Shown here: piece after piece, positions 1 to 32,684 of the stretch
Position numbering within the stretch: the first letter of the stretch is position 1
Layout: every line of letters starts with the position of its first letter
IMG/VR virus record: IMGVR_UViG_3300009285_005866
Coordinates: 1-32,684 of that record
Direction: 5' to 3' (one strand)
DNA: 32,684 nucleotides
Source of the DNA: a virus
Made by a program: the position numbers and the translations under genes
The notes under the pieces: model-generated
Seen by the model: the letters and a program-made list of their open reading frames with translations, nothing else
Told to the model about the DNA's origin: nothing
Databases searched by the model: none

Positions 1-15
1 CGTAGGATACTTCAT
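1..15 (-). CDS. 5' end of a minus-strand gene, truncated by the window edge
   Basis: Only the first five codons (MKYPT) are inside the window. The start is chosen because an AGGGAG ribosome-binding site sits 9 nt upstream of the ATG on the minus strand, and a consensus promoter lies about 75 nt further upstream (97-126). No function can be given. It is transcribed away from the structural operon, so it may begin an early or regulatory transcription unit. Confidence 0.55.
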
Positions 16-96
16 CTTGTTTTTCTCCCTATGGCTTGCCCTCGCTTATCGAGCTATTGAGTTGTGAAAGAACTGGGTTCCTGCTCCCACAAAGGA

Positions 97-126
97 ATTA
101 TACCATGGCGGGGTGTAGTTTGTCAA
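97..126 (-). promoter_or_regulatory. Consensus sigma70-type promoter for the gene leaving the left edge
   Basis: On the minus strand, TTGACA (126-121) and TATAAT (102-97) are both perfect hexamers separated by 18 nt. The predicted transcription start is near 90, giving a leader of about 75 nt before the ATG at 15. The perfect match to both hexamers suggests a strong promoter read by host RNA polymerase. Confidence 0.75.
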
Positions 127-158
127 GTACCCCCTCCAATGCCCGTCCTTACGTGCTT

Positions 159-187
159 CTGTGGATATATATCCTCGTCGTCCACAG
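159..187. promoter_or_regulatory. Inverted repeat CTGTGGA / TCCACAG, candidate operator (left copy)
   Basis: CTGTGGA at 159-165 and its exact reverse complement TCCACAG at 181-187 put the half-sites 22 bp apart centre to centre, about two helical turns. It lies upstream of the promoter at 97-126. A very similar arrangement occurs at 621-650 over another minus-strand promoter, which argues for a shared DNA-binding protein. The half-site TGTGGATAT also resembles a DnaA box with one mismatch, so an origin-related role is possible. Confidence 0.4.
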
Positions 188-208
188 GCCTTTAGTGTCC
201 GTTCTTAT

Positions 209-224
209 ATACCCCCGTGGGTAT
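209..224. other. Small perfect hairpin downstream of the HNH gene
   Basis: ATACCC (209-214) pairs with GGGTAT (219-224) around a 4-nt loop. It lies about 35 nt past the HNH stop codon on the minus strand. There is no U-tract on either side, so it is at best a weak terminator. The rest of 127-257 shows only the operator-like repeat and no gene. Confidence 0.3.
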
Positions 225-257
225 TAAGAGTATTCGGGAGTAAACGAACGGGTGCCC

Positions 258-599
258 CTACTGATGTGGGGTGACTTGTGCGTCAAGTATGTCCTCGGGG
301 AGTCTCCGATGGGGGCAATACCCAAATGCACCACGCGCAGAATTACAATTAAAACAGAGTATCCTATATCCCTCTGGGAAACCCGTCCTTTTTAAAAAAT
401 TCCACATAGAACCATACCGAGGTCTAATGGATTTTTGATGTTGGTGGCCATTCCCTTTTATGTGGTCAACGGTTAGAAATTCCCACACTGATTCCCCGCA
501 ACATAGGCAAATCCGGCCATAGTGTTGCAGACATTTAAATCGCGCCACCCTCCGTTCATCTCTCTTAAATTTGGCGTAATACTCTGTGCGTTTCCCCAT
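258..599 (-). CDS. HNH-type nuclease with zinc-binding cysteines
   Basis: The product of 113 residues is a small HNH endonuclease of the type often found near phage terminases, where such nucleases can assist DNA cleavage or packaging; they also occur as free-standing homing enzymes. Visible elements are a Cys31-x2-Cys34 pair, the catalytic Asp45-His46 in VDHIKGNGH, further histidines at 52 and 54, and LCFNCN (Cys82, Asn84, Cys85), the conserved end of the beta-beta-alpha-metal fold. I chose the ATG at 599 over an in-frame ATG at 641 because the conserved part starts here and because the promoter at 606-635 would start the transcript almost exactly at this ATG. It is transcribed opposite to the structural genes, about 2 kb from TerS. 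Confidence 0.8.
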   Translation of the reverse strand: MGKRTEYYAKFKRDERRVARFKCLQHYGRICLCCGESVWEFLTVDHIKGNGHQHQKSIRPRYGSMWNFLKRTGFPEGYRILCFNCNSARGAFGYCPHRRLPEDILDAQVTPHQ

Positions 600-605
600 G
601 TTTCC

Positions 606-635
606 ATTGTAGCATGGGCGTGTGGATATCGTCAA
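606..635 (-). promoter_or_regulatory. Sigma70-type promoter for the HNH gene, possibly giving a leaderless mRNA
   Basis: On the minus strand, TTGACG (635-630) and TACAAT (611-606) are separated by 18 nt. With the usual spacing of 6 nt after the -10 box, transcription would begin at about 599, the A of the HNH start codon. An inverted repeat (621-650) straddles the -35 box, as expected of an operator. Confidence 0.6.
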
Positions 636-650
636 GGTCACTCATCCACA
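621..650. promoter_or_regulatory. Inverted repeat TGTGGAT / ATCCACA, candidate operator (right copy)
   Basis: TGTGGAT (621-627) and ATCCACA (644-650) form an exact inverted repeat with half-site centres 23 bp apart. The -35 box of the minus-strand promoter at 606-635 lies between the half-sites, so a bound dimer would block RNA polymerase. The same half-sites with nearly the same spacing recur at 159-187. Confidence 0.45.
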
Positions 651-702
651 GATTGCGGGGGGTATCAAGTACCTCTCCTGCGGGTGCCCCCCCTCCCCCC
701 AC

Positions 703-731
703 TTGACAACCGGACGGGGGTATGATAAAAT
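703..731 (+). promoter_or_regulatory. Sigma70-type promoter reading into the plus-strand operon
   Basis: TTGACA (703-708) and TAAAAT (726-731) are separated by 17 nt. The predicted start is near 738. It is the only convincing plus-strand promoter I found upstream of the packaging genes. The transcript would begin with an unusually long untranslated region of about 390 nt. Confidence 0.65.
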
Positions 732-737
732 GGTAGT

Positions 738-1128
738 AGAGTTTTAAGAGCCATAGCGGGGATCGGTCGGCGAACCAACACACCCCCCGCCGTAGTGCTA
801 AGGTGTTGGCCCCCGTCTTATATCCTGCCCCTAGTGTCGTGACTGAAGGAAAGACTGGCGCGAGATCCTGCTACCGTCAACGCTTTAATCCATTGGAGCG
901 GTAGCACGCGAGGTGCGGTGAAACTTCCAGCCCACGTAATTTGATGATTGGTTATGGGAGTAGCAACCTAGTCCCGGGTATTTTTCCCCCGGGTAAAGTC
1001 CTAATGGTAAACCCGTCCCAGAGAAAAGGGGCGAACGGGTGAAGCGACCCAGCAGCGGCTCCCCTTCCGGCACTATATCCTACCCCCGTGCCGAGCTTGT
1101 AGGAATAACATAGGGAGGCCGGGATAGC
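738..1128 (+). ncRNA. Long structured leader or candidate non-coding RNA with two possible pseudoknots
   Basis: About 390 nt follow the promoter at 703-731 without a convincing gene. Complementary segments visible by eye are CGGCG 768-772 with CGCCG 788-792 and, interleaved, CCAACAC 775-781 with GTGTTGG 803-809 (an H-type pseudoknot). Others are GCTACCG 870-876 with CGGTAGC 899-905, CCCGGG 973-978 with CCCGGG 988-993, and ACCCGT 1011-1016 with ACGGGT 1035-1040. Finally GGCAC 1069-1073 pairs with GTGCC 1088-1092, interleaved with TCCTAC 1078-1083 and GTAGGA 1099-1104 (a second pseudoknot). I do not recognise a known riboswitch or ribozyme. It could be a separate small RNA, a cis-acting leader or a packaging-related element. 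It ends just before a ribosome-binding site at 1112-1118. No folding energy was computed. Confidence 0.4.
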
Positions 1129-1170
1129 ATGCCTTCGGCTCAGTTGGGAACCAGATCCAAATTTATATGA
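1129..1170 (+). CDS. 13-codon leader ORF coupled to the next gene
   Basis: The ATG at 1129 follows AGGGAGG (1112-1118) at a spacing of 10 nt and encodes MPSAQLGTRSKFI. Its TGA (1168-1170) overlaps the ATG of the following 92-residue gene (1167-1169) as ATGA. That gene has no ribosome-binding site of its own, so this leader would deliver ribosomes to it by termination-reinitiation. The peptide itself need not have a function. An alternative is that the Shine-Dalgarno match is chance. Confidence 0.45.
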   Translation: MPSAQLGTRSKFI

Positions 1171-1445
1171 CAAATAAACTTCTAGAGACGCCCACAAGCC
1201 CCATAGACGCGATCAAAGAGATCCAGACCCTAACAGCCGCCAAGGGTGTGCCATATAGGAAAATAAAACTCAAACAACTTAGGCAGACTTTACTCGACAA
1301 TTTCCCCCCTGACCGCGGCTCATGGGAAATCCAGGGTTGGGTGGTAGAAAGACAAATTAATGGCACGACTAAGAAACCCTATGTCGCCATTTATACTAGG
1401 GATTCCCTCGCACGTCGTTCTTCCTATTTAGAGGCCCAAAAATAA
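1167..1445 (+). CDS. Hypothetical small protein, first gene of the plus-strand operon
   Basis: The 92 residues match no family I recognise. The middle part is basic (KGVPYRKIKLKQLRQ) and is followed by a WEIQGWVVER segment and a possible beta strand with YVAIYT, so a nucleic-acid-binding role is conceivable but not shown. No Shine-Dalgarno sequence precedes the ATG; its ATG overlaps the stop of the 13-codon leader ORF, which would explain initiation. It is followed after 9 nt by a putative zinc-binding protein. Its position directly after the long structured leader makes it the gene that leader would control. Confidence 0.55.
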   Translation: MTNKLLETPTSPIDAIKEIQTLTAAKGVPYRKIKLKQLRQTLLDNFPPDRGSWEIQGWVVERQINGTTKKPYVAIYTRDSLARRSSYLEAQK

Positions 1446-1454
1446 TAAAAACCC

Positions 1455-1754
1455 ATGGCCAAACCGAGTAAATACACCCAGCGGTTACAGAGTAGACCCG
1501 CCATTATGGGTGTCTTTTTATGTCCGGTCCATGGCGATTTGGGGGAGGCGGGTGTCATGCATCTATGGATGGCCACGTCCTGCCTTAAATGTGGCCGGGA
1601 AGTCACGCAGACCGGGCAGATTGGACTCAACCCCCCTCCGGTCAGGAGTCATAAACCATTAATAGGAGTCGCAATTAAACCGCGCCCCGTTTTTGGTGTT
1701 ACTAGCCCGTCCAAGTTGGATATACCTAGACGTGGCACGTTAGTCCCTTCTTAG
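1455..1754 (+). CDS. Small protein with a likely zinc finger (C-P-x-H ... C-x2-C)
   Basis: Cys23-Pro-x-His26 and Cys43-x2-Cys46 (CPVHGDL and SCLKCG) resemble the short zinc finger found at the N-terminus of several phage nucleases and free-standing in small phage proteins. Here no catalytic domain follows: the last 50 residues are proline-rich, basic and probably flexible. It may bind DNA. The ATG at 1455 has no clear Shine-Dalgarno sequence and follows the preceding stop by 9 nt, so translation may depend on coupling. Its stop codon lies inside the loop of the terminator hairpin at 1734-1779. Confidence 0.6.
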   Translation: MAKPSKYTQRLQSRPAIMGVFLCPVHGDLGEAGVMHLWMATSCLKCGREVTQTGQIGLNPPPVRSHKPLIGVAIKPRPVFGVTSPSKLDIPRRGTLVPS

Positions 1755-1779
1755 AGGGGTCCGACGTGCCCTGTTTTTT
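1734..1779 (+). terminator. Rho-independent terminator after the first two operon genes
   Basis: GGCACGT (1734-1740) pairs with ACGTGCC (1764-1770), followed by CTG and six T. A CCC/GGG pair inside the 23-nt loop can extend the structure. The stop codon of the zinc-finger gene lies in the loop, so ribosomes finishing that gene would disrupt the hairpin. This may make termination conditional on translation. Confidence 0.65.
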
Positions 1780-1809
1780 ATGGCGGAAGCCAGAAGAGGG
1801 TAAGGTAAA

Positions 1810-2082
1810 ATGGGTAGAACAAGCCCGGATCGAGAAACTGAATATATCTACCAAACTTCATTAAAAGAAGCGGAAAAGATAGGGGCGTCCCATGGGCGCG
1901 CTGAAGAATTTACCTTGTCTGAAAAGGAGAAAATTAGAGAACACCAAGGGAGAATGCGCAAAATCCTGGAACGTCGATCGAACGAGAATCGCAGGAAAGT
2001 GGCCTATATTAAAGGTTCAAATGACCCTAAAATCCAACGGGAACGATACGAGGAACTCCGCCGGAAAGGTTTGATGCGATGA
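1810..2082 (+). CDS. Hypothetical highly charged, helical protein
   Basis: The 90 residues are dominated by Glu, Arg and Lys with heptad-like spacing (for example EKEKIREHQGRMRKILERR), suggesting a long helix or coiled coil. The N-terminus (MGRTSPDRETEYIY) is polar. No family is recognised. A good ribosome-binding region (GAGGGTAAGG) precedes the ATG, restarting translation after the terminator. The stop overlaps the next start as ATGA, so the following genes are translationally coupled to it. A DNA-binding or packaging-accessory role is possible from position only. Confidence 0.6.
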   Translation: MGRTSPDRETEYIYQTSLKEAEKIGASHGRAEEFTLSEKEKIREHQGRMRKILERRSNENRRKVAYIKGSNDPKIQRERYEELRRKGLMR

Positions 2083-2306
2083 AATGGAAATTTCCGGTAA
2101 TTGGCGGCCAGAAAGGCAGGCAACAGGAACAGCGCGATAAACGGCAGGAGGAACTGGTAAAGAAATTGGAAATTTGGGAGTTGGGAAATTTACACACCAT
2201 AAGGCCGGAATTGCTGTTTACGAAGGATCAGGTGCGGGCCATAATCACCTTCCATCCCATGACCGAACAGGAAAAAAACGTTTACGAGGCGAGGAGAGGG
2301 GAGTAA
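2079..2306 (+). CDS. Hypothetical small charged protein
   Basis: The 75 residues have a basic, glutamine-rich N-terminal half (GRQQEQRDKRQEELVKKLE, probably helical) and a more compact second half ending in FHPMTEQEKNVYEARR. No family recognised. It starts on an ATGA overlap with the previous gene and ends on a TAATG overlap with the next. It is therefore part of a tightly coupled run of tiny genes leading to TerS. Confidence 0.55.
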   Translation: MKWKFPVIGGQKGRQQEQRDKRQEELVKKLEIWELGNLHTIRPELLFTKDQVRAIITFHPMTEQEKNVYEARRGE

Positions 2307-2413
2307 TGCCGTTCCGTTCAGCGAAGCAGCGGAGTTACCTAAGGCGGAAGCACCCCAAGATTTATAAACGTTGGAAACGTAAGTATGGAATTCACATAAA
2401 ACACAAGAGATGA
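2306..2413 (+). CDS. Tiny conserved-type basic phage protein (MPFRS...QRSYL...HPKI)
   Basis: The 35 residues match the pattern of very small phage proteins I recall with an N-terminal MPF(K/R)S, a QR-x-Y/F-L block, an (E/H)P-x-I block and a terminal W-x-x-x-YG; function unknown. A longer in-frame ORF begins at 2174, but its first 44 residues overlap the previous gene in another frame and the family pattern begins at the ATG at 2306, so I chose that. The ATG overlaps the previous stop as TAATG and its stop overlaps the next ATG. Very rich in Lys and Arg, so nucleic-acid contact is plausible. Confidence 0.65.
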   Translation: MPFRSAKQRSYLRRKHPKIYKRWKRKYGIHIKHKR

Positions 2414-2628
2414 TAATGATTACCATCCAAATTTCAGATTTAGACGGGGGCAAAGTTTTAGCAAGGTCCATGAAGGTAAAGACCATGGACATGGTTACTG
2501 CTGATGGTAAACTCCGGTCATACCTAGATTATCTTTTAGAAGATGATTTAATTGAAGCGCAAAACCACAAAGATACCGGTGGAGCGGTACCAAAAGAACA
2601 GAGAGAAGGTAGGAAGAAAATAAAATGA
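2410..2628 (+). CDS. Hypothetical small protein upstream of TerS
   Basis: The 72 residues look like a small beta strand-turn-strand start (ITIQISDLDGGKVLARS) followed by a helical acidic part (YLDYLLEDDLIEAQNH) and a basic tail. Unrecognised. The ATG at 2410 overlaps the previous stop (ATGA); a second in-frame ATG at 2416 is an alternative start. The stop overlaps the TerS start (ATGA), so its expression is tied to TerS. Confidence 0.55.
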   Translation: MIMITIQISDLDGGKVLARSMKVKTMDMVTADGKLRSYLDYLLEDDLIEAQNHKDTGGAVPKEQREGRKKIK

Positions 2629-3152
2629 AAATTGAAACGAATATCAACGGAATAAACATCACCTCCCAACGACGGAGCAAAAAGGACGGCGATTTGATGC
2701 CGAACCTTTGGGGTGAGGGTCGCTGGGCAAAGTTCGTTGTTTATTATTTAGAATCAGGGAATGCTTATCGTTCCGCGTTAAAGGCTGGTTTTGGTAAAAC
2801 GTACGCTAAATTTGCCCGGCAAAGGATGCCGGAGCGGGTAAAGCAAGGTTTAATGATGCAATTGGAGAAGCAGGGTGTAACGGAAGGTTTGGTTGCTAAT
2901 CGTATTAAAATGTTGCTCATCGCGAAGAAGCCGGTCTACCGCAACAATAATGTGACAAAGGAAATCGAAAAGGTCAGTGAAATTGATGATGTGGACGCGA
3001 TAGACAAAGGATTGCGCCATGTTTTAGCTATTAGGGGGGACATAAAAAGTCAGGAGGACAAGCCGCAACAGCATTTACATTTACATTTAGATCTCTCTAA
3101 TCTACCCGCGGAACAGCGCATTAAATTCGCGCAGACTGGGGAATTGGAATGA
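2625..3152 (+). CDS. Terminase small subunit (candidate)
   Basis: TerS proteins recognise viral DNA and pass it to the large subunit during packaging. Residues about 38-80 (WAKFVVYYLESGNAYRSALK, then AGFGKTYAKFARQRM) fit the N-terminal helix-turn-helix of TerS, with the usual pattern of an alanine-rich turn and AG before helix three. It continues with a helical oligomerisation region (residues about 80-135) and an alternating His-Leu beta segment (HLHLHLDL) followed by an acidic tail, as in several TerS families. The 175-residue length is normal. It lies one small gene upstream of TerL and starts on an ATGA overlap. I cannot confirm the family without a profile search. Confidence 0.7.
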   Translation: MKIETNINGINITSQRRSKKDGDLMPNLWGEGRWAKFVVYYLESGNAYRSALKAGFGKTYAKFARQRMPERVKQGLMMQLEKQGVTEGLVANRIKMLLIAKKPVYRNNNVTKEIEKVSEIDDVDAIDKGLRHVLAIRGDIKSQEDKPQQHLHLHLDLSNLPAEQRIKFAQTGELE

Positions 3153-3502
3153 AACAAGCTGATTTCACGCAGAGTGTTCTTCGGTTCTTACAGGCTCCGG
3201 ACAATTCATTCCTGTCATGGTTCGGCGACCCAGCCCTGCGGACGGAAGTGGATCGGATGCTGTCGGAGGACTTTCTGGAATGGATTTCTGGTGATGCTCT
3301 GGAAGAAGTGAACCCCCCAATCCGTCTCGCCCAATTTATGGGATATGGGAATCCGCGAGTCCTTGGTTATTTGGGAACGCCACAACTCCGGAAACAATTC
3401 AGTTGGGAAGTTCTGCGCAATTATCGGGTATTTTTAGCGGATGAGGAATTATGGACGACAGTCAGTACGTTAAAGCCCTCAGAGAACACGAAGAAGCCGT
3501 AA
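3149..3502 (+). CDS. Hypothetical protein between TerS and TerL
   Basis: The 117 residues are rich in aromatic residues (FLSWFGDPAL, FLEWISGDAL, FSWEVLRNYRVFL) and probably helical and globular; no family recognised. It starts on an ATGA overlap with TerS. Its last 52 nt overlap the TerL start in another frame, a longer overlap than elsewhere in this operon. It may be a packaging accessory factor by position only. Confidence 0.55.
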   Translation: MKQADFTQSVLRFLQAPDNSFLSWFGDPALRTEVDRMLSEDFLEWISGDALEEVNPPIRLAQFMGYGNPRVLGYLGTPQLRKQFSWEVLRNYRVFLADEELWTTVSTLKPSENTKKP

Positions 3503-5151
3503 CCCGCGAAATCGACCGCCGAGCGGAGCGGATGAAGAATTTATTAGCCCCCGGGAAGGCATACACGGTCGAACATAAATTTGCATTAGAGGTAGCTCTT
3601 TGTCAAGAGAATATCGAACATTGGCTCCGCAATTGGGCGTGGTTATATGAACCCCGCATGGACCAGAAAGTCATTCCATTCCTATTTTGGGACGAAGTTT
3701 TCCCCGCGAAGCCCGAGGCCAAATTTGAGAGGAACCTGATAAAAGACATCCAGGGGGCGATTGTTCAGGGGCACGATTTACTGATTGAAAAGTCCCGGGA
3801 TATGGGTGTAACGTGGTCCGTAATGCTGGTTTACGTTTATCTCTGGCAGTTCCACGGCATGACGTTTCTGGCGGGTTCGAGGAAGGCTGAGGAGGTGGAT
3901 AAACTCGGGGATTTAGACGCGTTGCTCCCCAAGGCGCGATTTCTTTTGGAGAAACAACCGAAGTGGTTATTGCCTAAGGGGTTTAAAACGGACGTTCATT
4001 CAGGTTGGATGAACATCCAGAATCCCCAATCAGGTGGTTCGATCGCTGGGGAATCCAACAACGCCAATTTTGGCACCGGCGGTAGGAAGAATGCGGCGTT
4101 CTTCGACGAATTTTCGAAGTGGGAGCACACCGATGACGCGGCGTGGACGTCCGCCGGGCAAACTTCCTCCTGTAGGATCGCGGTGTCCACCCCGCTTTAT
4201 AAGAACAACCGGTTCTTTGCTCTGCAAAAGGAGCCGATCCATCGTGTAACCGTTCATTGGTCGCAGCATCCGATCAAATCCGCGGGGATAACGAAGGTTG
4301 ACGGCAGAACGACGTCCTGGTGGTATGAGGAACAGAAAAAGCGATACCGGCCGGACGAATTGGCGCAGGAGTTGGACATCAGCTACGCGGGGACGCAACA
4401 GAGTACGGTCTTCCATGAGGAATTGGCATCGATGCGGATGGACAAACGGCTTGCCAAGATTCCCTACATCGCACACTTACCAGTTTATTGGGCATTCGAT
4501 CCAGGCACGGGTGCGGTCTGGGCCAACGGGTTCTACCAGATTATCGGTTACGCGGAGGAGGTCAGATGGTTTGATTATTATGAAAACCAGAATTATGGGT
4601 TGGACCACTATTTACAATGGGTCAAGGATCCGGAGAGATTGTGGAATAGAATCTGGATTGATAAACCGCCAGGTGGGGAGAATTACAGGAAAGGTTGGGA
4701 GGGGTTTACGGTCATCCCTGATCCAAACATTGCGACGAACATGGAAATGGCGTCCGGCCGGTCTTTGGTTTCAGCGTTGAGAATGGGTGGTTTCCAAAAA
4801 ATCGTCGTAAAGCCAGTCGGCAGGATGCAGGCCATCTCCCAGGCGAAGTGGGTACTGAAGAAAGTATTCATGGATGACGGGTCGAACAGTTCTAGAATGC
4901 TCACGGCGTTTGATAGGCTTCAGGGTTATCATTACAAATACAACGCGAATTTAGCGGAGTTTGAACAGGAACCCGTTCACGACATCAATTCTCACGGGGT
5001 GGATCAGTTCAAATACTTCGCTAATTTCTTGAAGAACCCTGAACAATTGGCGGCGGACGCGGAACGAGGGGAGCAACAAATGGAAAGAATTATTAAGTCT
5101 AACATTAAGCCAAGGCCGATCCGGGAAGAGGTCGGCATGGCAGGGATCTAA
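3451..5151 (+). CDS. terL: Terminase large subunit (ATPase and nuclease)
   Basis: TerL cuts concatemeric DNA and drives it into the prohead through the portal. Visible motifs are a Walker A-like KSRDMGVT (residues 114-121), Walker B AFFDE (216-220), a coupling motif VSTP (245-248) and a C-terminal RNase H-like nuclease. The nuclease begins with FDPG (Asp350), has a central WIDKPP strand and ends in the late motif HDINSHGVDQFKY. The 566-residue length is typical. The start at 3451 has GAGGA six nt upstream; an in-frame ATG at codon 28 is a less likely alternative because the good ribosome-binding site would be lost. Portal follows after three small genes. Confidence 0.95.
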   Translation: MDDSQYVKALREHEEAVTREIDRRAERMKNLLAPGKAYTVEHKFALEVALCQENIEHWLRNWAWLYEPRMDQKVIPFLFWDEVFPAKPEAKFERNLIKDIQGAIVQGHDLLIEKSRDMGVTWSVMLVYVYLWQFHGMTFLAGSRKAEEVDKLGDLDALLPKARFLLEKQPKWLLPKGFKTDVHSGWMNIQNPQSGGSIAGESNNANFGTGGRKNAAFFDEFSKWEHTDDAAWTSAGQTSSCRIAVSTPLYKNNRFFALQKEPIHRVTVHWSQHPIKSAGITKVDGRTTSWWYEEQKKRYRPDELAQELDISYAGTQQSTVFHEELASMRMDKRLAKIPYIAHLPVYWAFDPGTGAVWANGFYQIIGYAEEVRWFDYYENQNYGLDHYLQWVKDPERLWNRIWIDKPPGGENYRKGWEGFTVIPDPNIATNMEMASGRSLVSALRMGGFQKIVVKPVGRMQAISQAKWVLKKVFMDDGSNSSRMLTAFDRLQGYHYKYNANLAEFEQEPVHDINSHGVDQFKYFANFLKNPEQLAADAERGEQQMERIIKSNIKPRPIREEVGMAGI

Positions 5152-5157
5152 AATTAA

Positions 5158-5322
5158 ATGAAAAACTGGTTAGTGATACTCATTGGTGTGTTCTTGTTAG
5201 GGGGTTCTGCGGGGGGGCTGGTTTGGGGTTGGCAATACGACCAGAGGAATTTGGGGGCGTCCAGTATACCTGCCCCAACTGCCCCTGATGAATACGTTAC
5301 CATTGAACCGATAGTGAGGTAA
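5158..5322 (+). CDS. Small membrane-anchored protein with short outer tail
   Basis: The 54 residues begin MKNWLVILIGVFLLGG, one membrane segment at about residues 4-24, followed by a short polar, proline-containing tail (IPAPTAPDEYV). This could be an uncleaved signal anchor. No Shine-Dalgarno sequence is seen; the upstream stretch is A/T-rich and the ATG is 7 nt after the TerL stop. The stop overlaps the next ATG (TAATG). A membrane peptide inside a packaging operon is not unusual in phages but its role here is unknown. Confidence 0.6.
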   Translation: MKNWLVILIGVFLLGGSAGGLVWGWQYDQRNLGASSIPAPTAPDEYVTIEPIVR

Positions 5323-5519
5323 TGGTTGCGTTCAAACCGATATGCACAACCCCCCCCGCAGGCGATAATGAGCGGATTGAAAGAATCGTTGCTTGGGCGG
5401 ACCGGGAGCGCAGGGTAAGCAGGGCTGACTTGGTTTGGGGCGTAAGATACCTGTACGAAATCCTAATAATTAAAGAGGGTCTAATTAAAGGCTATGAAAA
5501 AAAAGAGCAGAATCGGTAA
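5322..5519 (+). CDS. Hypothetical small protein
   Basis: The 65 residues contain a likely helical core (NERIERIVAWADRERRVSRA and LVWGVRYLYEILI) and a basic end. No family recognised. It is coupled to the preceding membrane peptide by TAATG and overlaps the next gene by 26 nt. Confidence 0.55.
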   Translation: MVAFKPICTTPPAGDNERIERIVAWADRERRVSRADLVWGVRYLYEILIIKEGLIKGYEKKEQNR

Positions 5520-5697
5520 GGTTACAGAACCGCGGATTCGCTACCGCGGGAGGGTTTACATTGTTTCCAGCGACGATCTCCGTGGTATTACGATGGCCAG
5601 GGCCACTAACCGGACTACTGTCGATATCCAACAGGAAAGTGGCAAGGGGCAGTACGGGACGCTTTTGTTACAGACGGGCGAAATTGAAATCATCTAA
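5494..5697 (+). CDS. Hypothetical small basic beta-rich protein
   Basis: The 67 residues have a basic start (MKKKSRIGKV) then alternating hydrophobic strands (IRYRGRVYIVSSDDL, TVDIQQESG, YGTLLLQTGEIEII), consistent with a small beta-barrel such as an SH3- or OB-like fold. That is a fold guess from pattern only. It begins within the end of the previous gene, after AAAGG at short spacing, and ends 9 nt before the portal. Confidence 0.5.
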   Translation: MKKKSRIGKVTEPRIRYRGRVYIVSSDDLRGITMARATNRTTVDIQQESGKGQYGTLLLQTGEIEII

Positions 5698-5706
5698 AGG
5701 GATCCA

Positions 5707-7629
5707 ATGCCTGAAGTTAAGAGTCCGATAACCGGAGAGCAGCAAACTGAAGTCAAGGTTAGACTGCAATCTAACGAACGGCGTGACGTGGCGAGTCGCG
5801 TGGTCTCGCGGTTTTATGACATGAGAACGACGCGGAACCAATCGTTTTCCTTCTTCAGGAACAGGTCATTCCAGGAGTATGTAGAAGATTCTGTTAAGCG
5901 CATCAATCAGTTTAAGGAGAGGCCCTCCCACAAGAAATGGTGGCAGGCCAACCAAGCAGGTCCGACTACTAGGAATAAATTGATGGGTATTCTTTCCAAA
6001 CTCGCTCAGAGCATGATGGAACCGAGGGTTTGGGCGACGAATGAAACGGATTTCCTGGCCAAAGTCAGGGAACGAGTTCTAAACGTTTTGTTAAAAGCTT
6101 CGGCATATAAGAACAAAGATGACAAAAAACTCATCTGGGAGATGTTTGAGGCCATGGCCAAAGGAACGGTGGTCGGTTTCGAGGGGTGGAGGATCGACAA
6201 GCGGAAAGTTAGGTGGGTTAAAAATCAGAATCCTGAGACCGGCGAGACTACCGTAGAGGAAAGGGAGATTAAATTCTTCAATGACGTTTACGGGGTGCTA
6301 ATCCCCCTGGAGGACATGTATTTTGGGGACATCTTTGTTTCTGACGTGCAGGACATGGATGATTCCGCTTGGCGGCAAGTAGTGAAGTTTGGTTCCTTTC
6401 AAACGGAATTTAGTTATTATCCTGACGCGGATTTGGTCCAACCCAACCGGTCGGCGGTGGGGCAGGACGAAAAAGGGGGATTTTCTTACTACCAGCCGTC
6501 GAACGACATCGAATCGGACGAAGTGGAAATCCTCCGGTATTTTAATAAGGCGACCGACGAGTACGTAATGATCGCGAATGGGATCTGGATCAATTGTCAG
6601 GGGGGTAGCACCGTTCAACCAATTCCGTTCAATCACAAAAAATTGCCGTTCTGGGTCGGCCAGTTCGAATTGATTGATTCGAAGTTTATTTACGGGAAGT
6701 CCCTGGCGGACAAGATGATCGCTACCCAGGATACCAGGGATAAGTTCTTTGACAACATACTGGATCGGTTGACGATGGCTCTACAGGCTCCGATCGTCGT
6801 GAAAGGGTCGGTCAATTTGAGCGAGGGATATTTGGAACCTGACGGTATCGTGGAAATCAAAGATCCCATAGGCAATGAATCGGTGGAGCGGATGGATCTG
6901 AAGGAGCCTGGTCAGGGGAGCATGCAGATCCTGCAGTATTTAGAGAAGGAATTGGAGAATACTTCCATTTCTTCGGAAGTTACCGGTCAGGGCGGTTCCA
7001 CCAACAAGACGGCGACGCAAGTCCAAATTGAGAGGGAAGGCGCTTTGGAATTGGTTTCCTTATTCCTGCGGTTGATGGAGTTTGCCATCCGGGACAAGTA
7101 TCAGTTGCGGCTTAGTAACATCGTCCAGTTTTACACTCTGCCATCCCACAAAGACGACAAGGAGGAGAGATTCAGGAAAGTCGTGCTGCGGGACGAAGTA
7201 ATGTCCAATGGGACAATCGGCAACGTTGAAGTGGAAATCACCCGCTATCCGTCCCAGAAGAACGTTGAAACGAAGGCTAGGTCAGCGCCGACTCCCACCG
7301 AACGCATGGAAGTAACCCCGGAGTTCATCCGGGATTCCGAGGGGGAAGTGTTTATGGTGCCCAGGTCCAGCCTAAAGCAATCAGAGGCCCTCCGGCAGGC
7401 ACAGGAGGCGAGTTTCGCAAAGACTACCATGGCTTTATTCCCTGACATCGTCAACCGCGACGTCCTGTTTGATGATTTCGTTAACAAGTTCCCAGACAAG
7501 GATTCCAGAAGGTTGCGGGCGCCGAAGGGTCAGGGCGCCGTACCAGGAATGGAGGAAGCCAGGGGAGGCGTGGAAGCAAACCCCGGCGAGGCCGTCGTTG
7601 AGCCGACTCTAAGGGAGTTAGTACAGTGA
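5707..7629 (+). CDS. Portal protein
   Basis: The portal forms the dodecameric ring through which TerL pumps DNA and onto which the connector docks. The 640 residues show the layout of large portal proteins of short-tailed phages. There is an N-terminal helical domain with basic and aromatic residues (RNQSFSFFRNRSFQEYV), a central clip and wing region, a stem-like helix (YGKSLADKMIATQDTRDKFFDNILDRL) given here only as a pointer around residues 328-355, and a following QAPIVVKG strand. Next comes the glycine/threonine segment SSEVTGQGGSTNKTATQVQ and a long helix. The acidic, proline-containing C-terminus ends PGEAVVEPTLREL. AAGGG precedes the ATG. It sits after TerL and before scaffold and capsid genes, the canonical order. 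Confidence 0.88.
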   Translation: MPEVKSPITGEQQTEVKVRLQSNERRDVASRVVSRFYDMRTTRNQSFSFFRNRSFQEYVEDSVKRINQFKERPSHKKWWQANQAGPTTRNKLMGILSKLAQSMMEPRVWATNETDFLAKVRERVLNVLLKASAYKNKDDKKLIWEMFEAMAKGTVVGFEGWRIDKRKVRWVKNQNPETGETTVEEREIKFFNDVYGVLIPLEDMYFGDIFVSDVQDMDDSAWRQVVKFGSFQTEFSYYPDADLVQPNRSAVGQDEKGGFSYYQPSNDIESDEVEILRYFNKATDEYVMIANGIWINCQGGSTVQPIPFNHKKLPFWVGQFELIDSKFIYGKSLADKMIATQDTRDKFFDNILDRLTMALQAPIVVKGSVNLSEGYLEPDGIVEIKDPIGNESVERMDLKEPGQGSMQILQYLEKELENTSISSEVTGQGGSTNKTATQVQIEREGALELVSLFLRLMEFAIRDKYQLRLSNIVQFYTLPSHKDDKEERFRKVVLRDEVMSNGTIGNVEVEITRYPSQKNVETKARSAPTPTERMEVTPEFIRDSEGEVFMVPRSSLKQSEALRQAQEASFAKTTMALFPDIVNRDVLFDDFVNKFPDKDSRRLRAPKGQGAVPGMEEARGGVEANPGEAVVEPTLRELVQ

Positions 7630-7958
7630 GGCGGCTCCAGCTGAAGTTGCTGGGTTATCTCGTTTCGAAATTCCTGCCGTTTACCCCGACAGGGATGACC
7701 AGGGACGAAGAGTTGGAGATTCTTTACAACATCCACCAAGTTAAGGGATCCGACAAGTTGTTCCAAGCTCTGATTTCATCGAATATAGCCGGTTATTTTA
7801 ACGTTCCGGAGGGGGAGGAGGAGATGAGGCTCTTGAAGAAAGGAACGGTCATGGGTTACCGGTGGTTCAGAAAGGAAATGGCGGAAGCTAAACGGAATTT
7901 AGAATTAATCAGGGGGAGAAAGGAAAAACAAGATGCGCTATCTAAAGAACAGGATTGA
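7626..7958 (+). CDS. Hypothetical protein downstream of portal
   Basis: The 110 residues start with a GTG overlapping the portal stop (GTGA). The first 20 residues are basic and hydrophobic (LQLKLLGYLVSKFLPF); the rest is helical and charged. An in-frame ATG at codon 24 (7695) is an alternative start. No family recognised. A head-completion or structural accessory role is suggested only by position. Confidence 0.55.
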   Translation: MRRLQLKLLGYLVSKFLPFTPTGMTRDEELEILYNIHQVKGSDKLFQALISSNIAGYFNVPEGEEEMRLLKKGTVMGYRWFRKEMAEAKRNLELIRGRKEKQDALSKEQD

Positions 7959-8340
7959 CGAATTCAAACAGACGAACGTCATCGACGTGGTCCTCACGGT
8001 ACACCCGATCAGCAATCCGAGGGAGTGGGTCAGTAAACCTCTCCGGCCAAACGGTGAAGTGGATGAAGTCAAAGCTCGGGGTTTCCTCGACAAGGACAGA
8101 TCTGAGGGCTTCCGAGTGGTCATCAAACCTGGAGAAACCGTGGCTTTTGGTGAAGGCAGCGAGTTCAATGAGGAGCAGGCCGAATACATCTACCGCACAT
8201 TTGGGTCGCCAGACGTTCCCTTGGGGGAACCGCCGACTTATAACTGGCTGATAGAGGTAGACGAGGATGGCGGCGAGAAGAGGGGTTACGGCAGTTTTTA
8301 TGACAAGTACCGCAAACCCGTCGTCGTCGTCCACCGGTGA
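7933..8340 (+). CDS. Hypothetical protein, last gene of the packaging block
   Basis: The 135 residues are beta-rich: segments such as VIDVVLTVHPIS, FRVVIKPGETVAFGEG, YNWLIEVDEDGG and KPVVVVHR alternate strands with turns, giving a probable small beta-sandwich. It might be a decoration or minor head protein, but I do not recognise it. GGGAGAAAGGA precedes the ATG, a strong ribosome-binding site. It overlaps the previous gene by 26 nt and is followed by the structured gap 8341-8518. Confidence 0.6.
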   Translation: MRYLKNRIDEFKQTNVIDVVLTVHPISNPREWVSKPLRPNGEVDEVKARGFLDKDRSEGFRVVIKPGETVAFGEGSEFNEEQAEYIYRTFGSPDVPLGEPPTYNWLIEVDEDGGEKRGYGSFYDKYRKPVVVVHR

Positions 8341-8366
8341 TCTTTAACAACTAAACGTACAAAGGG

Positions 8367-8453
8367 GCTAGAGTTTGGGGCATCCCGACCCTAGCAGCGA
8401 CTCATCCCTTGTTGTCGCTGTTGGGTCCGGGTGTCGCAAATGCGGCACCTTTT
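8367..8453 (+). terminator. Cluster of hairpins ending in a terminator-like stem before the capsid block
   Basis: The 178-nt gap contains three successive stems: GCTAG 8367-8371 with CTAGC 8391-8395, CAGCGAC 8395-8401 with GTCGCTG 8414-8420 (seven perfect pairs), and GGTGTCGC 8430-8437 with GCGGCACC 8442-8449 (eight pairs, one G-T) followed by TTTT. The last could terminate or attenuate transcription before the scaffold gene. A further short stem GTGGT/ACCAC lies near 8474-8488. No new promoter is evident after it, so partial read-through or mRNA processing seems likely. Confidence 0.5.
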
Positions 8454-8518
8454 GTGTAACGAGTTCCCACGGTGGTTTGGTCACACCACTCAAATAAAGG
8501 ACTCAAAAAGGAATTTGT

Positions 8519-9283
8519 ATGGCACAAGAGAATGAGGAGTTAAATGGCGCTCCCCCGGTTGAAGAACCGGTAGCGCCGTCGGACGCTCCTCCCGACACAG
8601 AAAAACCGCCGGTTTCACCTCCCGAGAAGCCAGCGGAACCAAATAAGCCTGATACTCCCCCGGTTGGACCCGCGCCTGACAAGGTGATGGTTGACAGGGT
8701 AGAGTTGGAGAGACTCCAGAAGGACGCCGCGTTGACGGAAACTTACCGGTCGGACCTTCTCAACGTTAAGGGGAAGAAGCGGAAATCTGAACTTTTCGCT
8801 GATATCTCCGTTGAACAAGAGAAGCCACCCAATCCTGACGTTCCGCCGGCGGACGTTGCCACTCCTACCCCGCATATTTTGGTAGATTACCTATCAAAAC
8901 GCGCGGACGTAACTGACAAGTATGAGCAGGAGATTGCCCAGCTTTCTGACGAGGACGCGGAGTTCGCAAAACGTCGCCTTCAAGTGGAGGAGGAAATCCT
9001 GAAGAAGGATATGTCCAAATCCTCTAGACCAGTCGGACGGAAACGGGTAGAGCAGATGTTTGAGGATGTCCTCGGCACCATCAGGTCAAGGCGCAAACCT
9101 TCGCCGGGTGCGGTTGAGACGCCTCCTGACTTAGGCTCTACTCAGACCATCCGAAAGGTCGCAAAGGGGTCAGCTCCAATTTCGGACAGGGCCAGGGAAA
9201 TCCAGCCCTACACGAAAGATACCAAAGGACGCATTCTTCCTTTGGAAAGTATCCAGGCCATGATTGATCAGGGAATACTCTAA
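8519..9283 (+). CDS. Scaffolding-like protein
   Basis: Scaffolding proteins line the inside of the prohead during assembly and leave before packaging. The 254 residues fit: an acidic, proline-rich disordered N-terminus (PPVEEPVAPSDAPPDTEKPP), a long charged helical or coiled-coil part (residues about 120-190) and a basic C-terminal section (GRKRVEQMF, IRSRRK), the kind of tail that contacts capsid protein. It lies directly before the capsid genes. AAAAGGAA precedes the ATG. The assignment rests on composition and position, as scaffolds are poorly conserved. Confidence 0.7.
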   Translation: MAQENEELNGAPPVEEPVAPSDAPPDTEKPPVSPPEKPAEPNKPDTPPVGPAPDKVMVDRVELERLQKDAALTETYRSDLLNVKGKKRKSELFADISVEQEKPPNPDVPPADVATPTPHILVDYLSKRADVTDKYEQEIAQLSDEDAEFAKRRLQVEEEILKKDMSKSSRPVGRKRVEQMFEDVLGTIRSRRKPSPGAVETPPDLGSTQTIRKVAKGSAPISDRAREIQPYTKDTKGRILPLESIQAMIDQGIL

Positions 9284-9317
9284 TCTCTAACAACAAGGGA
9301 GAAAAGGATGAAATTAT

Positions 9318-9866
9318 ATGGCCTTTGCCTATAAGACTAACCTCTTGGGCAATTCGCATCCTGTTCTCCGCAAGGTGATCGCTAATAATTCGATCGCCGT
9401 TCAACCAGGAGACGCAGTAGACTGCTATAACGCAGGCTTCGCTCGTCTCGCTACGGCTGGCAATGCCATTTTCGGCATCGTCCACGCCGTGGTTGACCGC
9501 TATGGTCGCGGTGTTCTTCCTGAAGAAGACAGCCGGGTTGAAGCGGGTGATTGGACGGTAGCGTCGGGTGTGGTAACAGTCGGTAGCGACAATACCACGG
9601 ACGATCAGATCGCCCTCCTCTGCGACGTCTCCCAGTATTCAATTTACTCGGCAGACGTTACGGGGACTATTGGTACGACCAATAACTCCGACAAGGTCGG
9701 AGCGAATATCGACGTTACCGACGAGGATGACCTTGCAGAAACTTCCGCTGTTCGTACGATCAGCGGTCAGTTCTACGGTTGGGGTACCGATCCAGACGAT
9801 TCCGGCAACATTCTCTGTTCTATCAGAGAATCCGAAATCTTCGGCGGCACTCCTAACTACGGATAA
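9318..9866 (+). CDS. Probable capsid decoration or minor head protein
   Basis: The 182 residues are almost all beta strands and turns (VIANNSIAVQPGDAVDCYN, LATAGNAIFGIV, GDWTVASGVVTVG, QIALLCDVSQYSIY). A beta-barrel protein located between scaffold and major capsid protein fits head decoration proteins that cement the HK97-type shell. No catalytic motif is seen. GGAGAAAAGG lies upstream; another ATG in a different frame at 9307 gives only eight codons and is ignored. Confidence 0.6.
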   Translation: MAFAYKTNLLGNSHPVLRKVIANNSIAVQPGDAVDCYNAGFARLATAGNAIFGIVHAVVDRYGRGVLPEEDSRVEAGDWTVASGVVTVGSDNTTDDQIALLCDVSQYSIYSADVTGTIGTTNNSDKVGANIDVTDEDDLAETSAVRTISGQFYGWGTDPDDSGNILCSIRESEIFGGTPNYG

Positions 9867-9901
9867 TTAACGGGCTAACTACCCAAACATAAGGAGCATA
9901 C

Positions 9902-10897
9902 ATGGCTAGTACATCTGCCATTGAAACACGCGCTCGGTTTGGCGATTTAGCTCGTTCAGGAGCAATTGCCAGATTCAAGGACGTTTTCGACCAAGCCCAG
10001 ACCACTTATGATGGTATGGCGGAGTTGCAGCGCATCTTCAAGGTTGAAAGCACAGGAGACAGTGAGATTCGAGATGTCGGTGTTGCTGGGCTGAACCTGC
10101 TCAGTGAGACGGCCGAAGGCGCGGCGTACAATCAAGACGCTAATCTCGTAACTTACCAGACAGACTATAGCGCCCAGAAACTTACTGGTTCAACAGTCGT
10201 AACGGAAGAGCGGATTGCTGACAGCGAGTATAAAGACAAACTTGATGATTTTCGCCACTTGGCCGTCTCCGGAAAGCGTACCAAGGTTAAATATGGTATG
10301 AACGTCATCAATTCGGGATTCGTCACTACGGCGGTAACCAACGGTTTCACCGTTTACCGCTACGCTGACGCTGTTCCTTTGTTCTCGACTTTGCATCCCC
10401 GCAAAGATGGTGGTTCTACTCAGAGTAACGCTTCCGCCACGGGCATCACCCTGTCGGAGTCGAACTTGGAGACGGGCCGCCTCGCTTTAGTCAAGCAACT
10501 CACTGATCGCGGTTTGCCGATGGAGTTTATGGGTCGCGTGATTGTGGTCGTGCCGGATGACCTCGCCAAAACGGGCGTCATTTTGGCCGATTCCGAACTC
10601 CGCCCATCCACGGCGAACAACGACATCAACTTCTATAATGGCGTTATCGTGGACGTGTTGGTTTCCAAGTGGCTTAATGCCACCGGTTCCAACGGTTCCA
10701 CGACCGCCTGGTACCTGATCGACACCAACTACAGCAAACTGAAGTTGTACGTCCGGCAGGAACCGGAGTTCTTCGAAGAACGGGAGAATGGCACTAGGAA
10801 CCACATCTTTGGCGTCTCGCAACGTCTCGCGGCTGGTCACTCTGACTGGCGCGGTACTTGGGGGAGCAAGGGTGACGGTGCTGCTTACAGCTCATAA
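9902..10897 (+). CDS. Major capsid protein (HK97 fold, Mu gpT-like)
   Basis: The 331-residue product would form the icosahedral shell. The N-terminal helical arm (RFGDLARSGAIARFKDVFD), the central GMNVINSGFVTT helix followed by DAVPLFSTLHP, and RVIVVVPDDLAKTGVILAD are typical of Mu-like and related HK97-fold capsid proteins, in which a F-x-x-xHP loop is followed by the axial domain. No prohead protease gene is nearby, in line with podoviruses that use unprocessed capsid proteins. A strong AAGGAG precedes the ATG. Confidence 0.88.
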   Translation: MASTSAIETRARFGDLARSGAIARFKDVFDQAQTTYDGMAELQRIFKVESTGDSEIRDVGVAGLNLLSETAEGAAYNQDANLVTYQTDYSAQKLTGSTVVTEERIADSEYKDKLDDFRHLAVSGKRTKVKYGMNVINSGFVTTAVTNGFTVYRYADAVPLFSTLHPRKDGGSTQSNASATGITLSESNLETGRLALVKQLTDRGLPMEFMGRVIVVVPDDLAKTGVILADSELRPSTANNDINFYNGVIVDVLVSKWLNATGSNGSTTAWYLIDTNYSKLKLYVRQEPEFFEERENGTRNHIFGVSQRLAAGHSDWRGTWGSKGDGAAYSS

Positions 10898-10918
10898 TTA
10901 ACTTCCTTACTATTCTAT

Positions 10919-11182
10919 ATGGCCTACTTGCGCGTCCACAATCCGGACGATAAGGACAAGCTCTTGGTCGCGGGTGGTCAGGAAGTGGTGATCCCCAGTC
11001 GAAAGTCGGTGGTAGTCGAATCCTCAATCGGGCAGATCCTCAAGGAGATGTCTGCCGCTTTGGAGGTCGTCTCAGCTTCTGACGAGGAGTACGCGGTGTT
11101 TATCAACCCGCCGAAACCGTCTAAAGCTGCGAAAACACCGAAGAAGAAACTGGGCAAAGCCAAGAAAGGAGCGAAACAATGA
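10919..11182 (+). CDS. Small protein with lysine-rich tail after the capsid gene
   Basis: The 87 residues split into a compact beta-rich part (residues 1-60, YLRVHNPDDKDKLLVAGGQE, VVIPSRKSVVVE) and a Lys/Ala/Pro tail (PKPSKAAKTPKKKLGKAKK). The tail resembles histone-H1-like or ribosomal tails and would bind DNA or the capsid interior. Family not recognised. No Shine-Dalgarno sequence is present; the ATG follows an A/T-rich stretch. The stop overlaps the next start. Confidence 0.55.
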   Translation: MAYLRVHNPDDKDKLLVAGGQEVVIPSRKSVVVESSIGQILKEMSAALEVVSASDEEYAVFINPPKPSKAAKTPKKKLGKAKKGAKQ

Positions 11183-11895
11183 AGAAACCTCAGATTAAAA
11201 ATTGGGGGATCTACGCTCTGATCATAGTCTTGGCGCTTTTCATCGGTCAGTTTGCTGTTGGAAACAGCATACTAACTGTTCCGGTGAGATTTGAGGTAGT
11301 CAACGACAGTATCGGTGGAATTGATGATGTTAATTTCGGCGATGCTTCCGATTCAGCGACGCAGTTCACGAACCTTCAAGTAAATGAACTGACGACGCTA
11401 ACGGGCACGACGACTGTTGGAAACGTAACGCTTGGCGCGCAGTTCAACGAAGCGTTGAATTTCGCGGCAGCTGCAACAACCACTCCGGGTGGATTGTTCT
11501 CCATCCAGAACACGGGTGTACCCAAGCTCTGCCGAAACGTGATCATCTATCCCTACACATCAGGGGGCGCGGATTCAGTCGCTTTGGTATTCGGTATTGG
11601 CACTTCGACTTCAGCAACATCATGGTCGGGCGCGGGGAACAGCATCATGGCTACGACCACGCTGCCGACGAACACCACGGCGTTTCTCTCCCCGGCGGGA
11701 TCGGGTTCCAACAATTTCCACAAGGGAGCGGTTGGAACATCCTTCTGGGTCGGCACCACAACCTCGCTTTTTCTGTGGGGAAACGGTGTCTATCTGAACG
11801 GCGCGTTTGACGCTTCAGGGGTACCAGATAACTCCTCCTCGACTGGTTATACCAGCATGGCGGGAGAAGTCTACGTTGACTGTATCACCCAGTAA
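11179..11895 (+). CDS. Signal-anchored surface protein with Thr/Ser-rich beta domain
   Basis: The N-terminus MKKPQIKNWGIYALIIVLALF is a clear membrane anchor or signal sequence (hydrophobic core about residues 10-27). The remaining 210 residues are a low-complexity, Thr/Ser/Gly-rich beta protein (LTTLTGTTTVGNVTLGA, FGIGTSTSATSWSGAGN) with one Cys near the middle and one at the end. Such a signal is unexpected on a protein assembled inside the cytoplasm, so it may reach the host envelope. GGAG occurs before the ATG within the previous gene. The beta domain shares its style with the 526-residue protein at 20829-22409. Confidence 0.65.
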   Translation: MKKPQIKNWGIYALIIVLALFIGQFAVGNSILTVPVRFEVVNDSIGGIDDVNFGDASDSATQFTNLQVNELTTLTGTTTVGNVTLGAQFNEALNFAAAATTTPGGLFSIQNTGVPKLCRNVIIYPYTSGGADSVALVFGIGTSTSATSWSGAGNSIMATTTLPTNTTAFLSPAGSGSNNFHKGAVGTSFWVGTTTSLFLWGNGVYLNGAFDASGVPDNSSSTGYTSMAGEVYVDCITQ

Positions 11896-11902
11896 GAGCT
11901 AG

Positions 11903-11950
11903 TTCTCACACTCTGCCTCTTCAATAAAAGAGGGGGCAGAACTTTGAGAA
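11903..11950 (+). other. Two-part hairpin between surface-protein genes
   Basis: TTCTCA (11903-11908) pairs with TGAGAA (11945-11950), enclosing TCTGCC (11912-11917) with GGCAGA (11935-11940); CTCTT/AAGAG pairing can extend the tip. No U-tract follows on either strand, so it is more likely an mRNA stability or processing element than a terminator. Confidence 0.45.
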
Positions 11951-11965
11951 GTAGTAATAATAAAA

Positions 11966-14140
11966 ATGGCAAATCTTCTGTGGGGTTTCCAAGGCACCGC
12001 GCTCAGAATTGAATGGTTAGCGCCGTTCCAAACGACGGGACTCTTTCCTGAAGCCCGGGTGGTAGATTCAACTGGTGCTTTAGTTACGACCGTGGACCTG
12101 ACAGCCAATGGCACAATTGCCTACCTTTATGAGGGCAGTTGGACGCCCGCTGTTGACGGCCAATATGTGATAGTGATCGACGTCTATACCAACGTCGGGC
12201 AAACGACGTTGCACGAGAGTTTTGACAGTACCACGATTGACGTTCGTGTCAGGGACATCGGCGGTGGTTTCAGAGGTGGAAGTGTAGGAGGTCTTCGGGG
12301 GAAACTTACTAAAGAAGAATTGGAGCGGCTAGGGAAAATTGTAGCTAGGGAAGTTTGGGATCGAGCATTGAAAGGAGGGCAGACGGCTGAAGCAACGCTT
12401 CTTGCTAAATCTGAATTTAAACCTGATGAGCAAGTGGTTCATTTAAACGAATCCTTTCCTAGTGTAATCGAAATTTCGAATGGTTTGTCTGCGGAATTGG
12501 GTAAAACTGAAGAACGGTTAATTGAATCATTTATGGTTTCACATAGACAAATTCTGGCGGAAATCCTTACACTACCAAGAAAGGATCAGGCGGCGCCGAC
12601 GACGACGTTTGCGGTCTTGGGAGTAAGCCGGTTTAACGGAGCAGCAACAATTACAGGCGGATTGACTCTTAATAGCATCCTCGGGTCCACTCAATGTCTG
12701 CAGGTTGACACGAACGGCCTCATAGCGGGTTCGGGTGGAGCTTGCGGAGGAGCGGGTACTTCTAATTGGACGAATGACGGATTAACGTTAACCCCAACTA
12801 CTAGTGGAATAACAGTTTTGATACCGGGAGCGGGGGGTAATAGCACCAGGTTAGGACCTTCTTCGCTCACCCCGGGCACCGATGATATCGCCATCGGTAG
12901 TATAGCCAGCACTACAACTGGGTTTACTCAACAAATTGCCATCGGCGCGAATATTACTGTCGCCGGTAATGACGCGATCGGAATCGGAACCAATGTTTTG
13001 TCTTTTGGCACGGATACTATTGCGATTGGGCGGGGGGCGAACACTAACTACGAGAGTCAATCAGCAGGAATCGCCATCGGAGGCGGTTCGGAATCGAGAG
13101 CACCAGGGAGCATCGCCATCGGAGGCGGTGCGGCTGTTGCGGGAACCATTAACGATTGTTGCGGAGCCGTTTCCATCGGCAATGCTTCGGACGCATTTGG
13201 TGAGGAGAGTATAGTGATAGGATCTAGCTCAAGCGTCGCAGCAACCGCCGACCAGTCCATATTGTTTGGGCAGGGTGCCGTAATCAGCGGCAGCGCCATC
13301 GGTTCCGTCGCTCTTGGTAATTATACCTCAATCGCAGGCCATTCTTTTTCCATCGCGCTCGGCACCCAAGCCGTCGTAACCGGTGCCAATCAACTCGTAG
13401 TTGGGAACGTGAGTTACCCGATCACCAATTTTTATATCGGCGAGGGCGTGGTATCAACAAGTCCGGGATCATTGGTTATCAATGCTACCGGCGGCAGTGG
13501 AACGAATATTGCCGGGGGAGCGTTGACGATTGCGGGCGGTAAAGGAACCGGAACTGGTGCTGGTGGATCAATCATATTTCAAACCGCTTCGGCAGGATCA
13601 ACTGGGACAGCACTTAATTCCCTAACGACTCGGTTCACGATTGACACTGCAACCTCTACGTTCGCTACTGACATCGTGGCAGATACGAACGTGTTTGTCG
13701 TCAACATCAATGAGAACCGCGTAGGAATAGGAACCGCGGCGCCCAGCACCACGCTCGGGGTGATGGGGACTTCAAGGTTCAATGGCGCCGTGACTGTCGC
13801 CGGGGCGCTGACAATCAACACGATTACTGGCTCGACGCAGTGTATGCAGATCGACACCAACGGCCTCATCTCCGGAACTGGCTCGGCTTGCGGGGCTGGC
13901 GGGGCTGATGGACAGAACGGGGCGTGGCAGAGCACTTTTGGCGGTTTGGCTTTGACGCCAACGAGCACGACCGCCGGAATTTTCGTCAATGCGTCCTCGA
14001 CCATAAACAGCACTCTGCGCGTGAATGGATCATTTACTCAAACCGGAACCGCAACCTCGACGTTCGGCGGCGGCTTGGATGTGGATAGTGGATTTAGTTT
14101 CTATAAAAACGGCAGCACTTCAACTATCGAGTTCAAATGA
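11966..14140 (+). CDS. Tail fibre or adhesin with YadA-like head repeats
   Basis: The 724 residues are modular. Residues 1-100 form a beta-sandwich-like domain that may anchor the fibre. Residues about 110-205 are helical (trimeric coiled coil candidate). Residues about 216-260 and 597-645 are two copies of one module (SRFNGA, LTLN/LTIN, GSTQC, DTNGLI, ACG). Residues 306-476 carry about twelve (I/V)-A-I-G-x-x-(A/S) units, the hallmark of the left-handed beta-roll in trimeric autotransporter adhesins such as YadA and also seen in phage fibres. The segment RVGIGTAAPSTTLGV resembles stalk motifs of tail fibres, but no C-terminal chaperone domain follows. It likely binds the host. No Shine-Dalgarno sequence; the ATG lies in an A-rich stretch. 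Confidence 0.75.
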   Translation: MANLLWGFQGTALRIEWLAPFQTTGLFPEARVVDSTGALVTTVDLTANGTIAYLYEGSWTPAVDGQYVIVIDVYTNVGQTTLHESFDSTTIDVRVRDIGGGFRGGSVGGLRGKLTKEELERLGKIVAREVWDRALKGGQTAEATLLAKSEFKPDEQVVHLNESFPSVIEISNGLSAELGKTEERLIESFMVSHRQILAEILTLPRKDQAAPTTTFAVLGVSRFNGAATITGGLTLNSILGSTQCLQVDTNGLIAGSGGACGGAGTSNWTNDGLTLTPTTSGITVLIPGAGGNSTRLGPSSLTPGTDDIAIGSIASTTTGFTQQIAIGANITVAGNDAIGIGTNVLSFGTDTIAIGRGANTNYESQSAGIAIGGGSESRAPGSIAIGGGAAVAGTINDCCGAVSIGNASDAFGEESIVIGSSSSVAATADQSILFGQGAVISGSAIGSVALGNYTSIAGHSFSIALGTQAVVTGANQLVVGNVSYPITNFYIGEGVVSTSPGSLVINATGGSGTNIAGGALTIAGGKGTGTGAGGSIIFQTASAGSTGTALNSLTTRFTIDTATSTFATDIVADTNVFVVNINENRVGIGTAAPSTTLGVMGTSRFNGAVTVAGALTINTITGSTQCMQIDTNGLISGTGSACGAGGADGQNGAWQSTFGGLALTPTSTTAGIFVNASSTINSTLRVNGSFTQTGTATSTFGGGLDVDSGFSFYKNGSTSTIEFK

Positions 14141-16101
14141 ACTGGTTAAAAGAAAAGTGGCAAAAAACCAAGACCTGGACGGCCGATAAATGGCGCCGTT
14201 TCAAGTGGTTTTTTATTATCCCGACGGCCGCGGCCGCGACGCTTCTGCCCGTGGTCGTTCCAGGCCCGGTAGAATTTGACGCGCGGAAGCTCACCATAGT
14301 CGGCGAGGGCTGCGCGAAGTATGAAAATGGACAAACCATACCGGTCACGCCGGAGGAATACGCCTCTTACGGCGAAGCCGGAGCGACGCCGGTCAATGCC
14401 GATTGCGGCCATGACTTTGACGCCGCTGACCGGCGGGGCATCAAGCTCGGCGATTACTATGACGACGGCGAGTTTACAGTTTACTGGATTGCGGAGCGAG
14501 CCGTGGAACTCCCCAAAGGCGAAACCCCGAAAGGATTTGAGCTAAACGAGGCCAGCGGAAAGTTTCGCCTCAATTCCGACCTCAAAGATATTTTTGAACT
14601 CAACCGCGCCGAGGCCGCGATTGCCCATTCGACTTCGACTGTCGCGGGATGCCTGGCCTGTTCGTCTATAACTTTTCCCTTTAACGGCACGGACGCGGCG
14701 GGGAACACAATGCTAGTCGTCGGCTCCGCGCATTGGGACGCTACCGACGCGGATGAGCCGATTGTTTCTATAACATTCAACAGCGACGCCGTGACGAAAG
14801 CTATCGAGGAGCTGGCGGCTGTCGGAACGGACGCTCTTTACTATCGCATCGCGCCGGACGCTACCGCCGGAAACGTAGTCGTCACTTATACCGGCACTGT
14901 TACTCAAACGGACGTCGAGGCGTGGCTGTTTACCGGCGTCGCTCAAAGCGCACCGGAGAGCAGCGACGGCGGGAACAGCGCGAGCGCGACGTCGGTCAGC
15001 GCTACCGTGACCTCAACTTCCGGGGCGGCTCTGGTGGACGCCGCGCAACTCGGCACAGGAACTTTGAGCGCCGATACCGGACAGACTGTGCGCTACAACG
15101 AGGGGGACGCGGCGTTTGGCGATGAAATCGGCGTTACCGCCGGAGCGCAAACTTCAACCTGGGGTTCGGGCGGCGGCGCGACGGCTATGGGAGTCGTGAC
15201 GATCTCGCTGGCCACTCCCACCGCTTCCTGCACCCCGGCCGCGCAAGGCGACTGGTATGTGCAAGCAGGGGACGTTTGCTATGTGAGCGCCGACACCTAC
15301 GTTCAGGGCGACTGCATAATCTACGGCACTGTGAACATCATCGAGAGCGCGACTTTGAACTGCCGGAATATAAAAGGTCAGGCAGGCGGGAAAATAAACG
15401 GCACGGCCGGAGCAAAAGCCAGACAAGACGACACCGGCAAACAAGTGACTTTTGACTCCACGGCCAACGGCGGCGACGCTTCCGGGGCTTCCTCGGACTC
15501 TTTTACCCTGACTGTTGCCAATCACGCCAGATTGAACGGCGCGATCGCCGTGGTTTGCGTTGTGGCTCGCGACACCACGGCCGGAGACCGCACGGCGGAC
15601 ACTGTCACTGTCGGCGGCACTACTGCCACCTCGCTGACTTCGGCGGACAACGGCACGGACTTGCGGGCCCAGCTTTACTACGTCGTCAATCCGGTGGCCG
15701 GAGCAAACACTGTTTCCGTGGATATGGGCGCGGCCGCCACCGGCTTCGCGATCAGCGGGGCGGTTTTTTACAACGTCGATCAGACCTCTCCTTTTAGCGA
15801 CAATGATACGACCACGGCAAACGCGGAGTCGATGACCCGAACCCTGACTACGGCTGTCGCCGGAGAAATGGGCGTGGACTGCGGCTGGACAAAAGAGGGA
15901 CCGGCGAGCGGCGTGACTGTGGGCGCGAATCAGACCACGGCCGCCAAGCTCGATGTCGCCGCGGGCGGAGTCAACGATACCCTCGTGATGTCCTACGAAC
16001 CCTCGGTATCCGCCGCCGCCAGCGTCACGATGTCCTGGAGCTGGACAGGATCGGAAGCCCACGCTTTCGTGGCGGGAACATTGCAGACAGAAGCACAGTA
16101 A
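14137..16101 (+). CDS. Membrane-anchored large surface protein with duplicated beta domain
   Basis: A basic start (MNWLKEKWQKTKTW) is followed by one membrane segment (residues about 23-42) and some 600 residues of mostly beta structure. Two related domains of about 200 residues are visible, beginning near residues 178 and 451. Each has the order strand block, a D-x-x-x-D-x-I/V region, an LYY motif (ALYYRI / QLYYVV), an F-x-x-V (LFTGV / VFYNV) strand and a Trp-rich end. Between them a cysteine-containing beta-helix-like part (DWYVQAGDVCYVSADTYVQG) occurs. The gene is far richer in G+C than its neighbours. It starts on an ATGA overlap with the fibre gene. An antisense ORF of 393 codons (15154-16335) is most likely a composition artefact. 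Confidence 0.65.
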   Translation: MNWLKEKWQKTKTWTADKWRRFKWFFIIPTAAAATLLPVVVPGPVEFDARKLTIVGEGCAKYENGQTIPVTPEEYASYGEAGATPVNADCGHDFDAADRRGIKLGDYYDDGEFTVYWIAERAVELPKGETPKGFELNEASGKFRLNSDLKDIFELNRAEAAIAHSTSTVAGCLACSSITFPFNGTDAAGNTMLVVGSAHWDATDADEPIVSITFNSDAVTKAIEELAAVGTDALYYRIAPDATAGNVVVTYTGTVTQTDVEAWLFTGVAQSAPESSDGGNSASATSVSATVTSTSGAALVDAAQLGTGTLSADTGQTVRYNEGDAAFGDEIGVTAGAQTSTWGSGGGATAMGVVTISLATPTASCTPAAQGDWYVQAGDVCYVSADTYVQGDCIIYGTVNIIESATLNCRNIKGQAGGKINGTAGAKARQDDTGKQVTFDSTANGGDASGASSDSFTLTVANHARLNGAIAVVCVVARDTTAGDRTADTVTVGGTTATSLTSADNGTDLRAQLYYVVNPVAGANTVSVDMGAAATGFAISGAVFYNVDQTSPFSDNDTTTANAESMTRTLTTAVAGEMGVDCGWTKEGPASGVTVGANQTTAAKLDVAAGGVNDTLVMSYEPSVSAAASVTMSWSWTGSEAHAFVAGTLQTEAQ

Positions 16102-16113
16102 CTTTATTCTAAC

Positions 16114-16251
16114 ATGACCCTCAAACTCCTCCTCGCTATCATCGCCCTCGCCCTCCTCGCTCATTTCGGCTTCGTGGTCGTGAGCAAAATTTCCTTTGAC
16201 GAGAATGGGTTTGATATTGAATTTGCGGATGACTGTCCCCTTAATCCTTAA
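16114..16251 (+). CDS. Small membrane protein, lysis-block candidate
   Basis: The 45 residues start MTLKLLLAIIALALLAHFGF, a single membrane segment, followed by an acidic short tail (FDENGFDIEFADDC). No Shine-Dalgarno sequence is seen. The following gene is another membrane peptide, then a two-segment membrane protein and a peptidase, so it may belong to a holin/antiholin or spanin-like set. The evidence is hydropathy and position only. Confidence 0.5.
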   Translation: MTLKLLLAIIALALLAHFGFVVVSKISFDENGFDIEFADDCPLNP

Positions 16252-16260
16252 CCTCCTCCC

Positions 16261-16371
16261 ATGCAGTATCTCTATGTACTCCTCGGCTTCGCGCTCGGCG
16301 TTCTGACGGAACACCTGTTCCACTGGTTTGACCAATCCTGCGGCTGGCTCGCGAAAAAAGTTTATAGATAA
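16261..16371 (+). CDS. Very small membrane peptide
   Basis: The 36 residues (MQYLYVLLGFALGVLTEHLF then a basic end) contain one short membrane segment. CCTCCTCCC precedes the ATG and is not a ribosome-binding site, so initiation is uncertain. It lies between two other small membrane genes, 9 nt after one and 12 nt before the other. It may be a regulator of the neighbouring holin-like proteins or not a gene. Confidence 0.4.
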   Translation: MQYLYVLLGFALGVLTEHLFHWFDQSCGWLAKKVYR

Positions 16372-16383
16372 GTATTCTTATTC

Positions 16384-16587
16384 ATGCTTTCAAACAAGGA
16401 ACGAATGCAATGGTACGCTCTCGGCGTGGCGACAATAGTGCTGCTGATCGTCCTCGGCATGACGATTCTCTCCGACCAGGGCTATCTCAATGACACATTT
16501 ATATTTTTTTGCTCGGTGCTGGGTATGGTTTTGGGAGCGGGGATCTACAAGTCAATAAAAGGAGATAAGGACAATGGCAAAACGTAA
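16384..16587 (+). CDS. Two-segment small membrane protein, holin candidate
   Basis: The 67 residues contain two hydrophobic helices (about 12-31 and 39-57) with a short polar link (SDQGYLND) and a basic C-terminus (YKSIKGDKDNGK), the layout of class II holins. Holins open the inner membrane to release endolysin. It overlaps the downstream peptidase gene by 14 nt, the classical holin-endolysin order. No family recognised. Confidence 0.55.
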   Translation: MLSNKERMQWYALGVATIVLLIVLGMTILSDQGYLNDTFIFFCSVLGMVLGAGIYKSIKGDKDNGKT

Positions 16588-17653
16588 ACTCAAAGGCAAT
16601 CTGAAATTCGGACTGGTTCCGCTGAAGAAGGACAAACACGACTTCCCTCTTGGCGCGGTATTTCCACAGATGGATATTAAGGATATCCTGCCGAAATTCG
16701 AGCTTCCCCGCATCTCTCCTCTGCACCAGAAAGAATCCGACTACTGCTCGGCCTACGGCACGGATCAGATGTCGCGTTTCCAGGAGGACGAGGAATTTGA
16801 ACCAAGTTGGGGTTTCGCGGTCTCAAAACTCCTCTCCGGCGACCCAGACGAGTGGGGTCAGAACCTTCGTGACGCTTTCAAGCGGCCGGTGAAGTACGGT
16901 TCGCTTCGTAAAGCTGACTCTCCAATGAGCCTCGAAACTCATGACGCGACATTCTTGCGGCATATCAAGAACTGGCCGAAGGATCTGTTCGATAAGGCCA
17001 AGCCGTTTAAGAAACAATCCTACTTCTTTATTGACGGCCGCTATGATCCGTTCGATAACATCTGCGTGGCGCTCTACCAGTTCCGTGATCAAGAACGCGC
17101 AGTCGGCTCGGGTGTGCTGTGGGACTGGCCGATGGATAATCCGAATATCCCGAGCAGAGTACCGACCAGCGGGTTTGGTCATTTTATCGTTTATACTGGA
17201 TATGACCGGGAGAAGGACTGCCTTGTCCTCTTGAACTCCTATGGTCCCGACGTGGGAGATAAAGGTTATTTCTATATTCCGCGAAGCGTAGTGAATGCCT
17301 TCGCCGGGAAGTATGGCGCGGGAATGTTCGTCGATCTTCCTGCTGCTACGGCTAAAATGATAATTAACGTTCACAAAAAGGAGTCAAATATGGCAGAAGT
17401 CCGAAGTGATTTTATGAACCTCAACCTTAAAGATGTTGCCAAAGGTGCTCTCGTTGCTGTCATCGTGGCGGTGCTTGGTTACAGCAAGGAACTCATTGAG
17501 GTAAATGGTCTGGCGATAACCGCGGATCAATTCAGGGAGATCCTCAGCATTGCCCTGACCGCCGGTGTTGGTTATCTGGTAAAGAATCTGTTTGAAGACA
17601 ACACTGGGAAGAACAAAATCATAAGTTCTGTGGGCGGTCTTTTTAAGAAGTAG
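16574..17653 (+). CDS. Papain-like (C1) cysteine peptidase fused to a holin-like domain
   Basis: Residues about 45-260 carry the C1 peptidase signature: Gln52 and catalytic Cys58 in SDYCSAYG, His203 in GFGHFIVYTGY and Asn221 in LLNSYGP with G-D-K-G-Y-F-Y-I-P after it. Papain-like peptidases occur in phages as lysins or processing enzymes. Residues 273-359 form a separate domain with two hydrophobic helices (GALVAVIVAVLGYSKE; ILSIALTAGVGYLVKNLF) resembling phage holins. The two halves are joined in frame. AAAGGAGA precedes the ATG at 16574. An internal AAAAAGGAG plus ATG at 17390 suggests the second domain is also made alone. No signal peptide is present at the N-terminus. Confidence 0.75.
   Translation: MAKRKLKGNLKFGLVPLKKDKHDFPLGAVFPQMDIKDILPKFELPRISPLHQKESDYCSAYGTDQMSRFQEDEEFEPSWGFAVSKLLSGDPDEWGQNLRDAFKRPVKYGSLRKADSPMSLETHDATFLRHIKNWPKDLFDKAKPFKKQSYFFIDGRYDPFDNICVALYQFRDQERAVGSGVLWDWPMDNPNIPSRVPTSGFGHFIVYTGYDREKDCLVLLNSYGPDVGDKGYFYIPRSVVNAFAGKYGAGMFVDLPAATAKMIINVHKKESNMAEVRSDFMNLNLKDVAKGALVAVIVAVLGYSKELIEVNGLAITADQFREILSIALTAGVGYLVKNLFEDNTGKNKIISSVGGLFKK
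17390..17653 (+). CDS. Internal in-frame gene: holin-like protein made from the peptidase ORF
   Basis: The ATG at 17390 is codon 273 of the peptidase ORF. It is preceded by AAAAAGGAGTCAAAT, a near-ideal ribosome-binding site at good spacing, stronger than most in this window. The 87-residue product has a polar N-terminus (MAEVRSDFMNLNLKD) and two hydrophobic helices, a complete holin-like protein. Either the stop of an upstream gene was lost, fusing two genes while both starts remain, or both forms are used. No frame break separates the two parts. Confidence 0.6.
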   Translation: MAEVRSDFMNLNLKDVAKGALVAVIVAVLGYSKELIEVNGLAITADQFREILSIALTAGVGYLVKNLFEDNTGKNKIISSVGGLFKK

Positions 17654-17661
17654 TTCCTTGA

Positions 17662-17681
17662 CCCTTGCCGTCCGGCAGGGG
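17662..17681 (+). other. GC-rich hairpin after the peptidase gene
   Basis: CCCTTGCC (17662-17669) pairs with GGCAGGGG (17674-17681), eight pairs with one G-T, around a 4-nt loop. It is followed by TGAGAGAA and not by a U-tract, so it is only a possible weak terminator or mRNA end-stabilising element between the lysis-like block and the connector. Confidence 0.45.
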
Positions 17682-17702
17682 TGAGAGAATTAAGAAGAAA
17701 AA

Positions 17703-18959
17703 ATGGCAAAGACAATCCCCCTTAGCGCGATAGATACATATCTTCAGGACCGCCTTAGGACGACCGTGGGCGTACGGGTGTCGCAGACTGAACGTGTTAG
17801 ATTGATCAACCAAACGATCCAGCTCTTACAATCATCGATGAATCTTGATACTACTAAACGGATCATTACTTTTGATTACCTAAGTGATGAATCAGATTAT
17901 TCAGTTGTAAATGATTTGGGGATCGATGATTTTAAGGATGCAAAAGCGATCAGAGATCCTAACAATGCCTATGAACGATTCGATCCCGAAGATGAAGAGA
18001 CAGTAGATGAATTCATCAAGGAGGGGCGGGTAACGAACGTGTACTGTGTTGAAGAGAGGGACAATACTGATATCCTGCGTCTTATTTATCGGAACGGAAA
18101 TACCCGACTTACTCTGGCCGCACTTAATTCCTTGACAGAGGATGGTACATGGGCGTCTGATGCTTCAACTTCTGACGCGGGAACTTTAGCTGCTAATGCC
18201 GATAGATTTAAGAAAGGATCTGGGTCTTTGGAATTTGACATAGACGTCTCCCAGTCCGTGAATAACAAAGCCAGTATTAGAAATACAACCCTGACAACAG
18301 TTGATTTGTCTGGTTATCAAAACATCGGTCACTTCAGATCATGGCTTGATTTACAGCAACTTACCGCTGCTCAACTTGCAACCATCTCCTCGGCGGAGAT
18401 CAGGTTTGGCAGTAGTTCTTCTGCCTATGGGGCTGTTACAGTAACTACTCCGATTAACGGCGGAACATGGAAGGCCGGTTGGAATCGAGTATCATGGGAC
18501 TGGGCTGATGTGTCAGAGACCGGGAGTCCTGATTATACGGCGGTTGATTATGTCGAACTCATCCTGAACTATTCAGCGTCCATGACGGATGCAAATAACG
18601 TAAAGTGGGATGATCTGGTGGTCATCCTCCCTAGGGAATTGGAAATGGTTTACTTCTCTCAATACATGGTTTCTGTTTCTGGGACTTTGCAGGAGGAATT
18701 TACCATAACAACGATTAATACCGCGGAGACACTCCTGTTGCCCACCGCTAACAGGGATGATTTTGTCCATCTCTGCGCCGTGTATGGGTTCCAGCAGATG
18801 AAACATGAAGGAAGTCAAGCTGATCTCAAACAGAAAATGCAAGCTGATGACGCTTTTAAACGAATCTTCGCTAACGTCGGGCATCGCATAACTAGAGAGA
18901 AACCCAGCATTATGGTCCATGGTAACAGCGCGGGTAGGATTGAAAGGAGGATGTGGTGA
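17703..18959 (+). CDS. Head-tail connector (adaptor) with an inserted jelly-roll domain
   Basis: Residues 1-140 and 310-418 look like one helical adaptor protein of short-tailed phages: an N-terminal helix (IDTYLQDRLRTTVG; RVRLINQTIQLLQSSMN) and a C-terminal part with RDDFVHLCAVYGFQQMKHEG helices and a basic end. Such proteins sit below the portal. Between them, residues about 145-309 form a carbohydrate-binding-type beta-sandwich (KKGSGSLEFDIDVS, WKAGWNRVSWDWADV, VKWDDLVV), a lectin-like fold common in phage receptor proteins. The insertion is an inference from pattern. The stop overlaps the following GTG start. Confidence 0.65.
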   Translation: MAKTIPLSAIDTYLQDRLRTTVGVRVSQTERVRLINQTIQLLQSSMNLDTTKRIITFDYLSDESDYSVVNDLGIDDFKDAKAIRDPNNAYERFDPEDEETVDEFIKEGRVTNVYCVEERDNTDILRLIYRNGNTRLTLAALNSLTEDGTWASDASTSDAGTLAANADRFKKGSGSLEFDIDVSQSVNNKASIRNTTLTTVDLSGYQNIGHFRSWLDLQQLTAAQLATISSAEIRFGSSSSAYGAVTVTTPINGGTWKAGWNRVSWDWADVSETGSPDYTAVDYVELILNYSASMTDANNVKWDDLVVILPRELEMVYFSQYMVSVSGTLQEEFTITTINTAETLLLPTANRDDFVHLCAVYGFQQMKHEGSQADLKQKMQADDAFKRIFANVGHRITREKPSIMVHGNSAGRIERRMW

Positions 18960-20812
18960 CCGAACCGGGATTAAAGACATTTGTTCAGGGGCAATATCGA
19001 GGACTTTACAGTCTCCGCCGATCTACTGAAATTCCGCATTCGTTCGCGGCGCATGTCTTAAACATCGATCTTTCCTCGTCCTCACAAATTGCTCCTTTGA
19101 AGGGACATTCCCGATTTGGTCATCAGCCGAATGCGGCCGATAAAGTAAATAGGATGTTTACTTATGAACGGGGGAACGGGTATAAGACTATCGTGCAGGT
19201 GCGGGATAATGGCACCAATACCCTGTTAGAAGCTTTGATACGGGGTGATAATCGTAATTCCCAGGATGGCCAGTGGATGATCCTCGAGGAGGGGTTTACT
19301 ACTGGAAAGGTCATGTCTTTCGCGCCATTTAATGATACCGGGGTCGACAATTTGTTGATGAGTAATGGCACCGACATCTTTACTGCGTGGAACGGGGCAA
19401 TTTGTTTGGCGGATGGAGCGATCAGCGCAGGTGGAGCAACGATTACGGTCAGTAAGACCACGGATGATCCTAAGACTAATCCGACTGATGGATTCGGTGC
19501 TACTGGTACCCTGGTCTACCGGGACACGGCTGGGGTTAGGGTGGAAGTGACTTACACGGGCAAAACCGGCACAACTTTTACTGGTTGCGCAGGTGCCACT
19601 GCTTCGGCTGACAACACCGGGATTGCTCAGATACCCGACATCACGACTTACAGCGGGGTTCCCAAATTCTCCTACATCATCACAGCGCAAGGTCGAGTGT
19701 GGGGGACGGGCGTGGTCGGGTCAGAGACAGTTATGCAGGGGTCCGAAGTCAGTGATTTCACAAATTATACGGTCTCCACCACCCCGTCTTCCCCACTGAC
19801 GGAGGATTTTCCGGAGGGCGGGAAAAACGTCGCCTTGGCCGCGATTGACAATTGGATTATTATATTTAAGGAGAGGCAGGTGATTGCGTTCGGGTTGGAA
19901 TTCCCATCTTCCAGTACCAGGGCGGCAGTTAGGAAACACGTCGCCGACATCGGCATAGCCTCATCAAAGGCCATCACCAGGGTCGGGAACGATTATTGGT
20001 TTATTTCGAACGTCGGACAGTTGAGGAGGTTGCAACGTTTAGAAGCGGAGAATATTTTCCAGACGGAGGACCTTGGTAGCATCATCAGACCCACAATCAA
20101 GAATTTCGACTACTCCGACGCAGCTTTGGGTTATTGGACCAAAGAACGGATTATGGTCGCTGCTTGCCGGACTGACGAAGATCAGAGTATTAACGAAAAA
20201 ATCGTCTATATCCAATTTAGCGAAAACATCGAGGGTGCCGCCATCATCAATCACGGCGTCATGGATTGGGCAGTCAGTGATTGGACGGAGTATGATGGGG
20301 ATTTTTATTTCGGGGGTTCAGCTTCTTCTCGGTGTTATAAAGCTTTCGATGGTTATACAAAGGATGGGGCGGCGATAGTGGCTGAGTACACTACCAAAGC
20401 GGAGCATTTCGGGGAGGAGTTCGAACAGAAGGAAATTGTGTATTTGGCGGTTAAAGGACGGATTGGAGCCGGGACGACGCTCTACGTGGAAGTTCTCTTC
20501 GATGAGAATGGAAAGACGGCGGTTTATGAGTATGACCTTGCTGACACGGACACCGAATACATCACCCAGGGGGTGTCGAATCCATTAGGTGTGAACGCCC
20601 TCGGGACTGAACCCTTGGGTGGGACGGTGGATGACGTTGATGAATTGGATCCATTTTTTGTGGTCTTCGAAATTCCTAGACAAGCAAACCCGTACACGGT
20701 TCAGGCTACGTTCTCTTCCGATGGCGAAGGACAGCGGTGGGTAGTGGACGCCCACGCTTGGTATCACGCGCCGACTTCCAATTCAGTTTTTCCATTAAAA
20801 GGTGTTACTTAA
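18956..20812 (+). CDS. Tail hub or DNA-stabilisation protein (P22 gp10-like beta-propeller)
   Basis: The 618 residues form repeated beta blades (SFAPFNDTGVDNLLMSNGTD, AAIDNWIIIFKERQVIAFGL, VGNDYWFISNVGQLRRL, ERIMVAACRTDE), a pattern I associate with the propeller of P22 gp10-type and T7 gp12-type tail nozzle proteins that close the head-tail channel. A small inserted domain (VEVTYTGKTGTTFTGCAG) near residues 200-220 is typical of metagenomic relatives. I chose GTG at 18956 because AAGGAGG ends 5 nt upstream and the GTGA overlaps the connector stop; the GTG at 18953 is too close to the ribosome-binding site. It follows the connector directly, as expected. Confidence 0.7.
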   Translation: MTEPGLKTFVQGQYRGLYSLRRSTEIPHSFAAHVLNIDLSSSSQIAPLKGHSRFGHQPNAADKVNRMFTYERGNGYKTIVQVRDNGTNTLLEALIRGDNRNSQDGQWMILEEGFTTGKVMSFAPFNDTGVDNLLMSNGTDIFTAWNGAICLADGAISAGGATITVSKTTDDPKTNPTDGFGATGTLVYRDTAGVRVEVTYTGKTGTTFTGCAGATASADNTGIAQIPDITTYSGVPKFSYIITAQGRVWGTGVVGSETVMQGSEVSDFTNYTVSTTPSSPLTEDFPEGGKNVALAAIDNWIIIFKERQVIAFGLEFPSSSTRAAVRKHVADIGIASSKAITRVGNDYWFISNVGQLRRLQRLEAENIFQTEDLGSIIRPTIKNFDYSDAALGYWTKERIMVAACRTDEDQSINEKIVYIQFSENIEGAAIINHGVMDWAVSDWTEYDGDFYFGGSASSRCYKAFDGYTKDGAAIVAEYTTKAEHFGEEFEQKEIVYLAVKGRIGAGTTLYVEVLFDENGKTAVYEYDLADTDTEYITQGVSNPLGVNALGTEPLGGTVDDVDELDPFFVVFEIPRQANPYTVQATFSSDGEGQRWVVDAHAWYHAPTSNSVFPLKGVT

Positions 20813-20828
20813 TTTGAAAGGAGCAAGT

Positions 20829-22409
20829 ATGAAAAAAATCATCCTCTCTATCGCTACCCTATTGGTCATTGCTAGTAGCGGGTATTACTTAACGCGCAGC
20901 ACTGACACGTTCCTAGAGCCGGTGGTTTTGGACAGTGTCGTGTACGGAATTTCAAGTGAACCCCCGACGATTGGTTATCAGGAAATCGACGTTGATAATT
21001 TGGGGGCGGCAGCTTTTCGTCCATCTGAGTATAAGACTACACTAGGTGAAGCAAAGACAGAGGGTCACGCGGACACGACGATGATTGTCAGTTCAATTAC
21101 CACGAAGGATGGTAATACTCTAAATTCTGATACCCTGGGGGATAGGATCGTTCTGCACATCGCTCCGGGACGGAGTAATGCTGAAATCGTAGTTTGTACT
21201 GGATTAACGGTGTCCACTAAAACTTTCACCAGTTGTACATTTGGTTATCGCTTTGATACCAATGCTACCCAGGCAGCGAACATTAAAGCCCATAGTCCGG
21301 GTGAGACTGTCATTATTTCCGACGATGATCATTACCTGACCGTTCAGTACCCGACCCTGGACGCGGCCAATACCTTCACGAATGCTAATTACTACGCTTC
21401 TTCTACGGCTACAACAGTAAAGTTCTATCTGACCACCTCTACTTCCATCTACCTCTGGGCGAACAAGGACAATGGGAATTTCGGATTTGCGACTTCGGGC
21501 GCGGGGGAGTTGACCTGGAACACCAATGGTACCACGTTCATCGTGGAACGGCCGCTGCTCCTCAGCGCCGGGGTGATCAGTATTGCGACAAACACCTTTG
21601 ACTTTACGATGAATACAACTGATAACCTGTTTCGTATCGCTACAGGTACGATATCAGGTGGGACTGCTTCGGGGAATCGGTTGGACGACCAATGGAATTT
21701 GCGATTTAACGCCACCACCACTCTATTTTCCGGAAAGGCGAGTACCACGGATTACTTCGTGATTGGAAACAATGCCACATCCTCAACCGGGTCTATTTAT
21801 CCGATCTGGCCGTACGGCTCAGAGGGTCTATTTGTTTCGGGCAACGCGACCACCACCGGTTCGCAAACCGTGGGGAACCTGTGTTTCGACAGTTCGGCTG
21901 GGGGGACGACGGTTGATTGCGTGGAGAATGTCGGTTGGGAACAACTCGGAGAAACAGTATTGACCGCGAATGGAGCGACAATCGCGGTGAGTAGCCTCCC
22001 CACCAGAAAAGAACTGATGATAAAAATTTACATAGCCGGCTGGACCGCGGACGGGATCATGGGGTTCACGGTGAACGGCGACACGGCGGCGAATTACGGT
22101 TACGTAAGATATATTGACGATGCTACCCGGACGAGCGCTAATGCCACGTCGGGAATTAACCCATTCTCCGACGAAACATCGGTAGCCAATCAATACTACA
22201 CCATTCATGTTATCAACCGGACAGCGGAAAAGAAGCTATTTACCATCACCGGGACGGGAGCAGATACGACTGGGACGAATGCTCCGTCCCATATTTCCGC
22301 CTCGGCGGTCTGGAACAACACCGCGGCACAGATCAGTTCGATGACCGTGACTACTTCGGCATCGTTTCTGACAGGAAGCCGACTTACGATTTACGGATCA
22401 AAAGACTAA
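20829..22409 (+). CDS. Signal-anchored receptor-binding-type surface protein
   Basis: The start at 20829 follows AAAGGAGCAAGT, an ideal ribosome-binding site; a longer frame begins at 20802 without one. MKKIILSIATLLVIASSGYY is a signal or anchor sequence. The 526 residues then show beta-rich, Thr/Ser-rich modules, repeated N-A-T-T/A-S-T-T motifs (FNATTTLFSGKASTTDYF, GNNATSSTGS) and a C-terminal domain from about residue 375 (LTANGATIAVSSLPTRKELM, then a jelly-roll with MGFTVNGDTAANYGYVRYID). Domains like this occur at the ends of tail and head fibres. No cysteine is found at a lipobox position. A host-adhesion role is likely; the membrane signal is unusual for a virion protein. Confidence 0.6.
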   Translation: MKKIILSIATLLVIASSGYYLTRSTDTFLEPVVLDSVVYGISSEPPTIGYQEIDVDNLGAAAFRPSEYKTTLGEAKTEGHADTTMIVSSITTKDGNTLNSDTLGDRIVLHIAPGRSNAEIVVCTGLTVSTKTFTSCTFGYRFDTNATQAANIKAHSPGETVIISDDDHYLTVQYPTLDAANTFTNANYYASSTATTVKFYLTTSTSIYLWANKDNGNFGFATSGAGELTWNTNGTTFIVERPLLLSAGVISIATNTFDFTMNTTDNLFRIATGTISGGTASGNRLDDQWNLRFNATTTLFSGKASTTDYFVIGNNATSSTGSIYPIWPYGSEGLFVSGNATTTGSQTVGNLCFDSSAGGTTVDCVENVGWEQLGETVLTANGATIAVSSLPTRKELMIKIYIAGWTADGIMGFTVNGDTAANYGYVRYIDDATRTSANATSGINPFSDETSVANQYYTIHVINRTAEKKLFTITGTGADTTGTNAPSHISASAVWNNTAAQISSMTVTTSASFLTGSRLTIYGSKD

Positions 22410-22427
22410 TTAATAATATTAACTCAT

Positions 22428-23759
22428 ATGGCCTTTCAACCAGGCGGTGGAACTACAGAGGAATACGAAGCAGCGAAAGCTGCTGGGATTAACGTACAGG
22501 AGTCGGGGTGGCTTGACAGGTTTAACGCAATGGGCGCTACTGGCGATGATGTTGGGAATGCCGTTGATGAAATCAGGGGTGGCAATGACATTTTTAGTTC
22601 CCCGGACGCCTTCAAGAATTTTTATAATGGATTAGGTGTCGCCAGTAGCGGGTTCGATACAGATTTCGACGTAATTTCGGACAACATCAGGACCGATGAG
22701 GAACGTCGCCTGAAGAACCGTAGGGAGGAAATTACTGGTATCTACGGTTCAGAAAAAGATCGGGTATTGGAGGAGACTAGGCAGATTCAGTCGGGTGAGA
22801 GGACGATAGGTGGTCAACGTGGCGGGGCTGGTCAATCAGGTCTTGGTTTCTCTTCAGTGACGGAAGCTAGGATAACCCTTGAAAAAGAGAGGTCTGATAA
22901 AGCGATCAAAGAACTTACGAAACTTGAAGAGCAATCACTAGCCAGGGCAGATACAGAGAGTGCCGATAGAATAAGGGCGTCTATCAATGATGAAATAGAC
23001 AGGCGTTCAAAACTTCGTCAGCAGGAATTTGATAACACGATGAAGTTACTTGGGTTCGGAATAGATTATAAGAGAGAACAACGTGCTGAACGCAATGAGG
23101 AATTAGACAAGGCGGTGAAACTGTTCGGCATCGCCAAGGACATACCCGAGGGGGAGAGCCTTGACATCGGGGGTGGGATAACGATATTCGGGGTAAAAAG
23201 AACTGACCCATTCTTCAACTCCACCAACCTCGTCACAATCATGGGTAAGATTCCGATGGGTCAGGAGTTTACGTTGGAGGATCCCAATACTGGGCAAATT
23301 TGGACGTTAACAGGTATCGCCCAACCCTCGGAGAATTTGAAACAATACACAGCAACGGATGACAGAGGCACGGTTCGGATTATCAATTTCGATCCCACTA
23401 CCGGTGAAATTGTCTCGGTCGCGGAACTTCCCGGGGCTGGCAAAACGAAGAGTAGTACGACCATTAACATCGGCGCGCAATCAGGAGCTGGATTGACGAT
23501 GGCAGACTTTAACAAGCAAGGCTACCGTCGGGTTCCAAAAGAGGATGGCGGGTTTGACTTCAAGGATCCGAAGGGCAAAGTGATTGACGTGGTGGAGGCA
23601 GCCAAGGCCACCGGTGTTCCTGTTCCCGTTCTGTTGGCCGGAAGTACCGACCCAGATGATCTGGACATCATTAGGAGCGCCAATCCCAATCAGGATGAGG
23701 GTTTCAACCTTGATTCAATCGACATCGAAGCACTAATCGCCGCGCCTGACGAGGAATAA
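22428..23759 (+). CDS. Internal virion or ejection protein (candidate)
   Basis: The 443 residues begin with a small domain (TEEYEAAKAAGINVQESGWL). They continue as a long charged coiled-coil (about residues 85-230, DEERRLKNRREEITGIYGSE; KRSKLRQ-type helices) and end with beta segments and an acidic tail. Long helical proteins placed before a giant internal protein are typical of podovirus ejection complexes that form a channel across the envelope. No catalytic motif is recognised. No Shine-Dalgarno sequence is seen upstream; the ATG follows TAATTAATAATATTAAC. The stop overlaps the next ATG (TAATG). Confidence 0.55.
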   Translation: MAFQPGGGTTEEYEAAKAAGINVQESGWLDRFNAMGATGDDVGNAVDEIRGGNDIFSSPDAFKNFYNGLGVASSGFDTDFDVISDNIRTDEERRLKNRREEITGIYGSEKDRVLEETRQIQSGERTIGGQRGGAGQSGLGFSSVTEARITLEKERSDKAIKELTKLEEQSLARADTESADRIRASINDEIDRRSKLRQQEFDNTMKLLGFGIDYKREQRAERNEELDKAVKLFGIAKDIPEGESLDIGGGITIFGVKRTDPFFNSTNLVTIMGKIPMGQEFTLEDPNTGQIWTLTGIAQPSENLKQYTATDDRGTVRIINFDPTTGEIVSVAELPGAGKTKSSTTINIGAQSGAGLTMADFNKQGYRRVPKEDGGFDFKDPKGKVIDVVEAAKATGVPVPVLLAGSTDPDDLDIIRSANPNQDEGFNLDSIDIEALIAAPDEE

Positions 23760-26700
23760 TGCCGTCACCATTCTCATTACAACGGGGGGCTTTCGATCCG
23801 CTTATCCCAATCCAGGGAGGAGCGTCTTCGACTAACCGCACGACTACCGCGACCACGATTGATCCCCTACTGCCGATTGCTAGAAAGAGAACTAGCGGTG
23901 GTGGTGGAGGCGCGGGTGCCGCTCCTTTAAGGCCCAATCCTTTCCGGCCGATTGATCCGTTGAGAATAATCTCGGGCGGTCCTAACATGGCGACGAGGAC
24001 TTCAACCCCTGCCGTCTCAGATACGAGTTTCACGCCGGTGGATGCTGCGAGGGGCGTTAGAGCGTTTGGGAGATTTGGAATACAAGTTGCTAGAGACCCC
24101 AAACGCGCGTATCACGTGGGGGCGAAGGCTCTGGAATCAGGACTGTTATCAACAAGTTCTACCTTGGAGACCACCACCGCCGTTATGCTAAGGAAATTGG
24201 TTCCATTTAAAAAGGAATTTCCTGCGGCACAGTACCTCTCTGACAAACTGATGGCTACCGCTAAAGTAGATAGGGAACTCTCAAAGTATGGCCTTATGAT
24301 TGAAGAACCGGTCAATTGGATCGAGGGTTTGAATGATCCCTTTTACGTCATCCAGAAAGTTCTACAGAATGTCCCAAACACCGCCGCGGCCTTGGCCGTC
24401 GGGGGTCTCGGATTTGCTGTTGGGGGTCCGGTGGGGGCGCGGATAGGTCTTTATACTGTCTCCGCTGGCCTGGAGGGCGGCAACGCTTATCAGGACGCCA
24501 TAGACCACGGGGCTGATGAAAGGACGGCAGAGAAAGTCATGATTGGTGTCGGCTTAATCAACGGGGTGATTGAAATGCTCCCAGCTGACAATCTGCTAAG
24601 GCAGGCATTCGGTAAGGGCACTGTTCGTTCTACAGTCGGCGGATACCTAACCGAAGCGTTCGTTAGCGCCCCGCTTAAGCAGGGGTTCCTGGAAGGTGGT
24701 ACCGAAGCTGTCCAGGAAGTCGTGGGGAATGCCTTCGCCAGGGCTTATGATGAAAACAGGGATCTGTTCGCTAACGTTGGCCAGTCAGCCTTCTTTGGTA
24801 CGTTGTCTGGTCTTGGATCAAGCGTCGCGTTAAGCGCGGTCCAAAGTTCAGTCTCAGTTACGAAGAGCGTCAGGGATACAATAAAAGCTGGGTTCATCAA
24901 CGATCTCGTCAATAAGGGATATCCATTGGAAGAGGCCCAAGGATATGCCGAACAAGGCGGATTCATCGGTCAATTTAAACCCAAACAGATTGACAATTTG
25001 ACCAAAGACGAAATGATCAAGGCGATTGACTATGTCCGGTTGAAGAAATCCTATGACCAGACGATGGAGGATAGTATCGGTCATCTGGCCGAGAAGTTCG
25101 GAATTAAATCGAAGTCACTGGCGACGGTGGCGAATCAATTTGAGAGATTGGTGGAGGAGACCAAAACACGCGACATATCGGGACGTGTGTTAAAGACTGA
25201 TGCCCAACGGGCGGGTTTCGAAACCGCTATGGTAAGGGATTCCCTCTTCTCCTCCATTTCCAAAGCCAAAACCTCTGGTCAGTCTTTTGATGAGTGGGTG
25301 AAGGGTCAGGAGGGACAAACGATTGATGATATTGATTATCTTGGTCTAAGAGACAAGGCAACGAAAGATTTTGTTCAAAATGAAACAGGGAAAAGAACTC
25401 TGCCTGACAATGTAGACTGGGAAAATCTGCAAGGTCATCGTGAGCACGGATCTCCCCTTACAGACAGAACCTACGAATGGTTAGACAATTATTTAAGGGA
25501 AAGGAAAATACAAAATCCTACAGATGATATTGTAATGGAACTTGAATATTTTGTTCCAGACAGACCGATTAAAGTATACCGTGGCGGTGAAATGAACAAA
25601 AATGTTGGTGGAGTTAAAGTTAACTCTTGGACACACAATCTAGAAGTTGCCAATAAATTTGCAGGAAAATTGGGGAAAGTATACGAGGTAACCATAGAAC
25701 CAAAGGATATTCTGTTTGATTCAAAAATGGTTGACCCAAATTATGACATCCCTACTTTTAGCAGTTGGGAGGATGAGGTATTAGTTTGGAGTCGTGTTAA
25801 AGGAAATGAAATCAAAACCCGCTCCCAATTAAAAGCAGAGTGGGATAAAGCAAGCGGGGAACAGTTTATAAACCGTGACGAAGCGGGTTTCATTAAACTT
25901 CCCACCAAAGAAGAAATGGTTGGAGCATGGAGACGGATTACGGGGGTCGCAAAGAGTCTGCTACCCACAAAAGTAATACCAATCACCCCTTCTGAACGTG
26001 CTGGGACAGCGACACCTGCGGGCAAAACGGTCGCGCAGGTGTTCCGTACTGATAAATTAAACTTGACTGAAGAACAGATTGACCAGATAGAGAAGCGAAG
26101 GGAAGTTCTCGGTCTAACCACCCGGGGCGTTCGGTCCTTCACTGAGATGCAGGAAGTCGCCCAGGAATTGGGGGCTGACGTGGAAACTTTATTAAAGGAG
26201 ATAATTACCAACCGCATCACTGACTCTGAAGTGATCGCTCTAAAAGAAACGATCAACGCCAATGCCCAATTTATCGCCCAGGCTGAGGAGCAAATAATAA
26301 ATGACCCCTCTTACGAAAGACTTTTGCGACCAAAAATCGGTCAGGCGTCAATTCAAATTGACAAATCTATTACGAAAGTAATTAAAGGCGGGACTGAGGC
26401 TGGTCGAACCGTGGTGGCTTTCAAATTAATAGCCAGGAATACTCTAGACCCAATTTTCTGGTTTAAGAAAGCTAAAGAGCAACTTGGTGGCGCAAGACCA
26501 CTTACTGCTGAGATGCAGGCGGCGATTCTTGATCTGGTTAAAAAGCATGATATCAACGGACTTGCCAATTTCGTGTCAATGTTGAGGGAGGCTTCATTCG
26601 CTGAGCAGGCCATTACGCTATGGAAGGCTGGACTTCTTACTGCTTCTACTACCCACCTCGCTAACCTCGGTGGCAACACTACGATGGCTAGTTTAATGAC

Positions 26701-28387
26701 CGCCTCAGACGTGTCGGCAACGGTGTTTGACGTGATCGCGTCGGTTTTTACCGGTCAACGGACCACTACGATTACGCCGAGTACCGTGTATGCGAAGGCG
26801 AGGGGATTGGCGATAGGAGTTCCAAAAGCCTGGGAATACCTAAAAACAGGAATTTATCCTGAGGATGTGCTGAAGAAATATGACATGCGGCAAGTCCGAT
26901 TTAAGAGTAAAATCCTTCAAGGTTATACACAAGCAGTGTTTAGGTCGTTAGGGGCAGAGGATATCATGTTTCGTATGGCAGCAATGGCGGAGTCATTCCA
27001 AAAACAGGCCATTGTGATGGTAATGAACGAAGGTCTCCATGGTCAGGATGCGAAGACTAGGATCGCCGATCTGCTAACAAACCCGACGAACGAAATGACG
27101 GCGGTCGCAATGGAAGCTGCTGAGTATGCCACGTTTCAAAGTAAGAACATCATGTCCTCTGCTATCTCGGCTGCTAAGTCTGTTGTAAGAAGTAAAAGCG
27201 AAATTGCCGCTGCGGGGGTAGAAGTAATTGCTCCATTCACCACCACGCCTACGAATATCGCCGCTAGGATCATTGACATTTCGCCCGCCGGATTCGTAAC
27301 TACTCTAATTAAAACGGCCAGGAACATCGCCGGTAAGAAAGGAGTGACTACTACTCAAAGACAATTAGTTGAAGGATTAGGACGCGCGACAACGGGTACA
27401 GTCGTGATCGCAATTGGCGCATTTCTTGCGGCAAGGGGTTTAATGACTGGAAACTTACCAGATGACGAACAGGAGCGACGGGAATGGGAAAGGGAGAGAA
27501 AACTTCCTAATGCCATCCTTATCGGAGGCAGGTGGTATCAATTAAATAGGGTCTCTCCGATTGGGAACCTTCTTGCCTTGGGGGCAGAGTTTCATGAACT
27601 TGGTGAAGAGAATATAGGTTCAAAGAGGTATGCCAAAACCGGTCTCGCCGCCTTAGAGGGATTGTCCGAACAAACTTTCTTAAAAGGGATATCGGGTGCA
27701 GTTGGGGCCATCTTTGAACCTGAGAGGAAGGGTGAGTATTTCTTAGAGGGTACTGTTAGTTCCGTTATTCCTACTGTCATTGGTAGGATCGCAACAACGA
27801 TTGACCCGCGGTCCAGGATAAGGGAGGGGGTTCTAGACGCGGTGATGGCTAAAATTCCAGGATTAACTGGAAAATTAGCAATAAAGAGAGATCTCTTTGG
27901 GGATCCAATTAACGTCGCTGGTGGGAAATACAACCTCGTGGATCCATTTCAGAGTAAAAAAGCCAGGAATGACGCTATAATAAAGGAAATCCAAAAAGTT
28001 GATGCTAACATTGGTATGCCCTCTCAAACAATTTCAGGTATAAAACTTACCGCTCATGAATACTCGATATACCAGAAAGTCCAGGGGAGATTGTTGGAGG
28101 CCTCCTTTACACAGTTGGTAGATAGTCCGCAGTATAAGAAAGCAAAACCCAGTGATCGAAAAGAGGCGTTTGAGAACATTCAAACAGAATTGCGGTCCAA
28201 TCTGAATGACCAATTATTCCCGGCGTTAATGGTTAAGCGGTATGGTTTAGATACCAAAACTAATCCCGAATTATTGCGGGTCGTGTTAGAGGGATTGTCA
28301 GATATACAACGGTTTAAAAACGCTTCAGTGGAGGAGCAGGGTAAAATGATAATCAAAGTAATCGATGCAAGTAATGTGGGTCATTAA
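23759..28387 (+). CDS. Giant polyvalent internal virion protein with an ADP-ribosyltransferase-like domain
   Basis: 1542 residues, probably packaged and ejected with the DNA. Residues 1-80 are a disordered, proline/glycine-rich start. Residues about 195-260 contain a glycine-rich helix pair (AAALAVGGLGFAVGGPVGAR; GNAYQDAIDHGADERTAEKV) common in such proteins. Residues about 540-700 resemble an R-S-E class ADP-ribosyltransferase: Arg608 in VYRGG, Ser623-x-Thr625 in NSWTHNLEVANKFAG, and Glu671-x-Glu673 in SSWEDEVLVW. The C-terminal half, with PFTTTPTNIAARIIDISPAG and GTVVIAIGAFLAARGLMTGN followed by a WYQLNRVSPIGNLLALGAE block, matches my memory of the LPD38-type large polyvalent protein-associated domain. 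The ART-coding stretch is conspicuously A/T-rich. The protein could modify a host target at entry. Confidence 0.7.
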   Translation: MPSPFSLQRGAFDPLIPIQGGASSTNRTTTATTIDPLLPIARKRTSGGGGGAGAAPLRPNPFRPIDPLRIISGGPNMATRTSTPAVSDTSFTPVDAARGVRAFGRFGIQVARDPKRAYHVGAKALESGLLSTSSTLETTTAVMLRKLVPFKKEFPAAQYLSDKLMATAKVDRELSKYGLMIEEPVNWIEGLNDPFYVIQKVLQNVPNTAAALAVGGLGFAVGGPVGARIGLYTVSAGLEGGNAYQDAIDHGADERTAEKVMIGVGLINGVIEMLPADNLLRQAFGKGTVRSTVGGYLTEAFVSAPLKQGFLEGGTEAVQEVVGNAFARAYDENRDLFANVGQSAFFGTLSGLGSSVALSAVQSSVSVTKSVRDTIKAGFINDLVNKGYPLEEAQGYAEQGGFIGQFKPKQIDNLTKDEMIKAIDYVRLKKSYDQTMEDSIGHLAEKFGIKSKSLATVANQFERLVEETKTRDISGRVLKTDAQRAGFETAMVRDSLFSSISKAKTSGQSFDEWVKGQEGQTIDDIDYLGLRDKATKDFVQNETGKRTLPDNVDWENLQGHREHGSPLTDRTYEWLDNYLRERKIQNPTDDIVMELEYFVPDRPIKVYRGGEMNKNVGGVKVNSWTHNLEVANKFAGKLGKVYEVTIEPKDILFDSKMVDPNYDIPTFSSWEDEVLVWSRVKGNEIKTRSQLKAEWDKASGEQFINRDEAGFIKLPTKEEMVGAWRRITGVAKSLLPTKVIPITPSERAGTATPAGKTVAQVFRTDKLNLTEEQIDQIEKRREVLGLTTRGVRSFTEMQEVAQELGADVETLLKEIITNRITDSEVIALKETINANAQFIAQAEEQIINDPSYERLLRPKIGQASIQIDKSITKVIKGGTEAGRTVVAFKLIARNTLDPIFWFKKAKEQLGGARPLTAEMQAAILDLVKKHDINGLANFVSMLREASFAEQAITLWKAGLLTASTTHLANLGGNTTMASLMTASDVSATVFDVIASVFTGQRTTTITPSTVYAKARGLAIGVPKAWEYLKTGIYPEDVLKKYDMRQVRFKSKILQGYTQAVFRSLGAEDIMFRMAAMAESFQKQAIVMVMNEGLHGQDAKTRIADLLTNPTNEMTAVAMEAAEYATFQSKNIMSSAISAAKSVVRSKSEIAAAGVEVIAPFTTTPTNIAARIIDISPAGFVTTLIKTARNIAGKKGVTTTQRQLVEGLGRATTGTVVIAIGAFLAARGLMTGNLPDDEQERREWERERKLPNAILIGGRWYQLNRVSPIGNLLALGAEFHELGEENIGSKRYAKTGLAALEGLSEQTFLKGISGAVGAIFEPERKGEYFLEGTVSSVIPTVIGRIATTIDPRSRIREGVLDAVMAKIPGLTGKLAIKRDLFGDPINVAGGKYNLVDPFQSKKARNDAIIKEIQKVDANIGMPSQTISGIKLTAHEYSIYQKVQGRLLEASFTQLVDSPQYKKAKPSDRKEAFENIQTELRSNLNDQLFPALMVKRYGLDTKTNPELLRVVLEGLSDIQRFKNASVEEQGKMIIKVIDASNVGH

Positions 28388-28550
28388 AGGAATAACTTAC
28401 TATGTGCTGGGCGTAACGTTAGTTACCATTGTAGGTTTTGCGATTATAACCCCCGTTGCATATCTTCTCGATAGGTACTTACTTGGGAGGGATGACTTTT
28501 CTACGTCAGAGACTTACAACATAAGCCCGTTTTTTGAGGGGATTGATTAA
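28365..28550 (+). CDS. Small membrane protein, second lysis-block candidate
   Basis: The 61 residues have one strong hydrophobic segment (about residues 7-30, VIKGITYYVLGVTLVTIVGF) extended by AIITPVAYLLDRYLL, then an acidic polar tail. It overlaps the end of the giant internal protein by 23 nt; ATG at 28365 or 28374 are both possible. It lies just before a metallopeptidase gene, so a holin or antiholin-like function is conceivable. Confidence 0.5.
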   Translation: MQVMWVIKGITYYVLGVTLVTIVGFAIITPVAYLLDRYLLGRDDFSTSETYNISPFFEGID

Positions 28551-28560
28551 ATAATGGACC

Positions 28561-28577
28561 CTAGAACATCATTCTAG
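28561..28577. repeat. Short perfect palindrome before the metallopeptidase gene
   Basis: CTAGAA (28561-28566) pairs with TTCTAG (28572-28577) around CATCA. It sits in the 48-nt gap between two genes and could be an mRNA hairpin or a protein-binding palindrome. No U-tract and no promoter are visible. Confidence 0.4.
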
Positions 28578-28598
28578 TGTAATCCTAGTGAGCGTAGT

Positions 28599-29774
28599 AT
28601 GAAAGTCCTCATCCTTGTCAATGGTCCCCTCGATACCAGCCCGTTTAACGAATCCCGGGACTTTCTCCATACCAACGGCCTGGACTGCGAATTTGAGTTC
28701 GTCACCATTCCCGCTGACATTTACCCACTCGTGGACTATGGCGGGGACGCGATGTGCGTGGACTATAACCGAATTGAGCAACCCGCTGCGGGATACGACA
28801 ATAAGTTTAATTTCCTGTTTTTTGATCCGAAGCCTTATGGGACCAAGATTCTCTCCTCCGCCAAGGTCGGCGCTGCGGGGGCGCGTCAATACGGCCAGAT
28901 CGTTTCTCCGACAGTTTACTCGGAGCCGGTACATGAACTCTGCCATCTCTTCTATAATTTTTTGGGTTTACCCGATAAGGTGCATGAAATAATTAAGGAA
29001 GAGAGATCGGATGCAGATAAGGCGTTCGGCGGTAAAAAGAAAGCGTTTGGTCGAATAGTGCGCGAATTGGCACCATTACTGGCACAAATCGTCAGCGAAC
29101 TCGGTCCTCTCTTACCACAGGAGACCATGAAAATGAGTCCACGATTCTTACTCCGTAGGAGAATCCCTATTTATAAAGCCGGATTTAATTCGCTTCGGAC
29201 TTCCCCGATTACTGGAGCGAGGTTTGTACACGAAGCGCAGGACTACCGCGCGTCATACGAGCCGGTCTATATGCCGGAGGACGGCACAGTAACGAATAAG
29301 TGGTCAGCGCTTGGCGGGTACGGACAACTCATAGAAACCAAAGAATATACCTTCACGATCTGGCATCTCTCCAAACGTCTGAAGACCGGCAACGTTCTCA
29401 AGGGAGACCAGATCGCGGCAACCGGCAACAGTGGGATGCTCACGAGTGGACCACACATGCACCTTGAAGCTGTTTATAGGATAACCAATAATAAAATCGA
29501 CCCGGAGGGTATCCGCTGGGACGAGGAAAGGGCAAACGATATGTTGATAAAAAAACAAGGTTCACCGGAATTTTCCTATCTCTCTTCAAAAAAGGTAAGA
29601 CATCCGATGAGCGAGAGGGCCTGGGTCGAATATTTTGATTCGGCGGCGCCAGACGTGGAAGCCACGGTGGAGAGCTACAATAATTTTCTAACCGGCAAAG
29701 CCATATTCTTTACCGCAAATTTCGGAGCGACCGAAGTCCCAGAGAATGTCTGGGAAGCGGAACCGGCTGAATAG
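28599..29774 (+). CDS. Dual-domain metallopeptidase: HEXXH zincin plus M23 (LytM) lysin
   Basis: Residues 1-135 form a domain with the zincin motif HELCH (112-116), where two His and a Glu would hold and use zinc. A helical linker follows. Residues about 200-300 are an M23 endopeptidase: His211 and Asp215 in FVHEAQDY, His256 in FTIWHLSK, TGNSG and the closing GPHMHLE (His286, His288). M23 enzymes cut peptidoglycan cross-bridges, so this is a probable endolysin or virion lysin. The function of the N-terminal domain is unknown; it may be a second peptidase. No signal peptide is present. It follows a small membrane gene, as a holin-lysin pair would. GTGAGCG is a weak ribosome-binding region. Confidence 0.8.
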   Translation: MKVLILVNGPLDTSPFNESRDFLHTNGLDCEFEFVTIPADIYPLVDYGGDAMCVDYNRIEQPAAGYDNKFNFLFFDPKPYGTKILSSAKVGAAGARQYGQIVSPTVYSEPVHELCHLFYNFLGLPDKVHEIIKEERSDADKAFGGKKKAFGRIVRELAPLLAQIVSELGPLLPQETMKMSPRFLLRRRIPIYKAGFNSLRTSPITGARFVHEAQDYRASYEPVYMPEDGTVTNKWSALGGYGQLIETKEYTFTIWHLSKRLKTGNVLKGDQIAATGNSGMLTSGPHMHLEAVYRITNNKIDPEGIRWDEERANDMLIKKQGSPEFSYLSSKKVRHPMSERAWVEYFDSAAPDVEATVESYNNFLTGKAIFFTANFGATEVPENVWEAEPAE

Positions 29775-29783
29775 GAGGGCTAA

Positions 29784-29943
29784 GAGCTGGTCAAGAAACT
29801 AACAGCCTCGCATAACCTGGGTTTGCATACCCACTCACGCGACGCCTACAAAACTTAGCTTTTCTTGGCCAGCTCCATAAATATTGAACTCTGATTTCCG
29901 CCTCAGAAATTAGGGCTGGGGCGAGAATGAAAGTTCAAGGAGG
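29784..29943 (+). promoter_or_regulatory. Two-domain structured leader overlapping a ribosome-binding site
   Basis: Domain one is a 15-bp stem of 29784-29798 with 29861-29875 (one G-T wobble), extended by CTAA/TTAG (29799-29802 / 29855-29858), with an inner hairpin GGGT 29819-29822 and ACCC 29829-29832. Domain two has TTGAACT 29884-29890 with AGTTCAA 29932-29938, enclosing CTGATTTC 29891-29898 with GAAATTAG 29906-29913. The outer 3' strand ends on the first A of AAGGAGG (29937-29943), the ribosome-binding site of the gene at 29949, so folding could hide it. No U-tract suggests it is not a terminator. It resembles a riboswitch or RNA thermometer layout, but no known class is recognised. Confidence 0.5.
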
Positions 29944-29948
29944 AAGCC

Positions 29949-30293
29949 ATGAATAAAGTGGTTGGGTTAATCGTGTTCCTCCTCTGCTTCTTGGTGTTTC
30001 TTCACGGTGGGACTTATAGTGTTCCTCCTCGCATTGAGGAAATGGACACTAAAACTCTGCACTGTGCTCTGGAGAGGAGGGGGGACGAACGGCAAAACCA
30101 AGCGGTGATGTTTGTTACGGTAATTTCCGGCAAGTACACGACCGGCGAAGAATGGCAAGACTATCGGGTCTTTATCATCCCACCAAACGCCAGCGTGGAA
30201 GCACAACGAAACCTCGCCGAGAAAGCCTCTATCGTCTGTCTGCGCTGGATATGGCACATCGAAGACGCAAAGGAGAAAGCCCGTGAACCTTGA
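29949..30293 (+). CDS. Small secreted or membrane-anchored protein
   Basis: The first 22 residues (MNKVVGLIVFLLCFLVFLHG) are a signal or anchor sequence; the rest (about 90 residues) is a compact soluble domain with two Cys (LHCALERRG and SIVCLRWIW) that could form a disulfide. Family not recognised. A very good AAGGAGG lies 5 nt before the ATG and just after the structured leader. The end overlaps the next gene, which starts within it. Confidence 0.65.
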   Translation: MNKVVGLIVFLLCFLVFLHGGTYSVPPRIEEMDTKTLHCALERRGDERQNQAVMFVTVISGKYTTGEEWQDYRVFIIPPNASVEAQRNLAEKASIVCLRWIWHIEDAKEKAREP

Positions 30294-30462
30294 CTTCGAC
30301 ATTAACTGTCCGTTTTGTCTTGCTCTGGCGCCTTACTCGCTGTTTGAAAAATACCAGCGCTGTCCAAAATGCGGACTCCCTGTTGATCCCCTCGAAATGC
30401 TTTGCGTTGCGGCGGAAGTCGTAACCGAAGTTCTCGATGAGAGAAAGCATTGGGTGAACTGA
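30283..30462 (+). CDS. Small zinc-ribbon protein with GTG start
   Basis: The 59 residues contain Cys9-x2-Cys12 (NCPFC) and Cys27-x2-Cys30 (RCPKCG), a classical zinc ribbon, then a helical acidic end. The GTG at 30283 is preceded by AAAGGAGAAAGCCC and overlaps the end of the previous gene in another frame; the stop overlaps the next ATG. It probably binds nucleic acid or protein. No specific family recognised. Confidence 0.65.
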   Translation: MNLDFDINCPFCLALAPYSLFEKYQRCPKCGLPVDPLEMLCVAAEVVTEVLDERKHWVN

Positions 30463-30653
30463 TGAGCATCATCAACGGCAACAAATACTGTAACGAATGC
30501 AACCTCATTATCGGAGAGCAAAAGTCGCTGGAAATCCGAGAAAACGGAAAAGTCGTGGCGCACGTCCACAACCGTTTTTTGGGCGACTGCTATCAGAAGT
30601 ATCTAAACAAACAACCTGGCTTCGGCAGGATCGGCCGACAATACCCTCGTTAG
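30462..30653 (+). CDS. Small protein with likely zinc site
   Basis: The 63 residues contain Cys10-x2-Cys13 (YCNECN) and, 20 residues later, His34, His36 and Cys43 (AHVHNRFLGDC), a plausible zinc site. The ATG at 30462 overlaps the upstream stop as TGATG; an in-frame TTG at 30450 is less likely. Not recognised. It is the last plus-strand gene before the terminator. Confidence 0.55.
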   Translation: MSIINGNKYCNECNLIIGEQKSLEIRENGKVVAHVHNRFLGDCYQKYLNKQPGFGRIGRQYPR

Positions 30654-30658
30654 AGGAA

Positions 30659-30681
30659 GTGCGTCCCTAACGACGACGCAC
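30659..30681 (+). other. GC-rich hairpin right after the last plus-strand gene
   Basis: GTGCGTC (30659-30665) pairs with GACGCAC (30675-30681) around a 9-nt loop. No U-tract follows. With the terminator at 30741 it makes a structured 3' end; the stretch between (30682-30740) is C-rich and shows no gene. Confidence 0.45.
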
Positions 30682-30740
30682 CTGTCCTCACACGGGTACA
30701 ACACCTCGCCGCCCCTACCCCGGGGAATAACCCACCACCG

Positions 30741-30778
30741 AACCGACCTTAGAGCAAGCCTCTAGGGTCGGTTTTCTT
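30741..30778 (+). terminator. Strong terminator of the plus-strand operon, convergent junction
   Basis: AACCGACC-T-TAGAG (30741-30754) pairs with CTCTA-G-GGTCGGTT (30760-30773) as a 14-bp stem with one G-T wobble and a CAAGC loop, followed by TTCTT. The stop of the convergent minus-strand gene (30777-30779) touches its end, and the same stem may also slow RNA polymerase coming the other way, though no U-tract is seen in that direction. Confidence 0.8.
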
Positions 30779-30956
30779 ATGCTCGTTTCATCCAAGTTAA
30801 GTCTTGATCGTTCAGTTGCTTATTCCGGCCGCCGTTCTCGACCCACTCCTTGAGCCGTTGGTGCGCAGGTCGCCACTCGTTGGGGCAGTGCTGGGTCTGC
30901 AGTAGATGATAGCCACAAATTTCGCAATGGTGTTTAGGGACTTGGCTGGAGCGCAT
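30777..30956 (-). CDS. Small zinc-finger-like protein, end of the minus-strand operon
   Basis: The 59 residues contain Cys11-x2-Cys14 (CEICGYH, with His18) and His23-Cys24 (QHCPNEW), a plausible zinc site, followed by a helical basic end (HQRLKEWVENGGRNKQL). No Shine-Dalgarno sequence is visible and it overlaps the end of the upstream gene by 23 nt. I include it because the gap otherwise holds nothing and the Cys/His spacing is convincing. Confidence 0.5.
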   Translation of the reverse strand: MRSSQVPKHHCEICGYHLLQTQHCPNEWRPAHQRLKEWVENGGRNKQLNDQDLTWMKRA

Positions 30957-31248
30957 CGATTTTGCTGTTTAATCGTCTCTGCTCCTCCAGTATGATCTGT
31001 ATGGCCTGGTCGAGAGGCACACAGAGGTCTTCTCCGTTCTGCTTCGTCTTGACCATACAGGCCAGGTATTGCTCAATCTGGTCTACCTTATTCGGCGCTT
31101 TAGGCACTCGATCATAATGTCCGGCCCATAATACCCCGGCTGCGACACCTATTCCGATGGCGGCAACGACCCACGGCCGCCAGTTTTTGTACCAGGGGTT
31201 AGGTAGACTATCGAGTACGTCTTGTACTTGTTGTTCTTCTTCATTCAT
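30934..31248 (-). CDS. Single-span membrane protein with helical outer part
   Basis: The 104 residues consist of an acidic start (MNEEEQQVQDVLDSLPNPWY), one membrane helix (about residues 24-43, RPWVVAAIGIGVAAGVLWAG) and an outer helical part (NKVDQIEQYLACMVKTKQNG; QIILEEQRRLNSKIDALQ) with two Cys that could pair. This layout, an anchor followed by a coiled-coil, is shared by spanin-like and superinfection-exclusion proteins, but neither is demonstrable. The start overlaps the upstream stop as ATGA. Confidence 0.6.
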   Translation of the reverse strand: MNEEEQQVQDVLDSLPNPWYKNWRPWVVAAIGIGVAAGVLWAGHYDRVPKAPNKVDQIEQYLACMVKTKQNGEDLCVPLDQAIQIILEEQRRLNSKIDALQPSP

Positions 31249-31370
31249 ATCGTTTGACTTAATAATTTAATCATTCCCCAACCCCAAAAAATAAACCCGA
31301 TCAGCCCGATTACCCCAAATATCAGGCCGATGATGATGAATGTTCCCGAGTGTTTTGGTTCGTCAATCAT
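31245..31370 (-). CDS. Small membrane peptide
   Basis: The 41 residues have a short polar start (MIDEPKHSG) and one long hydrophobic segment (TFIIIGLIFGVIGLIGFIFW), then a basic end. Both ends are coupled: its start overlaps the end of the upstream gene by 8 nt and its stop overlaps the next ATG (ATGA). Unrecognised; the coupling supports it as a real gene. Confidence 0.55.
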   Translation of the reverse strand: MIDEPKHSGTFIIIGLIFGVIGLIGFIFWGWGMIKLLSQTI

Positions 31371-31674
31371 GCCAGTTTGGTAGATTATTAAGTGCTACGT
31401 GCGCTTCCTCCGGGCTATAGTACCGATCGCACCGGCCATTGTCCCAATCCGGTTCGGCGCAGATCTGGTAGTCATAGAGCTGGAGTATCTGTTTGAAAGT
31501 CCGGCCGCAGTGCTTCCGATCATCGTAGTCAGAACAGGGCTGGATCACCGAAATGTACGCGGGATTGCGGCCGATCATCGGCTTGGCCCTGACCACGTCC
31601 CCCCAGAAGAATGCGGTAAAAGCCGCGGCTAAAACAGCCAGAGCGACGACGATAAGGAAGAGGAGGAGTTTCAT
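31363..31674 (-). CDS. Secreted Cys-containing protein
   Basis: A signal or anchor sequence (MKLLLFLIVVALAVLAAAF) leads into about 80 residues with four Cys (IQPCSDYDDRKHCGRT and YQICAEPDWDNGRCDR) that could form two disulfides outside the cytoplasm. Small phage proteins of this type often protect the host envelope or alter its surface. No family is recognised. It overlaps the upstream membrane gene by 4 nt and the downstream one by 8 nt. Confidence 0.6.
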   Translation of the reverse strand: MKLLLFLIVVALAVLAAAFTAFFWGDVVRAKPMIGRNPAYISVIQPCSDYDDRKHCGRTFKQILQLYDYQICAEPDWDNGRCDRYYSPEEAHVALNNLPNWHD

Positions 31675-31868
31675 ATATCAGAAAAATAAAACAAACAGAA
31701 TAATCCAATAAGGATACTGCCAAAAAAATTGAGCATTGCCCATTCAAAACCTAAAGTGTATGCAATCCAAACTGTCCCTATAAAGAACCACAGAAAACCA
31801 GCAATACCAACAACAACAACAAGAGCACTTAGCAAACTAACGATAATCCTGCTTTCCATTATTTTCAT
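31671..31868 (-). CDS. Two-segment small membrane protein
   Basis: The 65 residues contain two hydrophobic helices (about 7-33 and 45-62) and almost nothing outside the membrane. AAAGGGATAAAGAG precedes the ATG. The coding region is strongly A/T-rich (for example 18 G+C in the 60 bases 31681-31740, counted by eye) unlike the structural genes. It could be an immunity or exclusion protein; unproved. Confidence 0.55.
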   Translation of the reverse strand: MKIMESRIIVSLLSALVVVVGIAGFLWFFIGTVWIAYTLGFEWAMLNFFGSILIGLFCLFYFSDI

Positions 31869-31892
31869 CTCTTTATCCCTTTCTCTTGGGGC

Positions 31893-32273
31893 TTAATTTG
31901 ATTCAATCTCTCGGAGCAGCATTCTCTGAACTTCTTTTCGGTTCTCTGTCCGCCACATTTCCCAGCTTGGGTCTATAAGTTTCCATTTTATCCATTCAAT
32001 TGAATCTGGCTTTGGGTCGTAGGGAGTTTTGTATCGGTAGCAACGTGGGCATAATTGAATTATGCTGTCTGACCCTCTGGGTTGTCGGTATTGGAAATGG
32101 TCTGAACAAAAATACAATCCGCACCCGTATTCGCCACCATAGGGTTCTGTGCCACAAACATACGAGAGTCCCCTATCTATTTCTTTATTGCACTTCGGCA
32201 GGTCGCAAATTGCAGGAACTCCATATCCGATGTCTCGTTGCCAATTTGAATCAAATCCTATTGACCAGCCCAT
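31893..32273 (-). CDS. Cysteine-rich zinc-binding protein of a widespread phage type
   Basis: The 126 residues carry Cys23, Cys28, Cys40, Cys51, Cys56, His59 and Cys75-x2-Cys78, enough for two zinc sites. The start MGWSIGFDSNWQRDIGYGVP followed by a Cys-rich middle is a pattern I recall from many phage hypothetical proteins; the function is unknown. The C-terminal third is helical and Trp-rich (IEWIKWKLIDPSWEMW). It is separated from the upstream gene by 14 nt and has only a weak AGAAG upstream. Confidence 0.65.
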   Translation of the reverse strand: MGWSIGFDSNWQRDIGYGVPAICDLPKCNKEIDRGLSYVCGTEPYGGEYGCGLYFCSDHFQYRQPRGSDSIIQLCPRCYRYKTPYDPKPDSIEWIKWKLIDPSWEMWRTENRKEVQRMLLREIESN

Positions 32274-32287
32274 ATCATTCTTCTAAT

Positions 32288-32650
32288 TCAATCCCGTATT
32301 GGGTCAGCGGGATTCGTTTCATATTTCTTTATTAAATCAATAATGTTTTTAATCACTTCTGCTTCTCGGTGAGACAACTCGGAGGCGATAAAGGATTTGA
32401 TTCCCTGACGTACTACTATTTCTCCTGGTTCAGGTTCATATATTGTGCTTGGTAAATCTGCGAAATCAGGAAACTCCTTATCAAATCTTTCCTCCCAGCC
32501 TTGTGTCTCTAACCCAGCCATTTTCCTTTGATCTAGGTTAGACAGTCGAGCGGCTTCTGGTGCGGCGGCAAGGAGTTCTTCTTTGGTGATTGGCTTGCTC
32601 TTCTGTGGCTCGCTGGTAGGTGAGGGGGTGGAGGTCATTTGGATAGCCAT
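32288..32650 (-). CDS. Hypothetical protein at the right edge
   Basis: The 120 residues start with a Ser/Thr/Pro-rich stretch (TSTPSPTSEPQKSKPITKEE) that looks disordered, then a helical and mixed domain. No family recognised. No Shine-Dalgarno sequence precedes the ATG at 32650; an in-frame ATG at 32638 is an alternative. A/T-rich codons match the neighbouring minus-strand genes. It is the first gene of the minus-strand run within this window, and its promoter may lie beyond the edge. Confidence 0.5.
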   Translation of the reverse strand: MAIQMTSTPSPTSEPQKSKPITKEELLAAAPEAARLSNLDQRKMAGLETQGWEERFDKEFPDFADLPSTIYEPEPGEIVVRQGIKSFIASELSHREAEVIKNIIDLIKKYETNPADPIRD

Positions 32651-32684
32651 AAATCGCGGATAATCAAAAATGATAGTTGAGCCC

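What the first reader, a model, noticed from the sequence alone, without database searches (positions are those of the whole stretch)
16574..17653. Peptidase-holin fusion with a strong internal in-frame start
A C1-type cysteine peptidase (Cys58, His203, Asn221) is joined in frame to a two-helix holin-like domain, yet AAAAAGGAG and ATG at 17390 would let ribosomes make the holin-like part alone. One ORF could therefore give a membrane-tethered peptidase and a free holin, coordinating the two lysis steps. I do not know this arrangement for a papain-like phage enzyme.
Basis: partly seen in the sequence, partly recalled or inferred. Interest (0 to 1): 0.65.

Follow-up and report, generated by a model that had tools for sequence, protein, structure and literature searches.

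The report
Peptidase-holin gene pair fused in phage
In this uncultured phage, a papain-like protease gene and a neighbouring membrane-hole (holin-like) gene, which other phages keep as separate side-by-side genes, run together as one reading frame that still carries the second gene's own start signal, so one stretch of DNA probably makes both a fused and a free hole-forming protein.

Summary
Confirmed: 16574-17653 is one 359-codon frame. Residues 1-262 are a papain-fold (C1) peptidase with Gln52/Cys58/His203/Asn221. The last 87 residues match an unnamed family of small two-helix proteins that are separate genes in every other phage seen, often near peptidoglycan hydrolases, so probably holins. 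ATG 17390 falls where those stand-alone genes start. Its ribosome site is one of six AAGGAG-N5-9-ATG sites in the window (1.5 expected); the other five begin long ORFs. I judge the internal start real.

The open junction is probably not an assembly error: a second IMG/VR assembly encodes the same fused protein and differs by one silent base inside it. Contig L056 has the same order, C1 then a holin of the same family, as separate genes in one frame with one TAG between. Cultured Gordonia phages have C1 'cysteine protease' then 'holin' (other holin families) in their lysis cassettes.

Best reading: a recurrent C1-holin lysis pair that lost its stop but kept the holin start, giving free holin plus a membrane-anchored peptidase-holin. 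What the long form does (antiholin, tethered enzyme, nothing) is untested. Holin-endolysin fusions and internal starts in lysis genes are known separately; this is a new variant.

The parts
16574..17653 (+). Fused ORF, 359 aa: C1 peptidase plus two-helix holin-like domain
   Evidence: same frame in a second assembly
16559..16576 (+). Ribosome site AAGGAG and ATG of the full-length product
16574..17359 (+). Papain-like (C1) peptidase domain, residues 1-262; Gln52, Cys58, His203, Asn221
17345..17389 (+). Junction/linker (about 15 codons) holding the internal ribosome site; stops in both other frames, none in frame 0
17375..17392 (+). Internal ribosome site AAAAAGGAG and ATG 17390
17390..17653 (+). 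Holin-like domain, 87 aa, start aligned with stand-alone homologues; predicted helices 17426-17500 and 17522-17590, short helix 17618-17644
16384..16587 (+). 67-aa ORF with two hydrophobic stretches, overlapping the start of the fused ORF; possible second holin or antiholin
   Evidence: no confident family match

Best explanation
It is a phage lysis gene pair, a C1 (papain-like) peptidase followed by a two-helix holin, in which the stop codon between the genes has gone while the holin's own ribosome site and start codon remain. Initiation at 16574 gives a 359-aa peptidase with the holin domain as a membrane-embedded tail; initiation at 17390 gives the 87-aa holin alone. The short form should be the hole-former. 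The long form shares the membrane hairpin and should co-assemble with it while its large N-terminal domain stays on the cytoplasmic side, so it probably delays or tunes hole formation, as the longer dual-start products of lambda S and phage 21 do, and brings the peptidase to the lesion when it opens. Shown here: the frame, both start signals, both domain homologies, and the pair as separate genes elsewhere. Inferred: that both products are made, hole formation, the antiholin-like role of the long form, and the peptidase's target.
For: Internal start: one of six AAGGAG-N5-9-ATG sites, the other five of which start long ORFs. ATG 17390 aligns with the starts of stand-alone homologues. The stand-alone family commonly lies near Pfam-confirmed M15, CHAP, amidase or phage lysozyme genes. 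L056, found by the C1 motif alone, has C1 then a holin of the same family (76 bits) as separate genes, with an M15-like gene just upstream of C1 (M15_4 E 0.018, PHROG endolysin E 2e-4); the two genes are in one frame with a single TAG and no other stop between. Gordonia phages Mareelih, Lilbeanie, GMA2 and Cafasso have a C1 cysteine protease or lysin and then a holin in the lysis cassette. Open junction in two assemblies with a silent SNP. Dual-start holins: PMC9671378; internal starts in endolysins: PMC12203907.
Against: No expression data. The two assemblies are one phage species, so long-term conservation of the fusion is untested. C1 peptidases in phage contigs are not in general enriched beside small membrane ORFs (24/78 vs 49/163; 22/81 vs 43/202), so the lysis role of this C1 rests on particular loci. 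No functional assay of the holin family is known to me, and no library model names it. The domain model is only moderately confident (pLDDT 67).
Confidence: 0.55

Rival explanations
1. Neutral stop loss: the two genes became one frame by a recent mutation and the junction has no function. The holin is made from 17390 as before, and the peptidase merely carries a tolerated tail.
For: All other pairs and all other family members seen are separate genes; in L056 a single stop codon is all that separates the same pair in frame; only one species has the fusion.
Against: A membrane tail on a peptidase and a 272-aa extension on a holin would be expected to matter; the junction is open in two assemblies. 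Neither argument is strong.
Confidence: 0.3
2. The C-terminal domain is only a membrane anchor for the peptidase, or serves another membrane task, and is not a holin; the internal start is weak or unused.
For: The gene lies among structural genes and no classical peptidoglycan hydrolase gene is adjacent; small TM ORFs upstream (16384-16587) could be the real holin.
Against: Stand-alone homologues begin at the equivalent ATG and lie in lysis gene clusters; the ribosome site is of the kind used by other genes of this phage.
Confidence: 0.1
3. Sequencing or assembly error removed a stop codon or shifted the frame.
For: Both other frames have several stops at the junction, as expected of a gene border.
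Against: A second assembly with a distinguishing silent SNP at 17296 and a 26-base indel elsewhere has the same open junction.
Confidence: 0.04

Closest known systems
Cysteine protease - holin gene pair in lysis cassettes of Gordonia phages (Mareelih 109/110, Lilbeanie 40/41, GMA2 Orf38/39, Cafasso 30/31; C1 group of PHROG 16701)
   Same: C1 papain-like peptidase gene immediately followed by a holin-annotated gene
   Different: Separate genes with a stop between; those holins are not detectably homologous to the domain here, and the C1 here is only a distant relative (36.5 bits to the group profile)
Natural holin-endolysin fusion of Clostridium sporogenes (TpeE-family holin; PMC9527704)
   Same: A holin and a lysis enzyme in one polypeptide
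   Different: There the holin is N-terminal and the endolysin C-terminal; no internal start for the holin alone is described in the passages read; different enzyme and holin families
Endolysins with internal translational start sites (type II; PMC12203907)
   Same: Internal start inside a lysis gene giving full-length and C-terminal products
   Different: The C-terminal product there binds cell wall; here it is a membrane holin-like protein
Dual-start holin/antiholin genes (lambda S, phage 21 S; described in PMC9671378)
   Same: Two in-frame starts giving a short holin and a longer form with an N-terminal extension
   Different: The extension there is a few residues (own knowledge); here it is a 272-aa enzyme
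Xylellain (Xylella fastidiosa C1 protease, PDB 3ois)
   Same: Closest solved fold and sequence match of the peptidase domain
   Different: Cellular enzyme, 18% identity in the fold alignment; the holin tail has no counterpart known to me

Membership tests
Peptidase family C1 (papain-like) | Catalytic Gln, Cys, His, Asn in order and in conserved context | tested here: met
   Gln52, Cys58, His203, Asn221 invariant with 35 phage C1 peptidases
Peptidase family C1 (papain-like) | Papain fold | tested here: met
   Model matches xylellain E 3.9e-9 and many papains and cathepsins, although mean pLDDT is 61.7
Peptidase family C1 (papain-like) | Score above the Pfam PF00112 gathering cut-off | tested here: inconclusive
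   16.4 bits against 20.7; phage C1 profiles score 36.5 and 40.1 bits
Holin (functional class) | Small membrane protein with one or more transmembrane helices | tested here: met
   87 aa, two long predicted helices, homologous to stand-alone two-helix phage proteins; helices predicted only
Holin (functional class) | Encoded in a lysis gene cluster | tested here: met
   Homologues near M15, CHAP, amidase and lysozyme genes and next to C1 in L056; in the window itself the neighbour is only the fused C1 peptidase
Holin (functional class) | Makes membrane lesions that release or activate the endolysin | not testable with these tools
   Needs expression; see next steps
Internal-start (iTSS) endolysin, type II | In-frame internal ribosome site and start between enzyme and C-terminal domain | tested here: met
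   AAAAAGGAG-N6-ATG 17390 between the domains
Internal-start (iTSS) endolysin, type II | C-terminal product is a cell-wall-binding domain | tested here: not met
   It is a two-helix membrane domain; so it may work like an iTSS gene but is not a type II iTSS endolysin
Internal-start (iTSS) endolysin, type II | Both products observed | not testable with these tools
   No expression data
Endolysin (peptidoglycan hydrolase) | Cleaves peptidoglycan | not testable with these tools
   C1 peptidases as a class cleave peptides and proteins (general knowledge); the GMA2 relative is annotated 'putative lysin', no test of it seen

The most novel reading that the evidence does not exclude
One phage gene encodes both a holin and its own enzyme-bearing antiholin: the full-length peptidase-holin joins holin complexes from the cytoplasmic side, delays hole formation and is delivered at the lesion, perhaps freed by self-cleavage of the linker.
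Probability: 0.25. Interest if true: 0.6.

Novelty: new variant of a known kind. Interest (0 to 1): 0.42.

Why it matters
If both products are made, loss of one stop codon has turned a two-gene lysis pair into a dual-product gene in which hole-former and enzyme are covalently linked and their ratio is set by two ribosome sites. That gives a simple test of whether tethering the enzyme changes lysis timing. Separately, the search outlined a family of two-helix putative holins in environmental phages that Pfam and PHROGs did not name in the searches made here, and contig L056 shows how such a fusion could arise by a single base change.

Tried and rejected
Close relatives of the fused protein: none in cultured phages or genome contigs; only the same species in IMG/VR. 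General enrichment of small membrane ORFs next to phage C1 genes: null twice, so I do not claim that phage C1 peptidases are lysis genes as a class. A fused C1-holin elsewhere: none with a two-helix tail among about 240 motif-fetched C1 loci (the ORF in L395 has one hydrophobic stretch at its end, not examined further). Stand-alone holin in cultured phages by tblastn: none. The genome-contig scan with the holin pattern gave no family member by profile. Alignment A2 had one wrongly placed row (L105) and was replaced by A4. Assembly artefact largely rejected on the silent SNP. Duplex energy alone does not single out 17390, because G-rich runs score lower at some internal GTG, TTG and ATG codons. 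The host was not identified.

Full report
What was checked. The window is a 32,684-base virus record from IMG/VR with portal-, major-capsid- and terminase-like genes. The ORF at 16574-17653 translates without interruption to 359 residues. Its first 262 residues are a papain-like C1 peptidase. The Pfam match is below the curated cut-off (16.4 against 20.7 bits) and the best solved relative by sequence is xylellain, E 8.5e-4. Two further tests settle it: the predicted structure finds xylellain first, at E 3.9e-9, followed by papains and cathepsins, and in an alignment with 35 other phage C1 peptidases Gln52, Cys58, His203 and Asn221 are invariant. The relatives fetched by motif usually end about 36 residues after the catalytic Asn, which in this protein is about residue 257, just before the junction.

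The C-terminal domain. No library named it, and tblastn against cultured phages found nothing credible. A degenerate DNA pattern built on its KDxxKG and YLxKN motifs retrieved about 20 small ORFs from IMG/VR with the same layout: stand-alone genes, mostly 70-110 residues, with two hydrophobic helices. A profile of 19 of them scores the domain at 65.5 bits, against at most 24.5 bits for shuffles that keep the two motifs and at most 48.6 bits for shuffles that also keep the hydrophobic pattern; with the motif residues masked it still scores 19.2 bits. Because the homologues were selected by those motifs, the shuffles that keep them are the fair comparison. A second scan with the other Lys codon added more stand-alone members. 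In the alignment ATG 17390 falls where the stand-alone genes begin. Ten neighbouring ORFs from ten of these loci were tested against Pfam: six are M15 peptidases, one CHAP, one phage lysozyme, one amidase and one DUF5675. The family is therefore probably a holin family, though I know of no assay of any member.

The internal start. AAGGAG followed after 5-9 bases by ATG occurs six times in the window, against 1.5 expected from shuffles, with none of 100 shuffles reaching six. Five of the six open long ORFs (9902, the major capsid gene; 11179; 16574; 20829; 29949) and the sixth is 17390. Some internal GTG, TTG or ATG codons have a lower duplex energy through G-rich runs, so the claim rests on the exact motif and on the homologues' start, not on energy alone. 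The RNA around 17390 is no more folded than shuffles.

Is the open junction real? Both other frames carry stops exactly at the junction (TAA 17353, TGA 17358, TAA 17361, TAA 17365), which is what a former gene border would look like. A second IMG/VR contig (3300025154_002246) matches 7,545 bases with one difference, at 17296, the third base of codon 241 (AAT/AAC, silent), and has a 26-base indel elsewhere. Two templates with the same open junction make an assembly error unlikely. Both belong to one species, so this does not show long-term conservation.

The same pair in other phages. Contig L056 (IMGVR_UViG_3300031952_000362) was fetched by the C1 motif alone, yet it carries a member of the same holin family (76 bits) directly downstream of the C1 gene, with an M15-like gene just upstream of C1. 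The C1 gene ends in TAG, and the holin ATG follows 48 bases later in the same frame, with its own AAAGGAGG site and no other in-frame stop between. Its C1 belongs to PHROG 16701 (9.4e-44), which is also the weak best PHROG match of the window's peptidase (E 0.016). Cultured actinophages with that C1 family show the same order in annotated lysis cassettes: cysteine protease or putative lysin, then holin, in Gordonia phages Mareelih, Lilbeanie, GMA2 and Cafasso; in Arthrobacter phage Mufasa8 the holin comes before the peptidase. These holins are not detectably related to the domain here. In all of them the genes are separate.

Limits. Over all C1 loci fetched, small membrane ORFs are not more common beside C1 than beside other genes (24/78 against 49/163; 22/81 against 43/202). 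C1 peptidases in viral contigs are thus a mixed lot, and the lysis assignment depends on the specific cases above. In the window no classical peptidoglycan hydrolase gene is adjacent; an M23 endopeptidase ORF lies about 11 kb downstream. The enzyme's target is unknown.

Mechanism (inference). The most economical account is a two-gene lysis pair that lost its stop. The 87-aa form is the hole-former. I see no signal peptide in the 359-aa form, so its peptidase should stay on the cytoplasmic side, attached to the hairpin. Longer dual-start products of holin genes act as antiholins (PMC9671378), so the long form would be expected to join and delay holin complexes and to sit at the lesion when it opens. 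Self-cleavage in the linker is possible for a C1 enzyme but there is no evidence for it. A neutral stop loss is nearly as good an account and cannot be excluded with one species.

Comparison with the known. A natural holin-endolysin fusion is published for Clostridium sporogenes, holin first (PMC9527704). Internal starts in endolysin genes are frequent in phages of Gram-positive bacteria and in type II yield the cell-wall-binding part (PMC12203907). A possible holin-capsid fusion has been proposed for a Gordonia phage (PMC9671378). The combination here, enzyme first, holin second, with a retained start for the holin alone, was not found in the papers searched or in the loci examined. I rate it a new variant of a known kind.

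Noticed in passing
L056:318-1325 (minus strand): C1 peptidase and two-helix holin as adjacent genes in the same frame, separated by one TAG and 48 bases without another in-frame stop: a natural 'before' state of the fusion, or a candidate for stop read-through.
   Followed up: partly
L090:7242-8297 (minus strand): A phage ORF that joins a C1-like peptidase domain to an M23-like endopeptidase domain in one 352-aa protein.
   Followed up: no
window 28599-29774: M23 endopeptidase domain (Pfam E 2.7e-9) preceded in the same ORF by an HELCH zincin-like motif, which suggests two metallopeptidase domains in one protein.
   Followed up: no
window 16115-16587: Very small hydrophobic ORFs, including one of 45 aa and one of 67 aa (16384-16587), crowd just upstream of the peptidase start; the 67-aa one overlaps it and could be a second holin or antiholin.
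   Followed up: partly
L130, L135, L137, L140, L143, L150, L166, L197, L211, L218 and others: A widespread family of stand-alone two-helix small proteins (motifs LNxKDxxKG and YLxKN) near lysis enzymes, often followed by a small lipoprotein-like ORF, without a Pfam family match and with at best a weak PHROG match.
   Followed up: partly
L125:3875-6136 (PV686781.1): Alicyclobacillus phage MMB025 ORF annotated 'endolysin' weakly matches the C1 peptidase domain (tblastn E 0.6).
   Followed up: no

What the first reader, a model, noticed from the sequence alone, without database searches (positions are those of the whole stretch)
25330..25870. ADP-ribosyltransferase-like domain embedded in a giant ejected protein
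Within the 1542-residue internal protein, residues about 540-700 show the three elements of R-S-E class arginine ADP-ribosyltransferases in order: VYRGG (Arg608), SWT (Ser623-x-Thr625), and EDE (Glu671-x-Glu673). This is an entry-delivered effector candidate rather than a late-made toxin, similar in logic to T4 Alt but in a podovirus-type polyvalent protein. The coding stretch is strongly A/T-rich (17 G+C in the 60 bases 25501-25560, counted by eye), unlike the flanks, which suggests insertion of a foreign cassette.
Basis: partly seen in the sequence, partly recalled or inferred. Interest (0 to 1): 0.72.

Follow-up and report, generated by a model that had tools for sequence, protein, structure and literature searches.

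The report
Swappable ADP-ribosyltransferase cassette in phage protein
A virus of bacteria carries, inside a giant protein that it probably injects into the cell, a module that looks like a protein-modifying enzyme, and the short DNA ends around it recur in 19 other virus sequences around quite different modules, as if such weapons were swapped like cartridges.

Summary
Bare R..SxT..ExE is weak evidence (in 818 of 2000 shuffles), but the module is probably an R-S-E ADP-ribosyltransferase: the one clear relative keeps R608, S623, T625, E673, and the pair matches phage T4 Mod proteins in register (HHalign 85%; shuffles at most 1.4%). Structure prediction failed (pLDDT 35). The host protein resembles internal virion proteins, so delivery at infection is plausible, not shown.

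The larger find is the cassette. About 60 bp before and 40 bp after the module recur, highly conserved as DNA and in frame, in 19 other viral contigs from 14 metagenome ids around different cores (PolyVal-type ART, ParB-like, GNAT, unassigned). Codons at the ends are shared far beyond codon bias (16 carriers: 78% vs 41%, 79% vs 39%); homologous host proteins carry different cores; cores are AT-richer in 17 of 20. I read this as recombinational exchange of effector modules, which was only suggested before for polyvalent proteins. Exchange machinery, host and activity are unknown.

The parts
23759..28387 (+). host gene: 1542-aa giant protein whose C-terminal part resembles internal virion proteins
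   Evidence: (phrog_6651, residues 1207-1481)
25250..25309 (+). 5' conserved end of the cassette (residues 498-517, SSISKAKTSGQSFDEWVKGQ); mean pairwise DNA identity per 6 nt in 20 carriers 0.51-0.98 inside, 0.30-0.39 in the neighbouring bins outside
25310..25810 (+). AT-rich variable core: R-S-E ADP-ribosyltransferase-like module
25580..25582 (+). Arg608 (VYRGG), arginine of the R-S-E motif
25625..25633 (+). Ser623-Trp-Thr625 (SWT motif)
25769..25777 (+). Glu671-Asp-Glu673 (E-x-E motif; Glu673 conserved, position 671 is Asp in L029)
25811..25849 (+). 3' conserved end of the cassette (residues 685-697, IKTRSQLKAEWDK); identity 0.67-0.97 inside, 0.42-0.49 in the bins at its edges, 0.25-0.38 further out

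Best explanation
The reported module is one cargo of an in-frame, exchangeable cassette. Shown: a constant ~60-bp 5' end and ~40-bp 3' end, conserved as DNA, bracket different cores in 20 large viral ORFs; homologous host proteins hold cores without detectable similarity. Well supported: the window's core is an R-S-E ADP-ribosyltransferase-like domain resembling phage T4 ModA/ModB. Inferred: the host protein is an internal virion protein, so the enzyme is carried in the particle, ejected with the DNA at the start of infection and modifies a host protein before phage genes are on. Inferred: cores are exchanged between co-infecting phages by homologous recombination in the constant ends, which seem long enough for a phage annealing recombinase (recalled, not tested); the ends also keep the reading frame and, as terminal helices, can serve as a standard socket between domains.
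For: ART: relative L029 (E 3.1e-7) keeps R608, S623, W624, T625 and E673-V-L; HHalign of window+L029 to 8 Mod-family proteins 85.3%, sites in register; 30 column shuffles at most 1.36%, reversed 0.12%, the other 15 cassette cores then in hand at most 0.87% each, window core alone 27%. Cassette: all 7 stretches (5 distinct phages) with the exact 3' end also hold the 5' end; 20 distinct carriers; a frame-blind scan puts both ends in the same frame in all 20, borders are sharp, 0 hits in the reversed sequences as control (718 kb scanned). DNA-level conservation, 16 carriers: same codon for same residue 1238/1581 and 787/994 against nulls 0.414 and 0.391; thinned to 14 carriers, one per metagenome id and host family, 714/977 (13 usable) and 655/798 against 0.398 and 0.388. 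In four pairs with homologous flanks the flanks share 0.27-0.47 of codons, the ends 0.77-0.96. Exchange: L002, L019 and L037 have homologous C flanks (30-42% identity over 774-947 columns) but cores without mutual similarity; also L018/L024, L015/L022, and window/L019 on the N side. Cores AT-richer than host ORF in 17 of 20, Wilcoxon p 8e-5.
Against: AlphaFold2 of the window module gave no usable model. Only one convincing homologue of the window core was found; scans of viral contigs, phages and plasmids gave none beyond shared ends and chance-level rows, and Pfam, NCBIfam, PHROGs and PDB searches gave no ART family. Only the Mod family was tried in HHalign, so 'closest to Mod' is not shown. 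L056 is a stand-alone ORF whose ends are conserved as protein but hardly as DNA, so protein-level selection on the ends exists too. No recombinase was tied to the ends. No close relative of the window gene with an empty or different cassette was found. Delivery and activity are untested. The carriers are metagenomic contigs.
Confidence: 0.68

Rival explanations
1. The ends are conserved only as protein: a structural pair of terminal helices, linker or processing site selected in virion proteins, inherited with the cores; DNA likeness is incidental.
For: In a usable model of a sister cassette (L020, ART-PolyVal core, pLDDT 76.7) the two end helices are the best-predicted parts; L056 keeps the peptide but hardly the DNA; several of six isolated-phage PolyVal ARTs read by eye have other terminal segments at analogous places.
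Against: Codon sharing far above codon-usage nulls and above the diverged flanks of the same genes. In L060 the 3' end DNA sits at the end of an ORF in another frame. L065 also has a 3' end alone, but a ParB-like frame ends about 0.76 kb upstream, so it may be a broken cassette and counts little.
Confidence: 0.2
2. Assembly artefact: short shared repeats made the metagenome assembler join flanks and cores of different phages.
For: The carriers are metagenome contigs and the ends are of the order of assembly k-mers (recalled).
Against: In all 20 carriers both ends lie in one frame by a frame-blind scan within one long ORF. The same arrangement recurs in separate records: L008/L013 and L020/L025 (the last a GenBank contig) over flank and core, L009/L011 over the 5' flank and core only, as L009 ends there. 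The repeats themselves must exist for the artefact to arise.
Confidence: 0.08
3. The window module is a catalytically dead or structural ART-like domain, or the motif is chance and the core is some other fold.
For: No model, no curated family match, loose motif common by chance; position 671 is not kept as Glu in the only relative.
Against: Profile match to the Mod family with the three sites in register, controls clean; the sites are kept in a relative in a quite different protein context.
Confidence: 0.2

Closest known systems
T4 ModA/ModB and Alt (R-S-E clade ARTs; Alt is packaged and injected)
   Same: R, S-x-T, E-x-E order and profile match to the Mod family; presumed carriage in the virion as for Alt (PMC5512222 section 9, read)
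   Different: ModA/ModB are small separate proteins; here the ART-like core lies inside an internal-virion-type protein within an exchangeable cassette. [quoted passage not shown] PMC9503650 (passages read) reports many Alt/VIP2 ARTs fused to MuF head proteins. Alt itself was not compared.
ART-PolyVal (PF18760) in polyvalent proteins
   Same: commonest cargo of the same ends in other carriers; large phage proteins
   Different: H-Y-D active site (PMC5512222 section 9), whereas the window core shows R-S-E and no PF18760 match
Cassette exchange in polymorphic toxin systems, and the recombinational variability suggested for some polyvalent proteins
   Same: constant framework, changed effector domains, a stand-alone cassette-like ORF (L056); PMC5512222 section 10 (read) suggests such recombination for kinase-bearing polyvalent proteins
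   Different: here both sides of the cassette are constant at DNA level, the cassette is internal and in frame in most carriers, and different cores share the same ends in unlike host proteins
Cyanophage A4 pre-ejectosome protein (PDB 9k3a, chain B)
   Same: best solved match to the sister L020 cassette: Foldseek E 1.3e-3, probability 1.00; VIA Z 9.6, rmsd 4.9 over 170 residues
   Different: the match is to the PolyVal-type sister cassette, not to the window core; no PDB match reached E 0.001; the window protein has no sequence match in the PDB at E up to 1; the A4 paper was not held

Membership tests
R-S-E clade ADP-ribosyltransferase (T4 Mod/Alt type) | Arg, Ser-x-Thr/Ser and Glu-x-Glu motifs in order, conserved among relatives | tested here: met
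   limits: one relative only, and position 671 is Asp there
R-S-E clade ADP-ribosyltransferase (T4 Mod/Alt type) | profile similarity to an established family | tested here: met
   HHalign 85.3% to eight Mod-family proteins, shuffled controls at most 1.36%; no curated library match
R-S-E clade ADP-ribosyltransferase (T4 Mod/Alt type) | ART fold | tested here: inconclusive
   AlphaFold2 without alignment, pLDDT 35.3
R-S-E clade ADP-ribosyltransferase (T4 Mod/Alt type) | NAD-dependent modification of a target | not testable with these tools
   needs an assay
ART-PolyVal (PF18760) | match to the family model | tested here: not met
   no PF18760 row for the whole protein or the module with the limit at E 10, though HMMER's filters drop most rows above 0.1
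internal virion protein D / T7 gp16-like ejection protein | C-terminal region of the family | tested here: met
   phrog_6651 E 4.6e-16; tblastn to 15 phage records, E down to 2e-23, 11 annotated as internal virion or core protein, 3 of them as protein D
internal virion protein D / T7 gp16-like ejection protein | present in the particle and ejected into the host | not testable with these tools
   needs virion proteomics
polyvalent protein (Iyer et al. 2017) | giant phage protein with several effector domains and large-polyvalent-associated (LPD) domains | tested here: inconclusive
   1542 aa with one effector-like core; no LPD row for P0001. LPD38 in carrier L022, methylase and helicase domains in carrier L077
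exchangeable cassette with constant ends (proposed here) | same ends as DNA around different cores in homologous and in unlike host genes | tested here: met

The most novel reading that the evidence does not exclude
A dedicated mobility system for protein modules: phages share a pool of in-frame effector cassettes with standard DNA ends (recombination sites or element ends), which move between ejected virion proteins of unrelated phages and can also exist as free single-cassette genes, so that entry-delivered weapons are re-armed by cartridge exchange.
Probability: 0.35. Interest if true: 0.88.

Novelty: new variant of a known kind. Interest (0 to 1): 0.7.

Why it matters
Entry-delivered phage effectors are hard to find because hosts are often uncultured and the domains diverge fast. 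If the constant ends mark effector cargo, they are a sequence tag with which new effectors can be fished out without homology to known ones (cores L003, L018 and L022 had no convincing family match). It also turns the suggestion that polyvalent proteins vary by cassette recombination into something testable with defined DNA ends. If the window protein counts as polyvalent, it adds an R-S-E enzyme to a class said to lack that type.

Tried and rejected
AlphaFold2 of the window module alone: unusable; the second and last job went to a sister cassette with 11 rows. Profile A1 against PDB sequences: no hit. Whole protein in viral contigs: none. A1 and the L029 domain in viral contigs: none. Achromobacter phage rows at E 5 fall in a gene annotated peptidase M15 and align poorly: taken as chance. 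The one plasmid row (Rhizobium, E 0.5) and weak PHROG rows of unknown function were not followed. Of 4 of 379 genomes matched only G248 (L029) is convincing; L031 and L032 align over unlike proteins, L030 has no ORF of 150 aa or more with the YR[GA] motif; the two extra weak rows were not followed. One search had 16 of 20 sequences one codon out of register at the 3' anchor; one search corrects it. Direct-repeat likeness of the two ends: 19 of 42 positions, 100 of 5000 shuffles as good, consensus chosen by me: not claimed; inverted likeness 17. Host: the exact 5' pattern in genome-contig hit 3 stretches, 2 without a cassette and 1 in a Candidatus Woesebacteria MAG contig with the same ORF as virus contig L020; 1 of 379 genomes of that phylum holds the end at up to 1 mismatch and 1 of 379 a weak relative of the terminase-like protein: host left open. 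Relaxed end patterns gave 29 and 50 stretches; new carriers of both ends are L037, L045, L066, L077; the rest are earlier carriers, other phage proteins, a contig cut in the cassette (L055), the diverged L056, or 3' ends without a detected 5' end (L060, L065, L072, L078). L002's core also matches phrog_2579, named ParB C-terminal domain, E 2.1e-10, which does not fit my by-eye label ART-like. Papers: SFDEWVKG gave 0. In the listings (titles and starts of abstracts; two gave 0 papers) I saw no report of these ends or of an R-S-E ART in an internal virion protein; the library holds open-licence papers only, so absence in print is not shown.

Full report
Observation. The 1542-aa ORF 23759-28387 is there, with VYRGG at 606-610, SWT at 623-625 and EDE at 671-673, and 17 G+C in 25501-25560. 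The order of such motifs alone is weak: R..SxT..ExE at similar spacing occurs in 818 of 2000 shuffles; a stricter, post hoc form in none, and in 2 of 1554 ORFs of fetched loci, the other being one of eight Mod-family ARTs among those loci.

Is it an ART? No Pfam or NCBIfam model and no PDB sequence matches the module convincingly. In 379 genomes of the phylum of the L025 genome, 4 match at E up to 0.01 and one is convincing: L029, a 620-aa ORF whose first parts look, by eye, like LexA and a DNA methyltransferase, with a C-terminal relative of the module (E 3.1e-7). It keeps R608, S623, W624, T625 and E673-V-L and has Asp at 671. Window plus L029 against eight proteins of the T4 Mod family gives HHalign probability 85.3% with the three sites in register; 30 column shuffles reach at most 1.36%, the reversed alignment 0.12%; as single sequences the window core gives 27% and the other 15 cassette cores of that set at most 0.87%. 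No other ART family was tried. AlphaFold2 on the single sequence failed. I take an R-S-E ART as likely, about 0.8, not proven. That E-x-E suggests arginine as target is recalled, not tested.

The carrier protein. Residues 1207-1481 match phrog_6651, internal virion protein; tblastn finds 15 phage records, 11 annotated at the match as internal virion or internal core protein, the best one as hypothetical. The contig has terminase-like, portal, major head and M23-peptidase genes. So the protein is probably carried in the virion and ejected; this is inference.

The cassette. A first relative search returned L002, whose giant protein shares the two stretches around the module, and L003 and L004 with the same kind of ends around other cores. 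Codon-degenerate patterns found 17 stretches for the 5' end and 7 for the 3' end in viral contigs; all 7, from 5 distinct phages, also hold the 5' end. With relaxed patterns and removal of duplicates there are 20 carriers with both ends, window included, the other 19 from 14 metagenome ids. Duplicates dropped: L009, L012, L013, L014, L023, L025, L038. In a frame-blind scan both ends are in the same frame in all 20. Aligned on the ends, mean pairwise DNA identity per six bases is 0.51-0.98 from -30 to +29 at the 5' end and 0.67-0.97 from -36 to -1 at the 3' end, 0.42-0.49 in the two bins at the edges of the latter and 0.25-0.39 elsewhere.

Cargo of the 20. PF18760 at E below 0.01 in 7: L004, L008, L009/L011, L016, L017, L020, L037; L004, L008 and L017 are below the curated cut-off, and L016 is above it as a fragment but below it in the whole protein. 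Four were put with them only by alignment or by eye: L024, L045, L066, L077 (L066 lacks the YHG start; L024 gave no Pfam row, L077 none in this part of its ORF, L045 and L066 were not scanned). IYRASP type in L002 and L010, 52% alike over 60 residues; I call it ART-like by eye, while PHROGs names the L002 match ParB C-terminal domain. ParB-like in L015 (E 0.0074, below cut-off) and L019 (by eye only). GNAT in L021 (one of the models above its cut-off). R-S-E ART in the window. No assignment for L003, L018, L022.

DNA or protein conservation? In 16 carriers, where residues agree, the same codon is used in 1238 of 1581 pairs at the 5' end and 787 of 994 at the 3' end; resampling from each gene's own codon use gives 0.414 and 0.391. 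Thinned to 14 carriers the values are 714/977 (13 usable) and 655/798 against 0.398 and 0.388. In four pairs with homologous flanks, flanks share 0.39, 0.47, 0.34 and 0.27 of codons, ends 0.96, 0.77, 0.87 and 0.92. L060 holds the 3' end DNA at the end of an ORF in another frame. L065 holds it alone, but a ParB-like frame ends about 0.76 kb upstream, so it may be a broken cassette. Both are suggestive only. Against a purely DNA reading, L056 is a stand-alone 149-aa ORF with the end peptides but largely other DNA.

Exchange. L002, L019 and L037 have homologous C-terminal flanks (L002/L019 42% over 774 columns, L002/L037 30% over 947, L019/L037 32% over 807) and cores without BLAST similarity at E 1e-3; L018/L024 (55% over 772) and L015/L022 (64% over 279) likewise; window and L019 share an N-terminal flank (33% over 211, E 8e-29) but carry R-S-E ART and ParB-like cores. 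Related cores sit in hosts without flank similarity, as L002/L010 and L017/L037, though some flanks are cut by locus ends. Cores are poorer in G+C than their host ORF in 17 of 20, mean -0.061, p 8e-5; exceptions L010, L017, L024.

Structure of a sister. L020 with 11 rows gives pLDDT 76.7, pTM 0.72; the two end helices score about 95 and 92-93, though the alignment is most uniform there. Its best solved match is a chain of the cyanophage A4 pre-ejectosome (Foldseek E 1.3e-3; Z 9.6, rmsd 4.9, 170 residues), followed by PARP and other ART domains at Z about 6; no PDB match reaches E 0.001, and the tool warns that Z under 8 may mean little. BFVD lists PolyVal ARTs at E down to 2.8e-10. This supports ART-type cargo, and a similar domain in an ejection apparatus, for the cassette family, not for the window core itself. 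Isolated phages' PolyVal ARTs have other terminal segments at the places of the two ends (six read by eye), which suggests, as inference, that the ends came from such a domain and were taken over by other cores.

Literature. [quoted passage not shown] PMC9503650 (passages) reports ARTs in 3% of siphoviruses and podoviruses and many Alt/VIP2 ARTs fused to MuF. PMC12810830 (passages) cites the A4 structure. I saw no description of these ends in the listings named under Tried and rejected.

Verdict. Mechanism of exchange, host and activity are open.

Noticed in passing
L056 2812-3261 (-): Stand-alone 149-aa ORF that consists of one cassette: SILKAKASGMSFDEW start, SQLKAEWDNAE end, unknown core; ends conserved as protein, hardly as DNA.
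   Followed up: partly
L060 about 578-613 (+); L065 about 768-803 (-): Copies of the 3' end DNA without a detected 5' end; in L060 out of frame at the end of an ORF, in L065 about 0.76 kb after a ParB-like frame, perhaps a broken cassette.
   Followed up: partly
L029 (G248:C34): 620-aa ORF that by eye joins LexA-like and DNA methyltransferase parts to an R-S-E ART-like end.
   Followed up: partly
L077 2739-10940 (-): 2734-aa ORF with Eco57I/N6 methylase and SNF2-type helicase domains carrying an ART-like cassette.
   Followed up: no
window 16574-17653 (+): Papain-like peptidase match (PF00112 E 0.0096, below cut-off) with a hydrophobic C-terminal segment.
   Followed up: no
window 28599-29774 (+): M23 peptidase domain (PF01551 E 2.7e-9) behind an N-terminal part with an HELCH zinc-peptidase-like motif.
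   Followed up: no
window 258-641 (-): HNH endonuclease (phrog_2255 E 1.2e-7) near the contig end.
   Followed up: no
L015/L023 (two stretches of one contig): A ParB-like module ending in KSQLTDIYNQP directly precedes a cassette, so modules can stand in tandem; in L011 an IYRAIP-type module follows the cassette.
   Followed up: no
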